Assembly (NCBI GenBank): GCA_011525805.1
Contig: WYBR01000038.1
Span: forward strand, 1 to 55,454
Source of the DNA: Vicinamibacteraceae bacterium
Lineage (GTDB): Bacteria; Planctomycetota; Phycisphaerae; Phycisphaerales; UBA5793
Direction: 5' to 3'
DNA: 55,454 nucleotides
Positions 1-55,454 of the stretch are shown here, piece by piece. Every line of letters begins with the position of its first letter. The stretch's first letter is position 1. The notes under the pieces are model-generated. The model was not told the DNA's origin. It did no database searches and was given only the letters and a program-made list of their open reading frames with translations. The translations under genes and the position numbers were made by a program.

Positions 1-39
1 ACCAGACGAACAACCGAGCCCGCCCGCTCTCGCAGCCCG

Positions 40-178
40 CCGTGGTGCCCGGCTCCGTTCGCTCCGCTCACTCCGCCGACCACCACGGAATCCGGGAGTG
101 AGCAACTTGTACAAGATACAAGGGTGGCGTTGGTGGAAATGAGGGTGCCACACATCAACCCGCTTCGGGCGATGTGTG
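40..178. repeat. Palindromic extragenic sequence at left edge
   Basis: The first 273 bases hold no convincing gene. Two inverted repeats are visible: CCGTGGTG at 40-47 pairs with CACCACGG at 81-88, and CACACATC at 149-156 pairs with GATGTGTG at 171-178. The motif GGGTGCCACACATC at 143-156 recurs near 8450-8463, which marks it as a dispersed element. The plus-strand ORF crossing this area runs antisense through dapF and is rejected. Confidence 0.5.
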
Positions 179-273
179 CCGGCAGGCGCGTGCGATCGCG
201 AGTCACTGCCCGCCTGCACAGAGCACCCTTCGGGATGCCTTGTGGCGCCCGAGTTTTGCTTCTGTGGCAGTCG

Positions 274-1194
274 TCACTTCCGCGAATCGTCCCACTCTCC
301 TGTGAAGACCTCGACCGCCGGTCCGGTCTTGTAGACGTGGTGGTCGCTCAGGCGCCATTCCATGCGCAGTTCGCCGCCGGGCAGGTGCATCAGGATGCTG
401 CGCTCAGTGCGGCTGCGCAGGACGCACGCTACGCACACGGCCGCCGCCCCCGTGCCGCACGCCATCGTGATCCCCGAGCCGCGCTCCCACGTGCGCATGC
501 GTACCTCGCCGCGCGAGATGCACTGCACGAAGTGAACGTTGACCCGGTCGGGAAAAGCGGGATGACTCTCGACGAGCGGGCCGATCGCTTCGAGGTTGAC
601 GGCGTTGACATCGGGGTGGAAGAAGACGGCGTGGGGATTGCCCATGCTGACCATCGTGCCTTCGAGGGTCTTGGGCGGATCCGTGGCGCGGCGGCCCTGG
701 GAGCGGATGCTCAGGCGCTGCACGCCGCCCGCTTCGCTGACTTGCTCGAGTTCCTCGACGTTGACGGGAATGCGCGGCAGATCGAGGATCGGCTCGCCCA
801 TGTCCACCGTGGCGCTCACGACGGCGCCGTTGTCCATCGCGTAGTCGATGCTCTTGACGCCCGACTTCGTTTCGACGAGCAGCGGCCGGGCGTTGACGGA
901 GACGAGGGCGTGCTCGACGGCGTACTTGGCGACGCAGCGGATGCCGTTGCCGCACATCGCGCCCTCCGAGCCGTCGGCGTTGAACATGATCATGCGCACG
1001 GCGTCTTGCAGGCCGCTGGCCTTCGTCGGCCGGGCGATGACGATCAGGCCGTCGCTGCCGATGCCCGTGTGCCGGTCGCTCATGCGGCGGGCGAGTTCGG
1101 GAAGGTCGGTCCGCTGAGCGATGGAGGGGTTGGTGACGGCGTCGAGGTAGACGTAGTCGTTGCCGATGCCGTGCATCTTCGTGAACTTCAACAC
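274..1194 (-). CDS. dapF: Diaminopimelate epimerase
   Basis: Converts LL- to meso-diaminopimelate, the last epimerisation of the lysine/peptidoglycan precursor pathway, in the cytoplasm. The 306 residues show the family start KMHGIGNDY, the first catalytic cysteine in MCGNGIRC and the second in ACGTGAA near the C-terminus; length is slightly above the usual 275-290. The start is GTG at 1194, preceded by AAGGA six bases upstream; a TTG follows directly. It lies downstream of dapA on the same strand but 250 bases away across a repeat element, so joint transcription is possible but not shown. Identification rests on both intact Cys motifs. Confidence 0.96.
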   Translation of the reverse strand: MLKFTKMHGIGNDYVYLDAVTNPSIAQRTDLPELARRMSDRHTGIGSDGLIVIARPTKASGLQDAVRMIMFNADGSEGAMCGNGIRCVAKYAVEHALVSVNARPLLVETKSGVKSIDYAMDNGAVVSATVDMGEPILDLPRIPVNVEELEQVSEAGGVQRLSIRSQGRRATDPPKTLEGTMVSMGNPHAVFFHPDVNAVNLEAIGPLVESHPAFPDRVNVHFVQCISRGEVRMRTWERGSGITMACGTGAAAVCVACVLRSRTERSILMHLPGGELRMEWRLSDHHVYKTGPAVEVFTGEWDDSRK

Positions 1195-1230
1195 CGGTCG
1201 TCCTTCTGCTTCTGAGTCAATTCAGTTCAA

Positions 1231-1435
1231 ACCACAGAGACACAGAGGGCACAGAGAGCGCACAGAGGGGAATCAGTGGCAATGCCCAAGGATCTCTCAA
1301 GAGTTATCTCAAAAGTGGGTTCTCATCTGTCGTAAGGAGTCCTGATTCACAGCGAACTGATTAGTCTCGCAACTCGATGGAATCCTCCATGCTTCTGCTC
1401 TGTGCGCCCTTTGTGTGCTCAGTGTTCTCTGTGGT
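1231..1435. repeat. Purine-rich inverted-repeat element, copy 1
   Basis: The arm at 1231-1270 (a CACAGAG-type purine-rich string beginning ACCACAGAGA) is matched in inverted orientation at 1398-1435 (ending CTCTGTGGT). The interior carries GAATCAGTGG, also seen in the element at 4157-4256. It fills the dapA-dapF gap. No protein is encoded; the peptides it translates to are low-complexity and present only in shadow frames. Confidence 0.6.
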
Positions 1436-1444
1436 GAGTGCCTT

Positions 1445-2323
1445 TCACAGCATCTCTAGCCGCGTCAGAAGCGTGCGGATCGCGGCGACGGTCGCTTCCG
1501 ATCCCTCCGTCATCGGCAGGCGCAGCGTGCCCGTGTCGCGGCCGAGCAGGCGCATCGCCGCTTTGATCGGGATCGGGTTGGTTTCGAGCGACAGCAGGCC
1601 GCGGCAGACGTCAAAGAGCTGCAGGTGCAGTTCGCGCGCCTTGTCCCACTGCCCGCCGTTGCAGGCGTCAGACAGAGCCTGCACCTGTTGCGGCAGGATG
1701 TTGGAGACGACACTGACGACGCCGCGGGCTCCGACGCTGGCGAAGGGAAGCGTCATCGAGTCATCGCCGGAGAGGATCGTGATGTCGCACAGGGCCGCAA
1801 TGGCGCTGGCCGAGTCCATCGACCCCGTCGCCTCCTTGACCGCGGCGATGTTGCGATGCTCGGCGAGTTTTGCGATCGTCTCGGGCGCGAGGGCGACACC
1901 GGTGCGGCCCGGGATGTTGTAGAGGACGACGGGCAGGTCGGCGGCGTCGGCGACGGCGAGGAAGTGCCGGCGCAGGCCCTCCTGCCCAGGCTTGTTGTAG
2001 TAGGGGTTGACGCTCAATCCGGCGTCGGCACCGAGGGCGGCGGCGCGTTTCTGAAGTTCGACGGCGTGGTGGGTGCTGTTGCTGCCCGTGCCGGCGATGA
2101 CGGCCAGTCCAAGCGGCCGGGCCGTCTCGACCGTCGCGGCGACGATGCGCTCCCACTCGGCGTCGCTGAGCGTGGGCGACTCGCCAGTGGTGCCGCAGGG
2201 GACGACGCCCGCCACGCCGCCGGCCGCCTGAAACTCGATGTGCCGGCGCAGCCGGGCGAGATCGACCTGCCCGTCGCTGCCGAAGGGGGTCACGATCGCG
2301 GTGTAGCAGCCTGCGAAGTTCAT
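1445..2323 (-). CDS. dapA: 4-hydroxy-tetrahydrodipicolinate synthase
   Basis: Condenses pyruvate with aspartate semialdehyde, the first committed step to diaminopimelate and lysine. The 292-residue TIM-barrel protein shows GCYTAIVTPF at the N-terminus, CGTTGESPTL (substrate-binding TT), YYNKPGQEG, the tyrosine/Schiff-base region YNIPGRTG followed by VKEATG with the catalytic Lys, and a C-terminal small domain. An in-frame extension to 2395 exists, but family alignment and the position of the repeat element favour the ATG at 2323. It lies between pdxJ and dapF on the same strand. Confidence 0.96.
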   Translation of the reverse strand: MNFAGCYTAIVTPFGSDGQVDLARLRRHIEFQAAGGVAGVVPCGTTGESPTLSDAEWERIVAATVETARPLGLAVIAGTGSNSTHHAVELQKRAAALGADAGLSVNPYYNKPGQEGLRRHFLAVADAADLPVVLYNIPGRTGVALAPETIAKLAEHRNIAAVKEATGSMDSASAIAALCDITILSGDDSMTLPFASVGARGVVSVVSNILPQQVQALSDACNGGQWDKARELHLQLFDVCRGLLSLETNPIPIKAAMRLLGRDTGTLRLPMTEGSEATVAAIRTLLTRLEML

Positions 2324-2344
2324 GTTGGCTCCGGAAGTGTTTTC

Positions 2345-2539
2345 ACCGCAGAAGGCGCGGAGAATCAGATGGCCGCAAAAAGGCACAGAACGCACAACAG
2401 GGTAAGGGGCAGAAGCGAAGACGCAAGCGGATTGCGCGCGGCTTGCGACGTCGGTTGCTTCGTCACCTGATCACTCTTGCGTCTTTTGAGCCTCTTTGCG
2501 GCCATTGCCTTCCTCTGCGCTCTCCGCGATCTCTGCGGT
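2345..2539. repeat. Purine-rich inverted-repeat element, copy 2
   Basis: The left part begins ACCGCAGAAGGCGCGG at 2345 and continues with GGCCGCAAAAAGGCACAG. The right part is the approximate reverse complement, ending CTCTGCGGT at 2539. Total length is about 195 bases with a short central spacer. It occupies the whole dapA-pdxJ gap, so it may influence readthrough between them. Confidence 0.6.
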
Positions 2540-2547
2540 AAACCTCT

Positions 2548-3291
2548 TCATGTCGACGCTTCGACGATCAGGCGCTTCATTTCGCGCACGGCCTCGCGCA
2601 GGCCGTCGAAGACGGCGCGGCTGACGATGCTGTGGCCGATGTGCAGTTCCGTGACGTCCGGCAGCGCGGCGATGGGGCCGACGTTGCGGTAGTTCAGCCC
2701 GTGCCCGGCGTTGAACTGCATCCCGGCGGCGAGGATCGAGCGGCCACCGTCCGCGATCCGCTCCAACTCGCGCGCAACCTCGGGGTGATCGAGGCGGTGG
2801 TGCGTGTTGTGCGCGATGGCCCAGGGGCCGGTGTGAATCTCGCAGACCTGAAAGCCGCAGGCGCGGGCCGCGTCGATCTGGCGCTCCTGAGCGTCGATGA
2901 AGGCGCTGGCGCGGATGCCGTGGTCGGCAAACTTCGCCACCACGTCGCGCAGGCGGCTGACCTGGCCGGCAACAACCAGGCCGCCCTCGGTCGTGACCTC
3001 CTCGCGCCGCTCGGGCACCAGCATCGCCATCGCGGGCCGAATGCGGCAGGCGAAGTCGATGATGGCGTCCACGGCGGCGAGTTCGAAGTTCAGCGGTCCC
3101 TGCACGACCTCGCGGAGACGATCGACGTCGTGATCCTGCATGTGGCGGCGGTCTTCGCGCAGGTGAAAGGTGATGCCGTCGGCTCCGCCGAGTTCGGCCT
3201 CGACGGCCGCCCAGACGGGATCCGGCTCGACGCCCCGCCGCGCCTGGCGGAGGGTGGCCACGTGATCGATGTTGACGCACAGGCGGGCCAT
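2548..3291 (-). CDS. pdxJ: Pyridoxine 5'-phosphate synthase
   Basis: Closes the pyridoxine ring from 1-deoxyxylulose 5-phosphate and 3-amino-2-oxopropyl phosphate (DXP-dependent vitamin B6 pathway). The 247 residues are full length for the family and show LCVNIDHVATLRQAR at the N-terminus, HLREDRRHM (phosphate/active-site loop), VPERREE, GFQVCEIHTG and the C-terminal GHGLNYRNV and ELHIGHSIV motifs. The ATG at 3291 is chosen because MARLCVNIDH matches the family start; the much longer in-frame ORF upstream is antisense to phoU. It diverges from phoU across a 180-base gap. Confidence 0.95.
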   Translation of the reverse strand: MARLCVNIDHVATLRQARRGVEPDPVWAAVEAELGGADGITFHLREDRRHMQDHDVDRLREVVQGPLNFELAAVDAIIDFACRIRPAMAMLVPERREEVTTEGGLVVAGQVSRLRDVVAKFADHGIRASAFIDAQERQIDAARACGFQVCEIHTGPWAIAHNTHHRLDHPEVARELERIADGGRSILAAGMQFNAGHGLNYRNVGPIAALPDVTELHIGHSIVSRAVFDGLREAVREMKRLIVEAST

Positions 3292-3471
3292 GCGCACAAC
3301 GGTATTCGATCGCGCGCGGCCGTACCAGCGAGCGGCCCCTTCGACGCCGCGGATTTTGGGGCGGCTGCGCCGCGGCGGGCTATGCTGATCCGGTGCACGG
3401 GTGTAGCCGGCCGCGGCGAGTGGGGGATAATCGGTCGGCGTGAGCGACGCTCCGCCGGGAGAGACCGGATC

Positions 3472-4149
3472 ATGCCAGAAGAGTTTCGCCAGCGCCTCGA
3501 CCGTCTCCATCACGACATCGTGCAGCAGGGGCAGCGCGTCGAGGCCCTCGTCGAGCGGGCCTTTGAGTCCGTCTTTGACGCCGACCGCGGCAAGGCCCGG
3601 CAGGTCGTCGACGCCGACGACCTCATCGATCGCGTGGACATCGAGATCGAGAAGACCGCCGTCGAACTCCTCGCGCTGGGTGAGAGGAGCGCTCCCCAGT
3701 TGCGCATGGTCCTCACGATCGTGAAGGTGAACAACGAACTGGAGCGAATCGCCGACCTCGCCGCCGAAGTGGCCGAGCAGGTCGTGCTCGTCTCCGACTG
3801 CAAGGAGTGCTTCCCGCCGACGCTGAGGGTGACGGTCAACAGCGTGATCGGGATGATCCGCGACGCGAACGCCTCGATGCGCGACCTCGATTCGAGCCGG
3901 GCGCGGCAAGTGCTGGCGAGCGATGATCTCGTCGAGAAGTTCAGCCGCACTCTGCTGCGCGAGGTGCAGGAGCAATTGGCGCGGGGGGCGTGCACGGTGG
4001 ACTTTGCTTCGGCTTTCTGGACGATCGGCAACGCGATCGAGCGCATGGCCGACCACACGACCAACATCGCTGAGCAGGTGATCTACGTCGAGTCTGGCCA
4101 GATCGTGCGGCACAGCAGCGGCGGCTGGTCCGAGCCGATGCCGGCGTAA
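3472..4149 (+). CDS. phoU: PhoU-family phosphate-signalling protein
   Basis: Members modulate PhoR/Pst phosphate signalling and bind metal clusters on paired three-helix bundles. This 225-residue product is almost entirely helical with two PhoU repeats (about 1-105 and 110-215). Family acidic metal-binding motifs are visible in each repeat: NNELERIADLAAEVAEQ in the first and GNAIERMADHTTNIAE in the second. No pst or phoR gene lies nearby, so the partner is elsewhere. The start at 3472 is the first ATG that leaves an ordinary intergenic space from pdxJ. Confidence 0.88.
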   Translation: MPEEFRQRLDRLHHDIVQQGQRVEALVERAFESVFDADRGKARQVVDADDLIDRVDIEIEKTAVELLALGERSAPQLRMVLTIVKVNNELERIADLAAEVAEQVVLVSDCKECFPPTLRVTVNSVIGMIRDANASMRDLDSSRARQVLASDDLVEKFSRTLLREVQEQLARGACTVDFASAFWTIGNAIERMADHTTNIAEQVIYVESGQIVRHSSGGWSEPMPA

Positions 4150-4156
4150 AAGCATC

Positions 4157-4256
4157 GGCCGCAAAGAGGCTCAAAAGGCGCAAAAGAGAATCCCACTGAT
4201 TCAAGCGACGCCTCGCCGCCCTCTTCATTCTGTGTCTCTTGTGCCTTTTTGAGGCC
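4157..4256. repeat. Purine-rich inverted-repeat element, copy 3
   Basis: GGCCGCAAAGAGGCTCAAAA at 4157 is matched by its approximate reverse complement ending TTTTTGAGGCC at 4256. The interior holds CCACTGATTC, the reverse complement of the GAATCAGTGG core in copy 1. The left arm closely matches the reverse complement of the right arm of copy 2. It starts eight bases after the phoU stop and could act as a transcript-end hairpin. Confidence 0.6.
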
Positions 4257-4348
4257 AATCTCCCGACTTGCCGCGCGCCGCCGGATCGCATTGAATGCCG
4301 CCACGCCGCGCGATTGTCCGCGGCGACGAAACTCGAGTTGGATGCAAC

Positions 4349-5785
4349 ATGCACGACGTCAACGCGCTCGCCGCGCGACTTCAATCAACCGGTCAGGAGC
4401 ACCTTCTGCGCTTCTGGAGCGAACTGGCGCCCGCTGAGCAGCAGATCCTCGTGCGGCAGATCGAGGCGCTCGACTTCGCCGCCCTGCCGGGGTGGATCGA
4501 GCAGTACGTTCGCGGCACGCCAGTCTTCGAGTTGCCCGAGCGCATCGAGCCGCCCGTGTGGTACCCGCGCGATCCGAACAGCCCGCGCCGGCCCTACGAC
4601 GCCGCGCGCTTTCGCGCCATCGGCGAAGACCTCGTGCGAGCGGGCAAGGTCGCGGCATTCTGCGTCGCCGGCGGACAGGGCACTCGCCTGGGCTGGGACG
4701 GGCCCAAGGGAACGTACCCCGCCACGCCCATCACCCGCAAGCCCCTCTTCCAGGTCTTTGCCGAACAGTTGCTCGCCGCCTCGCGCCGCTGGGGCCGGTC
4801 GATTCCGCTCTACGTCATGACCAGCCCGCTCAACCACGAGCCGACGGTCGAGTTCTTCGAAACGCACGGGCACTTCGGCCTCGACCCCTCCGACGTGATG
4901 TTCTTCCAGCAGGGGGTCATGCCGAGTTTCGATCGCGAGTCGGGCCGCATCCTGCTGGCGGGCAAAGGTGAACTGGCGCTCAACCCCGACGGGCATGGTG
5001 GCTCGCTCCGCGCGCTGCACCGCAGCGGCGCCGTCGACGACATGGCGCAGCGCGGCGTCGAGCACATAAGTTACATCCAGGTGGACAATCCACACGTGCG
5101 CGTCATCGACCCGCTCTTCCTCGGCCTGCACGCCGCGGCCGAAGATTCCTCCGGCGAGATGTCGAGCAAGATGCTCCCCAAGACCGGGTCCTTTGAGAAA
5201 CTCGGTAACTTCTGTCGCGTGAACGGCCGCACGACGATCATCGAGTACTCCGACCTGCCCGATTCGCTTGCCGAGCAGCGCGATGAGAAGGGCGACCTGC
5301 GCTTCGGCGCCGGCTCGCTGGCAATCCACTGCCTCGGCGTGGAGTTTGTGAAGCGGCTCAACACCGCCGCTCGCGGCTTCGCACTGCCTTTCCACCGGGC
5401 CGACAAGAAGGTCGCCCACCTCGATCTCGACACCGGCGAGTTGATCGAGCCGAGCGAACCCAACGCCGTCAAACTCGAGACCTTCGTCTTCGACGCCCTG
5501 CCGCTGTGTGAGTCGTCGATCATTCTCGAGACGGATCGGGTCGAAGAGTTCGCGCCGATCAAGAACCTCAGCGGCGTGGACTCGGCCGAGTCGAGCCGGG
5601 CGCTTCAGATCGAGCGTGCTGCGCGGTGGCTGGAGGCGGCGGGGGTGAGGGTGGCGCGCGACGGGCAGGGCCGCTGCACGGCAGTGATCGAGATCAGCCC
5701 CCTGACGGCCCTCGAGGCGCGAGACCTCCGCGGCCGGCGCGACCTGCCCGCCTCCATCGCCGCGGGCGATCAGGCGGTCCTGTAG
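4349..5785 (+). CDS. UDP-N-acetylglucosamine/UDP-sugar pyrophosphorylase (UDPGP family)
   Basis: Transfers UMP from UTP to a sugar 1-phosphate, giving a UDP-sugar. The 478-residue protein carries the UDPGP signature GGQGTRLGWDGPKG around residue 108-121, an ELALNPDGHGGS stretch and VDNPHVRVIDP, all closer to eukaryotic UAP1/AGX than to bacterial GlmU. Substrate choice (GlcNAc-1-P or hexose-1-P) cannot be read from sequence. The start at 4349 is chosen over an upstream in-frame ATG at 4295, which lies close to the repeat element. It appears monocistronic, with a hairpin at 5851-5873 downstream. Confidence 0.85.
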   Translation: MHDVNALAARLQSTGQEHLLRFWSELAPAEQQILVRQIEALDFAALPGWIEQYVRGTPVFELPERIEPPVWYPRDPNSPRRPYDAARFRAIGEDLVRAGKVAAFCVAGGQGTRLGWDGPKGTYPATPITRKPLFQVFAEQLLAASRRWGRSIPLYVMTSPLNHEPTVEFFETHGHFGLDPSDVMFFQQGVMPSFDRESGRILLAGKGELALNPDGHGGSLRALHRSGAVDDMAQRGVEHISYIQVDNPHVRVIDPLFLGLHAAAEDSSGEMSSKMLPKTGSFEKLGNFCRVNGRTTIIEYSDLPDSLAEQRDEKGDLRFGAGSLAIHCLGVEFVKRLNTAARGFALPFHRADKKVAHLDLDTGELIEPSEPNAVKLETFVFDALPLCESSIILETDRVEEFAPIKNLSGVDSAESSRALQIERAARWLEAAGVRVARDGQGRCTAVIEISPLTALEARDLRGRRDLPASIAAGDQAVL

Positions 5786-5850
5786 CGCCTCATCCTTCAG
5801 TCATGGAGGGCTCCACTGCGCCTTCCGTGGTGTCTCCCCCGAATGGTCAA

Positions 5851-5873
5851 CCCCGAATCCGGGCGATTCGGGG
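5851..5873 (+). terminator. Candidate transcript-end hairpin
   Basis: CCCCGAATC at 5851-5859 and GATTCGGGG at 5865-5873 form a perfect 9 bp stem with a 5-base loop, followed by a short GTGTTT run. It sits 65 bases after the pyrophosphorylase stop and 33 bases before the next start. There is no real U-tract, so termination is inferred. Confidence 0.4.
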
Positions 5874-5906
5874 GGTGTTTCGATCTCCATGCGGTAGAAT
5901 CTGGAC

Positions 5907-6674
5907 ATGGAGGATCACCAGGGGACGCATTGGGCGCGACCGGCCGGGAACGGCACGGCGAAGGACTTGCCGACTGGGGGGCGGTGCGTGCTGCTCGTCC
6001 ATCCGCGCCGGGGGGCGCCGCGCACTCTGGCGGAATCGCTCCGACGCCGCGGCGTGGAAGTCTGCGTCGAGCGCGAGCCGGTTCTCGCGCTGGCGGAACT
6101 CGCCCGCTGCATGATCGAGCACCGCGAGCGCAGCGCGCGGGGGCGGGCCTCGTTCCACGATCGCGGGGGGGCGCAGGCCGCGGCCTCGCCGCCGCCGCTC
6201 ATCTTCATCGTCGCCGATCCCGATGACTTCCCCGACGCCCATGAGTTGATCGATTGCGCGGCGCGCTCCATGCCCTCGGTCGCGCTGGCTGTGTTCGAAG
6301 AGGGCGCATCGCCGAACCTGCGCATGATCAAGGCAGGCGCACGAACGGCGCGCGCGGTCAATGTGCCTCGCGCCGGCCCCGCGCGGCAGGCGGCACGCGC
6401 CGGCGCGGAGGAATCGGAGCCGCCGCAGGTTGTCGTCCCGCCCGCGCGGAGCGCGCGGCCGGCGCTGCGCCTGGCGTCGCACGACGGACCAGCGCCGTTC
6501 GCGGCGCCGGAGGATGGCGCCGATCGCGCCGCGGGCGATAATCCGCTTTCGCACGAGGCGCCGGCGGCCGACGAAGCGCGTCCCGAGCCGCTCATCACCG
6601 ACGAAGAACTCGCCATGCTGCTTGGCGATGATGACCTGGCCGATGAGACGCCGCGCGCGGGAGGGGCGGCATGA
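5907..6674 (+). CDS. Uncharacterised receiver-like protein, partner of downstream diguanylate cyclase
   Basis: 255 residues with no family I can name securely. Residues about 25-150 alternate hydrophobic strands and helices (CVLLVHPRRG, LIFIVADPDD, SVALAVFEEG) like a response-regulator receiver fold, but a clear phosphorylatable Asp/Lys set is not evident. The rest is Ala/Pro/Arg-rich linker ending in an acidic tail (DEELAMLLGDDDLADE). The stop overlaps the start of the GGDEF gene (ATGA at 6671-6674), so the two are translationally coupled. No clear Shine-Dalgarno is seen before the ATG at 5907, so the start is uncertain. Confidence 0.65.
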   Translation: MEDHQGTHWARPAGNGTAKDLPTGGRCVLLVHPRRGAPRTLAESLRRRGVEVCVEREPVLALAELARCMIEHRERSARGRASFHDRGGAQAAASPPPLIFIVADPDDFPDAHELIDCAARSMPSVALAVFEEGASPNLRMIKAGARTARAVNVPRAGPARQAARAGAEESEPPQVVVPPARSARPALRLASHDGPAPFAAPEDGADRAAGDNPLSHEAPAADEARPEPLITDEELAMLLGDDDLADETPRAGGAA

Positions 6675-8116
6675 ACACGCCACACTCCTTCACCGCCGGA
6701 CGCGACGCCGGGGCCGCCGCACGCCGCGAGCGGCGCGCCGGGCGTGGCCGCATCATCGTCCTCGGCGATGAGTCGATCATCGAATCAGTGGCGCAGGCCA
6801 CGCATCGACCCACGACGTTGGCGCGGCACATGTACGACGTGATCGGCGAAATCGCCCAGGCCGGCGCCCTCGACGGACCCGACGCGGTGGTCGCGTCCGT
6901 GGAGTCGCTCGGCCCCCGCGCTGGAGCGTTCCTCGAAGCGGTCCGCCGCATCGACCCCGGCGTTGAACTCATTGCGGTGAACCGGGACAATGGGGGCCCC
7001 GAGCCCGCGGCGGAGGGGTTCGACTCGGTGCTCTCGCTGCCGCTCGACGGCGGCGAACTGGAGGCGGCTGTGTGCGGCGTCTGGAGATCGCGACAAGGTG
7101 TTCAAAAGTCGGATGAGGCGCTGCGCGCCGCGGACCGGCCATCAACCGGGCCGGCGCCTCCCGCGCCTCGAGCGGCCCCCTCGCCGGAGATTGGAGCGAG
7201 TGACCCGCCTTCTCGCGCGGGTCTGGCGACTTCGTCCGCTGGCGGCTCGCTGGGCGATGTCGACCTGGTGGCCGCGATGATCCGCGATCCGGAGAGCGTG
7301 TGCGAACTGGCCGTGCAACTGATTGCGCAGGAGACGGGGTGGCGCGGACTAAAGGTGTCGGAGAATCCGGCGGCGCGGGCGGCCTGCGTTGCGATCGCAG
7401 CGCCGGGGTCGAGCGAGTCGGACATTCTCGGCTATCTGGTGGCCGAGTCGCCTGAAGGGGATCGGCCGCCTCCGTCGCCCGAGCAACTGCTGCCCTGGGC
7501 CGAGTGGATCGTCCACTGGCTTCTTCTCGCGCGCACCACGTCGGATCTCCGCCGACAGGCGATGACGGATCAGTTGACGGGGGCCTACAACCGGCGCTTC
7601 TTTGACGAGTACCTCGCCCGCGCGCTTGAAGAGGCTCGCGCGCTGAGGCAGTGCGTCAGCCTGCTGCTCTTCGACATCGACGACTTCAAAGTGTACAACG
7701 ACCGCTACGGGCACGCGGCCGGCGACGAGATTCTCGTCGAGACGGTGAAACTCCTTCGCAGCGTGATCCGGCCCAACGACCGCGTCTGCCGCATCGGAGG
7801 GGATGAGTTCGTGGTGATCTTCCACGATCCGCAGGGGCAGCGCGAGCGGGGTAGCAGCCATCCCGACGACATTCAGTCGATCGCGCGGCGCTTTCAGCAG
7901 CAGATCTGCCGGCACCGGTTCCCGAAACTCTCGGCCGAGGCGCCGGGGACGCTGACGATCTCCGGCGGGCTGGCGACGTACCCGTGGGACGGTGCGGACG
8001 TGGCTTCGCTGCTCGAGCAGGCCGATCAGAACGCGCTGCTCTCCAAGCGCGCGGGCAAGAATGCGATCACCTTCGGCCCGGGCGCGAATGACGTGTGCGC
8101 GGGCGAGGCGCCGTGA
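6671..8116 (+). CDS. GGDEF-domain diguanylate cyclase
   Basis: Predicted to make cyclic-di-GMP from two GTP. Of 481 residues, about 18-135 form a receiver-like region beginning RIIVLGDES, about 190-290 a possible sensory (GAF-like) region, and about 297-470 the GGDEF domain: DQLTGAYNRRFF, FDIDDFKVYNDRYGH, and intact GGDEF at 376-380. An RPND motif five residues before GGDEF matches the RxxD inhibitory I-site, so product feedback is likely. No transmembrane segment is seen, so it should be cytoplasmic. It overlaps the upstream gene by four bases. Confidence 0.9.
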   Translation: MNTPHSFTAGRDAGAAARRERRAGRGRIIVLGDESIIESVAQATHRPTTLARHMYDVIGEIAQAGALDGPDAVVASVESLGPRAGAFLEAVRRIDPGVELIAVNRDNGGPEPAAEGFDSVLSLPLDGGELEAAVCGVWRSRQGVQKSDEALRAADRPSTGPAPPAPRAAPSPEIGASDPPSRAGLATSSAGGSLGDVDLVAAMIRDPESVCELAVQLIAQETGWRGLKVSENPAARAACVAIAAPGSSESDILGYLVAESPEGDRPPPSPEQLLPWAEWIVHWLLLARTTSDLRRQAMTDQLTGAYNRRFFDEYLARALEEARALRQCVSLLLFDIDDFKVYNDRYGHAAGDEILVETVKLLRSVIRPNDRVCRIGGDEFVVIFHDPQGQRERGSSHPDDIQSIARRFQQQICRHRFPKLSAEAPGTLTISGGLATYPWDGADVASLLEQADQNALLSKRAGKNAITFGPGANDVCAGEAP

Positions 8117-8154
8117 CGGACGGCCTCCGCCTGCACCTTCGGCGAAAGTGGCGC

Positions 8155-8460
8155 CATGCATTGACGCGCTCTGGGGTCAATGCATGACGAGCGCGGAAGG
8201 CGTTGCGGAGTCTCATGGAGTTCGGGCGTACTCGCCCCTCGGGTATCGAACTCCGCCCCAGGCGGCGGCGTTGGATGCCACCCCGTGCGAAGAAAGGTGC
8301 CACTGCACGCTCGCCGCTCTGGGCGAGAGTGCAGTGTCGGCGGGCAGGGGTGGACGACTTCTCCGCGATTCGTTCGTCGGTACACGCCCGCACACAGCAC
8401 GCTGGCGCGATGCGGTGTGGCACCCTCTCCGGTGCGGTGAATCAAGTGGGGGTGCCACAC
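8155..8460. repeat. Cluster of four extragenic hairpins
   Basis: This non-coding stretch holds successive inverted repeats. CATGCATTGAC at 8155-8165 pairs with GTCAATGCATG at 8176-8186. GGAGTTCG at 8217-8224 pairs with CGAACTCC at 8247-8254. The 15-base arm at 8301-8315 pairs with 8322-8336 (one mismatch). GTGTGGCACCC at 8415-8425 pairs with GGGTGCCACAC at 8450-8460. The first and third carry the string GCTCTGGG at the loop. No credible ORF is present from 8117 to 8638. Confidence 0.65.
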
Positions 8461-8543
8461 ATCGACCCGTTTCGCGGTGGGAGACGATCCCGTCGGGGTT
8501 ATACGGATTTCACAGTCCTGTTTTAGGGTGTTTCTCTTATTGA

Positions 8544-8564
8544 TATTGAGACTCGTTCTCAATA
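8544..8564 (+). promoter_or_regulatory. Fur-box-like operator
   Basis: TATTGAGA at 8544-8551 and TCTCAATA at 8557-8564 form a perfect 8 bp inverted repeat with a 5-base centre. This arrangement and sequence match the TTGAGAnnnnnTCTCAA form of Fur binding sites. It is in an AT-rich patch unlike its GC-rich surroundings, 75 bases before the prepilin-like start codon. Confidence 0.6.
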
Positions 8565-8638
8565 CTGTTGCTTCCAGAGTGCCCGGAACGTCGCTTCCGG
8601 CGATCAAAAACCGGTTCCCCGAACTCAGGGAGGCTCCC

Positions 8639-9535
8639 ATGCACCCTCAATCCACCCTCGTTGCCTGCGGTTCACGCCGGGCCTTCACCCTCATCGAATT
8701 GCTCGTGGTCACCTCAATCATCTCCCTGCTCATCGGGCTGCTCATGCCCGCGCTGACCAGCGCCCGCCAAGCCGGCCGGGCGGCGGTCAACCTCGCCAAC
8801 GTCCGCAGCCTCGGGCAGGCGATGCACCACTACATGAACGACTGGGAGGCGCTGATTCCCGTGCGCCTTCCGCCCGGCGAGCGGCACGGCAAGTCGCAGC
8901 GTCTCGAGGCGCGCTGGCACTGGTTCCTGGGCGACTACGTCGGCGCCCCCTTCAAGGCCGCCACCGACGCCGAGCGCGACCTCATCCTCAGCGGCGCGCC
9001 TCTGCCGCGCGTCGACAACAAGGTCTTCCTCGACCCCAACCACACCCTGGCCGACCTCGGCGGTTCGAGCGGCAATGTCGATGCGCTGCGAAACGGATCC
9101 TACGGCTACAACTACCACTACCTCGGCAACAGTCGCGTGGACAATCCCCGGCCGCGCTACGACAACTTCCCCGTCCGCCTCTCGCTCATCAAGACGTGGG
9201 ACCGGACGATCGCGGTGGCCGGCAGCCTCGGGAACCAGACGGTCTTCCGCGACAGCGGCCGGCGCGGCGAGCACGCCTACACCCTCGATCCGCCGCGCCT
9301 CGACACGCGGCGCAACAACGCCCAGCGCTTCGCCCAGAGCAGCGGCATGTCGCCGGTCGAGGTTCGGCATCAGCGCAAGGGCGCGGTCGCGTTCCTCGAC
9401 GGCCACGCCGGCCTCATGACCCTCGCCGAACTCGGCTACGTCGTCGAGGACGAGAGCCGCAACCAGGTCGCGCACGACCGCGGCGACAACGCGCTGTGGA
9501 ACGGCCTCGGGACCGATCCGGAGCGCACGCGGTAG
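8639..9535 (+). CDS. Prepilin-like protein with H-X9-DG type C-terminus
   Basis: A pseudopilin-like exported protein of 298 residues. The N-terminus has the type IV prepilin signature RRAFTLIELLVV (Phe16 at the cleavage site, Glu20 at +5) followed by a hydrophobic helix. The C-terminal part shows the HQRKGAVAFLDGHA pattern found in the large planctomycete family of such proteins. Role is unknown; they are thought to be surface or secretion-associated. The ATG at 8639 is selected because GGGAGG lies about 8 bases upstream and the prepilin motif follows properly; the ORF extends upstream over the Fur-like box, which argues against an earlier start. Iron regulation is inferred. Confidence 0.9.
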   Translation: MHPQSTLVACGSRRAFTLIELLVVTSIISLLIGLLMPALTSARQAGRAAVNLANVRSLGQAMHHYMNDWEALIPVRLPPGERHGKSQRLEARWHWFLGDYVGAPFKAATDAERDLILSGAPLPRVDNKVFLDPNHTLADLGGSSGNVDALRNGSYGYNYHYLGNSRVDNPRPRYDNFPVRLSLIKTWDRTIAVAGSLGNQTVFRDSGRRGEHAYTLDPPRLDTRRNNAQRFAQSSGMSPVEVRHQRKGAVAFLDGHAGLMTLAELGYVVEDESRNQVAHDRGDNALWNGLGTDPERTR

Positions 9536-9584
9536 GACAAGCCGGCGCGGCTCTGAACCCGCGCCGACGCTACGATGCGGCCGC

Positions 9585-10541
9585 ATGCAACGCATCCTCC
9601 TCACCGGCGGGGCCGGGTTCATCGGTTCGCATCTCGCGGAAGCGCTGCTGGCGCGCGGCGGGGCGGTCACGATCCTCGACAACTTCGCGCCCTTCTATCC
9701 GCGCGCGATGAAGGAGGGCAATGTGCGCCCGGCCCTTGAGCGCGGCGCGTCGCTCATCGAGGGGGATATCACGAGTCCCGAGGATGTGGCCCGCGCCTGC
9801 GACGCCGCCGCGCCCGATGTCATCGTCCACCTCGCCGCCTGCGCCGGCGTGCGTCCGAGCATCGCCCAGCCCGCGGCCTATGCCCACGTCAACGTCGTCG
9901 GCACGCAGCGGCTGCTCGACGCGGCGGTGGCGCGGGGCGTCGAGCGCTTCATCGTCGCCAGCTCCTCCAGCGTCTACGGCAACAGCGCAACGGTCCCCTT
10001 CAGCGAGACCGACGACGTTAGCCGGCCCATCAGCCCCTACGCCGCGACGAAGGTCGCGACCGAACTCATCTGCTCGACCGCGGCGCACCTGCACGGGCTG
10101 AAGGTGACGGCCCTGCGCTTCTTCACCGTCTTCGGGCCGCGGCAGAGGCCCGATCTGGCGATCCACAAGTTTCTGCGGCGCGTCGCGGCGGGGGAGGCGA
10201 TTCCCGTTTACGGCGACGGCTCGACGAGCCGCGACTACACGTTCATCGACGACATCATCGACGGCGTGCTCCGCGCCATCGACCGCTGCGGAGCCGTGGA
10301 GCCGTTCCGCTGCTACAACCTCGGCGGCGAGCATCCGGTCACGCTCTCGGAGATGATCGCGGCGGTCGAAGAGACGGTCGGCCGTCGGGCGACGATCGAC
10401 CGAAAGGAAGATCAGCCCGGCGACGTGCGGCGGACCTGGGCCGACCTGACGCGCAGCCGGGCCGAACTCGGCTACCAGCCGCGCACCGCCCTGCTCGAAG
10501 GGATGCGGCGGCAGTGGGAGTGGATGCGGGCCGGTACATGA
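9585..10541 (+). CDS. NAD-dependent nucleotide-sugar epimerase (UDP-glucuronate 4-epimerase-like)
   Basis: An extended short-chain dehydrogenase acting on a nucleotide sugar. The 318 residues show the Rossmann motif TGGAGFIGSHL at 7-17, HLAACAGVRPSI typical of UDP-glucuronate/UDP-glucose 4-epimerases, the catalytic SSSSVYG and YAATK, and FTVFGPRQRPD. The ACAGVRPS region suggests the glucuronate epimerase subgroup rather than GalE, but the substrate is inferred. It begins 49 bases after the prepilin-like gene. The 3' end is followed by tRNA-Ser on the other strand. Confidence 0.85.
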   Translation: MQRILLTGGAGFIGSHLAEALLARGGAVTILDNFAPFYPRAMKEGNVRPALERGASLIEGDITSPEDVARACDAAAPDVIVHLAACAGVRPSIAQPAAYAHVNVVGTQRLLDAAVARGVERFIVASSSSVYGNSATVPFSETDDVSRPISPYAATKVATELICSTAAHLHGLKVTALRFFTVFGPRQRPDLAIHKFLRRVAAGEAIPVYGDGSTSRDYTFIDDIIDGVLRAIDRCGAVEPFRCYNLGGEHPVTLSEMIAAVEETVGRRATIDRKEDQPGDVRRTWADLTRSRAELGYQPRTALLEGMRRQWEWMRAGT

Positions 10542-10586
10542 CCCGCAGCGTTCCCGCGGCGACGCGGTCCCGAACAGTGGATCCAA

Positions 10587-10678
<92 letters not shown>

Positions 10679-10735
10679 GGCAACGTGAACTGTCCTCGAT
10701 TATCGTCTACGCAACCGCGCGGGTCAATGATCGGG

Positions 10736-10772
10736 CAGGGAATCCGCGGCGGCGCGGAGCCTTTGCCCCGGC
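10736..10772. repeat. Direct repeat A flanking the kelch gene
   Basis: 37 bases from CAGGGAATCCG to GCCCCGGC. It matches 12279-12316 with one substitution and one single-base indel. The identical 25-base core includes GCGGAGCCTTTGCCCC. It lies between tRNA-Ser and the 3' end of the kelch gene. Confidence 0.7.
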
Positions 10773-10809
10773 GTGGGGCGGCGACCTCACCCCGATGCGC
10801 CACGCGCCG

Positions 10810-12156
10810 TCACTCGACCGGCACGACCTCGCTGAGGGCGCAGGTCGTCACGTCGAGAACCTGTGCCCTCCCGCCGCACGCGGCGTGCGAGACGATGGCG
10901 CGCACCGAGCCGCTGCCGCGGGAGTCCGAGCGGGCGGTGTGGACGAGTTGGAGGTTCTGAGGTCCGAGGCCAAGGCGCGTTCCGGCGCAGGGCCGGCCGT
11001 CGGGGATCGTCGTTTCGCCCGTCGTGCGGGCGAAGAGCAGGGCGATGACGCCGTGGGGCGTGGTGCAAGACCATTCGATGGTGACGAGGCCGCCGATCGA
11101 GCAGTTGGGGAAGTCGATCGACATTCGCGGCTGGCGGCGGTACTCCCAAGTGTCACCGAGGAAAGTGCGGCCATCGGGCGAGCCTCCGAACAGTATCACC
11201 GCCTGTCGCCGGCTGTCGTAGGCCATGTCAGGGGAGATTCGCCGAGGCGGTCCCCCGACGGCGACTTGCGTCCATCGCGTTCCGTCCCATTCCCATGTGT
11301 CGTCCAGCGAGCCTGGCTGGTCATCAATGCCACCATAGAGGACGATGACGCCGCGCGTCGAGTCAAAGGTCATCTTGGGTTCGGCGCGCGGCGACGGGCC
11401 TTCGGAGGCGACCTGAGTCCAGACAGAGCCGTCCCACGTCCAAGTGTCGTTGAATCGCAATCCGTTGTTTGTCCAGCCTCCAAAAAGAACAGTGACGCCG
11501 CGCGCGGAATCGAACGCCATCGTGTGATCCCATCGGGCGGGAGGGCCGGTCTGTGCAACTCGTGTCCAAGTGGAGCCGCTCAGTTCCCACGTCTCAGGAG
11601 GAAGGCCCCCCAGCCAGAGTCCGCCAAATACGACGCTGACATCTCGCACACTGTCGTAGGCCATCGCGTGCCCATAGCGGCGCTGCGGTCCTTCATTGGC
11701 AATCTGAGTCCACTCGACGCCATCCCAGACCCATGTGTCGCCATACACCGTACTCCTGTCGACGCCACCGAACACGACGTGGCGTCGTCGTGTGGAGTCA
11801 TAGACCATTGAGTGCGACGCCCGCGGCGCTGGACCGCCTTGGGCCACAAGTGTCCAAGCAGTTCCACTCCATTCCCAAGTATCGTCGTGCCCCGGCAACG
11901 AACCGCCGCCGAATAGTACGGTGACGCCACGGTGTTCGTCATAGGCCATACTGCAACTCCACCGCGGCGCCGGCCCTTCAATCGACCGCAGCACCCACTC
12001 CATGCACGACTGCGCGCGGGCGCTGGGAGCGAGGAGCGAGCAAGACACGGCCGCGAGAACGGCCGGATGAGGAACCCGCAGGCCGCCGGCCAACGAGCGG
12101 CGAACGCTCGCTCTCAGGCGAACACTCGCTCTCAGTTGAATTGATCTGATCTTCAT
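10810..12156 (-). CDS. Secreted kelch-repeat beta-propeller protein
   Basis: 448 residues with an Arg-rich n-region, a hydrophobic core (AVLAAVSCSLLAPSARA) and a probable signal peptidase site near residue 48. About six kelch-type blades follow, each with patterns like DDTWEWSGTAW or GDTWVWDGVEW and MAYDS...VVFGG. The last ~100 residues form a separate Cys-containing domain ending TTCALSEVV, similar in layout to the C-terminus of the HAF protein at 50870-52252. No enzymatic motif is seen. The start at 12156 has GGAGG upstream. The n-region contains an in-frame 18-base duplication (12099-12134). Function unknown; extracellular binding is plausible. Confidence 0.85.
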   Translation of the reverse strand: MKIRSIQLRASVRLRASVRRSLAGGLRVPHPAVLAAVSCSLLAPSARAQSCMEWVLRSIEGPAPRWSCSMAYDEHRGVTVLFGGGSLPGHDDTWEWSGTAWTLVAQGGPAPRASHSMVYDSTRRRHVVFGGVDRSTVYGDTWVWDGVEWTQIANEGPQRRYGHAMAYDSVRDVSVVFGGLWLGGLPPETWELSGSTWTRVAQTGPPARWDHTMAFDSARGVTVLFGGWTNNGLRFNDTWTWDGSVWTQVASEGPSPRAEPKMTFDSTRGVIVLYGGIDDQPGSLDDTWEWDGTRWTQVAVGGPPRRISPDMAYDSRRQAVILFGGSPDGRTFLGDTWEYRRQPRMSIDFPNCSIGGLVTIEWSCTTPHGVIALLFARTTGETTIPDGRPCAGTRLGLGPQNLQLVHTARSDSRGSGSVRAIVSHAACGGRAQVLDVTTCALSEVVPVE

Positions 12157-12278
12157 CGAAGCCTCCAGCCCCCACGGCGGTTCGGCCCGTGCCAGGATTC
12201 AGCGTCAGATATCAATATACCACACTTCGGGAACTGTGGCGGTCTTCAGAACAGAAATATGTGCCATTCGATGGGGTT

Positions 12279-12316
12279 CAGGGTAATCCGGGGCGGCGCG
12301 GAGCCTTTGCCCCGGC
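12279..12316. repeat. Direct repeat B flanking the kelch gene
   Basis: 38-base near-identical copy, in the same orientation, of the sequence at 10736-10772. It lies between the kelch gene start and the yqiJ-like gene. The rest of 12157-12445 shows no gene. Confidence 0.7.
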
Positions 12317-12445
12317 TTGTGCGGCCCGGCTCCCGCCCGCCTGACCCGTCTCGTTTCCTCTGCACGGGGACAGGTCCGGGGCGGAACAAGAGGGCATAAT
12401 GATAGGGTCCTGGAAGTGGGTTCCGGGCCGCCGCGGAGGTGCGTC

Positions 12446-13081
12446 ATGCTCGACAGTCTGACTTCCGACTACGCCGCGATCTACACGATCCCCGCCATCG
12501 CGGGCTCGTTCTTCTTCATCCTGCGGCTGGTGCTCATGCTCATCGGCGCGGGAATGGGGGAGGAGTTCGGCGACGGGGCGATGGACGACGGCGGCCTTGA
12601 CCACGGCGGCGGACTCGATCACGGCGAGGGCGCCGGCACGCACGACCACCACGCCAGCGATTCGACGAGCGCGTTCAAGGTGCTCTCGCTCCAGACCATC
12701 GCGGGCTTCGTGATGGGTTTCGGCTGGGGCGGTCTCGGGGCGCTGCGCGGCCTGGGCTGGGAGCCGACGATGAGTTTCGTCGCCGCCGTGGTCTGCGGCG
12801 TGTTCATCGTCTGGCTGCTCACGACGCTGCTCAAGTCGATCAGCCTGCTTCACGCGAGCGGCAACGTGCCCATCGACGCGGCGGTGGGATGCTCCGGCGC
12901 GGTGTACACCGGCGTGCCGGCCAAGGGCGCGGGGCGCGGCAAGGTGCGCCTCATCGTCAACAACCGCGCGCGAATCTTCAACGCCGTCAGCGCCGGCGAG
13001 GAACTCCCGCGCCACACGCGCGTGCGGGTGGTGATGGTCAATCGCGACAACACCGTGACGGTGGCGCCGGACGAAGGATGA
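12446..13081 (+). CDS. YqiJ/NfeD-like membrane protein with OB-fold domain
   Basis: 211 residues: a membrane helix at about 13-37, a His/Gly/Asp-rich loop (GGLDHGGGLDHGEG, HDHHASD) at about 45-70, two further helices at about 72-95 and 103-125, and a C-terminal beta-rich domain (about 135-208) resembling the NfeD/OB fold. Genes of this kind sit beside flotillins (yqiJ-yqiK in E. coli) and help organise membrane microdomains. The next gene, 70 bases downstream on the same strand, is a flotillin, which supports the assignment. The start at 12446 is chosen for the membrane topology; an upstream extension to 12317 is low-complexity and overlaps repeat B. Confidence 0.78.
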   Translation: MLDSLTSDYAAIYTIPAIAGSFFFILRLVLMLIGAGMGEEFGDGAMDDGGLDHGGGLDHGEGAGTHDHHASDSTSAFKVLSLQTIAGFVMGFGWGGLGALRGLGWEPTMSFVAAVVCGVFIVWLLTTLLKSISLLHASGNVPIDAAVGCSGAVYTGVPAKGAGRGKVRLIVNNRARIFNAVSAGEELPRHTRVRVVMVNRDNTVTVAPDEG

Positions 13082-13151
13082 GCCCGCCGGCGCGAGCCGT
13101 GCGGCGATGATGGACTTCAAGTCAAGCACCTGGGAAGGTGAAGGGGCTGCG

Positions 13152-14768
13152 ATGAATCCGAACATGATGATCCTCAGTGCAACCAATCCGTGGTTCCTCA
13201 TCGGCGTGCCGGCGGCGGTTGTGCTGCTCGTCACGTTCTTCGCCGCCTTTCTCGCCTCGCGCTACCGGCGCTGCCCGAGCAACCGGGTGCTCGTCGTGTA
13301 CGGCAAGGTGGGGACGAACAAGGCCGCCAAATGCCTGCACGGCGGCGGCACTTTCGTGTGGCCCCTCATCCAGGACTACGCCTACCTCGCCCTCGAGCCC
13401 CTCGTCATCGAGATCCCCCTCGAAGGCGCGCTCTCCTACAACAACATCCGCGTCAACGTGCCCGCGACCTTCACCGTGGGCATCTCGACGGACCCCGTGC
13501 TGATGAACAACGCGGCCGAGCGACTGCTCATGCTCGACGAGCGGAAGATCCGCGACCAGGCGCAGGACATCATCCTCGGCCAGTTGCGCCTCGTCATCGC
13601 CACGCTTTCGATCGAGGAGATCAACAAAGACCGCGAGAAGTTCATGGCCCTGATCAACGAGAACGTTGAGCAGGAGATCAACAAGATCGGCCTCGAACTC
13701 ATCAACGTCAACATCCGCGACATCACGGACGAGAGCGGGTACATCGAGGCGATCGGCAAGCGGGCGGCGGCGGAGGCGGTGAACCGCGCCAAGGTCGAGG
13801 TCTCGCAGCAGGAGCGCGACGGCGCCACCGGCGAAGCCATCGCCGTGCGCGAGAAGATGGTCAACGTCGCCCGCGAAAGCGCCTCGGCGGCGGAAGGCAA
13901 GAAGGAAGCGGAGCGCCGGCAGCGCGTGACCCTCGCCAAACTTGAGGCCGAGTCCGTCACGGGCGAAGTCGAGTCCAAGCGAGACCAGGAGATCGCCGCG
14001 GCCCAGCGCAACGCCGAAACCGTCGCGGCCCGCAAGCAGGCCGAGCAGGAGCAGCGCATCCGCGTCGCCGACGCCGAGTCGATGGCGGTGGGCGGCGAGA
14101 ACGAGGCGAACGCGAAGATCGCCGAGTCAAACGCGAAACTCGCGGAGATCCGGGCCGAGGCCAAGCGCCGGGCCGAAGTCGCCGCGGCCAAGGCCCTCGA
14201 GGCCGTCCTCGTCGCCGAGCGCGAGCAGGAACTCGCCCGCCTCGCCAAGGAACAACTCGCCCCGCAGGAGATCGAAAAGAAGCGCATCGAGATCGCCGCC
14301 GAGGCCGAGGCGGAGAAGTTGCGGCGCGAGGCGCGCGGCAACGCGGACGCCATCCTCGCCAAATACATCGCCGAGGCCGAGGGCATTCAGAAAGTCCTCG
14401 AAGCCAAGGCCGAGGGCTACCGCAAACTCGTCGCCGCCTGCGCCGAGAACCCGCAGGTTGCGCCGACGCTGCTGATGATCGAGCAGTTGCCCAACATCGT
14501 CGCCGAGCAGGTCAAGGCGATTCAGAATCTCAAGATCGACAAGATCACCGTCTGGGACAGCGGCCGCAACGGCCACGGCGCCAACGGCTCAACGGCGGAC
14601 TTCCTTTCGAGCCTCATCGGTTCGCTGCCGGCGATGCACGAACTGGCCAGGCAGGCGGGCGTCGAACTGCCCAGTGTCCTCGGCAAAGTGCGCGAGGACA
14701 ACCATCGCGACCGATCGATGTACGTGGATTCGCATCCTTCAAGGAAGGACGGCGCCGGCCAGGCGTGA
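13152..14768 (+). CDS. Flotillin/YqiK family SPFH-domain protein
   Basis: Scaffold protein of membrane microdomains. Of 538 residues, an N-terminal membrane helix covers about 12-36, the SPFH/band-7 domain about 40-205 (VNVPATFTVGIST, IGLELINVNIRDI) and a long Ala/Glu-rich coiled coil about 210-430 (repeated AEAE and EIxxKR patterns). A conserved helical C-terminus follows (LMIEQLPNIVAEQVKAIQNL). The ATG at 13152 is preceded by GAAGGGG at proper distance; an ATG at 13107 in the same frame is the alternative. It pairs with the NfeD-like gene upstream. A 12 bp stem at 14789-14820 follows the stop. Confidence 0.92.
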   Translation: MNPNMMILSATNPWFLIGVPAAVVLLVTFFAAFLASRYRRCPSNRVLVVYGKVGTNKAAKCLHGGGTFVWPLIQDYAYLALEPLVIEIPLEGALSYNNIRVNVPATFTVGISTDPVLMNNAAERLLMLDERKIRDQAQDIILGQLRLVIATLSIEEINKDREKFMALINENVEQEINKIGLELINVNIRDITDESGYIEAIGKRAAAEAVNRAKVEVSQQERDGATGEAIAVREKMVNVARESASAAEGKKEAERRQRVTLAKLEAESVTGEVESKRDQEIAAAQRNAETVAARKQAEQEQRIRVADAESMAVGGENEANAKIAESNAKLAEIRAEAKRRAEVAAAKALEAVLVAEREQELARLAKEQLAPQEIEKKRIEIAAEAEAEKLRREARGNADAILAKYIAEAEGIQKVLEAKAEGYRKLVAACAENPQVAPTLLMIEQLPNIVAEQVKAIQNLKIDKITVWDSGRNGHGANGSTADFLSSLIGSLPAMHELARQAGVELPSVLGKVREDNHRDRSMYVDSHPSRKDGAGQA

Positions 14769-14788
14769 TCGTCCTCGCTGGCACGCTC

Positions 14789-14820
14789 GCCATGCTTCGC
14801 TCAGAGCCGCGAAGCATGGC
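14789..14820. terminator. Perfect 12 bp hairpin between convergent genes
   Basis: GCCATGCTTCGC at 14789-14800 pairs perfectly with GCGAAGCATGGC at 14809-14820 around an 8-base loop. It lies 20 bases after the flotillin stop and before the convergent cytochrome stop. No U-tract follows. It may be a bidirectional terminator or a member of the extragenic palindrome family. Confidence 0.45.
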
Positions 14821-14913
14821 ACCGGGCCTCTTGTTCTCGCCGGCGCGTTGGCCTGGTCGTGAAACGCAGTGCTGCGGCGCTTGCACCGTCGCAAACGGAG
14901 CGTCGTTCGCCCG

Positions 14914-16593
14914 TCAGAACCGCACCGTCTCCACCGCCATTTCGATGGGCGGGCCTTTACCGGTCTGTTTCCAGAGTTCGTAGAGGGTGTCGCCCCAGTG
15001 GTCGGTGTGGTTGCCTTCGCGCAGGGCGTCGATGTAGTGGCGCGTGACGGTCTGGTAGTAGAGCGTCACCTTCGCGCCCGCGGCCTTCGGTGGAATGGGG
15101 AAGGAAACGTCGTCCCAATGCTGCCCATCGGCGTAGGCGGCGCCGACGACCGGGGCGCCGCCCTCCTCGAAGCGCGCGTTCGTGAAGCCGCGCGGCGGAA
15201 TGCGGTTGTCAAACTCGATCGTGTCGGCGAGGGCCATGTGCGTCGTCACGCCCGGCGGCAGGCCGGTGATCCGCGCCGCCTCCGCGCTCAACCCGACGCG
15301 CATCTCGTAGACGCGCGTGGAGGCCTCGTCGAGATGGGCGGTGAGCGGATCGTAATGGCCGTACTCGTGGATCAGCCGGCCCGCGGCGTTGAAGAACTGA
15401 ACGTTGAGGAAGACGCGGCGGCCTTCGATGTGGCCGGTCGGGAGTTTGTGTCCGGTCTCGTTGATGACGCGGACGCCGAGCCCGTCGCCCTCGCGCGCGA
15501 CCTGCAGTGTCGCGGCCCGCTGGAGCATCGAGATGCTCCGCGACTTCGCCTCCGCCAGCGCCTGCTTGTTGACGATCGGGTCGTTGCGGTAGTAGATTGC
15601 GATGATGTCGAGCACCCAGGTGGCCGATCCGGCGAAGTGGTGCTGCGCCACGTCGGTTCGCCACGGGCCGAAGCGGCTGGCGCGTCCGGGGTAGCGGGGC
15701 ATGTGGCAGTCCTGGCAGGTCTCGATGACCGTCGCGCCCGGGCCGCCGAAGCGGCCCTGCATGTTCACGCCCCCGTCCGCGAACTCGCTGAGTTTCCACT
15801 CCGTGAAGGTGCGCTCGAGGGGGAACTGCGCCCACGGGTCTTCATCGGGGGTCGGTTCGTCGATCGTGTTGTAGCGGTACGAGCCATCGGGCTGGCGCGA
15901 GACGGCGACGTTTCCGACGTCGTGGCACGTGCCGCAGAAATTCGACGAGCGGTGGAAGGGCGAGGGGAGGAACTCGTGCATCGGCTGGGCGTCCTCGCGC
16001 GGCCCGCGCCGGCGGCCCTGCGGATCGAGCACGAACATCGCGTTGGCGTAGAACTCCGGCACCGACACTAGACCGTCGAGAATGGCGCGATCCTCCGGCG
16101 GGCTGATGCCGTCCTTGTAGTCGGGATCGACCATCGAATGGCAGAAGTGGCACGAGACACCGTCGAAGTCGTAGTCGTTGAGCGACCGGCCGCTCGGATC
16201 ATTCGCGTGCCCGCTGACGAAGGACATCGGCGCGTGGCATCGGAGGCAGTAATAGCCGACGTTGCCGACGTCCTGATTGGCGGTGGTGAGTTGGGCGAAG
16301 AAGAGCGGATCGCGGGCCGCGTGGGACATGAGCGAGCCCTGCCAGGACCACGTGGCGTCTTCGCCTTCGATGTGGGTGCGGCGGCTGCTCGGGCCGTGGC
16401 ACTCGATGCAGGCGTCGGAGGTCTTGATGACACGCGGCGAGACTTCGCCGACCTGAGTGCCGGAGAGGTGGAAGTCCTCCATCGTCATCTCGATGAGCGA
16501 AGCGAGGGCGACGGTGCAGAGCGCCAGGAAGGCGACGGCGGCGAGGCGGGGCACGCGGCGCGGCGCGAGACGATTGGACCGGGAGTGCAGCAT
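14914..16593 (-). CDS. Exported pentaheme cytochrome c
   Basis: 559 residues with an uncleaved or cleavable hydrophobic N-terminus (about 17-34) and five CXXCH haem c sites: C62-H66, C116-H120, C148-H152 (CHFCH), C220-H224 and C293-H297. A beta-rich C-terminal half without haems follows, including TGHKLPTGHIEGRR, a pattern shared with multihaem cytochrome c554-like proteins. It should act in the periplasm as electron carrier or reductase; the terminal acceptor is not evident. The ATG at 16593 is used because the ORF extension to 17037 is antisense to the neighbouring gene. It diverges from the polyferredoxin gene over a ~370-base gap. Confidence 0.88.
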   Translation of the reverse strand: MLHSRSNRLAPRRVPRLAAVAFLALCTVALASLIEMTMEDFHLSGTQVGEVSPRVIKTSDACIECHGPSSRRTHIEGEDATWSWQGSLMSHAARDPLFFAQLTTANQDVGNVGYYCLRCHAPMSFVSGHANDPSGRSLNDYDFDGVSCHFCHSMVDPDYKDGISPPEDRAILDGLVSVPEFYANAMFVLDPQGRRRGPREDAQPMHEFLPSPFHRSSNFCGTCHDVGNVAVSRQPDGSYRYNTIDEPTPDEDPWAQFPLERTFTEWKLSEFADGGVNMQGRFGGPGATVIETCQDCHMPRYPGRASRFGPWRTDVAQHHFAGSATWVLDIIAIYYRNDPIVNKQALAEAKSRSISMLQRAATLQVAREGDGLGVRVINETGHKLPTGHIEGRRVFLNVQFFNAAGRLIHEYGHYDPLTAHLDEASTRVYEMRVGLSAEAARITGLPPGVTTHMALADTIEFDNRIPPRGFTNARFEEGGAPVVGAAYADGQHWDDVSFPIPPKAAGAKVTLYYQTVTRHYIDALREGNHTDHWGDTLYELWKQTGKGPPIEMAVETVRF

Positions 16594-16963
16594 GTACGGC
16601 CCTTTCCTTGGAGGTAGTCGGGACGAGAGGAGCGGGGGCGAGCGGATTGTACAGGATGAACAGAGTGTCTTATCCGCTTTATTCCCGGCGGCCTGGGTCT
16701 TAATGCTGCGTCCGGCGACAAAAGCGGTTGCATCCGAACCTGAATTCCCTGGCTGAAGGCGATCCGCCGCGCTCTTGCGGCCGGAGGCGGCCGGGGCTTC
16801 GTCGGCCGTGGCAGTCGCGGGAAATAATCTGAGTACCATATCCTGTTCTGCTCTCCGCCCTGCTCCACCCGCGCGAGGCCTCACCGTGCCGAGGAATCCA
16901 GCCAGACGTCCGGTCCGCCGCTGCGCCGGCCGGCCCGAGGAAGCGCCGACCGGCGCCGCGGAC

Positions 16964-18637
16964 ATGGCGAGGCGCCGTAACCGGGCGGCGCCGGTCGGCG
17001 CTGTGGACACGACTCCGCCCGGCGCGGCGCCGCGCACCCGGCCGCGATACGGACGCTGGCGGGCGGGGGCGCTGATCGCCGTCTACTTCCTGATGGCCGC
17101 GCACTTCGTCCACTGGCGCTGGGCCGGCACGACGCTGGCGCCGCTCGAACTCAACGAGGTCATGTACACGTTTGAGGCGGGCGTTGTCACCGCGGGATTC
17201 GTGTTCATGGCCGTCGCCGTGCTGTCGGTGCTCTTCTTCGGCCGCTTCTTCTGCTCCTGGGGCTGCCACATCCTCGCGCTCGAAGACCTCTGCGCCTGGC
17301 TCCTGCGCCGAGCCGGGATTCGACCGAAGCCGATTCGTTCGCGGCTGCTGCTGCTCGTGCCGCCTGCGGCACTCGTCTACATGTTCATGTGGCCGCAGGT
17401 CGCGCGGCTCATCGAAGGCCGCCCCGCGCCGGCGTGGCGCATCATGTCGCCCGACGATCCGTGGGGCTCGTTCCTCACCACCGACTTCACGCGCAACCTG
17501 CCCGGGCCGTTCATCGCGCTGCTCACCTTCTTCGTCTGCGGCTTTCTCATCGTGTACCTGCTCGGCTCGCGGTCGTTCTGCCGCTTTGTGTGCCCCTACG
17601 GCGCCGCCTTTGCGCTCGCCGATCGACTCGCGCCGGGGCGGATCGTCCGCGTCGGGGCGGGGTGTGACGGGTGCGGAGCCTGCACCGCCGCGTGCAAGTC
17701 CAACATTCTCGTGCATGAAGAGATCCGCATCCACGGCAAGGTGGTCAGTCCCGACTGCCTCAAGGACCTGGATTGTGTGGCCGCGTGCCCGCATGAGTCG
17801 CTGCGCTGGGGGCTGACGACGCCGGCCCTCTTTCGATCCTGGAGCAGGCGCGGCCGCCGGCCGCGGCGGTGGGACGCATCGCTTTCCGAGGAACTTCTGA
17901 TGGCGGGCGTTTTCATGGCGAGCCTGCTCATTCTGCGCGGGCTGTACGATGCGGTGCCGTTCCTGCTGGCGCTCGGATGTGCGGCAGTGCTGTCGTGGGC
18001 GGCGGTGATGTCGCAGCGTCTGGCGCGGCGGCCGCGAGTCGATCTCGGCCATGTCGCGCTGCGCCGGCGCGGGCGGCTCACGGCGCCCGGCGGCGTCTTC
18101 GCGCTGATCGCGGCGGCGCTGGTCGTGCTGCTGGTCCACAGCGCCTTCATCCGCTGGCACGAGTGGCGCGGGCAGGCGGCGTTCGAGCAGTTGCGCGCGG
18201 CGACAATGCGCCGTGATGCCGCGTCAACCACCACCGCCGCCGCAACGGTCATTCACCATCTTGGGCTCTGCGATCGCTTCGGCCTGGTGCGTTCGACGCT
18301 GCTCGACCAGCGCCTGGCGAGCGCGTACGAGTGGAGCGATGCGCCGCTCGGAGCCGAGCCTCATCTGCGCCGACTCATGGCGCGAAGGTCCGATGATGTC
18401 GAGCCGCGCCTGCGCCTGGCGTCGCTGCTCATCGTGGCGGGCCGGCTTGAAGAGGCTGGCGAGACCCTTGCCGCACTCGATCGGATCGTCGATTCGAGCG
18501 CAGGCGCGATTGATGCGCGGACGCGGCAGCGGGTGCAGGCGGCGCATGACGTGCTGGCGCGACTCTCCGAGCGGCAGGGGCAATCCGACGGGGCGGTCGA
18601 CCGGTTTGAACCTACTGGATCGCCGTCGCGCCCCTAA
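16964..18637 (+). CDS. NapH/CcoG-like membrane polyferredoxin with TPR-like tail
   Basis: Predicted quinol-to-cytochrome electron transfer membrane protein, 557 residues. Membrane helices surround the paired motifs FFCSWGCHIL and FCRFVCPYGA typical of NapH/NosR-type proteins. A ferredoxin domain has a complete first motif (C234, C237, C240, C244) but the second reads C265-D268-C271-C275, with Asp at the second ligand position. Two more helices follow, then helical repeats (about 410-550) resembling TPR. The start is unsure: ATG 16964 is chosen, but the frame is open from 16775 and no strong ribosome site is seen. The divergent pentaheme cytochrome is the obvious partner. The gap 16594-16963 has AT-rich promoter-like patches near 16670 and 16830 and no gene. 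Confidence 0.82.
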   Translation: MARRRNRAAPVGAVDTTPPGAAPRTRPRYGRWRAGALIAVYFLMAAHFVHWRWAGTTLAPLELNEVMYTFEAGVVTAGFVFMAVAVLSVLFFGRFFCSWGCHILALEDLCAWLLRRAGIRPKPIRSRLLLLVPPAALVYMFMWPQVARLIEGRPAPAWRIMSPDDPWGSFLTTDFTRNLPGPFIALLTFFVCGFLIVYLLGSRSFCRFVCPYGAAFALADRLAPGRIVRVGAGCDGCGACTAACKSNILVHEEIRIHGKVVSPDCLKDLDCVAACPHESLRWGLTTPALFRSWSRRGRRPRRWDASLSEELLMAGVFMASLLILRGLYDAVPFLLALGCAAVLSWAAVMSQRLARRPRVDLGHVALRRRGRLTAPGGVFALIAAALVVLLVHSAFIRWHEWRGQAAFEQLRAATMRRDAASTTTAAATVIHHLGLCDRFGLVRSTLLDQRLASAYEWSDAPLGAEPHLRRLMARRSDDVEPRLRLASLLIVAGRLEEAGETLAALDRIVDSSAGAIDARTRQRVQAAHDVLARLSERQGQSDGAVDRFEPTGSPSRP

Positions 18638-18688
18638 GGGCGCAGACAACCCGGAGCATCGGCAGTCCTGCTGCGCCTAGGCTTTCCC

Positions 18689-19063
18689 ATGCCCGACCGC
18701 GCGCTCCTCGAAGTCTTCCCCACCCCCGCCGACTCGCCTTTTGTGATCGAGCACGTCGCAGAGGAGTTCACCAGCCTGTGCCCGAAGACGGGGCAGCCGG
18801 ACTTCGGCGTCATTACGCTGCGCTACGCGCCGGCCGCGCGCGGCGTGTGCGTCGAACTCAAGAGCCTCAAACTCTACTACCAGTCCTTCCGCAACGAGGG
18901 CATCTTCTACGAAGCGGTGACGAACCGCATCCGCGACGATCTGGTCGCGCTCATGCACCCCGCCTGGCTGCAGGTCGTCACCGACTGGAAGGGACGCGGT
19001 GGTATCCGTTCGCGCATCCGTGCGGAGTACGGCGACGTGCCGGTTGATTGGCGCACGCGCTGA
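18689..19063 (+). CDS. queF: NADPH-dependent 7-cyano-7-deazaguanine reductase
   Basis: Reduces preQ0 to preQ1 in queuosine biosynthesis. 124 residues, the unimodular YkvM type. The thioimide-forming Cys31 and Asp38 lie in SLCPKTGQPDF, and the QueF signature E-L-K-S-L-K-L-Y-Y spans residues 56-64, followed by QSFRNE. The protein is slightly shorter than many homologues but complete. No other queuosine gene or preQ1 riboswitch is seen nearby. It follows the polyferredoxin gene by about 50 bases on the same strand, without an evident functional link. Confidence 0.93.
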   Translation: MPDRALLEVFPTPADSPFVIEHVAEEFTSLCPKTGQPDFGVITLRYAPAARGVCVELKSLKLYYQSFRNEGIFYEAVTNRIRDDLVALMHPAWLQVVTDWKGRGGIRSRIRAEYGDVPVDWRTR

Positions 19064-19130
19064 ACGATCCGCAGGCGGGTGCCGTGGTCGAAGCGACGCT
19101 TTGGGAGCGCAGGTCGCGCGAGCGCTCGAT

Positions 19131-19236
19131 GGGTGGCATGGCCTGGCGCTTCGCCCGGCGATGCTGAACGTGCAGGGACGTTCGATCGCGCCTGCCGCGC
19201 CGGAATAGCGACGCGAAGCGCGACGCCATGCCACCC
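19131..19236. repeat. 106-base near-palindromic element
   Basis: GGGTGGCATGGC at 19131-19142 pairs perfectly with GCCATGCCACCC at 19225-19236. The symmetry extends inward to 24 bases with two mismatches (GCGCTTCGC against GCGAAGCGC). A further small hairpin, GAACGT with ACGTTC, lies near the centre. It occupies the queF-rlmE gap (19064-19378), in which no gene is seen. Confidence 0.65.
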
Positions 19237-19378
19237 CAGACCGTTCGTGCCGCCGCGTCGCCCTCCGGTCGCAGCCTTCGATGCAGACTCAGGCGGGGAA
19301 ACCTCCCTCCAGACCACGGCACCCGATCGCCGTGTCCCGCGCGCCGCGAGAGCGAGTCGGCGCCGCATACACTTGGGC

Positions 19379-20002
19379 ATGGCGGCGACGCGCGAGATTC
19401 AGGATCACTACTTTCGTGAGGCGAAACGGCTCGGCTATGTCGCGCGCTCGGCCTTCAAACTCACGGAAATCCTCGAGAAGAAGTCGCTGATCAGGCCAGG
19501 CCACTACGTGCTCGACCTCGGCTGCGCGCCGGGAGCGTGGCTCCAGGTGGCTTGCCAGCACGTCGGGCCGGCGAGCAAAGGCGGACTCGTTCTTGGCCTC
19601 GATCTGAAATCCGTCCGAACTCCGCTGCGCTTCTGCGATGAGGCGCTCATCACGCGCGAGAGCGACGTGTTCAAGGTGACGGCTGGCGAACTGCTCGATC
19701 TCACGAATCGGCGGCACTTCGATCTCGTCATGTCGGACATGATGGCCTCGACGAGCGGCCATCACCACACCGATCACTACCAGTCGATCCACCTCGCGCG
19801 GCGGGCGCTCGAACTGGCCGGAGAAGTGCTCCGCGCGGGCGGGTCGTTCATCGTCAAGGTCTTCGAGGGTGCGGAGTATCCGGCCTTTCTGGCCGAGTGC
19901 AGGGCCCGATTCGACAAGGCCAAGGGCTTCAAGCCCAAGGCGTCGCGGAACGAATCGACGGAGATGTACATCATCGGCGAAGGCTTCGTGCCGGCGAAGT
20001 GA
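19379..20002 (+). CDS. rlmE: Ribosomal RNA large subunit methyltransferase E (FtsJ/RrmJ)
   Basis: 2'-O-methylates U2552 of 23S rRNA using SAM. 207 residues, usual length. Motifs: RSAFKLTEI (catalytic Lys at 27), LDLGCAPGAW (SAM site), DLVMSDMMA (catalytic Asp), GGSFIVKVFEG (catalytic Lys) and ESTEMYIIG (catalytic Glu), so the K-D-K-E tetrad is intact. The SDMA region reads SDMMASTSG, close to the norm. The ATG at 19379 matches the family N-terminus. The frame is open much further upstream through the palindrome, which is not coding. It converges with the lipoprotein gene with only three bases between stops. Confidence 0.95.
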   Translation: MAATREIQDHYFREAKRLGYVARSAFKLTEILEKKSLIRPGHYVLDLGCAPGAWLQVACQHVGPASKGGLVLGLDLKSVRTPLRFCDEALITRESDVFKVTAGELLDLTNRRHFDLVMSDMMASTSGHHHTDHYQSIHLARRALELAGEVLRAGGSFIVKVFEGAEYPAFLAECRARFDKAKGFKPKASRNESTEMYIIGEGFVPAK

Positions 20003-20005
20003 TCG

Positions 20006-20497
20006 TCAGCGGATGCGGCGCAGGATCCACTCAGACGACTTCAACTCGCCGTCCACTTCGCCCTCGATGCGAGCCTTGATGGCGCCGCCGAATTGCAGTT
20101 CATAGATGATGCGCTGCGGGTAGTCGTGCTCGAGGTTCTCGAACACGGCGCGCCCTGGGCCATATTCGACGGCCCGGAAGGGCGTCGCGGGCAGGCGGCC
20201 CTGCGGTGCGGCGTAGTACACGACGCCTTCGACCTCCGCCGCGATGCGCAGGTACTCGACAGAAACCTCCTCGCCGTCCTTCAGCGTCCGGCCGATGCCG
20301 AACATGCTGGCGGTCGACGGCGCCATCCAGTGCTCTTCGGTCGCGGAAGCGGAGTTCTCGGGCGACGTGCTCCAATCTCCGACGAGCCAGTCGAGACGTC
20401 TGAGTCGAGGATCGGGCTGCGGTGGAACGTAGAAACTGCAGCCCGCGGCGATCGCGATGATCACGACCAAACTGAGTATCAAGCTGGCCCGTCGCAT
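20006..20497 (-). CDS. Small lipoprotein, DUF6265-like
   Basis: 163 residues. An N-terminal hydrophobic segment ends in a lipobox, AIAAGC (Cys at 20), so it is likely anchored in a membrane facing the periplasm. The mature part starts LRRLDWLVGDWSTS, a pattern of small beta-barrel-like proteins (DUF6265/THAP4-type lipocalin-like); ligand unknown. It begins 16 bases after the nadE stop on the same strand and is probably cotranscribed. Confidence 0.75.
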   Translation of the reverse strand: MRRASLILSLVVIIAIAAGCSFYVPPQPDPRLRRLDWLVGDWSTSPENSASATEEHWMAPSTASMFGIGRTLKDGEEVSVEYLRIAAEVEGVVYYAAPQGRLPATPFRAVEYGPGRAVFENLEHDYPQRIIYELQFGGAIKARIEGEVDGELKSSEWILRRIR

Positions 20498-20513
20498 CGT
20501 TGGCCGTACCTTC

Positions 20514-22172
20514 TCACACGCCCCGCGCCGCGATGGGCATGCGCCAGCCGCTGCCGAAGGCGCGGCCGGTGACTTTCAATCCCACCGGCATCTGCCGGCG
20601 CTTGTATTCGTTGCGGTCGATCATCCGGCACGTCGTGCGCACGAGATCGGCGTCGAACTTCGTCGCCTCGATGATCTGGCCGACGTCCTCGCAGCGCTCG
20701 ACGTAGCGCAGGATGATCTCATCGAGAATCTCATAGGGCGGCAGCGTGTCCTGGTCGGACTGGTCGGGGCGCAACTCCGCGCTGGGGGGCTTGGTGATCG
20801 AGTTTTCGGGGATCGGCGGGCGATCGACGCCGAGGCGCTGCGGATGCTCATTCATCCATCGCGCAAGCCGGTAGACGGTGGTCTTGGGCACATCAGAGAT
20901 AACGGCGAGTCCGCCGGCCATGTCGCCGTAGAGCGTGCAGTAGCCGACCGCGAGTTCGCTCTTGTTGCCGGTGGTGAGCAGCAGCGCGCCGGTCTTGTTC
21001 GAGAGAGACATGACGATGTTGCCGCGCAGGCGCGCCTGGATGTTCTCTTCCGCGACGCCGGGCGGCTGCTCGGTCTCTTCGAAGAGGGGCCGGACGAGTT
21101 GAAGCATGGCCTCGTGGGCGGGCTCGATGGGCACGAGGTCAAATCGGATGCCCAGGCGCTGCGCGAGGTCGCGCGCGTCATCGATCGAGCCGGTCGAGGA
21201 GAAGCGGCTGGGCAGGCCGAGGCCGCGCACCGCCTCCGGCCCCAGCGCCGCGCGGGCGATCGCGGCGACGACGGCCGAGTCGATCCCGCCGCTCAGCGCC
21301 ACGATCGCGCTGCGAAAGCCGCACTTGCGCACGTAGTCGCGCACGCCCAGCACCAGGGCGTCGAAGAGGTCGGCGAGATCGTCGCGCTTCGCCGTGAGGC
21401 GCTGATCGGTAGGGAGATCGACGATGAGCAACTCTTCCGCGAAGCCGCGAGCGGCGGCAATCAGTCCGCCGTCGGACCCGAGGACCATCGAGCAGCCGTC
21501 GAAGACGAGATCATCGTTGCCGCCCACCTGGTTGACCATCGCGACGGGGCCGCGGATGCGGCTGGCGATGCGGCCGAAGAGTTGCCGGCGAAACTCCGGC
21601 TTGCCGACGACGAAGGGCGAGGCGGAAATGTTCACGATCGCCTCGACTCCGCAGCCGAGCAGGTCGGAGACGATGTCGTCGGCGTAGAGGCGGCGGTCGA
21701 ACATGCCGTCGTCGTTCCAGAGGTCTTCACAGATCGTCAGGCCGATGAGGCGGCCGCGGTGCTCGAAGACGCACGCCTGGCGACCCGGGTCGAAGTAGCG
21801 CGACTCGTCGAAGACGTCGTAGGTGGGCAGGAGGCGCTTGTCGTACCAGAGGTCGACGCGCCCGGCGCGGCAAAGGGCCGCGCTGTTGTGCAGGCCGCGC
21901 CCGGTCGCGTCGGCGTGGGTGCGCGGCGAGCCGATGATCGCAGTAATGTCGTTGCAGGAGGAGGCGATGGTGCGCACCGTTTCCTCGCAGCGCTTCACCA
22001 GCCCCTTCTTGAGCACCAGGTCCTTGGGGGGATAGCCGAGGATCGCCAGTTCGGGAAAGGCGACGATCTCGGCCCCGGACCGGCGGGCTTCGTCCAGGCG
22101 CTGAGTGATGAGGCGCGCGTTGCCCTCGATGTCGCCGACCGTCGGGTTGATCTGCGCCAGCGCGATCCGCAT
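20514..22172 (-). CDS. nadE: Glutamine-dependent NAD+ synthase
   Basis: Makes NAD+ from nicotinate adenine dinucleotide using glutamine. 552 residues in two domains. The N-terminal nitrilase-fold glutaminase (about 1-265) has its Glu in FPELAIL (about 41), Lys in WYDKRLLP (about 115) and nucleophile Cys in LTICEDLW (about 147). The synthetase domain has the ATP P-loop SGGIDSAVV at about 291-299 and TGNKSELAVGYCTLYGD. Length fits the short bacterial two-domain form. The start MRIALAQINPTVGD is canonical. Confidence 0.96.
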   Translation of the reverse strand: MRIALAQINPTVGDIEGNARLITQRLDEARRSGAEIVAFPELAILGYPPKDLVLKKGLVKRCEETVRTIASSCNDITAIIGSPRTHADATGRGLHNSAALCRAGRVDLWYDKRLLPTYDVFDESRYFDPGRQACVFEHRGRLIGLTICEDLWNDDGMFDRRLYADDIVSDLLGCGVEAIVNISASPFVVGKPEFRRQLFGRIASRIRGPVAMVNQVGGNDDLVFDGCSMVLGSDGGLIAAARGFAEELLIVDLPTDQRLTAKRDDLADLFDALVLGVRDYVRKCGFRSAIVALSGGIDSAVVAAIARAALGPEAVRGLGLPSRFSSTGSIDDARDLAQRLGIRFDLVPIEPAHEAMLQLVRPLFEETEQPPGVAEENIQARLRGNIVMSLSNKTGALLLTTGNKSELAVGYCTLYGDMAGGLAVISDVPKTTVYRLARWMNEHPQRLGVDRPPIPENSITKPPSAELRPDQSDQDTLPPYEILDEIILRYVERCEDVGQIIEATKFDADLVRTTCRMIDRNEYKRRQMPVGLKVTGRAFGSGWRMPIAARGV

Positions 22173-22270
22173 GGACGGATCATATCAGCGTGGGGGAAGA
22201 GACGGGAAGGGGCGGAACGCACCGTGGGTTTAGCCGCGACCCGAAGGCTCTGCGAAGGGGAGCGCTGGAT

Positions 22271-23752
22271 TTACGCAATCGCGCGGATGTGATCGAAGAA
22301 GCGGTCGACGTCCGCCTCGGTCACTTCGGGATTGGCGCAGGCAAGTCGAATGACTTTGCGACCGCGGACCACGGCGTGGCCGACCATCGCCCGCTGCTCG
22401 AGCAGGAGGCGCTCGCAGATTTCCTCGCTTTGCCGGCCGATGACCTCGAAGCAAAGACACACCGACTCCGGCTCGGCCGTCAGGACGAACGTCGGATCGT
22501 GGCGCACGCGATCGGCGGCGTATTGGACGAGGTCGCACAGGCGCTCGACGCGGCGGGCGTACCCGGCGTCGCCGTGGCGTTTCCACGCGGCCCAGATCTT
22601 CAGGGCGTCATTGCGCCGGCCGCACTGGATCGACATCGTGCCGTGATCAAACTTCTCAGGATCGGACTGGAAGAGGTAATCCGCCGGTTCCTTGAAGTGC
22701 TTCTTGAGCAGACCCTGCTCGCGGGTGAGCAGCGGCGAGCAACTCAGCGGGACGCCCATGAGTTTGTGCGGATTCCAGTTGAAGGAGTTCGACCGGTCGG
22801 ACCCGCGCAGCAGCGGCTGCAACCGCTCCGAGACCAGGAACGATCCGCCCAGCGCGCCGTCCACGTGCAGCCACAGGCCGGACTCTTCGGCGATCGAGGC
22901 CAGATCGTCGATGGGATCGAAGGCGCCCAGGACCGTCGTCCCCGCCATGGCGATGATCATGAACGGCTCAGCGCCGCGCTCGCGGTCGGCGGCGATGGCG
23001 CTCCGCAGGGCGTCCGGGACCATCCGGCCGCGCGCATCTGCGGGAATGGCGCGCAGATTGCGGCGACCGATGCCGGTCATCGCCGCCGCCTTGTTGAGCG
23101 AGTAGTGCGCCTCTTCGGAGGCGTAGGCGACCATCGGCCGTCCGTCGTGGCCTTCGTCCTGGATGCCCGGCCGGGCTTCGTTGCGCGCAATGATCATGGC
23201 GCAGAGATTGGCGATCGAGCCGCCGGGGCAGATGATGCCTTCGCCCTCAGCGTAACCGACCTTGGTCGCCATGTGCCGCATGAGTTCGTGCTCGATGAGC
23301 GCGTGCGGGCCAGCGACGCGATAGGTGTACATCGACGTGTTCATCAGCGCCGTGAGCATCTCGGCCGCGGTCGGGACCGCGTCGCGCCCGGCGTACAACT
23401 GGTTGAAGAAAGCGGGGGTGCAGGTGCGCGGCGTCGCCGCCATCACTTCGCCCAGCAGGGCAAAGACGCGGTCCAGCGGCAGGCCCTGCTCGCCAAGGGA
23501 GAGGTCGAGGGACGCCGCGAGGTCTTCGGGGGCGAGGTGGGGCGCCACCTGTTCGCGGCGCTCGATGCCGAGGAACTTCCGCGCCAGGTCGGACATTCGG
23601 GCCAGCGTCTCGTTCGTGAAGGCCTCACCGGCGCGAGGCGCCTCGCCCGCCCCTCCTGCCCCGGCGAGGCCGGCGGCGGGGCGCGGGGCGCCGGTTCGCC
23701 CGGTCGCGGCGATCGGGGGGACGGCGGGCATCTGTTCACAGCGCTGCGGCAT
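22271..23752 (-). CDS. PLP-dependent group II decarboxylase
   Basis: 493-residue fold-type I decarboxylase. The PLP lysine is K330 in NWNPHKLMG, the cofactor Asp lies in LWLHVDGALGG, and CPGGSIANLCAM and FFNQLYAG are shared with glutamate/cysteine-sulfinate/aspartate decarboxylases. The FNQLYAG and substrate-loop patterns are closer to the GAD65/CSAD group than to aromatic amino-acid decarboxylases, but the substrate is not proven. The ATG at 23752 has AAGGAG eight bases upstream, which rules against the ORF's earlier ATG at 23809. An Ala/Gly/Pro-rich leader of about 35 residues precedes the domain. It is preceded by 205 bases without a gene. Confidence 0.85.
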   Translation of the reverse strand: MPQRCEQMPAVPPIAATGRTGAPRPAAGLAGAGGAGEAPRAGEAFTNETLARMSDLARKFLGIERREQVAPHLAPEDLAASLDLSLGEQGLPLDRVFALLGEVMAATPRTCTPAFFNQLYAGRDAVPTAAEMLTALMNTSMYTYRVAGPHALIEHELMRHMATKVGYAEGEGIICPGGSIANLCAMIIARNEARPGIQDEGHDGRPMVAYASEEAHYSLNKAAAMTGIGRRNLRAIPADARGRMVPDALRSAIAADRERGAEPFMIIAMAGTTVLGAFDPIDDLASIAEESGLWLHVDGALGGSFLVSERLQPLLRGSDRSNSFNWNPHKLMGVPLSCSPLLTREQGLLKKHFKEPADYLFQSDPEKFDHGTMSIQCGRRNDALKIWAAWKRHGDAGYARRVERLCDLVQYAADRVRHDPTFVLTAEPESVCLCFEVIGRQSEEICERLLLEQRAMVGHAVVRGRKVIRLACANPEVTEADVDRFFDHIRAIA

Positions 23753-23957
23753 TCGCAAGGCTCCTTGGGCCCCGGGCGGTCGATCTTTCGCCGTCGCCGA
23801 AGGCGACATACTTTACGCCCCGAATCATCCTCGCGCCTGCGACTCGGGGATTCACCGGAGCCGGGCGAGGCGGGGCGGTTTGACGGGGTCACCGTCGCCT
23901 CCGCTGCGCCTTCCCGCCTCAGGACGGGCCGCGGCAAAGCGACCCGAGGGCGGGCAT

Positions 23958-24635
23958 TCAATCTCGCGAGGGATCTGAGCGCGCCCTCTTGCGACGGGCC
24001 TTGGCGGGGCGCGGTTCGCTTGGATCGGAGGGACGATCGGCGGAGGCCAGCGGCGTCAGACCGCGCTCCTCGGGGACGTGCCGCTCGATGAGGCAATCGA
24101 CGAGACTCTGCGCGACGGTGAACACGCGCGGATCGCCGGTGACGCTTCGTGTGACGTAGAGGCCTTCGATGACCATGCAGAACTCCTGCGCGAAGGCCTC
24201 GGGCTCGGGCACGCCCGCCCGCTCGGCGAGTTCAAAGAGGAAGTCCTCGATGGCTCGCTTGTGGCGCGAGGCCGCGACGTGGGCCGGATCGTGGGGGAGG
24301 GGAAACTCCATCGCCGCGTTCACAAAGATGCAGCCGTGGAAGTCCTCCTGCTCGATGACCTGGCGCACGACTTCGAGCACGGCGCTGATCTGGCCGCGGG
24401 CGGAGCGCCCGCCCGCCTCGCGCACCATCTGGCGGAAGGACTGCTGGAGGAAGGAGTCGATGTCGTCGAGGACGGCGACCATCAGGTCGTCCTTGCTGGC
24501 GAAGTGCTTGTAGAAGGCTGTTTTGCTGATGCCCACGTCGGCGAGCACCGCGTCGATGCCGACGTTGCGGAATCCGTCGCGGTAGAAGCGCTTCTGGGCC
24601 GCCTCGATGAGCCGTTTGCGGGTGTCGCCCGCCAT
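23958..24635 (-). CDS. TetR-family transcriptional regulator
   Basis: 225 residues. The N-terminal HTH (about 4-50) shows RKRLIEAAQKRFYRDGF and the recognition helix ISKTAFYKHFASKDDL. The ligand domain contains FHGCIFVNAAMEF, typical of the TetR_C group related to YcdC/AcrR-like regulators. The C-terminal 35 residues are basic and low-complexity. The ATG at 24635 has GAGGAGG upstream. It diverges from the methanethiol methyltransferase gene, with an inverted repeat at 24657-24675 between the starts, so it probably represses itself and that gene. Confidence 0.9.
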   Translation of the reverse strand: MAGDTRKRLIEAAQKRFYRDGFRNVGIDAVLADVGISKTAFYKHFASKDDLMVAVLDDIDSFLQQSFRQMVREAGGRSARGQISAVLEVVRQVIEQEDFHGCIFVNAAMEFPLPHDPAHVAASRHKRAIEDFLFELAERAGVPEPEAFAQEFCMVIEGLYVTRSVTGDPRVFTVAQSLVDCLIERHVPEERGLTPLASADRPSDPSEPRPAKARRKRARSDPSRD

Positions 24636-24656
24636 GCAAACCTCCTCGCCTTTCGG

Positions 24657-24675
24657 GGTTGACCACAAGTCAACC
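24657..24675. promoter_or_regulatory. Candidate TetR operator
   Basis: GGTTGAC at 24657-24663 and GTCAACC at 24669-24675 form a perfect 7 bp inverted repeat with a 5-base centre. It is placed 22 bases upstream of the TetR start and about 77 bases upstream of the divergent gene. Position and symmetry fit a TetR-family binding site. Confidence 0.6.
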
Positions 24676-24751
24676 GGAAGTGTACTCCAAGTGGATTGGC
24701 GGCGGGGCGGACGCATCCGATACTTGGCTCCAACTCTTGAAAGGAGTCCCC

Positions 24752-25534
24752 ATGCAACGCACGGTCTTCCTCGTCTACGGCGTGTTCTGCCACCTCCTGT
24801 TCCTGGTTGTCTATGGCTGGATGGCGGTTTTCGTCGGCAACTTCGGCTACGGGCTGATCCCGACGATTGACGGGCCGGCCGACGGATCGTTCTTCGCCGC
24901 CGGCGGCGTCAACCTCCTGCTCCTCGCGGCTTTCGGGCTGCAGCACTCGGTCATGGCCCGGCCGACTTTCAAGCGGTGGTGGATGCGCTTCGTCCCCCAG
25001 CCCGTCGAGCGCAGCACCTACGTCCTCTTCTCGTGCACTCTGATGGCGCTGCTGCTGTGGCAGTGGAGGCCGATGGGCGGAGTGGTGTGGGAGGTGCGCG
25101 ACCCGGTCGGGCGCGGGGCGCTGCACGGCCTCTTCGCGTTCGGGTGGATGATGGTGCCGGCCGTCAGCCTGCTCATCAACCACTTCGATCTCTTCGGCAC
25201 GCGGCAGGTCTGGCTGCACTGGAAGGGCCGCGACTACACGCACCTGCCTTTCCGCACGCCGATCGTCTACCGGTACGTGCGGCATCCGCTCTACGTCGGC
25301 TGGATGATCGCGTTCTGGGCGACGCCGACGATGACGATCGCGCACCTGCTCTTTGCGCTGGGGATGACGGCGTACATCCTCATCGCGATTCCCTTCGAGG
25401 AGCGCAACCTGATCGAGCACTTCGGCCACCGGTATGTGGAGTATCGCCGCAACGTCGGGGCGCTCATTCCCCGACCGGCGCCTCGCCCCGGAGGCGATGA
25501 GCCGGGCCAGGGCGTGGAGGCGTCATGTGCCTGA
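24752..25534 (+). CDS. mddA: Methanethiol S-methyltransferase (MddA-like)
   Basis: SAM-dependent membrane methyltransferase converting methanethiol to dimethyl sulfide. 260 residues with about six membrane helices. [17 protein letters not shown] and [21 protein letters not shown] match the MddA/NnrU-like group strongly. [12 protein letters not shown] and [19 protein letters not shown] form the isoprenylcysteine-methyltransferase-like SAM-binding C-terminus. The ATG at 24752 has AAGGAG seven bases upstream. It is followed 65 bases later by a DsrE-like gene and is divergent from TetR. Confidence 0.85.
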
Positions 25535-25599
25535 GATTCCTCGCCGACGTCCGTCCGCATCGCATCCCGACCGCGACCACCACTTCAAGGAGACCGATC

Positions 25600-26016
25600 A
25601 TGAAGACCCTCGCCATTGTCATTCGCGACGACGGCTACGACCGGATGCTCACGCCGTTGACCTTCGCTTATGTGCAGGCGAAGCGCGGGGTACGCGTGGA
25701 GATCCTCTTCGTCCTCTGGGCGGTCAAGGCGCTCACGGAAACAGGGCTTGCGGCGCTGCGGATCGAAGGGCGGCACGCCGAGGAGGAGCAGTGGCTGCGC
25801 GAGCGCCTCGCGGCCGAAGGCGATCCCGTCGAGATTCATGACTTCCTGCGCGCCCTGCACACGACGGGCAACGTCGGGCTGTACGCCTGCCGTCTCGCGG
25901 CGGCGACCTTCGGCGTGACCGACTCGAACCTGATCCCCGAAGCGGATGGCATCGTCGATCCGGCCTGGTTCCTCAACGAGTGCGCCGCCAGTGCAGATCA
26001 CTGCCAGTACTTCTGA
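25600..26016 (+). CDS. DsrE/DsrF-like small protein
   Basis: 138 residues. The fold pattern [20 protein letters not shown], then [15 protein letters not shown], resembles DsrE-family sulfur-carrier proteins. Cys97 in [15 protein letters not shown] sits where the reactive Cys of the family is found, and two further Cys lie in the tail ([13 protein letters not shown]). Such proteins carry persulfides or form peroxiredoxin-like complexes. The neighbour mddA supports a thiol/sulfur context, by inference. AAGGAG precedes the ATG at 25600. Confidence 0.75.
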
Positions 26017-26025
26017 TCGAGCGCC

Positions 26026-27633
26026 TCACGCCCAGCCGCGCGCCGTGAGCACGAGGTGGGCGTCGATGCCCGGCTTGCTTGTCTGCTTCACCGGCACGCG
26101 GAAGGCGACCAGGCCGTCGCCCGGCGTCGCGTCCGCCTCCGTCGTCGCGCGGTTGGGAGTGCGCGAGTCGTAGCCGAACTTGAGCCGCCATCCCCCCTTG
26201 ACGCTGTCATCGGGGATTGCCTCGAGGTTGATCTTGTCGCGGAAGAGGTAGCCGCCTTCGTAGTGGTCGTCGAACCAGAGTTTGTTGTCCACCTCGTACT
26301 GCGGAACGAGAATGGCGAGATCGACGGTGAAGCCCAAGCCCTGGCGGTTGGTGTTCACGCGCGCCTTGCGCGAGAGGAAGGTCGAAAAGAGGTGGGGGTG
26401 CCGCGGACCCGCGAGGCCGATCTGGTCGTGCCGCAGCAACTCGTCGAAGGAGCGGAACACCGCCGAGCCTTCCGCGACGGTGCGCCGGTGGAGGTCCCAC
26501 AGCGCTCCGCGCACACGGACGATGACTTCGAAGTGGTACGAAGCGCGGATGGGCCTGATCTTCTCGCCGCGCTTTTCCTTCTCCTTGTTCTCGAGGTAGA
26601 TGCGCTCGATCTTCGGCGGCAGGGAGATGGAGTGGACTTCGAGCAGGCCGTCCACTCGGGCATCGCCGAAGAGGAACCGGGCGACGTTCTGGAATCCCTC
26701 TTCGGAGTTGACGATGCCGTAGTGCCCGCTGTGGGCGCGGTGAACGAAGGCGCGCGGGCTGTGGCGGAGTTCCTGCTTTCCGTTGACGGTCCACGGCCCG
26801 GAGACGGTGGCGTTGGCGATGCGCACGAGGCCGTCGCTCATCGGCCCGACGGCGGCGCGCACGGCCCCGCCGCCGACCTCGTAGTCGCGCTGGTTCGTGC
26901 CCACGACGGTGAAAAAGCGGTCGGGATCGAACTTGCCGTTGAGCGTCGCGACGCTCTCATCATCCGGCCCCGGCGGCAGGCCCAGGTACTCGCGCATCCG
27001 TTTGCGATTGAAGTTGTCGGCGTTGTTGCGGGTGAAAAAGCCGGGGACGTTGCCGATGAGGCGCAGGTCGATGCCGTTGTGCGGCGTGCCGTAGGTGACG
27101 ACCTTGTCCACCGCGGCCCGCGCCTCCTTCAGCCGGGCGGCGTCGAGCACGTCATCACTCTGGAGCATGGCGCGGCAGACCAGCCCGCCCATCGAATGCG
27201 CGATGAGGTAGACGCGAAAGGCGCTGCGCGCCGCCGCGCCCTCGCCGCAGATGCGGTCGCGCAGGTTGAGGATCAGTTCCGCCAGGCCCCGCGCCTGCTG
27301 CTCGATCTCCTCGCGCACGCCCGTTCCCAAGTCCTTCGACGTGATGTCGTAGTAGCGGTAGATGACGATCGGCCGCTCGGGCACGGGTTTGTCGGGCGGC
27401 AGTTCGCGTCCGTCAGAGTAGACGTCGCTGTAGCCGTACTCCTTCATCAGCCGGACGAGAGGCGACTCGAAGAAGTGGCGGTTGATGTCGCCGGTCCACG
27501 CCTGGCGGACCTTTGTGGACCCGATGTTGAACCCGTTGTAGGGGTCGGCGGTCGTCTCCTCGACCTCGCTCTGGCCGCCGGCGTAGCCGCGAACGAAGAT
27601 GATGGGATGGCGGCGGTCCTTCTCTGCGGGCAT
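26026..27633 (-). CDS. Lipase/PGAP1-like alpha/beta hydrolase with long C-terminal domain
   Basis: 535 residues without signal peptide. The N-terminal half is an alpha/beta hydrolase: HPIIFVRGYAGG (oxyanion region), nucleophile Ser147 in LIAHSMGGL and VVTYGTPHNGID. The catalytic His is likely in the HSGHYGIVNSEE region near residue 310. Residues about 325-535 form a beta-rich domain of unknown kind. The substrate is unknown; esterase, lipase or acyltransferase are possible. The ATG at 27633 has GGAGG upstream; ATG 27648 lies in that ribosome site. It is last of three tightly packed genes (27633-29105). Confidence 0.78.
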   Translation of the reverse strand: MPAEKDRRHPIIFVRGYAGGQSEVEETTADPYNGFNIGSTKVRQAWTGDINRHFFESPLVRLMKEYGYSDVYSDGRELPPDKPVPERPIVIYRYYDITSKDLGTGVREEIEQQARGLAELILNLRDRICGEGAAARSAFRVYLIAHSMGGLVCRAMLQSDDVLDAARLKEARAAVDKVVTYGTPHNGIDLRLIGNVPGFFTRNNADNFNRKRMREYLGLPPGPDDESVATLNGKFDPDRFFTVVGTNQRDYEVGGGAVRAAVGPMSDGLVRIANATVSGPWTVNGKQELRHSPRAFVHRAHSGHYGIVNSEEGFQNVARFLFGDARVDGLLEVHSISLPPKIERIYLENKEKEKRGEKIRPIRASYHFEVIVRVRGALWDLHRRTVAEGSAVFRSFDELLRHDQIGLAGPRHPHLFSTFLSRKARVNTNRQGLGFTVDLAILVPQYEVDNKLWFDDHYEGGYLFRDKINLEAIPDDSVKGGWRLKFGYDSRTPNRATTEADATPGDGLVAFRVPVKQTSKPGIDAHLVLTARGWA

Positions 27634-27648
27634 GTCGCGATCCTCCAT

Positions 27649-28155
27649 TCAGGCCGGCCGTTCGATCTCGCTGCGGAAGTTCTGAAGCGTGGTGATGAGC
27701 CGCTCGGACTTCTTGACGAGTTCCGCCTCGGTCGCGGCCTCGAGCGAGGCGATCAGTTCGCGGACGGACTTGATGGTCTCGGTCAACGACTGCACCGCCT
27801 GGTCGGCGCGCTCGAAGCGCAGGCTCCGGGCGTCGGCCTGAAGGCCCGCGGATCGCTCGCGCAACTGCTTGGTGAAGCGGGCCAGTTCGGCGCTGCCGGC
27901 GGCGAGGCCTTCGAGCCGGTCCTCGATTCCGGCCTTGATCACCGCGGCCCGCGCCGACTCGGCGATGGCGTCCAGTTCGAGAATCTCATCGGTGTTGGGG
28001 ACCGAGCGAAGTTGAAACTCGGTGAGGCGCCGGTTCATCTTCAGCCGCGTCTGCACGTCGGCGTTGGCGGGGAGGGCCTCGGCCTCGCGCAGAAGCGACT
28101 CGAGTTTGGCGCGCCAGCCTTCGACGCCTTCAATGCCGTCCCATTCGGTGCTCAC
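27649..28155 (-). CDS. Uncharacterised helical protein of lipase operon
   Basis: 168 residues, soluble, with heptad-like repeats over most of its length (for example LERLEGLAAGSAELARFTKQ-type pattern, RADQAVQSLTETIKSVRELI), predicted coiled coil. No family recognised. The start overlaps the stop of the upstream lipoprotein gene by four bases (28152-28155) and the stop is adjacent to the next gene, which shows translational coupling. It could be a chaperone or tether for the hydrolase; this is only a guess from context. Confidence 0.7.
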   Translation of the reverse strand: MSTEWDGIEGVEGWRAKLESLLREAEALPANADVQTRLKMNRRLTEFQLRSVPNTDEILELDAIAESARAAVIKAGIEDRLEGLAAGSAELARFTKQLRERSAGLQADARSLRFERADQAVQSLTETIKSVRELIASLEAATEAELVKKSERLITTLQNFRSEIERPA

Positions 28156-29105
28156 AGGTCACGCATCCTTTCCACGAGGTTTCTGATCTCGACGACGGCG
28201 TTCATGGCGGCGACGATGTTGAGCGACCGCCCCGAGGCGACGGCGGCGCGCAAGTGCGCGTGGGCCGACGGCCAGGTCTCAACCGAGGACGCCGCGGCGG
28301 CGATCACCTCTCGGATCGACCGGGCGCGCTGCTCCACGGCGCGCAACTCCTCCTGATACACCGCGTGCCGTCCGTCGGTGGCGGCGAGGAGGTCATCCAG
28401 TTCACGCAGCCGCGCCTGGCTCGCCGGCTCGAGGGCGGCGGCGCCAAGTCCGAAAACCTCCCGCCGCGCCGCTTCGATCGCCGCGCGGTACGCCTGCTCA
28501 TCGCCCCAGCGCAGTTGCAGGCGTGATCTCGCATCGGCTTCGAGCAGTTGGACGATCTCATCGGTGGTGCGCAGGTCCGCGGCGATGCGGCCGCAGATGA
28601 ACTCGACGGCTCGCTGCGCCGGCTCCATCGCCTCCTCGAGCGAGTTCGCCGCCCGGATGCGATTGACCTGCTCGAGCACGATGCCCGCGGCCTCGGTGGT
28701 GACCGCGACGATTCCGGCGGGCGGCAGGGCGATTCCGACGGCGCCGGCCAGGCCCGAGATGCCGTCGGCCAGAGCCGCGATGCGCTGCCGCGTCTCGCCG
28801 GCGGCCTCGACGACGGATTGAACCGCCGCCGCGTACTCCGCAAGACCCTTGAGCGCTGCAGTCCGGTGCCCCCAGGACTCGGCGAACGCGGAGGCCAGTT
28901 CGCCTTCCTCCTCGTAGCGGCGCAATTCCGCTTCGACGGCGCCGCCGGCCGAGTTGACCGCCCCGTGAACCGACCATGCCGACTCGACCAGCCCGCTTGC
29001 GTCCGGCTGCGAGCCGCAACCGCACAGCGTCGCGAGGGCGAGCACACCCAGCAGCCAACCCCAAACCCGGCCTCGATGCCCAGGGGCGCGCAGCACATGT
29101 TCCAT
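28152..29105 (-). CDS. Helical lipoprotein, first gene of lipase operon
   Basis: 317 residues. A short basic N-terminus and hydrophobic helix end in the lipobox TLCGC, giving a lipidated Cys near residue 30. The mature part is long, Ala/Glu-rich and helical, with a hydrophobic Gly/Ala segment around ISGLAGAVGIALPPAGIVAV that could insert into a membrane. No family recognised. The ATG at 29105 has AGGAG six bases upstream; ATG 29111 touches the ribosome site. It is coupled to the next gene by an ATGA overlap. Confidence 0.7.
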   Translation of the reverse strand: MEHVLRAPGHRGRVWGWLLGVLALATLCGCGSQPDASGLVESAWSVHGAVNSAGGAVEAELRRYEEEGELASAFAESWGHRTAALKGLAEYAAAVQSVVEAAGETRQRIAALADGISGLAGAVGIALPPAGIVAVTTEAAGIVLEQVNRIRAANSLEEAMEPAQRAVEFICGRIAADLRTTDEIVQLLEADARSRLQLRWGDEQAYRAAIEAARREVFGLGAAALEPASQARLRELDDLLAATDGRHAVYQEELRAVEQRARSIREVIAAAASSVETWPSAHAHLRAAVASGRSLNIVAAMNAVVEIRNLVERMRDL

Positions 29106-29159
29106 GATCATCTCCTGAAATGATCAGTTCACAAGGTCAGTCGACCGCGAGTCGGCGCA

Positions 29160-29744
29160 TCAGCCTCCCAGGGGGAGCACGATTCCCTCGGGCCAGAGCC
29201 AGCCGAACGTGCCCGCGGTCAGGAGCGCGTAAAGGACGCCGTCGAGGAAGAACTTGCCGGTGATGCCCCACGACTGGCCCTTCCAGATCGACTCTTGGAA
29301 GTAGCCGACGCAGAATCCGAGCACGGCCGCGGCGCCGGTGACTCGAAAGACGTGCAGGTATTCGTTGCTGGCGCCGAGACTGTACCACCCAACGTAGGCC
29401 ACGAGGCAGCCGACGATGAGGCAGTAGACGAACCACCCGACGAGGCTGGCGCCAAGATTGAACCCTCCGCCGGGAAGGACGGTCAGGTAGCCCACCGGGC
29501 CGCGCTTCATCTTCTCCTGCATCTCCGGCGAGCACATCGCCGACATCGACTCGGCGCAGGGGAACATGTAGGCGCCGGGTTCGAGGCCGTTGGAGCGCAT
29601 CGCGTCAACAACCGCGTCCTCGCACTTCATCTTGCGCATGTCGCTCTTGTGCCAGGGCGTGGCCATGTGAATGATCGAACTGGCGATGAAGACGAAGACG
29701 GCGGAGAGCAGGATCGGGAGCCACAGTTCACCGAGAAACTCCAT
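29160..29744 (-). CDS. Conserved membrane protein, four helices
   Basis: 194 residues. An N-terminal helix (about 7-27) is followed by HMATPWHKSDMRKMKCEDAV, a soluble loop, and then helices near 97-118, 130-147 and 165-185. The arrangement of one helix, a cytoplasmic or periplasmic loop containing Cys residues, and a three-helix C-terminus is typical of planctomycete membrane proteins of unknown role. AAGGAG lies upstream of the ATG at 29744. It precedes the lipoprotein operon by 54 bases on the same strand and may be part of it. Confidence 0.7.
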   Translation of the reverse strand: MEFLGELWLPILLSAVFVFIASSIIHMATPWHKSDMRKMKCEDAVVDAMRSNGLEPGAYMFPCAESMSAMCSPEMQEKMKRGPVGYLTVLPGGGFNLGASLVGWFVYCLIVGCLVAYVGWYSLGASNEYLHVFRVTGAAAVLGFCVGYFQESIWKGQSWGITGKFFLDGVLYALLTAGTFGWLWPEGIVLPLGG

Positions 29745-29947
29745 GACAGACTCCTTCCGTGAGGTTGGTTCGGCGCGGCGCACTCGCGCCTGGGGCGAGT
29801 GGGACGGCGCCGCGCCGTTGGTGTGGCGCATTCTACCGGCCCGGCGGCGCGCGGTGTTGCACCAGGCCGCCGCGGAATCGCACGATCGTCGAACTCGGCG
29901 CGCGCCGCGGTGCGCGCCCGCCGCGCCGGCCCCTGTGGCGGGGCGCC

Positions 29948-29971
29948 GCCAAGTCTCTGGAACGACTTGGC
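29948..29971. repeat. Perfect hairpin in divergent intergenic region
   Basis: GCCAAGTC at 29948-29955 pairs perfectly with GACTTGGC at 29964-29971 around an 8-base loop. The intergenic stretch 29745-30148 is extremely GC-rich (runs of GCGCGCC) and contains no recognisable gene. The hairpin could be an operator between the divergent membrane-protein and EEP genes, or a dispersed palindrome. Confidence 0.45.
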
Positions 29972-30148
29972 TTAGCGCATGCGGCGGCCGTCCGCGCGCC
30001 CCGGCCACGCCCCGTCGCGGCGGAAGCGCGCGCCGGCGCACTTTTTCAAGCCGCAAGTCGAAACCTTACGTTTCGCGACCCTGCGCCACGGCGCCGCGCG
30101 TAGCATGGCCCCGGCGGCGCCTCGGCCGCCCGCTTCCTGGAGATCCCC

Positions 30149-31513
30149 ATGCCCCTCTACGCCTCCCTGAAGGTCCGAGACGAGGATGATGCGCCGACCC
30201 GGTCCCGCAAGGAACGCACCGCCGCGAAACTCCTCGCGCTGCGCGCGGCGCTCGCCGCTCACTTCGCGGCATCGGGTTCGGTCGGGAATCGACTGCGGTC
30301 CGTCCGCATCGGCACGTGGAATCTGCGAGAGTTCGGCAACGGGAAGTACGGCGGCCGGGATGAAGAGTGCCTCTTCTACATCGCCGAGATCATCTCCCAC
30401 TTCGACATCGTTGCGCTGCAGGAAATTCGCGGCGACCTCGCTGAGTTCTCGCGGCTCATGCGACTTCTCGGCCCGGAGTGGGAGTTCCTCGCCACTGACG
30501 TGACCGACGGCGGGCCGGGCAACGGCGAGCGCATGGTCTACGCCTACTGCCGGTCGCGCGCGTGGTTCCGCAACATCGCCGGCGAACTCACGCTCGCCGA
30601 GGACGGCAAGATCCGCGCCGCATTCGGCGAGCGCATCAAACTTGACCCCGCGGTGGAGGTCGTCCTTCCGCCGGGAGTCGATCTCAGCGGCGTGTATCCG
30701 GCGCGCCTGCGAGCCGCGAGCGGCGGCAAGGTGCTCGACCGCGACGTCGAAATCCCGTTGCCGCCCGGCTCGACGCTGCGCCTGCCCGGCGGCTGCATGC
30801 TCGTCGTCACCAAGAACTCGCCGGTGACCAGCCCCGGCGCCGGCCAGGCGCAGATCGACCTGCCCGCGCCGATCGCAGGCGAGCAGCGGCTGCGCCTGCG
30901 CTGGCCCAATGATTCGTTCGACGATTCGCTGCGGCAGTTCGCGCGCACGCCGTATCTCATCTCCTTCCAGGCGGGCTGGCTCAAACTCAACCTCTGCACC
31001 GTACACATCTACTACGGCGAGGAGGATGATCCGGCGAAACTGGAGCAGCGCCGCCGCGAGATCGAACTCCTCACCGCCGCGCTGGCGAAGAAGGCCGAGG
31101 GCGAACTGAAGTACGATCGCAGCGCCTTCCTCGGCGTGCTGGGCGACTTCAACATCATCGGCGCCGGCCACCCCACGATGGCGGCGCTTGAGAGCAGCGG
31201 CTTTGTCATCCCCGAAGCGCTCAAGTCGATCCCCGGCTCCAACGTCGCCAAGGACAAGGCGTATGACCAGATCGCCTTCTGGAAGCCGGCGCAGAACCGC
31301 GGCTACGCGCGTCTCGACGTCGTCGGCGCCGGCGTCTTCGACTATTTCGAGCACGTCTTCACAGAGGCCGATGAGCCGATCTATCGCCCGCAGATGAAGC
31401 CGAACTGGAGTTTCAAGACCTGGCGGACCTACAAGATGTCCGACCACCTCCCGATGTGGATCGAGTTGCGCAGCGACTTCGGGAAGGAGTTTCTGGAGGC
31501 GATTGAGCCGTAG
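30149..31513 (+). CDS. Endonuclease/exonuclease/phosphatase-family protein with insertion
   Basis: 454 residues of the EEP fold, whose members cut DNA, RNA, phosphoinositides or sphingolipids. Motifs: GTWNLREFG near 55, VALQEIRG near 90, LGDFNIIG near 331 and SDHLPMW at about 431, so the metal and catalytic Asn/Glu/Asp/His set is intact. Between about residues 150 and 250 there is a beta-rich insert of about 100 residues. No signal peptide. GGAG lies six bases before the ATG at 30149. It converges with glpK. Confidence 0.85.
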   Translation: MPLYASLKVRDEDDAPTRSRKERTAAKLLALRAALAAHFAASGSVGNRLRSVRIGTWNLREFGNGKYGGRDEECLFYIAEIISHFDIVALQEIRGDLAEFSRLMRLLGPEWEFLATDVTDGGPGNGERMVYAYCRSRAWFRNIAGELTLAEDGKIRAAFGERIKLDPAVEVVLPPGVDLSGVYPARLRAASGGKVLDRDVEIPLPPGSTLRLPGGCMLVVTKNSPVTSPGAGQAQIDLPAPIAGEQRLRLRWPNDSFDDSLRQFARTPYLISFQAGWLKLNLCTVHIYYGEEDDPAKLEQRRREIELLTAALAKKAEGELKYDRSAFLGVLGDFNIIGAGHPTMAALESSGFVIPEALKSIPGSNVAKDKAYDQIAFWKPAQNRGYARLDVVGAGVFDYFEHVFTEADEPIYRPQMKPNWSFKTWRTYKMSDHLPMWIELRSDFGKEFLEAIEP

Positions 31514-31549
31514 GCTCGGGCGGCTGCGAGTCCTTTCCTGCGTCGCCCT

Positions 31550-33040
31550 TCACCGCTCCGCCCATCCACGGGCCCGGTCCACGGCCTCGCGCCATCGCTC
31601 TCGCCTTGCTCGCGCCTCGCCGGCGCTGGACCTCGGCTCGAACGTTCGATCCACCTGCCAGTGCTGCTCCAGCGCCTCAATAGACGGCCAGTACCCTGTC
31701 GCCAGCCCCGCCATACACGCGGCGCCGAAGGCCGTCGTTTCAAGCAGTTTCGGCCGCACGACGGGCGTCTGGAGGATGTCCGCCTGGATCTGCATGAGCA
31801 GGTCATCGCAGGCCGCGCCTCCATCGACGCGCAACTCCCGCAGCGACTCGCCCGCATCGGCCTGCATCGCCTCGACGACGTCGGCGACCTGAAAGGCGAT
31901 GCCTTCGAGCGCCGCCCGCGCGATGTGGGCCTTGGTCGTGCCGCGCGTCAGGCCGATGATGAGTCCGCGCGCGTGCTGGTCCCAGTGCGGCGCGCCGAGA
32001 CCCGTCAGCGCCGGCACCAGCACGACGCCGCCGCTGTCGGCCACGCTGGCCGCGAGCGACTCGACCTGCTCGGACCGGTCGATCAGCCCGAGTCCATCGC
32101 GCAGCCACTGCACGATCGCCCCGCCGGCGAAGACGCTGCCTTCAAGGGCATAGGTCGTGACCCCGCCGCGCCTCCAGGCGATGGTGGTGAGGAGGCGATT
32201 GGCCGACTCTCGCGGTTCATCGCCCGTGTTGAGCAGAAGGAAGCAGCCGGTGCCGTAGGTGTTCTTCGCCAGGCCCGGCGACACGCACAGTTGCCCCATC
32301 ATTGCCGCCTGCTGATCGCCGATGACCCCGGCCAGCGGGTTGCCCGCGATGGCCGCGGGAGCGGCCACCTCCCCATACACGAGGCTGCTGTCGCACACCT
32401 GCGGCAGCATGGAGCGCGGCACGCCGAACAACTCACACAACTCATCATCCCATTGCCCGGTGTGGATGTTGAAGAGCATGGTGCGCGCGGCGTTGCCGGC
32501 GTCGGTGATGTGCAGCCGGCCGCTCGTGAGGCGCCAGGCGAGCCAGGAGTCGATCGTGCCGAAGGCGAGTTGGCCCTGCTCGGCGCGCTGTCGGGCGCCC
32601 TCGACGTGCTCGAGCATCCACGCGACTTTGGTCGCGGAGAAGTAGGCGTCGATTTCGAGGCCGGTCTTGCTGCGGATCATCGGTCCTGCGCCGGCGGCGC
32701 GGAGTTCATCGCACCGCGCCGCCGTGCGCCGATCCTGCCAGACGATGGCGCTACTGATCGGCCGACCGGTGCGGCGGTCCCACACGACCGTCGTCTCGCG
32801 CTGGTTGGTCAGGCCGACGGCCGCGATGTCCTGCCGCGCCAGGTGCGCGCGCTCAAGGGCCTCGGTGATGACTCCCGCCTGTGTCGACCAGATCTCTTCG
32901 GCGTCATGCTCGACCCACGCCGGCCGGGGAAAGTGCTGGCAGAACTCCTTCTGCGCCGCGGACACGACGCGCCCGGCCTCGTCAAAGACGATGGCCCGGC
33001 AACTGGTCGTCCCCTGATCGATCGCGAGGATGAAGGTCAT
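31550..33040 (-). CDS. glpK: Glycerol kinase
   Basis: ATP-dependent phosphorylation of glycerol to sn-glycerol 3-phosphate. 496 residues, full length. Motifs include [16 protein letters not shown] at the start, [11 protein letters not shown], the FGGY-kinase segments [13 protein letters not shown] and [11 protein letters not shown], and [16 protein letters not shown]. No glycerol facilitator or glpD is nearby. A SpoIIE-type phosphatase gene ends 57 bases upstream on the same strand and could be cotranscribed. Confidence 0.96.
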
Positions 33041-33097
33041 GCGGCCTCCCGGGGCGGATCGGCAAACCGTATCCGCGCTGGACCAGCCCGTCTTCGC

Positions 33098-35149
33098 TCA
33101 GCCCGTGCGCCGGATGACGATGATCGTGCGATCGTCGTCGGCCCGTTTGCTGTGGGTGAAGGCGTCGACGGCCTCGCGCACGGCCGCGATGATCGCCGCC
33201 GCACTCGCGCCGGCGTGTGAGGCGATGGTGCGCTCGACGCGTGCGGGTCCGAACTGCTCGCCCGCCGCGTCGCGCGCCTCGTAGAAGCCGTCGGAGATTA
33301 CGATGAACAGATCGCCGCGCTCAAGTGCGACGGGTGCGGCAACGTTCACGGCCATGTCATCGACGACGCCGAAGGGAGGCGCATCCGCTGAGCGCCTCTC
33401 GAACGCGCCCAGGGCGGCGCGGTAGATCAGGATAGGTCCCTGCCCGGCGGAGAAGGACGCGATCGTGCCCGCGCGCGCATCCACCTCGCCGAGCCAGGCA
33501 GTGATGAAGCGGTTGTCGGGCAGGTCGGCGAGGAGTTGCTCGTTGAGGTGGCGGGCGACGTCGGCGAGGTCGGCCCCGAGGCGCACCGCCATGCGCAGCA
33601 TGGCGCGGATCTGCGTCGCGGCGAGCGCGGGACCGATGCCGTGACCCGTCGCGTCCGCAAGCAGCAGCACCGCCCGCGCCGCGCCCTCGCCCTCGACGGC
33701 GATCACGTCAAACGTGTCTCCGCCCGTCTCCTCCGCCGGCTCGTTCCAGGCCGCGAGGTCAAAGCCGTCGAGCGCCGGCAGCGTGCGCGGCAGGGTGCTC
33801 TGCTGAATCTGCCGCGCGATCTGCAGGTCGCGCTCCAGGCGCATCAGGCTCCGCAGGCTTTCGCGCATCCGTTCGTGCGCCGCCGCCAGCCGCTGCACTT
33901 CAGAAATGTCCGTAGCGATGGGTTGAGGCGGCGAGAGGTCGCCGCGACCGATCCGATCGGACTGCGCCACGAGTTGTTCGACGGGCCGGCTGAGCGTGCG
34001 CCCGAGCACGATCGCCCGCCACACGCCCACGAGCAGCAGCGCCGCCAGAATGCCGGCGAAGGTCAGCCGCTGCGCGGCGATGTCGCCGAGCAACTCCGCC
34101 TCCGGCACCACGACCGCGATGCGCAGGCGCCGGTCGGGCGCGAGCGAGAATTCCCGCGCCTCGCCCCACCACGCCTCGTCGAGGCTCTGGAAGCGCACGG
34201 TGAGCCCCTCCGGACTGCGGTTCTCCTGAATGGCTTTGACCACCGCGTCGCCAAAGGCCCTGGTCGCGTCGCGCGCGAGGTCGAGGCCGATCTCGTGCGG
34301 CTCCCGGAGGTACGCCGCCCGCCGCACCTCCGGATCGGCGAAACGCGCATCGCCGGGCAGGCCCACCACGAGGTCGTCGGTCGTCATCACCACGATCTTG
34401 CCGCGCTGGCCGACGCGCAGCGAGCGAGTGAACTCGGAGATGTCCGCCAGCAGGATGTCAAAGCCGACGACCTGCGCCCGGCCGGCGGGGTCGCGCATCG
34501 CGATCGAGGCGGTGATGCCCGGGTCGTGGGTCGTGAAGAAGGTGTAGGGTTCGGTCCAGTAGAGGGCGGCGCCGCGACCGGTCCCTTCACTGCGCCTGAG
34601 GTTCTCCATCGCGCCGTTGAACCAGGGGCGAACGAGCGGGTCATAGTCGAGTCGCGACTCGGGCGGCGCGTTCCAGTCGCTCCACGTGCGCCGCCGCTCG
34701 AATCCGCCGTCTTCGCGCGGCCGGGTCTGCCACACCTCAAAGCCGCGCGCCGTGTGCAGCAGCATGAACTCGCGCCCTGTCTCATCCGCGACGAGCAGCG
34801 ACGAGATGCGCGGCAACTGGCGGACCACCGCGATGAACCGCTCGACGAGGCGCTCGCGCACCGCGGCTTCGGCCGCTTCCGCGCCCACCACGTCTGACGG
34901 CGCCATGAGCGAGAGCGCCCCGCTCTCGCCCCATCCACGAGCCACCTGAAGCGACAGCCCGACCGGGTCGAAGAACGAATCAAGTTCGCGCTCCGTCGTC
35001 TCGAGCGTCTGGCGGATAATGCTGGCGGAATGGGTGCGAATGGCCCGCCGGCTGGCGACCCAGAAGACCAGCAGCGCCGCCCCGCCCATGAGCAGCGCCA
35101 GCAGAACGAGGTCGCGCAAAAACCGAAAGCGAATCGAAACGGGACGCAA
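33098..35149 (-). CDS. Membrane sensor with HAMP and SpoIIE-type PP2C phosphatase domain
   Basis: About 683 residues from the TTG start. A first membrane helix (LVLLALLMGGAALLVFWV) is followed by a large periplasmic sensing region of Cache type (including SLLVADETGREF and LDYDPLVRPWFNGAM), a second helix (GILAALLLVGVWRAIVLG), a HAMP segment and a SpoIIE/PP2C Ser/Thr phosphatase domain (ETGGDTFDV, LLADATGHGIGPALAA, FSAGQGPILI, ISDGFYEARDA). It probably regulates an anti-sigma-antagonist partner elsewhere. The start is uncertain: TTG at 35149 has GAGGAG upstream and lies just before the first helix, while an ATG at 35260 would overlap the divergent gene. Confidence 0.85.
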   Translation of the reverse strand: MRPVSIRFRFLRDLVLLALLMGGAALLVFWVASRRAIRTHSASIIRQTLETTERELDSFFDPVGLSLQVARGWGESGALSLMAPSDVVGAEAAEAAVRERLVERFIAVVRQLPRISSLLVADETGREFMLLHTARGFEVWQTRPREDGGFERRRTWSDWNAPPESRLDYDPLVRPWFNGAMENLRRSEGTGRGAALYWTEPYTFFTTHDPGITASIAMRDPAGRAQVVGFDILLADISEFTRSLRVGQRGKIVVMTTDDLVVGLPGDARFADPEVRRAAYLREPHEIGLDLARDATRAFGDAVVKAIQENRSPEGLTVRFQSLDEAWWGEAREFSLAPDRRLRIAVVVPEAELLGDIAAQRLTFAGILAALLLVGVWRAIVLGRTLSRPVEQLVAQSDRIGRGDLSPPQPIATDISEVQRLAAAHERMRESLRSLMRLERDLQIARQIQQSTLPRTLPALDGFDLAAWNEPAEETGGDTFDVIAVEGEGAARAVLLLADATGHGIGPALAATQIRAMLRMAVRLGADLADVARHLNEQLLADLPDNRFITAWLGEVDARAGTIASFSAGQGPILIYRAALGAFERRSADAPPFGVVDDMAVNVAAPVALERGDLFIVISDGFYEARDAAGEQFGPARVERTIASHAGASAAAIIAAVREAVDAFTHSKRADDDRTIIVIRRTG

Positions 35150-35258
35150 CGCCGGCTCCTCGAACCCCTCGCGCGGACGGACATGGTAGTGGCCGACAAT
35201 CCGCGGTGCGCACCCAGCGCCCGCTCCTTCATCGCGGCGCCGCGGCGTATGATGCGCC

Positions 35259-36188
35259 ATGAACTGGCCGAGGCCTTCTGGCCGAATCGTCATCGCCGGC
35301 GGGACGGGATTCCTCGGCACGCACCTCGCGCAGCACCTGACCGGCCTCGGTTGCGAAGTTACCACTCTCGGCCGCCGCGCCGCGCGCCCGCCGGGCCCGT
35401 GGCGCAGCGTGCAGTGGGACGCGCGACAACTCGGTGACTGGGCGACCCACCTCGATGGCGCGGCGGCGCTGGTCAACCTCGTCGGCCGGTCCGTCGATTG
35501 CATCAAGACGCCGGACCATTGCGATGAGATTCTCCGCAGCCGCGTCGAGGCGACGCGTGTGCTCGGCGCGGCGTGTCGGGCTGTCGACAACCCGCCGCCA
35601 GTCTGGGTGCAGATGAGCACCGCGCACATCTACGGCGATCCGCCCGAAGTCGTCTGCGATGAGTCGTCGGCCTTCGGCTACGGCCTGGCGCCGACCGTCG
35701 CCCTCGCGTGGGAGGAGGCGTTCGAGGCGGCGCGGCTGGATTCGCAGCGCGGCGTGGTGCTGCGCACCAGTTTTGTCATCGGCCGCGGCGGCGGAGCGCT
35801 GCGGCGGCTGGTGCCGCTGACGCGCCTGGGGCTGGGCGGCAAGGTCGGCTCCGGGCGGCAGGGGATGAGTTGGCTCCACATCGCCGACATGAGCCGCCTT
35901 ATCGAGCGCGGCATCGCCGATGCGGGCATGTCCGGCGTCTACATCGCTTCCAGCCCCAACCCGGTCTCCAACCGCGACTTCATGGCGGCGCTGCGCCGCG
36001 TGGTGGGCATGCCCATCGGCCTGCCGGCGTTCGGATGGATGGTGCGAATTGCGGCGCCGCTCCTGCTGCGCACCGATCCGGAACTGGCCCTCTACGGCCG
36101 CTACGTCCTGCCTCGCCGCCTCTTGGATGAAGGCTTCGAGTTCGAATTCACGGAGATCGAAGCGGCGCTGGCGGACCTCCTGCAGTGA
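35259..36188 (+). CDS. TIGR01777-type SDR epimerase (YfcH-like)
   Basis: 309 residues. Rossmann motif [18 protein letters not shown] at about 10-27, [20 protein letters not shown], and STAHIYGD followed by the DUF1731-like C-terminus ([12 protein letters not shown]). This family (E. coli YfcH, human SDR39U1) binds NADP(H) but has no assigned reaction. The canonical YxxxK is not seen; the region reads [16 protein letters not shown]. It diverges from the PP2C gene with little or no spacer. Confidence 0.88.
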
Positions 36189-36196
36189 TGGCCGGC

Positions 36197-37150
36197 TTAC
36201 TCCTCCCGCCAGTGCTGTGAGACGCGCTGGAGCGAGACAAAGAGCAGCAGCAGGGCGCCGATGATCAGGCGCGTCCACCAGGAATCCAGGTCGCTGACGT
36301 AGCCGGGGATCGTGGTGATGATGGCGAGGATGAGCACGCCCAGGAGCGTGCCGAGGACCGAGCCGCGTCCGCCGGCGAGAACGGTGCCGCCGATGACGAC
36401 GGCGGCGATGGCGTCAAGTTCGAGCAGAAACGCGATTGAGGCGTCCCCCGCCTGCGTGCCGATGACGTGGACGATTCCGCCGGCGGCGGCGCACAGGCCG
36501 CTGAGGGCGTAGACGCCGATGCGCGTGGGCGCGACCGCGAGGCCCATCAGCCGCGCCGCGGACTCGTCGCTGCCGATCGCGTAGACCGTGCGGCCCCAAC
36601 GCATCCAGCGCAGCGCGAGCGCCGAGAGGGTGACGGCTGCGAGGAAGATGAGCGCCGCCAGGGTAAAGTCAGCGACGTGGAGCAGCGAGAGCGATCGGAC
36701 CGAGTCGTGCGAGCCGAGTTCGATGCGCTTGTGCGGCGAGAGGAGCAGCGCCGTTCCGCGGGCGAGGAACATCCCGGCGAGCGTGACGAGAAAGGGCGGG
36801 AGGCGGAAGATGTGGATCAGCCCGCCCATGCCCGCGCCGAACGCCGCGCCCGCCGCCAGCACCGCCGGCGCCGCGAGCCACAGCGGCCAGGCGAGTTCGC
36901 CCGCGAGCAGGGCCAGCATCATGCTGGCGCAGGCGATGACGGCGCCGACGGAAAGGTCGATGCCGCCCGAGAGGATGACGAAGGTCATGCCGACCGCGGC
37001 CAGCCCCAGCGTGGCGTTGTCGGAGAAGAGCCGCGTGAACTGAAACCACGTGCGAAAGCCCGGGAAGGCGATCGCGGCGCCGATGTAGAGCGCCAAGAGC
37101 ACCACACCCGTGGCGAGCAGCGGCCAGTGGCGGGTGAGGTTCGCTCTCAT
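36197..37150 (-). CDS. yjfF: Sugar ABC transporter permease (YjfF-like)
   Basis: 317 residues, about nine membrane helices, BPD_transp_2 (RbsC-type) family. MTFVILSGGIDLSVGAV and the coupling loop GRTVYAIGSDESAARLMGL, followed by VVIGGTVLAGGRGSVLGTLLG, are diagnostic. The start overlaps the stop of the partner permease by four bases. It is the last gene of the transporter operon and by order corresponds to YjfF of the YtfQRT-YjfF galactofuranose importer; the substrate is inferred. Confidence 0.88.
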   Translation of the reverse strand: MRANLTRHWPLLATGVVLLALYIGAAIAFPGFRTWFQFTRLFSDNATLGLAAVGMTFVILSGGIDLSVGAVIACASMMLALLAGELAWPLWLAAPAVLAAGAAFGAGMGGLIHIFRLPPFLVTLAGMFLARGTALLLSPHKRIELGSHDSVRSLSLLHVADFTLAALIFLAAVTLSALALRWMRWGRTVYAIGSDESAARLMGLAVAPTRIGVYALSGLCAAAGGIVHVIGTQAGDASIAFLLELDAIAAVVIGGTVLAGGRGSVLGTLLGVLILAIITTIPGYVSDLDSWWTRLIIGALLLLFVSLQRVSQHWREE

Positions 37151-38148
37151 GCCGCGGCGCTCCGGCGCAGGGGTCGCCAGCGGCGCCACTCGCTGGACTG
37201 GACGAGGCACAGAGCGAGCACGAAGGTCGCCTTGATAATGAGGTTGAGTTCGACGGGAACGCTGCGGCCGCCGAAGTCGGCGCGGAGGATGCTCGTGGAA
37301 ATCGTCTGGATGATGATCGCGCCGAGGAGCGATCCGGCGATGGAGAAGCGGCCGCCCGTCAGCGCGGCGCCTCCGATGACGACGGCGAGGATGGAGTCGA
37401 GTTCGAGGTACAGCCCGCAGTTGTTCGCGTCGGCGGCGGCGATGTCGGCGGCGTCGATCAGCCCCGCGATCGCCGCGAGCACGCCCATGAGGGCATAGGC
37501 GGCGAGGCGGATGGATCGAACAGCAAGCCCGGCGTATCGGCTGGCCTGCTCGTTGCCGCCCACGCACTCGATGAACAGGCCGAGGGAGGTGAGGCGCGCC
37601 ACGCCCGCCAGCGCCGCGGCGGCGCCGAGCGCGATCAGCACGGGGAAGGGCAGGCCGAGCACCGTGCCGCGCCCGATCGCCAGGATCGCGGCGTCGGGGG
37701 CGATGTCGATGATCTCGCCGTTGCTGACGAGTTGCGCGATGCCGCGGCCCGCGACCATCAGGATGAGCGTGGCGACGATGGGAGAGAGGCCCACAAGCGC
37801 GATGAGCGACCCGTTCCACAGTCCCGCGGCAAGGCCGGCGCCGACGGCCGCCGCGAGCGCCGTCGCGGTCGAAGCGCCCGAGTGCAGCAGGTCTGCGGCG
37901 ACGGCGCCGGCGACGGCCATGACGGCGCCGACGGAGAGATCGATCCCGCCGGTGCCGATGACGAGTGTCATGCCCAGCGCCAGGAGGAGGACGGGCGCGC
38001 CCTGGTTGAGGATGTCGATCATCGCGCCGGTCAGCCGACCCTCGACGAGGCGCAGGTGAAAAAAGGCCGGATCGCGCAGCGCGTTGAACGCGAGGAGGAT
38101 GGCGAGGGCGGCGAGAGGCCAGAGCAGGTGTCGCCCGATCTCACGCAT
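37147..38148 (-). CDS. ytfT: Sugar ABC transporter permease (YtfT-like)
   Basis: 333 residues, RbsC-type permease. MTLVIGTGGIDLSVGAVMAVAG, the loop GLFIECVGGNEQASRYAGL and VVIGGAALTGGRFSIAGSLLGA mark the family. LNQGAPVLLLALGMTLVI is typical of YtfT. The start overlaps the ATPase stop by eight bases and its stop overlaps the next permease start. It forms a heterodimer with the YjfF-like protein by inference. Confidence 0.88.
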   Translation of the reverse strand: MREIGRHLLWPLAALAILLAFNALRDPAFFHLRLVEGRLTGAMIDILNQGAPVLLLALGMTLVIGTGGIDLSVGAVMAVAGAVAADLLHSGASTATALAAAVGAGLAAGLWNGSLIALVGLSPIVATLILMVAGRGIAQLVSNGEIIDIAPDAAILAIGRGTVLGLPFPVLIALGAAAALAGVARLTSLGLFIECVGGNEQASRYAGLAVRSIRLAAYALMGVLAAIAGLIDAADIAAADANNCGLYLELDSILAVVIGGAALTGGRFSIAGSLLGAIIIQTISTSILRADFGGRSVPVELNLIIKATFVLALCLVQSSEWRRWRPLRRSAAA

Positions 38149-39664
38149 GGCCGCCTCCCTCGGCGGGCCCGGCGATGCGCTCCATGATCGAGCCGGCGGT
38201 GATGGCGGCGCCCTCGAGTTCGCCGACGACGGCCCGATCGCGCAGCACGACGACGCGGCTGCTGACGCGGACGACCTCCTCAAGTTCGCCGGAGATGAAG
38301 ACGATCGCCATGCCCCGAACCCGCAGGTCGGCGACGAGTGATTCGACCTGCTCCTTGGCGCCGATGTCGATGCCGCGGGTCGGCTCGTCGAGCAGGAGGA
38401 TGGTCGGCTCCATGAGCAGCCAGCGCGCGAGGATGACCTTCTGCTGGTTGCCGCCGGAGAGTTGGGCGACGGGGCGGCGCAGGTCGGGCGTGGCGATCGA
38501 GAGGGAGCGAACGAATTGCTCGGCGAGGGCAACCTGATCGCGGCGCGGCAGGCGCCGCAGCCAGCCGCGCGACGCGTGCAGGGCGAGCAGGATGTTGTCG
38601 CGCACGCTCAGGCGGGGGACGAGGCCGGCGGCGCGCCGATCCTCCGGCGCCAGGGCCACGCCCGCGCGGATGGAGCGGCGCGGCGAGTGGCGGTGCATGG
38701 CGGCGCCGTTGATCGAGATCGTTCCGCCGTCGCGGGTCTCGACGCCGAAGAGCAGCCGCGCCATCTCGGTGCGCCCCGAGCCGAGCAGCCCGGCGAGCCC
38801 GACGACCTCGCCGGCGCGCAGGGTGAGATCGAACGGCTGAATGGAGCGGCGTCGGAACACGCGCTTCGCGACAAGGCGGGCGGCGCCTCCGCAATCCGCG
38901 CGCCGCGTTGACGCCCGTTCCGCGGCGACCGCGGACGCCGCCTTGCCGAGCATCGCCGAAACGAGCGCCAGCCGCGGAAGATCGCGCGCCGCATGGCTGC
39001 CCACGCACCGCCCGCCGCGCAGCACCGTGATGCGATCGCTCACGGCGTAGACCTGCTCGAGGAAGTGCGTGATGAAGACGATTCCCAGCCCCGCGGCGCG
39101 GAGGCGCCGCATGAGATCAAAGAGCCGCCCCGTCTCCGCGGCGTCGAGCGAAGACGTCGGCTCGTCGAGCACGAGAACCCTGGCCCGCTGATCGACGGCG
39201 CGCGCCACCGCGATCATCTGCCGCAGCGCGATGGAGCAGTCGCGCAGCGGAGCCGAGACGTCGGCCTCGAGTCCCATGCTTCTGACGATCTGCCGTGCGC
39301 GGCGGCGCATCTCGCCCCACTGAATCCAGCCGAAGCGCGATCGCGGCTCGCGGCCGAGCAGCAGATTCTCGGCGATGCTCAGGTCAGGCGCAAGGTTGAT
39401 CTCCTGGTACACCGCCGCGACTCCCAGGCGCTGCGCTTCGGCCGGCGAGCGCGCGTGAATCTCCCGGCCGTTGAGCAGCAGACGGCCGCGATCGGGCCGC
39501 TCGGCCCCGGTGAGGATGCGAATCAGCGTGCTCTTGCCCGCGCCATTCTCGCCGACGAGCGCGTGAATCTCGCCGGCGCGGAGGGTGAAGTCCACCGCGT
39601 CGAGGGCGACCACGCCGGGGTAGGTCTTGACGATCTCGCGCATCTCGACAAGCGCATCGGCCAC
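38141..39664 (-). CDS. ytfR: Sugar ABC transporter ATPase, two NBDs (YtfR-like)
   Basis: 507 residues with two fused nucleotide-binding domains, as in RbsA/YtfR. NBD1 has Walker A GENGAGKST at 38-46, YQEINLAPDLSIAEN, a degenerate signature (DCSIALRQMIAVARA) and VLVLDEPTSS. NBD2 has a modified Walker A (GLLGSGRTEM), LSGGNQQKVILARWL and ILLLDEPTRGIDIG. The start is GTG at 39664 with GGGAGG four bases upstream, 17 bases after the binding-protein stop. Confidence 0.93.
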   Translation of the reverse strand: MADALVEMREIVKTYPGVVALDAVDFTLRAGEIHALVGENGAGKSTLIRILTGAERPDRGRLLLNGREIHARSPAEAQRLGVAAVYQEINLAPDLSIAENLLLGREPRSRFGWIQWGEMRRRARQIVRSMGLEADVSAPLRDCSIALRQMIAVARAVDQRARVLVLDEPTSSLDAAETGRLFDLMRRLRAAGLGIVFITHFLEQVYAVSDRITVLRGGRCVGSHAARDLPRLALVSAMLGKAASAVAAERASTRRADCGGAARLVAKRVFRRRSIQPFDLTLRAGEVVGLAGLLGSGRTEMARLLFGVETRDGGTISINGAAMHRHSPRRSIRAGVALAPEDRRAAGLVPRLSVRDNILLALHASRGWLRRLPRRDQVALAEQFVRSLSIATPDLRRPVAQLSGGNQQKVILARWLLMEPTILLLDEPTRGIDIGAKEQVESLVADLRVRGMAIVFISGELEEVVRVSSRVVVLRDRAVVGELEGAAITAGSIMERIAGPAEGGGHA

Positions 39665-39681
39665 GGCGCCTCCCCGCCCGC

Positions 39682-40704
39682 TCAATACTCGCGGCTGTCG
39701 ATCACCTCGGCCGCGGTGGACTGGTCGAAGACGCGGTCCTGCACCACGATATTCTTCGGAAGCGTCTCGCCGGCAAGGACCATCTCGACGGCGTCGAAAG
39801 CGGCGGGGCCGAGGAGCGGGTTGCACTCCACCGTGCAGTTGAGTTTGCCCGCGACCATCGCCTCGAACGCCGCGCGCACGCCGTCGATGGAGACGATGAG
39901 GATGTCGGTGCCGGGCTTAAGCCCCGCTTCCTCGATCGCTTGGATGGCGCCGAGGGCCATGTCGTCGTTGTGGGCGTAGACGGCGTTGACTTGGCCCGGC
40001 GCGGCCTTGAGGAACGCCTCCATGACCTCCTTGCCCTTGGCGCGGGTGAACTCGCCCGTCTGCGAACGGGTGATCTTGAGGCCCGCGTGCGGCGCAATGC
40101 CTTCCTCGAAGCCCTTCTTGCGGTCGCTCGCGGGAGCGGAGCCGGGCGTGCCCTGAAGTTCAACGATATTGCCGGCGCCGTTGAGGGCCTTCGCGAGCCA
40201 CTGAGCGGCCATGCGGCCCTCGGCGACGAAGTCGGAGGCGATAAGGGTCGTGTAGAGCGAGTCGTCGCTCACCTTCACGCCGCGATCGACGAGGATCACG
40301 GGGATGCCCGCCGCCTTCGCCTGCGTCAGCACCGGCTCCCAGCCCGTTTCGACGACGGGGGCGAGGATGATGGCATCGACCCGCTGGGCGATGAAGGAGT
40401 TGATGGCCTTGATCTGGTTCTCCTGCTTCTGCTGGGCGTCGTAGAGCCGCAGGTCGACGCCGCGCTTCTTCGCCTCGTCGCGGATGGACTTCGTCTCAGC
40501 GGTGCGCCAACTCGACTCAGCGCCGATCTGCGAGAAGCCGACGACGAGTGGTTTCGATTCGCTCCCGGAGTCTGATGACGACTTCTTCGAGCACGAGGCA
40601 AAGGCGAAGACGCAAGCGGCGATCGCGGCGCATGTCAGGAGAAGAACCGACGCGTGCCGGCGGCGCGAGCCGTCGCGTGAGCGGGTCGAGGCGTTGCGTG
40701 GCAT
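39682..40704 (-). CDS. ytfQ: Sugar-binding lipoprotein of ABC transporter (YtfQ-like)
   Basis: 340 residues. The signal segment ends with lipobox AFASC (Cys38), so the binding protein is lipid-anchored. The mature domain shows VGFSQIGAESSWRTAETKSI, very close to YtfQ, then PVVETGWEPVLTQAK, PVILVDRGVKV and YAHNDDMALGAIQA of the periplasmic binding fold (peripla_BP_4). E. coli YtfQ binds galactofuranose; the same ligand class is likely. GGGGG is found upstream of the ATG. A ~100-base gap separates it from the GH127-GH2 gene. Confidence 0.9.
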   Translation of the reverse strand: MPRNASTRSRDGSRRRHASVLLLTCAAIAACVFAFASCSKKSSSDSGSESKPLVVGFSQIGAESSWRTAETKSIRDEAKKRGVDLRLYDAQQKQENQIKAINSFIAQRVDAIILAPVVETGWEPVLTQAKAAGIPVILVDRGVKVSDDSLYTTLIASDFVAEGRMAAQWLAKALNGAGNIVELQGTPGSAPASDRKKGFEEGIAPHAGLKITRSQTGEFTRAKGKEVMEAFLKAAPGQVNAVYAHNDDMALGAIQAIEEAGLKPGTDILIVSIDGVRAAFEAMVAGKLNCTVECNPLLGPAAFDAVEMVLAGETLPKNIVVQDRVFDQSTAAEVIDSREY

Positions 40705-40805
40705 GTGAAACCCCCTTTGAGCAGAATCGTTCGGACCCCGTTTGCTGCGACTCCGTCTGCGATGGTATCGTCGCGCGCCAGGCCGACAAGGCGCAACGTC
40801 GTGCC

Positions 40806-43800
40806 TCAGCGGCGCTCTTCAATCCGCACCAGGCCCGCATCGATGAACTGCCCGCCGCGCGTCTGGCGGCAGCGGATGGCGATCACGTTGCGCCCGGCGC
40901 GCAGCGCCGCGCGGCCCTCGGCGCTGAGTGGGAGGTGCCGGTAGCCCGTCGTGTAGTCTTTGAACGCGGCGGCGAGAGTTCCGTTGAGATACACCTCCGC
41001 ATCCTCATCATGATGAATGCACAGCATGAGCGACTCGTCGCCGGCCTCCTCCGAGGCCAGGTCGAACTCGCGCCGGATCCAGATCTCCGACCCGGACCAC
41101 TCCGTGCCGACGACCGCTCCAGGCGTCATCGACGTTCCGAATCCGCCGGGGCCTTCGTTCCATGAGGCGTCGTCGTACCCCTCGGCCGTCCAGTCACCGG
41201 ACGGCTCGCTCAGGGTGTATCGCCACGTCTGCGCCGCTCGCTGCGACGTCGCAACCACTTCGCGCACCACCGGCGGCGGCTCATAGACCCGGCGATGGAT
41301 TGCCGCAAGGCGCTCGACGTCGATCTTGCTGATCGCGCGGTCGTATGTCATCAGGCCGTTGACCTCGCCTTCGACGTCCGTCGTCTGTGTGTAGATGGCC
41401 GCGGCGAGGCCCTGGCCGATGAGCAGGCGCAGGTCCGTGATGAGGCTCTCGTAGTCGCGCGCGAGTTGCTCGCGGTCGCTCAGGTTGCGGTAGCCCCAGT
41501 TGCGGTCGCGCTGCCAGAGATGTCCGGCGACGGGCAGGCCCAGGCCGCCGAACTCGCCGAGCACCGAGACGCGATCGGGCATCGGCGGGAACATCCCCGG
41601 CCCCGGATACTGGTGCAGATCCTTGAGATCCCCTGCGCCCCGGTCCTCCCAGCCGCTCGGCCCATCCACGAGGCGTGTCGGGTCGAGTTGCTTCACCCAC
41701 GCGAGAATCTCGTTTGTGTCGTGCTGCCCCCAGCCTTCGTTGAAGGGCACCCACGCGATGATGCTCGGGTGGTTGCGCCGCAATTCGACTGTCGCGCGAA
41801 GTTCGTTTCGGAACTGCGCTCTTGCCTCGGCGCTCAGCGCCGCATCGGTTGGCGCGCCGGGGGCGACGAAGTGGTTCTGGCCGCGGGCGGAAAGCGATGG
41901 CATATCCTGCCAGACGAGCAGGCCGAGGCGGTCGGCCCAGTAATACCATCGGTCCGGCTCGACCTTGACGTGCTTGCGCGCCGTGTTGAATCCCATGGCG
42001 CGGGTCATCTCGACGTCGTACCGCAGCGCCGCGTCGGTGGGGGCGGTGTAAAGCCCGTCTGGCCACCAGCCCTGGTCGAGCGGGCCGAACATGAACACCG
42101 GCTTGCCGTTGAGCAGGATGCGGTTGAAGCCATCGGCGTCGGGACCGATCGAGACCTCGCGCATGCCGAAGTAACTCTGCACTTCGTCGCGCCCGGCTTT
42201 GATGTGCAGGTCATAGAGGAAGGGCGCCTCGGGCCACCAGAGTTTCGGATTGTGAATGCGGATGACCAGCGGCTCGCCCGTGCGGCCTTTCGCCGTTGCG
42301 ACGAGTTCTCCGCTATCAAAGACGCTCGCCTCGACGGGCAGCGGCGCGTTCGATTCGACCGTCAGGCGTAGGGCGGACTCGCCGAACCGTGGTTCCATGA
42401 TGACGTGCCTGATGCTCGACTCCGGCACGACTTCAAGCCAGACCGTCTGCCAGATGCCCGTGACGGCGGTATAGAAGATGCCCTGCGGTTCGAGCACCTG
42501 CTTGCCGCGCGGCTGATCGCCGGCATCCGTCGGATCCCAGGCGCGCACAGTGATCCACTGCGGGTTCTCCGTGTGCAGCGAATCCGTGATGTCAAACGTG
42601 AAGTCGTCATATCCGCCGCGATGCTCTCCCAGCCGCACACCGTTGCACCAGACGGTGGATTCCCAATCCACCGCCCCGAAGTGGAGCAGCACGCGCTCGC
42701 CACGGCCGCGCCGGGGCGCCTCGAACGGGCGGCGATACCACAGCGCTTCGTCCGGACTGACGGCCTTCTGAACGCCGCTGAGGTGTGACTCGATCGGAAA
42801 GGGCACGCGGATTTCGCCATCCCAGTGCGCCGGCTCGCCCGCGTCTCGCGACGTGATCGCATACTGCCACATGCCGTTGAGATTCGTCCACTGCTCGCGG
42901 CGCATCTGCGGGCGCGGGTATTCGGGCAGGGGCGTTCCCCGCAGCGCCTCCTCCGTCCAGCGCGTCTTCAGGGCCGAGCCTTCGCCTCCGCCGATGCGCC
43001 ATTCGAGCACGCCGGCGGAGTAGTTCTCGCGCAACTGCACCTCAATCCGCATTGCGCGAGTCGCCACCGGTCTGAAAAACACCTCGTTGTACCCGTCGCG
43101 CTCGACGCCGTAGGCGCCCGCGCCTTCGACGGGCGTCCAGCGATCGCCTTCGCGATAGAGCAATCTCCACGATTGCGGATTCCGGCACTGCCCGTTGATC
43201 GCGCGGTCATCAAACCAGTAGACCTTCACGTGATCGACCGTTCGCGGCTGGTCGAAGTGCGCTTCGTACCACTCCGCCGTGCTGCGACGCGGCCAGAAGG
43301 TGTGGCGCGGGATCGTGTGGTCGTTCGAGTCGTTGGGTTCGAGGTCGTCCGCGATCGCCTGCGTGGAGTCGGAGTCCCAGCAGTGCGACGCCCTCGCTTC
43401 ATACAACTTCTTCGGCTTCGCCGGCGGCTGCCAGGCGTGAGCGTCCGGCCCGTCGCCCGCCACGGGGAACGCCGAAATTCGCAGCCGCGCCCCGCCCATG
43501 GGCACGAGCGTGATCTCCTCGATCGGCTCGTTCGTCTTCACCGGGCTGTCTTGCAGCAAACCACACAGGCCGTACTGGTCCAGCGTCCACTCCGGCACGC
43601 GCCGGCCTTTCGCAATCAGCCGGATCGGCGCTGCCTGCTGCGTGAAGGGGAAGTCGTCCTTGGGCCAGGGTCGGCGCTCGATGCGGAAGTCCTTCGCGAC
43701 GTCGCCGCTGAGGACGAGGGCGTAGTTCCACGGCGTGGTCGGATGAATCTCGAACGCCGGCCACTTCTCCGTATCGACGTCCTCGCGCCACTTCGCGTCG

Positions 43801-45506
43801 CGCAGCGCCGCCTTGGTCGGCTCGATGCGGCGATATTCCTCGCCGATCTCCAGCGAAAACGTCAGCGGGCCGTACGACACGCTCGCGGAGTTGTGGTTCT
43901 GTTCCCAGCGCTTCACGCTCAATTCCATCGGCAGCGCAAGCGTGACGGTGTCGCCGTCGCTCCACGTGCGCTCGAGGCGCGCATAGCCGCCGGGTTGAAC
44001 GTCCCCCGCCGCGCTTCGGCCGTTGACCTTGATGCTCGCCTTCTTCGCCCACGAAGGAATGCGCAGATAGAGCGGAAACGCTACGGGGCGCGCCGAGGAG
44101 ATGGTGAATCGAATCTCCTCCTCGAAGGGGTAGTTCGTCTCCTCGACGATGCGCACCACTTCGCCCTCGCCCGTGCCGACGCGGATGCTAACTTCGCTGG
44201 CGCTGTAGATGGCTGCGCACGCGCCGCTATCCGGCGTGGCGAGCCAGAGGTGCTCGGTCAGGTACGCCCAGCCGTGCGAATGGTTGTGCTGGCAGCAGCG
44301 GTGGCTGATGGGGTTCATGGCGAGCATCGGCCCGCCGTTCTGAAAGCCCGGCGAGTGGCTCATGGAATCGCTCACCACGAGATTCGGGCTGGTGAGGTAG
44401 CGCAGGGCGCGGAAGTCGGGCGTGAACGCCGCGGGAAGGGAGTTGAACGCGACCTCCTCCGTGTGCTCGGCCCAGAAGGGATCGCCCGTGATGGTCAGCA
44501 GCGTCTCGTTGGAGAGCATCTGCTCGACCATGCCGCAGGTCTCGATCGCCTGGCGCGGATCGTCGAAACCGGGCCGACAGTTCTCGTCGCTGCCGAACAT
44601 GCCGCCGGGCACTTGGCCGTACAGGCGTCGCACCGTGTCGAAGTTGTCGTAGGCGGCTTGAAGGTGCCGCGGGTCGCGCGACTGGAGCCAGAAGGTCGCC
44701 GGCTCGCCGAAGGCCTGTGCGATGTTGACGTTGTGCCAGTTCGGCAGCGTGCCGGGCATCGTCCAGTCCGCGGTGCGGGCGTGGATGCGCTGCGCGAGAT
44801 CGAGGAGGAATGGCTCGCCGGTGCGGTTGTAAAGCCAGTAGATGCTGAAGAGGTTGTCTCCGCCGCGCATCTTCTGCCAGTAGTGCGTCAGGAGCACTTC
44901 GTCGGGCACCGTCGCCTGGTAGCGGAAGTAGCGGGTCATGAGGTCGATGACGCGCTGATCGCCGGTGTACTCGTAGTACGACTGGAGGCAGAAGAGCATG
45001 ATCATGTTGGCCCAGAAGTCCTGCGAGCCGTCATCCTCGAAGAAGCGCACGGGTCCGAAGTTTCCGTCGGAGCGCCGGCTGCGCAGGGCGGCTTCGATCC
45101 AGGTGCGGGTCTCGGCGATCATCGCCTCGTCGCCAAGGAGGTAGCCGATGTTGCCGTAGCCCTTGAGCCAGTAGGGGACCTCCTCCCAGCCCCACTCGCC
45201 GACGCCGTCGGGCGCGAGCCAGGCGTTGCCCTCCTTTTCGAGCCAGGGGCTGAGTTCGCCGAGGTGGCCGGTGACGCCGCGGGCCTGAAGTTCGAGGCAG
45301 CGCCGCAGCCAGCCGCGCGCCTTGACCGAGCCGACGGGCAACTTGATGAACGCGCTGGGCGCGAGCGGCGCGCGATTCGAGACGTAGTGCGCGTTGGCGA
45401 CACCATCAGGCGGGCTCTGGATGTTCTCGACGCGAACCGTCTGCATCGCGCACCCTCCCGCGACAACGAGCATCACGAGCATCATCATGGCCGCCGCATG
45501 GTTCAT
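40806..45506 (-). CDS. GH127 beta-L-arabinofuranosidase / GH2 fusion lipoprotein
   Basis: 1566 residues, secreted and lipidated (lipobox VAGGC, Cys19). Residues about 45-680 are a DUF1680/GH127 domain. The Zn-binding/catalytic set of the family is visible: E322 and C324 in IETCG, and C404-C405 in HRCCQHNH. About 695-835 is a discoidin-like (F5/8 C/CBM32-like) domain. About 850-1430 is GH2 with sandwich domains and TIM barrel: acid/base E1257 in PFNEGWG and nucleophile E1318 in VLGEFGG. The last ~120 residues form a further beta-sandwich. The ATG at 45506 has GGGGAGG upstream. First gene of the furanose operon. The bifunctional role is inferred from intact catalytic residues. Confidence 0.9.
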   Translation of the reverse strand: MNHAAAMMMLVMLVVAGGCAMQTVRVENIQSPPDGVANAHYVSNRAPLAPSAFIKLPVGSVKARGWLRRCLELQARGVTGHLGELSPWLEKEGNAWLAPDGVGEWGWEEVPYWLKGYGNIGYLLGDEAMIAETRTWIEAALRSRRSDGNFGPVRFFEDDGSQDFWANMIMLFCLQSYYEYTGDQRVIDLMTRYFRYQATVPDEVLLTHYWQKMRGGDNLFSIYWLYNRTGEPFLLDLAQRIHARTADWTMPGTLPNWHNVNIAQAFGEPATFWLQSRDPRHLQAAYDNFDTVRRLYGQVPGGMFGSDENCRPGFDDPRQAIETCGMVEQMLSNETLLTITGDPFWAEHTEEVAFNSLPAAFTPDFRALRYLTSPNLVVSDSMSHSPGFQNGGPMLAMNPISHRCCQHNHSHGWAYLTEHLWLATPDSGACAAIYSASEVSIRVGTGEGEVVRIVEETNYPFEEEIRFTISSARPVAFPLYLRIPSWAKKASIKVNGRSAAGDVQPGGYARLERTWSDGDTVTLALPMELSVKRWEQNHNSASVSYGPLTFSLEIGEEYRRIEPTKAALRDAKWREDVDTEKWPAFEIHPTTPWNYALVLSGDVAKDFRIERRPWPKDDFPFTQQAAPIRLIAKGRRVPEWTLDQYGLCGLLQDSPVKTNEPIEEITLVPMGGARLRISAFPVAGDGPDAHAWQPPAKPKKLYEARASHCWDSDSTQAIADDLEPNDSNDHTIPRHTFWPRRSTAEWYEAHFDQPRTVDHVKVYWFDDRAINGQCRNPQSWRLLYREGDRWTPVEGAGAYGVERDGYNEVFFRPVATRAMRIEVQLRENYSAGVLEWRIGGGEGSALKTRWTEEALRGTPLPEYPRPQMRREQWTNLNGMWQYAITSRDAGEPAHWDGEIRVPFPIESHLSGVQKAVSPDEALWYRRPFEAPRRGRGERVLLHFGAVDWESTVWCNGVRLGEHRGGYDDFTFDITDSLHTENPQWITVRAWDPTDAGDQPRGKQVLEPQGIFYTAVTGIWQTVWLEVVPESSIRHVIMEPRFGESALRLTVESNAPLPVEASVFDSGELVATAKGRTGEPLVIRIHNPKLWWPEAPFLYDLHIKAGRDEVQSYFGMREVSIGPDADGFNRILLNGKPVFMFGPLDQGWWPDGLYTAPTDAALRYDVEMTRAMGFNTARKHVKVEPDRWYYWADRLGLLVWQDMPSLSARGQNHFVAPGAPTDAALSAEARAQFRNELRATVELRRNHPSIIAWVPFNEGWGQHDTNEILAWVKQLDPTRLVDGPSGWEDRGAGDLKDLHQYPGPGMFPPMPDRVSVLGEFGGLGLPVAGHLWQRDRNWGYRNLSDREQLARDYESLITDLRLLIGQGLAAAIYTQTTDVEGEVNGLMTYDRAISKIDVERLAAIHRRVYEPPPVVREVVATSQRAAQTWRYTLSEPSGDWTAEGYDDASWNEGPGGFGTSMTPGAVVGTEWSGSEIWIRREFDLASEEAGDESLMLCIHHDEDAEVYLNGTLAAAFKDYTTGYRHLPLSAEGRAALRAGRNVIAIRCRQTRGGQFIDAGLVRIEERR

Positions 45507-45703
45507 GTGAGCCTCCCCGACGAGAGCGATGGGGCGGCGCCGCAATGCACGGGCCGCCGCGGGGTCATTCTATCAGCGGGCAAGCCGGGACTGGTGGTAC
45601 AGGCCGTCGAGGGGTGTAGTCCAAGATTGTGGCACTTACGATGCACGGTTTGACGGCGCGTCATTCGGGATCATGGTCGGCGAGCAGCCGGCGACAGCCG
45701 GTT

Positions 45704-46005
45704 GCCTTTCGAGCCCCAGCGGGGCCGGCGAATGGAGCCACGGGTGCAGCGAAGCGCAGCGAGCGGAACCCGTGGCAGAGAGCGCCCCGATTCGGTCTCT
45801 CGCCCCGGGAGGGGCGATGGAAGTGTGCGATGAGCAAGTGTGCGATCTATCCAAGCGTCGCTCGCCAAAGAACGTCTCACGCCTCCGCCGACCCTTCGGG
45901 GCGGTGAGATTCCCGCTCGCCGCTGACCACGGGTTCCGCTCGCCAGGCTGCGCCTCGGCTCGCTGCACCCGTGGTTCCGCTCGCGCGCCCCGCCGGGGCG
46001 AAAGC
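45704..46005. repeat. 300-base nested palindromic repeat
   Basis: GCCACGGGT at 45737-45745 pairs with ACCCGTGGC at 45768-45776. A second hairpin has ACCACGGGT at 45926-45934 and ACCCGTGGT at 45967-45975. These two units are inverted copies of each other (CACGGGTGCAGCGA against its complement). Outer arms GCCTTTCG...GCCCCAGCGGGGC at 45704-45725 match in inverted orientation GCCCCGCCGGGGCGAAAGC ending at 46005. Smaller stems lie in the middle (CGCCCCGGGAGGGGCG). The 754-base gap 45507-46260 has no convincing gene. Confidence 0.7.
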
Positions 46006-46260
46006 CGCGCGCGAAGTGGAATGCATGATCGCCGCAACTCGTCTGCCGCCTCGGACGTCGCATGTGCCGCAGTCCTGGACGACACCCGCCGTCGAGCGTG
46101 CGCGAACGATCGCAGATCACGATCCTGTGCGAATCGCGGCTCATTGCATGAGTCGGCTGAGCGTCTGCGTCGAGCCGCGCACGTCTCACGCCCTGCGGTT
46201 CGAATACCATCGGGCTGCCTGCGAATCGCTTCTTTCCCCGCGCCGGAGGAGGGAGACTCG

Positions 46261-46944
46261 ATGACCGCGGATATGCAGAGCGCCATCGGCCGCCTCGATA
46301 AGCGCCGCGTCCAAGGGTCCGGACGCGTCCTGGCGATCATCTTCTGCGCCATGGTTCTCGGCGCGGGCGCGATGTTCATTTGGGTGGGCGGGCGCGGCGT
46401 CGTCAACCAGCACCTCGTCATCACCTCTCGAACCGGAGGCACGTTCCAACCGACCGCTTCGAGCACGACGGTCTACACCGGTCTCGCCGCCGTTCGGGTC
46501 GGCTCGGGAATGATCGCCGCTGGTCTGCTGCTTGCCTCGTGGGGGATGGCGTGGGCGGCGTCCGTGGTCAAGGTCTGGCGCCTCGGCGACACGGCGTATC
46601 GGCCCCGGCGCATTCTCTGGTGGCTCTCCCTGGTGGTGTTGGTGATGACCTTCCTTCTCCTGCTGCCGCCGTGGGTCGGCTTCGGCCTCGGCACTTGGCT
46701 GGCCGTGATTGCAGCGCTCGTGCTGCTGGGAGTGCAACGGCGGGCGAACATGGCCCGGAACGTCGGCCGAGCGCTCTTCATCGCCGCCGTTGCGGTCGCG
46801 CTCTTCGCCGGACCATTGAGATGGTCGGAGGTGGGCGGCCTGCTGCTCTTCGGCGGCGTCTTCGCCCACCTCTTCACCCTGCGCTTTCCGCAAAGCGCCT
46901 CATGGACAGCGATCGCCGCAGCGCACGCTCCAGCGCGGCCCTGA
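46261..46944 (+). CDS. Uncharacterised multi-helix membrane protein
   Basis: 227 residues with about six hydrophobic helices (near 24-45, 75-100, 115-135, 137-152, 163-180 and 185-205). No family recognised and no charged catalytic motif. The ATG at 46261 follows GGAGGAGGGAGA, a strong ribosome site; the upstream-open frame crosses the palindromic repeat and is not coding. It stands alone, convergent with the Fur-family gene across about 150 bases. Confidence 0.65.
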   Translation: MTADMQSAIGRLDKRRVQGSGRVLAIIFCAMVLGAGAMFIWVGGRGVVNQHLVITSRTGGTFQPTASSTTVYTGLAAVRVGSGMIAAGLLLASWGMAWAASVVKVWRLGDTAYRPRRILWWLSLVVLVMTFLLLLPPWVGFGLGTWLAVIAALVLLGVQRRANMARNVGRALFIAAVAVALFAGPLRWSEVGGLLLFGGVFAHLFTLRFPQSASWTAIAAAHAPARP

Positions 46945-47096
46945 CTACGTCAAATCCACGTCGCGAATCCTGAACTCCACGGGGCGCTCACTAAGACCCG
47001 CTCAACCCGCCCGCAACCGCGTGTGGTTGCCGGCTCGACTCTGTCGCGGACCGACTGCCGCTCGCCGCAGATCGATCCACGCCGGAGTCGCGCCTT

Positions 47097-47594
47097 TCAG
47101 GACTCGACCGCGGACGCATGTCCCGCAAGCGGCGGCGGCGCGGCGCCGCATCTTCCGTTCGTGGGCGGTCGAGCGGCGGCCAGCCTTCCGTGCAGGTGGA
47201 GTGAGACGCGGTCGATGCGCACGCCCAGGCGCTCCTCGACGTCGCGCAGCAGGTCTTCGGGAAGGCGGGCGAGGAGGCGTTCGCTCAGGTCGCGCGGGAC
47301 GTCGTGAATCTCTCCCGTGTCATCATTCAGCAGGTGGAGGTGCGGTTCGAGTTCGGCGTCGTAGCGAGCGCAGCCGCAGTTGAAGGTCAGTTTGCGGCAC
47401 AGCCCGGCTTCGCACAGGGCTTCGAGGGTGTTGTAGACCGTGGCCAGGCTCAGGCCGTCGCACTCTCCGCGAACCTGCTCGAAGAGTTCCTCGGCCGTGG
47501 GATGGCTCATGCTCGCCTTGAGGCGTTCGTAGATCGCCACCCGCTGCCGGGTGCAGCGCAAGCCATGGTCCGCAAAGAGTCTCCGAGCGCCCAT
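47097..47594 (-). CDS. Fur-family metal-dependent regulator
   Basis: 165 residues. The N-terminal winged helix (about 5-85) shows LRCTRQRVAIYERLKASMSHPTAEE-type sequence and LSLATVYNTLEALCEAGL, diagnostic for Fur/PerR. The metal site EPHLHLLNDDTGEIHDV retains the H-x-H and acidic residues. The ICxxC and second CxxC structural-zinc motifs are missing. The last ~25 residues are Pro/Ala-rich. Start ATG 47594 or GTG 47597; no clear ribosome site. Whether it senses iron, manganese or peroxide cannot be told. A Fur-box-like site lies 39 kb away at 8544-8564. Confidence 0.88.
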   Translation of the reverse strand: MGARRLFADHGLRCTRQRVAIYERLKASMSHPTAEELFEQVRGECDGLSLATVYNTLEALCEAGLCRKLTFNCGCARYDAELEPHLHLLNDDTGEIHDVPRDLSERLLARLPEDLLRDVEERLGVRIDRVSLHLHGRLAAARPPTNGRCGAAPPPLAGHASAVES

Positions 47595-47691
47595 CACCAG
47601 ATGTTACGGCGTTGTGAACCTTCGAGCCATTCGGTCGTTGTCCGGCAGACGCTCCCCTCGAGCGGGCCGGCGGCGAGCGACCGAGTCCTGT

Positions 47692-48078
47692 TCAGTGCGA
47701 CGCCAGCGACTGGTAGAGCATCAGCGCATTGCCATCGGGGTCGTAAAACGTCGCGAGGCGGACCATGCCGGGGTACTCTCGCGTCGGGCCGTCGAAGCGG
47801 ACCTTGCGGCTTTCGAGCAGGCCGCGCGCCGCGTCGATGTCCTTGACGCCGAAGGTCGGCACCGGTCCGCCGCCGGTCTTGACCTTCTCGACCTGCGAGA
47901 GTCCGACGTTGACGCGCCCACCCTCGACGGGGCTTTGCAATTCGCACCAGCCGATCTCATCGACGGTGTAGAGGTGGGTGAAGCCCAGGACGTCGCTGTA
48001 CCAGTCGATGGACTTCTTGAGGTTCGAGACGTCGAAGGCGATGGTGAGTCCGCCGTCGTAGTTGAGGGATGAAGCCAT
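47692..48078 (-). CDS. VOC-family (glyoxalase/dioxygenase-like) protein
   Basis: 128 residues, one vicinal-oxygen-chelate module with two beta-alpha-beta-beta-beta units: IAFDVSNLKKSIDWYSDVLGF and then PVPTFGVKDIDAARGLLESRKV with FYDPDGNALMLYQ. The usual metal ligands are only partly apparent (Glu in CELQSP; the first-strand His is replaced). Activity could be detoxification or binding. AAGGAGAG lies before the ATG at 48078. It diverges from the HxlR-type gene with an inverted repeat between them, so regulation by that protein is likely. Confidence 0.85.
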   Translation of the reverse strand: MASSLNYDGGLTIAFDVSNLKKSIDWYSDVLGFTHLYTVDEIGWCELQSPVEGGRVNVGLSQVEKVKTGGGPVPTFGVKDIDAARGLLESRKVRFDGPTREYPGMVRLATFYDPDGNALMLYQSLASH

Positions 48079-48120
48079 GTGTTCTCTCCTTGTGCCGGTC
48101 GTCCGGCGGTTGTTTCACGG

Positions 48121-48137
48121 AGTATAGATACTATACT
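48121..48137. promoter_or_regulatory. Candidate HxlR operator
   Basis: AGTATAG at 48121-48127 and CTATACT at 48131-48137 form a perfect 7 bp inverted repeat with a 3-base centre, in a locally AT-rich patch. It lies 43 bases upstream of the VOC start and between divergent genes. HxlR/YodB-type regulators bind this sort of TACT...AGTA dyad. Confidence 0.6.
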
Positions 48138-48309
48138 TTGTGAGTCAAGCGGCCAGGCTCGGACGGATCGGAGGCAGCGCGTGGCAACGGGGGTCGAGGG
48201 CCTCCAACCGGACCGGGCCCCCGCGGCCGTTCCGCGGCGCGCGTTCCTCCTCGCCATCGTCTCGCTTGCGCTCGCGCCGCTGACCGCAGGAGAAAGGACG
48301 CTCCCCGCG

Positions 48310-48846
48310 ATGGACCGCATTGACCGCCTCACCGCCCTCTTTCACCGCCGCTGGGCCTGCCCCGCCTTAGCGCAACTCCATCGCGATCAGGGCGCCAAGT
48401 TCATCACCCTCGTCAACGCCCTCGGCGCCAGCGCCGGGGCCATGCGACAGACCATCGATGAACTCATCGACCTCGGCTGGGTGCGCCGCAATCCCGGCTA
48501 CGGCCACCCGCTGCGGCCCGAGTACATCCTCACCCGCCGCGGCGAGCGCCTCGCCCCCGCCTGCGACCGACTCGACCGGGCGATGCGATCGATTGCCGTG
48601 CAGGACATCGCGCTGCGCAAGTGGTCGATGCCGACGCTCTACGTTGTGGGCGAAGGGCCGACGCGATTCTGCCGCGTGGTCGAGGCGCTGCCGGGCATCA
48701 CGGACCGCGCGGTTTCCCTGGCGCTCAAGGACCTCGCCTCGGCGGAGATGATCACGCGCCGCGTACTCGATGGCCCGCCTCCGGGCAGCGCCTACGGCGC
48801 AGCGCCTCCCGGCGCGAGGCTGTTGCCGATTCTCGACGCCATCTGA
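48310..48846 (+). CDS. HxlR-type winged-helix regulator
   Basis: 178 residues from ATG 48310. RIDRLTALFHRRWACPALAQL followed by FITLVNALGASAGAMRQTIDELIDLGWV and a wing RPEYILTRRGERL fits the HxlR family, and a second related winged-helix-like repeat follows (RKWSMPTLYVVGEGPTRFCRVVEALPGITDRAVSLALKDL). This makes it a tandem-HTH form, longer than the usual 110-130. A GTG at 48181 preceded by GGAGG is an alternative start but would add a hydrophobic leader. Its last 55 bases overlap the convergent radical SAM gene. Confidence 0.72.
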   Translation: MDRIDRLTALFHRRWACPALAQLHRDQGAKFITLVNALGASAGAMRQTIDELIDLGWVRRNPGYGHPLRPEYILTRRGERLAPACDRLDRAMRSIAVQDIALRKWSMPTLYVVGEGPTRFCRVVEALPGITDRAVSLALKDLASAEMITRRVLDGPPPGSAYGAAPPGARLLPILDAI

Positions 48847-50558
48847 GCCAGCGCCGAGTCGTTGTGTTCGTAGAACGTCGCCGGCTCCATCGTCCAGCCG
48901 CGGCTCAGGCGGTTCTCTTCGCGGCGGAGCATCGAGAGAAGGTAACGGCCCACCAGGGGCGCCGCGAGGCGCGTCCGCCAGCCGAACTCCCGCTTCAGAT
49001 CCCCAAGAAGACGGCTGATGCGCTCGGCGAGTCGGGCGTTGGTGCGCTTGAAGTGCTGCCGCGCCGCCCACAGCGCGCCCGCGTACGTCACCGCGAGATC
49101 GCGGGATTCCCATCTGAAGCGCTCGCGAATCCGCGCATCGGCGCAGTCCTTGTATCGCCGCCAGCCCTGGAGCACGGTGCGCGCGATGCGCACCACGCTC
49201 GGCCCGTTCACCGCAAAGTCCCGCTCAAAGGCCCGAACCAGCAGCCCCCCCTCGACCCCCGGCGGCAGGTGCGCATGCCGGTAGTTGAAGCGCAACTGCC
49301 CGTGAATGTCCGCCTCCTCGTACTCTCCGCGCGGCAGCATCGTGCCGTTCTTCTGGTGCTCGCGGTACAGCGGCGTGCCCGGGATCGGCGTGTAGAGCAT
49401 GAACTGGTGAAACTCGGTGTCGTGCTCCACGGCGTAGTCGATTGCCTCGTCGATGTTGTCGAGCGTGTGGTTCTCCATCCCGATGATGCTCGATCCCAGC
49501 ACCCGAATGCCGTGCGACTGGAGCGTGCGGACGAGCGCGCGGGTGTCGGCGTCGCGGAGTTTGGTGTAGGCGGCATCCTTGCCTTCGAGTCCCATCCAGA
49601 CCCAGGAGATGCCCAGCCCGACGATCTGCTCAATCTCATACGCGCGCAGGATGTTGGCGGAGGCGAAGATGTACAGCGACCACGCCTTGCCGTGCTCGCG
49701 CATGAGTTCGAGCAGGCGCAGCGCCCGCTTGCGATGCAGAAGGAAGTTCTCATCCATAACGAAGAAGGACCGGACGGCCAGGTCGCGCTCCAGCCCGCAC
49801 ATCACTTCGAAGAGTTCATCGCCGGTCTGGTAGAAGTGGATGCACGCCCCCTTGCCGCCGAACATCGCCGAGGTCGCGCAGAAGTTGCATCCCAGCGGGC
49901 AGCCGACCGAGGGGATCAGCGCCGCCGCGACGTCTCCCGGCTTCTCGGTCAGGTTGATGCCCATCGTCCGCGAGGAGAATCCGGAGAGAACGCGCGGGTG
50001 AACGATCGGGCGGTCGGTCGCTTCGCCGAGATAGCGGCGCATCCACTCGACCCCTTCGCCGCGGACGATGTGGTCCGCATCGACGATCTCGTCGAGGTCG
50101 GGATAGTTGGCGACGTGCCCGCCCACGACGATCGTCGCCTGCGGCTGGTGCTCGCGGATGAGGTCGCACATGTGCCGCACCTTGGCGAGGTTGGGGATGA
50201 TCGCCCCCAGCCCGACGATGTCGTAGCGCTGCGAGCGCAGTTCCTCGATGAAGCGCTCGCGCGTGGGGAAGTCGAGCAAGGTGCAGGGGGCTTCGATGTT
50301 GGCCTGGATGAGCATCAGTCCCCACGACCGGTGAAACATGCGCAGCGAGAACGACCGCTGCACGCGCGTCACCTGGTTGTGGTAGAGTTCCATCGGGTTG
50401 AGGCGCCGGCTGCCGTACTCGTCGTCGCAGGCGTAAGGGCCGAAGACGCTCGAAAGCAGGACGCGGCTCCGCGAGCCGTGCGGGTGACGGGGAAACGCGT
50501 GTGGCGGCTGGTGGAGGAGGGGCGCGGCGGCGGGAGCGGCGGGGAGAGCGATGGTCAT
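48792..50558 (-). CDS. B12-binding-domain radical SAM protein
   Basis: 588 residues. The N-terminal part (about 35-200) resembles a cobalamin-binding Rossmann domain (LMLIQANIEAPCTL, DIVGLGAII, ATIVVGGHVANY). The radical SAM core follows with the cluster motif CPLGCNFCATS (C-x3-C-x2-C), ENFLLHRKRALRLL, WMGLEGKD and SSIIGMENHTLDNIDEAI, as in BchE/HpnP/class B methylases. The last ~120 residues are helical. The reaction is unknown; methylation or rearrangement of a lipid or cofactor are options. The ATG at 50558 is the first plausible start; an AAGG lies upstream. No pathway gene is adjacent. Confidence 0.88.
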   Translation of the reverse strand: MTIALPAAPAAAPLLHQPPHAFPRHPHGSRSRVLLSSVFGPYACDDEYGSRRLNPMELYHNQVTRVQRSFSLRMFHRSWGLMLIQANIEAPCTLLDFPTRERFIEELRSQRYDIVGLGAIIPNLAKVRHMCDLIREHQPQATIVVGGHVANYPDLDEIVDADHIVRGEGVEWMRRYLGEATDRPIVHPRVLSGFSSRTMGINLTEKPGDVAAALIPSVGCPLGCNFCATSAMFGGKGACIHFYQTGDELFEVMCGLERDLAVRSFFVMDENFLLHRKRALRLLELMREHGKAWSLYIFASANILRAYEIEQIVGLGISWVWMGLEGKDAAYTKLRDADTRALVRTLQSHGIRVLGSSIIGMENHTLDNIDEAIDYAVEHDTEFHQFMLYTPIPGTPLYREHQKNGTMLPRGEYEEADIHGQLRFNYRHAHLPPGVEGGLLVRAFERDFAVNGPSVVRIARTVLQGWRRYKDCADARIRERFRWESRDLAVTYAGALWAARQHFKRTNARLAERISRLLGDLKREFGWRTRLAAPLVGRYLLSMLRREENRLSRGWTMEPATFYEHNDSALAQMASRIGNSLAPGGAAP

Positions 50559-50673
50559 CAGTGATTCGCCTTGTGGTTCGCCGCCCTTTGCGCATCGAAC
50601 CGGAAAGAGGGGATCAGCACGGAGCGCGCCAGCGGCCGCGTTGGCCGATTCGACGGAGAAGGCGGCTTGGCGG

Positions 50674-50703
50674 GTTGAACAAGACAATTCTATCCCGTTC
50701 AAC
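50674..50703. promoter_or_regulatory. Inverted repeat upstream of radical SAM gene
   Basis: GTTGAAC at 50674-50680 and GTTCAAC at 50697-50703 form a 7 bp inverted repeat around an AT-rich 16-base centre. It lies about 115 bases upstream of the radical SAM start. Function as operator is a guess. The 311-base gap 50559-50869 holds no gene. Confidence 0.3.
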
Positions 50704-50773
50704 ACGCCGAGGCGCCGCACACACGTTCAATCCTTGGCGGCGCGAGCGCCGAGCGAATTGAAAGGAGACTGTT

Positions 50774-50800
50774 GGGCAGGAGAGCCGACGCCTCCTGCCC
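50774..50800 (-). terminator. Candidate terminator hairpin after HAF gene
   Basis: GGGCAGGAG at 50774-50782 pairs with CTCCTGCCC at 50792-50800 (9 bp, 9-base loop). On the minus strand it is followed by a pyrimidine-rich stretch (TCTCCTTTC). It lies about 70 bases beyond the HAF-protein stop at 50870. Confidence 0.45.
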
Positions 50801-50819
50801 TTCCCTCGCCTACTGCCCC

Positions 50820-50851
50820 GTGCCAAGTGCCAAGTGCCCGTGCCCAGTGCC
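50820..50851. repeat. Short tandem GTGCC repeat
   Basis: GTGCCAA occurs twice in tandem (50820-50833), followed by two GTGCCC and one AGTGCC unit. It is a degenerate 6-7 base tandem repeat just beyond the 3' end of the HAF gene. Confidence 0.6.
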
Positions 50852-50869
50852 GGATGCCTCGCGCCTCTC

Positions 50870-52252
50870 CTACTCGAACGTATGCACGACCAACGGGCTG
50901 ATGGCGCACTCGTTCTGGACGACGGCCTGGAAGAGGATGGTCTGGTTGCGGGCGACGGGCGGGACGGTGCGGGTGATGGTGGCGACGCCGTTGCCGTCGG
51001 CGACGGCCGTGCCGATGACCGTCGGGCTGTCGAGTTGGAGGGCGTTCTGCTGAAGGTCGCAGCCGGGGATGCGCTCCCCGCCGCCGTGGCGGGAGTAGAG
51101 GAAGGTCACTCGCGCGCCGGGGGTGGCGTTGTGAACGGTGATGGTGTTGGCCACGCCGGCACTGCCGGGAGATGGGGGCTCCATCTCCATCGTGGGCCGC
51201 ACAGGAGTAAGCAGCACGGCGAAGCGATCGATCGTCCCTCGAATGTAAGCGGTCGCGCTGATCTGCCCGGCGTCATTGATGTGGCCTCGATCTAGTCGCC
51301 AGTTCTCACGGGCCTGCGGTGGGACGAGTTCCTTGAGCAATCGCATGGGTTGGCCCGACTCGCGGATGAACATCTCGCGCGTACCAAGGGAGTCCCCGAT
51401 GGCACCGATCACTTGTCCGGCATTGTTGATGTCCTGTCCCCAGCTGTTGGTTCGATTGCCGAACTGAGACGAGTGGATGTCGATGATCTGCCCCTCGATC
51501 CAAACGACGGCATGGGCGCTCCCATTCTGTGCAGTGGACGTGCCGACAATCTGACCGAGGTCGTTGATGGCTTCGGCGTCACTTCCTCGACCGGACAGTG
51601 AGCCCAAATCGATCGGCTCCAGGTCGATCCAGAGAGTTCCCTTGGCTTCAAAACGCTCGTCGACACTCGTGCCGATGATCCTCCCCGACTCGGCAATCGA
51701 CTCAGCCTGGCCGGCATACGACCCCTTCCTGATTGCGGGCAGCGCCGTCATAACGCCATCCTGCCACAAGAACCCGCGATCGGCGAAGTTGTTCGGCTCG
51801 TACTCAGAGTCGCCGACGATCTGGCCCTGATTGTTGATGGCGCGGGCGACGCTCGTTTCGCCTCCCAGCGTGCCGAGGTCGATCATCTCGCCGTCGCGCC
51901 AGAGAAAGGCACGGCCGACGAAGATGCTTCCGCCCGGCTCGAATCCCGACGAGCCCACAATCTCGCCAAGTTCGTTGATGTCGCCCGCGCCTGCAAGGTC
52001 GCCGCCGAGCGTCCCGAGGTCGATCACGCCGCCGCCTCGCGGCCAGAGCACGGCGCGGGGCCACCAGATGCTCTTCGTCGGAGCGCTGCCGACCACATCG
52101 CCAAAGGCGTTGGAAGCACCCGCCCCATCGGACTTGAGCGATTCGTTCTGCGAGGGCAGTCTCATCAGCGCGTACCGGTAGTCCTGAGCGGATGCGGTGG
52201 AATAGAACGTGAACGAGAGAACGAGCGGAATTACGACGCGCATTGGGGACAT
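50870..52252 (-). CDS. Secreted HAF-repeat protein
   Basis: 460 residues. The signal peptide (VVIPLVLSFTFYSTASAQ) is followed by six or seven HAF-type repeats in which IDLGTLGG alternates with AINNQGQIVGxS motifs, forming a likely beta-propeller. A separate ~90-residue C-terminal domain (TITVHNATPGARVTFLYS... ending NECAISPLVVHTF) resembles that of the kelch protein at 10810-12156. Function unknown. ATG 52252 has GAGGA eight bases upstream; a GTG at 52267 is in frame. It lies downstream of another HAF-type gene on the same strand, with a strong hairpin between. Confidence 0.82.
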   Translation of the reverse strand: MSPMRVVIPLVLSFTFYSTASAQDYRYALMRLPSQNESLKSDGAGASNAFGDVVGSAPTKSIWWPRAVLWPRGGGVIDLGTLGGDLAGAGDINELGEIVGSSGFEPGGSIFVGRAFLWRDGEMIDLGTLGGETSVARAINNQGQIVGDSEYEPNNFADRGFLWQDGVMTALPAIRKGSYAGQAESIAESGRIIGTSVDERFEAKGTLWIDLEPIDLGSLSGRGSDAEAINDLGQIVGTSTAQNGSAHAVVWIEGQIIDIHSSQFGNRTNSWGQDINNAGQVIGAIGDSLGTREMFIRESGQPMRLLKELVPPQARENWRLDRGHINDAGQISATAYIRGTIDRFAVLLTPVRPTMEMEPPSPGSAGVANTITVHNATPGARVTFLYSRHGGGERIPGCDLQQNALQLDSPTVIGTAVADGNGVATITRTVPPVARNQTILFQAVVQNECAISPLVVHTFE

Positions 52253-52283
52253 TGGAATCTTCCTCACAGGGAATGGGTAAGAC

Positions 52284-52311
52284 GTCTGGAGCGGCTCTCG
52301 CCGCTCCAGAC
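52284..52311 (-). terminator. Strong 12 bp hairpin between the two HAF genes
   Basis: GTCTGGAGCGGC at 52284-52295 pairs perfectly with GCCGCTCCAGAC at 52300-52311 around a TCTC tetraloop. It lies just after the stop of the upstream (minus-strand) gene at 52325. No long U-tract follows, but position and stability favour a terminator. Confidence 0.6.
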
Positions 52312-52324
52312 GCAGACGTTCGTG

Positions 52325-55078
52325 TCACTGACCGCCGCAGCCGGGGCAGACCACGTCCTCATCGCACCCGTACGCGTGGGGGGCGAAGTTGGAGATGCGG
52401 TAGGTCGCGCCGTGGGTCTCGAGGGCGCTCTTGAGGGGCGTGTAGCGGTTCACATAGTTGCCTGACTCGAAGAGGGCTTGAACATTGCGAACCCGCACAG
52501 CGCGAAGCCCCTCGACGAGGAAGCGGCTCGGGAACTCCTCGGATCCCGTGTCCCACTGGAGGGTGGACCAGCACAGGCCGACGAAACCGGCATCGTTGAA
52601 CTCGGCGAAGAGGTCGTCGATGCGGAAGCCGGGATCCTGCTGCCATTGAGTGCCGAAATGTCGAGATTCCAGCTCCCATCGATCAATGAAGTCCTCCCAT
52701 GACTCTCCCGTCGGCGGGTTGGTGGTGCCCCAGAAGAACATGTTGTGGATGTCAAAGTTGGAAAAACCTTCAACAGGTTCCTCGGTCCACCATGCATCAC
52801 CAGCGTGCCCCTCCCTCGGAAAATCCGCCATCGCGCCGACCTCAGTCGAGATGCGCCAGTTGGGGACATCCCATGGCGCGCCCGTCTCGTCCACAAGCCG
52901 CTGGATGGCTTCCAGCGCCGGCTGCACCTGATTGTAATGCACATGCATCGAGAAGTAGGCCTGGTTGGCATTGCACCACTCGGCGACCTCCGTGGTCAGG
53001 TAACGGCCGGCGTTGTTCGTGCCGTAGCCGCTATGCATGTTGTTGTCGCTGATCCCGGCGCTGGTCATGCGCAGCGGCCGGCCCGCCAGCGCCGAGCCCT
53101 CCAGCGCCGCCCAGAGCATCTCCTCCTGCCAGGTCAGGACCTTCTGCACCGCCTCTTCGCGGCAGTGCGTCGAGCCGTTGGGCTGAGGCAGTTCGCTCCA
53201 CGAGCGCAACGCGCCCTCCCAGGTGCATCCGCTCCCCTCGAGGTCGTTGCCGCGGAACACGTAACTCCGCGCTCCACCGAAAGACTCGTTGCCGAACTGA
53301 AGGTAGTCGATGCAGCGCGCGAAGCGGAAGGCGAAGAGGCGCAGGTCATCCAGCGCCGCCTGCTTCTCCTCCGGCGCTTCCGGATCGGGAAGGGCTTCGC
53401 TCTCGCCGAACGTCGCCGTCCCCATCATCGAGTGAACGCGAATGAGAATCTCGGAGGTCAGATCCTCGTCGGCCCGATCGACGCCGGTGCCCCAGCGCGT
53501 CACGGCCGTGTGGAACTTCTCGCAGGCCTCGCAATCGATCTGGGGATTGACGATGTCCAGAATCCAGTCCTCGTCGGCGATCGACTCGGGCCGCTCCTCG
53601 ATCCCCATCGGCCCGAGATTGGCGCCGAGGCGTACGAGTTGCGCCGGGTCGATTGCTCCCTCCGGATCTTCCGCCGCCCGGGGCGAATGCAGGCCGACGC
53701 GCATCACCTCGGCCGCATCCAGCAGCCAGTTGCCGTCCGTGTCGAGGTCGGTGTGACCTTCGCGCTTGCCTTCGAGAATTTCCCGGTAGTCCGGAGTCCC
53801 GTTGTTGTCCACGTCGTAGGGGATGATGAGGCACGGTTGCGGATTGCCCGTGCCGCCGGCGAGATAACTGCCGCCGATCCACCCGTTGTCGTTGATCGCC
53901 CACGCGGCGTGCAGCACATCGCTGCCGCCCGGCATGAGCGTCAGGTCGTCGAGGAGGTCGGAGTCATCGACGCCGCTGCGCTTGCTCCAGATCGCCACGC
54001 CGCTGGCATCCTCGCGCGTGATGGCCATTTCGCCGGAGGCGTTGATCGCGGTGACGGCGGCGCTGGCGCCGACCTCGAAGGGTTCGACGGTGTAGACGCC
54101 GGGAATGACGAAGGTCCACAGCGCGGCGATCTTCTCTTCCTCATCGGTGTCGGCCACCCAGCCGCCGATGTGGCCGGCGGAGTTGATGCACAGCGCGCTG
54201 CTGTAGTCGTAGCCGGAGGGGTTGATGTCGGTGGTCGTGTTCGAGACCCACGAGTAGGCGTGCGACTTGCCGCTGACCATGTGCCAGCCGACCACCTTGC
54301 CGCCGGCATTGACGCCTTGCGCGGCGCTGTAGGTCGTGTAGGCGGGGTTCCATTCGTTCTCCCCTTCGATGACGAAGGAGAAGGGCTCGTCGGCGTTCTT
54401 GTAGTACCCGACGACACGCTCGTCGGCGTTGATCCCCTGCGCAGCGCTGGGCGTCTCGCTGTCGTAGTAGAAGGCGATGAAGTCGCCATCCACTTCCCAC
54501 GAGGCGGCGCGGTCGATCGCTTCGGGCGTGTAGTAGAGCGACCCGACGATGATGGGCGGATCGGCGTCGCTGATCGCGTAGGCCTTGCCCGAGTCAGTGT
54601 CAGTCGCGAAGTCGAGGATGCTCACCGCGTTGGCGGGATCGGTGCTGATCAAGGCCGGATCGAAGACGAAGGGGCGCGCCTTGCCCGAACTCTGGTGGTG
54701 CATCCAGCCGACCGCCTGGTTGCTGTTGTTGAGGCCGAGGACTTCGCCGTGCGTGTAGCCGCTGGGCAACGGGATGCGCACCATCACGAAGGGCTTGAAG
54801 ATCGGCGTCGTCATCGACTCGATCTCTTCCTCCGTCTCGGCGGTCGCGGCCTCCGCGCGCTCAGACGCGAGTGCGGCTTCAGAGATGATCGCGGCGGGAG
54901 TTGAAACGCCTGCCGCCGCGGACCCGATTCCCGGTCCGGCCCACCTTCCTTCGGACGCGATGGCGTGCGCGTGCCACATGGTCTCTCCCGCCGCGGCCAG
55001 CAGGATTGTACTGGCGGCGAGCAGAGCGATGCCGGAACTTCGTCCGCCGACTCTCGAATTCTCCCTTGACTTTGACAT
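52325..55078 (-). CDS. Secreted HAF-repeat / EF-hand / glycosidase-like fusion
   Basis: 917 residues. A hydrophobic export segment (SSGIALLAASTILLAAAG) is followed by a linker and HAF-like repeats (about 95-400: EVLGLNNSNQAVGW, GINADERVVGYY, CINSAGHIGGW). Calcium-loop motifs DVDNNGTPDYREI and DLDTDGNWLLDAAEV lie near 420-455. A C-terminal (about 470-900) TIM-barrel-like domain has YLQFGNESFGG (E598) and ISTEVGAMADF (E746), positioned like acid/base and nucleophile of clan GH-A glycosidases. Family not assigned; the enzyme role is an inference. The start at ATG 55078 is chosen for the signal segment; no good ribosome site is seen. Confidence 0.75.
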   Translation of the reverse strand: MSKSRENSRVGGRSSGIALLAASTILLAAAGETMWHAHAIASEGRWAGPGIGSAAAGVSTPAAIISEAALASERAEAATAETEEEIESMTTPIFKPFVMVRIPLPSGYTHGEVLGLNNSNQAVGWMHHQSSGKARPFVFDPALISTDPANAVSILDFATDTDSGKAYAISDADPPIIVGSLYYTPEAIDRAASWEVDGDFIAFYYDSETPSAAQGINADERVVGYYKNADEPFSFVIEGENEWNPAYTTYSAAQGVNAGGKVVGWHMVSGKSHAYSWVSNTTTDINPSGYDYSSALCINSAGHIGGWVADTDEEEKIAALWTFVIPGVYTVEPFEVGASAAVTAINASGEMAITREDASGVAIWSKRSGVDDSDLLDDLTLMPGGSDVLHAAWAINDNGWIGGSYLAGGTGNPQPCLIIPYDVDNNGTPDYREILEGKREGHTDLDTDGNWLLDAAEVMRVGLHSPRAAEDPEGAIDPAQLVRLGANLGPMGIEERPESIADEDWILDIVNPQIDCEACEKFHTAVTRWGTGVDRADEDLTSEILIRVHSMMGTATFGESEALPDPEAPEEKQAALDDLRLFAFRFARCIDYLQFGNESFGGARSYVFRGNDLEGSGCTWEGALRSWSELPQPNGSTHCREEAVQKVLTWQEEMLWAALEGSALAGRPLRMTSAGISDNNMHSGYGTNNAGRYLTTEVAEWCNANQAYFSMHVHYNQVQPALEAIQRLVDETGAPWDVPNWRISTEVGAMADFPREGHAGDAWWTEEPVEGFSNFDIHNMFFWGTTNPPTGESWEDFIDRWELESRHFGTQWQQDPGFRIDDLFAEFNDAGFVGLCWSTLQWDTGSEEFPSRFLVEGLRAVRVRNVQALFESGNYVNRYTPLKSALETHGATYRISNFAPHAYGCDEDVVCPGCGGQ

Positions 55079-55361
55079 GGAGGCGAGCACGCCCACAACG
55101 CAAGGAACGCCGCGATCGACATCCACAAGATGCCGGCGCCATCCACCGCATCCCGCCCCGGCCCGACTTGAGCCGGAGCGCATATCACCACCGGGTTGGC
55201 GCACCATCCATGTGACCTTGGCAGCCAGGCGGCGAGGTCATCCTGACGCTTCACCGCCCCCCAATCCACCGCGTGCCACGGCGAACCCGGCGCTGCTCGA
55301 CAACAATGTACCTCCCAACTCCGAAGAGTGCAAGCGATATTCCGGTAATGTGGAGCAGAAA

Positions 55362-55454
55362 ATGAAAAAGCGGAAACGGCGTGGCGGCGCCTGCCCGATC
55401 CGGACGCAGTTGCCCGAGCGAATCCGGGGGGCGGCGCCCTTCGGCGAGGCTCAG
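55362..55454 (+). CDS. Possible start of a gene running off the right edge
   Basis: An ATG at 55362 with GGAG about nine bases upstream opens a frame of 31 codons to the window end, beginning MKKRKRRGGACP. The basic start is unremarkable and no family can be recognised. The preceding bases (55310-55360) are AT-richer than average, which would fit a promoter. Low confidence; 55079-55361 otherwise holds nothing recognisable. Confidence 0.25.
   Translation, partial: MKKRKRRGGACPIRTQLPERIRGAAPFGEAQ

Follow-up and report, generated by a model that had tools for sequence, protein, structure and literature searches.

The window, that is, the whole stretch of 55,454 nucleotides that was analysed, carries a gene for a membrane-bound, ferredoxin-like protein and, divergently oriented next to it, a gene for a multiheme cytochrome, with the following features:

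14914..16593, minus strand: pentaheme cytochrome c, the divergent neighbour, with heme motifs CIECH, CLRCH, CHFCH, CGTCH and CQDCH and a C-terminal beta domain; putative ATG start at 16593
16964..18637, plus strand: NapH/NosR-like membrane ferredoxin of 557 amino acids, counted from the ATG at 16964, a putative start codon in an open reading frame that opens at 16775
17252..17269, plus strand: membrane motif C97-x3-C101-H102, the equivalent of the first CX3CP of NapH/NosR; NapH has Pro at the H102 position
17579..17596, plus strand: membrane motif C206-x3-C210-P211, the second CX3CP
17663..17695, plus strand: first cluster motif C234-DG-C237-GA-C240-TAA-C244 (CxxCxxCxxxC)
17756..17788, plus strand: second cluster motif C265-LK-D268-LD-C271-VAA-C275-P
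17765..17767, plus strand: GAC codon of Asp268, which occupies the site of the sixth cluster cysteine

The first-pass annotation had pointed to an Asp that replaces a cluster-ligand Cys in the second ferredoxin motif, and this substitution, encoded by GAC at 17765-17767, was confirmed; the frame and coordinates, and the residue numbers counted from the ATG at 16964, were correct as well. The second motif occurs only once in the window. The likeness then drawn to the pattern of Pyrococcus furiosus ferredoxin is borne out by C265-x2-D268-x2-C271 together with the distal C244 and C275. Overall, the interpretation offered in that annotation is supported in part. Under the usual dicluster pattern, which we take to apply here, the ligands of cluster I would be C234, C237, C240 and C275, and those of cluster II C265, D268, C271 and C244.

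The protein gave a Pfam match to Fer4_5 (PF12801) above the gathering score (38.9 bits versus 22, in two stretches), together with a TPR domain, and its previous description as a membrane electron-transfer-type protein is supported. Prediction and an AlphaFold model built from 38 homologues (mean pLDDT 88.5) place helices at about residues 29-54, 77-92, 129-151, 182-200, 307-324, 333-355 and 374-396/415, and the order of secondary structure in the model corresponds to a dicluster ferredoxin domain, transmembrane helices and a TPR solenoid. The ferredoxin domain spans residues 225-284, with all eight ligand positions carried from a strand at 225-229 to a strand at 280-284, and the TPR domain occupies residues 419-547 at the C-terminus, the helical solenoid after the last transmembrane helix matching TPR structures in Foldseek. 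When the whole model was used, nearly all Foldseek matches were to TPR proteins and were uninformative for the membrane part. Charge bias places the ferredoxin loop (17 Lys/Arg, 9 Asp/Glu) inside and the TPR part, three helices later, outside; the ferredoxin domain is therefore predicted from sequence to be cytoplasmic and the TPR domain periplasmic, on a seven-helix module. The two CX3C motifs come directly after helices 2 and 4 and are predicted to lie on the cytoplasmic face, and H102 is invariant among 38 aligned members. Downstream of the gene are a QueF-like 7-cyano-7-deazaguanine reductase (18689-19063, plus strand) and an FtsJ-like methyltransferase (19376-20002, plus strand), both ordinary housekeeping genes.

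Homologues were collected by full-protein whole-genome searches of 61 relatives, of 397 genomes from the class and of 59 from the order to which an acidobacterial homologue belongs, and from loci of a collection scan, one seed of which, DCLKDLDC, contains the Asp motif; the resulting set comprised 142 distinct sequences with readable ligand positions from about 100 genomes of several phyla. At the D268 position 73 of these have Cys, 60 Asp, seven Thr and two Ser, while Ala, Gly, His and Asn were found in none of the 142. The other seven ligand positions are Cys in all but two of the 130 sequences read, the sole deviations being in L081 and L121, both Cys-type, in which the second Cys of the first motif is Ser and Arg, respectively. 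A congeneric genome encodes a protein 80-82% identical to the window protein with the same Asp, and the recurrence of the substitution in this protein and in 60 of 142 homologues puts it far beyond chance. The nearest named homologue of the window protein, from an uncultured planctomycete, is 80% identical, and the window's genome is accordingly planctomycete-like. It had been asked whether the Asp is conserved or a sequencing or assembly variant; it is conserved, and close homologues carry Asp rather than all having Cys. The named hosts of Asp forms belong to Planctomycetota, Acidobacteriota, Bacteroidota and Myxococcota, those in the last three phyla having come from the scan with the Asp-motif seed; the acidobacterial result was repeated without seed bias, yielding two further Asp and ten Cys forms. 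One Asp-type homologue (L051; G399:C39:9244-10830) contains one in-frame TGA stop within the match.

A tree of the 142 sequences was constructed after removal of the ligand column and the columns next to it; its outgroup branch is very long, and it was read without a settled root or a direction for the main change between Cys and Asp. Its main division, supported with an SH-aLRT of 99, yields an Asp clade with 60 Asp and three Cys members and a Cys clade with 70 Cys, seven Thr and two Ser members. The ligand state changes 8 times on the tree, compared with 52 times when labels are shuffled. The three Cys within the Asp clade look like reversions, so that the Asp is not indispensable. Within the Cys clade, six of the Thr/Ser sequences group together as a single clade with a support of 100, and the other three, all Thr, are isolated. 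Both Asp and Cys forms occur in at least 23 genomes, including the window's own, whose Cys form on contig 17 is 41% identical to the window protein. At the level of sequence, these comparisons show that, in a clade extending over multiple phyla, a conserved Asp stands in place of one cysteine only, the second of the second ferredoxin motif, and that a Cys-type paralogue exists alongside. Asp is the hallmark of a whole bacterial subfamily that is apparently uncharacterised; a described Asp-type NapH was not found in the literature searched, which included few subscription journals.

The orthologues of the divergent cytochrome (55-66% identity) form a set apart from its paralogues (below 49%) and carry the heme motifs CxxCH, C[LM]RCH, CHFCH, CGTCH and CQDCH at nearly constant spacing. 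A model of the cytochrome, of low confidence (pLDDT 67), matched PDB 5ze8 in Foldseek (E 1.4e-10, TM-score 0.59 by target), which was also found by a profile search (E 2.6e-7). This entry is the penta-heme cytochrome c552 of Thermochromatium tepidum, with five hemes and a similar fold in common, although the sequence identity is only about 16%. Assignment as an NrfA pentaheme nitrite reductase was rejected, as Pfam and NCBIfam scans gave no match of the cytochrome to the NrfA catalytic-subunit family and a profile made from it reached NrfA chains only at E 0.007. In orthologues such as L094, L099, L108, L116 and L120, a C-terminal GDxxxDG-rich stretch matches dockerin-type calcium-binding repeats; the window cytochrome ends before this stretch. 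A flotillin-like gene (Band_7, Flot; 13107-14768, plus strand) adjoins the cytochrome gene, and FloA genes recur near Cys-type members (five of 70 neighbour proteins), possibly by coincidence.

Gene neighbourhoods were counted for loci flanked by 3 kb or more on both sides, 34 of Asp type and 24 of Cys type. The Asp type is preferentially encoded beside a pentaheme cytochrome c, which lies next to the gene at 13 of the 34 Asp loci and at none of the 24 Cys loci (Fisher p 0.0003, uncorrected for relatedness), often 4-220 bp away on the same strand but divergent in the window and in L009, L011 and L012. Cytochromes with at least three hemes lie near 20 of the 34 Asp loci (21 counting the window) versus one of the 24 Cys loci. 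The pentaheme partner is not obligatory, since it is absent at 21 of 34 Asp loci and the congeneric genome that has the Asp protein contains no pentaheme gene at all. Within the Cys clade, four of the six members of the Thr/Ser subclade have a pentaheme gene next door, and a fifth has Rrf2 and beta-eliminating-lyase neighbours, as found near Asp forms. Heme neighbours had been predicted for the isolated Thr members as well, but no heme protein lies near any of the three. Loss of the cysteine thus goes with a pentaheme partner in two separate parts of the tree, though not always; the association between ligand and neighbour covers about two independent ligand changes, and a phylogenetic pair test had only two usable pairs and thus no power. 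Five Asp loci have an Rrf2 regulator nearby and three a hemerythrin protein, and neither was found near the 24 Cys loci, a hint of a link to oxygen or nitric oxide. Two further observations concern the neighbours. A beta-eliminating lyase (PF01212; L100:7483-9048, also near L087, L088, L095, L106, L113, L145 and L244) was found repeatedly next to members of the Asp and Thr types and near none of the Cys type, and the pentaheme gene beside a Thr-type member at L244:9016-11003 is split over two frames, pointing to a frameshift or to a fault in the assembly.

Several explanations other than a functional Asp ligand may be considered. The window sequence rests on a single assembly contig, yet an error of sequencing or assembly, or a private mutation, at D268 has a negligible probability, given the same residue in the congeneric homologue and in other Asp-type homologues; the presence of Asp in homologues excludes a sequencing error. 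Neutral drift of the ligand, with Cys and Asp forms equivalent in function and Asp reflecting ancestry only, would be consistent with the three reversions to Cys in the Asp clade, with the scattered Thr changes in the Cys clade and with the retention of both forms by the same genomes. However, the seven other ligand positions hardly vary, and Asp is kept in 60 of the 63 members of its clade, most of which share no more than about 40-55% identity with the window protein; this constancy, together with the sharp difference between the gene neighbourhoods of the two clades, makes drift less likely, and we regard it as improbable.

A serious alternative, although on balance a rather unlikely one, is that the Asp is no iron ligand. 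The second cluster would then be permanently of the [3Fe-4S] type, like that of 7Fe ferredoxins, and the position could be filled by any small polar residue, whether Asp, Thr or Ser. Thr and Ser do occur there among the homologues, and the mycobacterial ferredoxins examined with Thr, Ser or other residues at the position hold [3Fe-4S] clusters (PMC6237146), so that the Asp may not bind iron. On the other hand, no other substitute comes near Asp in frequency, even very divergent members retain it, and Ala and Gly, which are typical of 3Fe sites (PMC6237146), are absent from the 142 sequences. In P. furiosus ferredoxin, Asp replaces the second Cys of CxxCxxC and binds the unique iron, and the cluster is of the 3Fe form when isolated under air and of the 4Fe form without oxygen, with potentials of -160 mV and -375 mV, respectively; its redox partner is described as still unknown (PMC6237146). 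The cluster of Desulfovibrio africanus ferredoxin III is a reactive 3Fe cluster that takes up metal ions (PMC13111528).

By analogy with such systems, we infer the cluster type and the function of the Asp-type protein, and the explanation that we prefer, and consider reasonably probable as a whole, is a NapH/NosR-like module with a site-differentiated, probably 3Fe/4Fe-convertible cluster that is linked to quinone and serves a periplasmic pentaheme cytochrome. The membrane part of NapH has been proposed to oxidise menaquinol (PMC5928378), and by this precedent the helices with the CX3C(H/P) pairs may exchange electrons with quinol. The cytoplasmic ferredoxin domain would hold one ordinary [4Fe-4S] cluster (C234, C237, C240, C275) and a second, site-differentiated one (C265, D268, C271, C244), whose unique iron may be held weakly by the carboxylate, which would result in an altered potential and in reversible loss of iron on oxidation, from [4Fe-4S] to [3Fe-4S]. 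The periplasmic TPR domain may dock the pentaheme cytochrome, the presumed redox partner of the Asp-type protein, which would in turn deliver electrons to a periplasmic acceptor or receive them from a donor there. The Asp would tune, or redox-gate, the cytoplasmic end of an electron wire. A bolder and unlikely extension is that exchange of Cys for an oxygen ligand, once to Asp and separately to Thr/Ser, might be a recurrent evolutionary switch by which a NapH-like module becomes partner to a pentaheme cytochrome; the cytoplasmic cluster would then gate transmembrane electron flow in an oxygen-, iron- or NO-sensitive manner.

Naturally Asp-ligated clusters are known mainly from small ferredoxins. 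In the family described here, one cluster occurs naturally in Cys, Asp, Thr and Ser versions within otherwise similar membrane proteins, with the Cys and Asp types together in one genome and a candidate redox partner for the Asp type, and the role of a non-Cys ligand is therefore directly testable.

Among known systems, the ferredoxin of P. furiosus and ferredoxin III of D. africanus have a site-differentiated cluster, as is proposed for the window protein; both are small and soluble, whereas the window domain sits in a polytopic membrane protein and carries its Asp in the second of two motifs. For the membrane part, the closest comparison is with NapH, NosR and RdhC, which have in common a membrane module with two CX3CP motifs (PMC5928378). 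NapH, as encoded by napH of E. coli K-12, resembles the window protein in that a membrane module of four helices, with two CX3C motifs, precedes a ferredoxin domain with two clusters. All eight cluster positions of E. coli NapH are Cys, however, and both of its membrane motifs read CX3CP. The window family has CX3CH as its first motif and Asp at the sixth cluster position, and in addition three further helices and a TPR domain; its neighbour is a multiheme cytochrome in place of the nap genes. The best NCBIfam model was NapH/MauN (TIGR02163), with 56 bits against a cut-off of 213. Of the features that define NapH, two all-Cys 4Fe-4S motifs after the fourth helix are broken by D268 in the second motif, and two membrane CX3CP motifs by CX3CH in the first, the second being CX3CP; by score and motifs, membership in NapH is ruled out. 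NosR and RdhC (PceC) are similar in the membrane module, and NosR also has two C-terminal 4Fe-4S motifs, but the match of the window protein to the NosR model reaches only 20.9 bits, and Pfam and NCBIfam scans of its 557 amino acids found no N-terminal FMN-binding domain, a further difference. Given the Cys and CX3CP pattern of E. coli NapH and the CX3CH found here, the protein has the module common to NapH, NosR and RdhC and yet is not NapH; judged by its sequence, it is the Asp-type member of a NapH/NosR-like family that is apparently unnamed.
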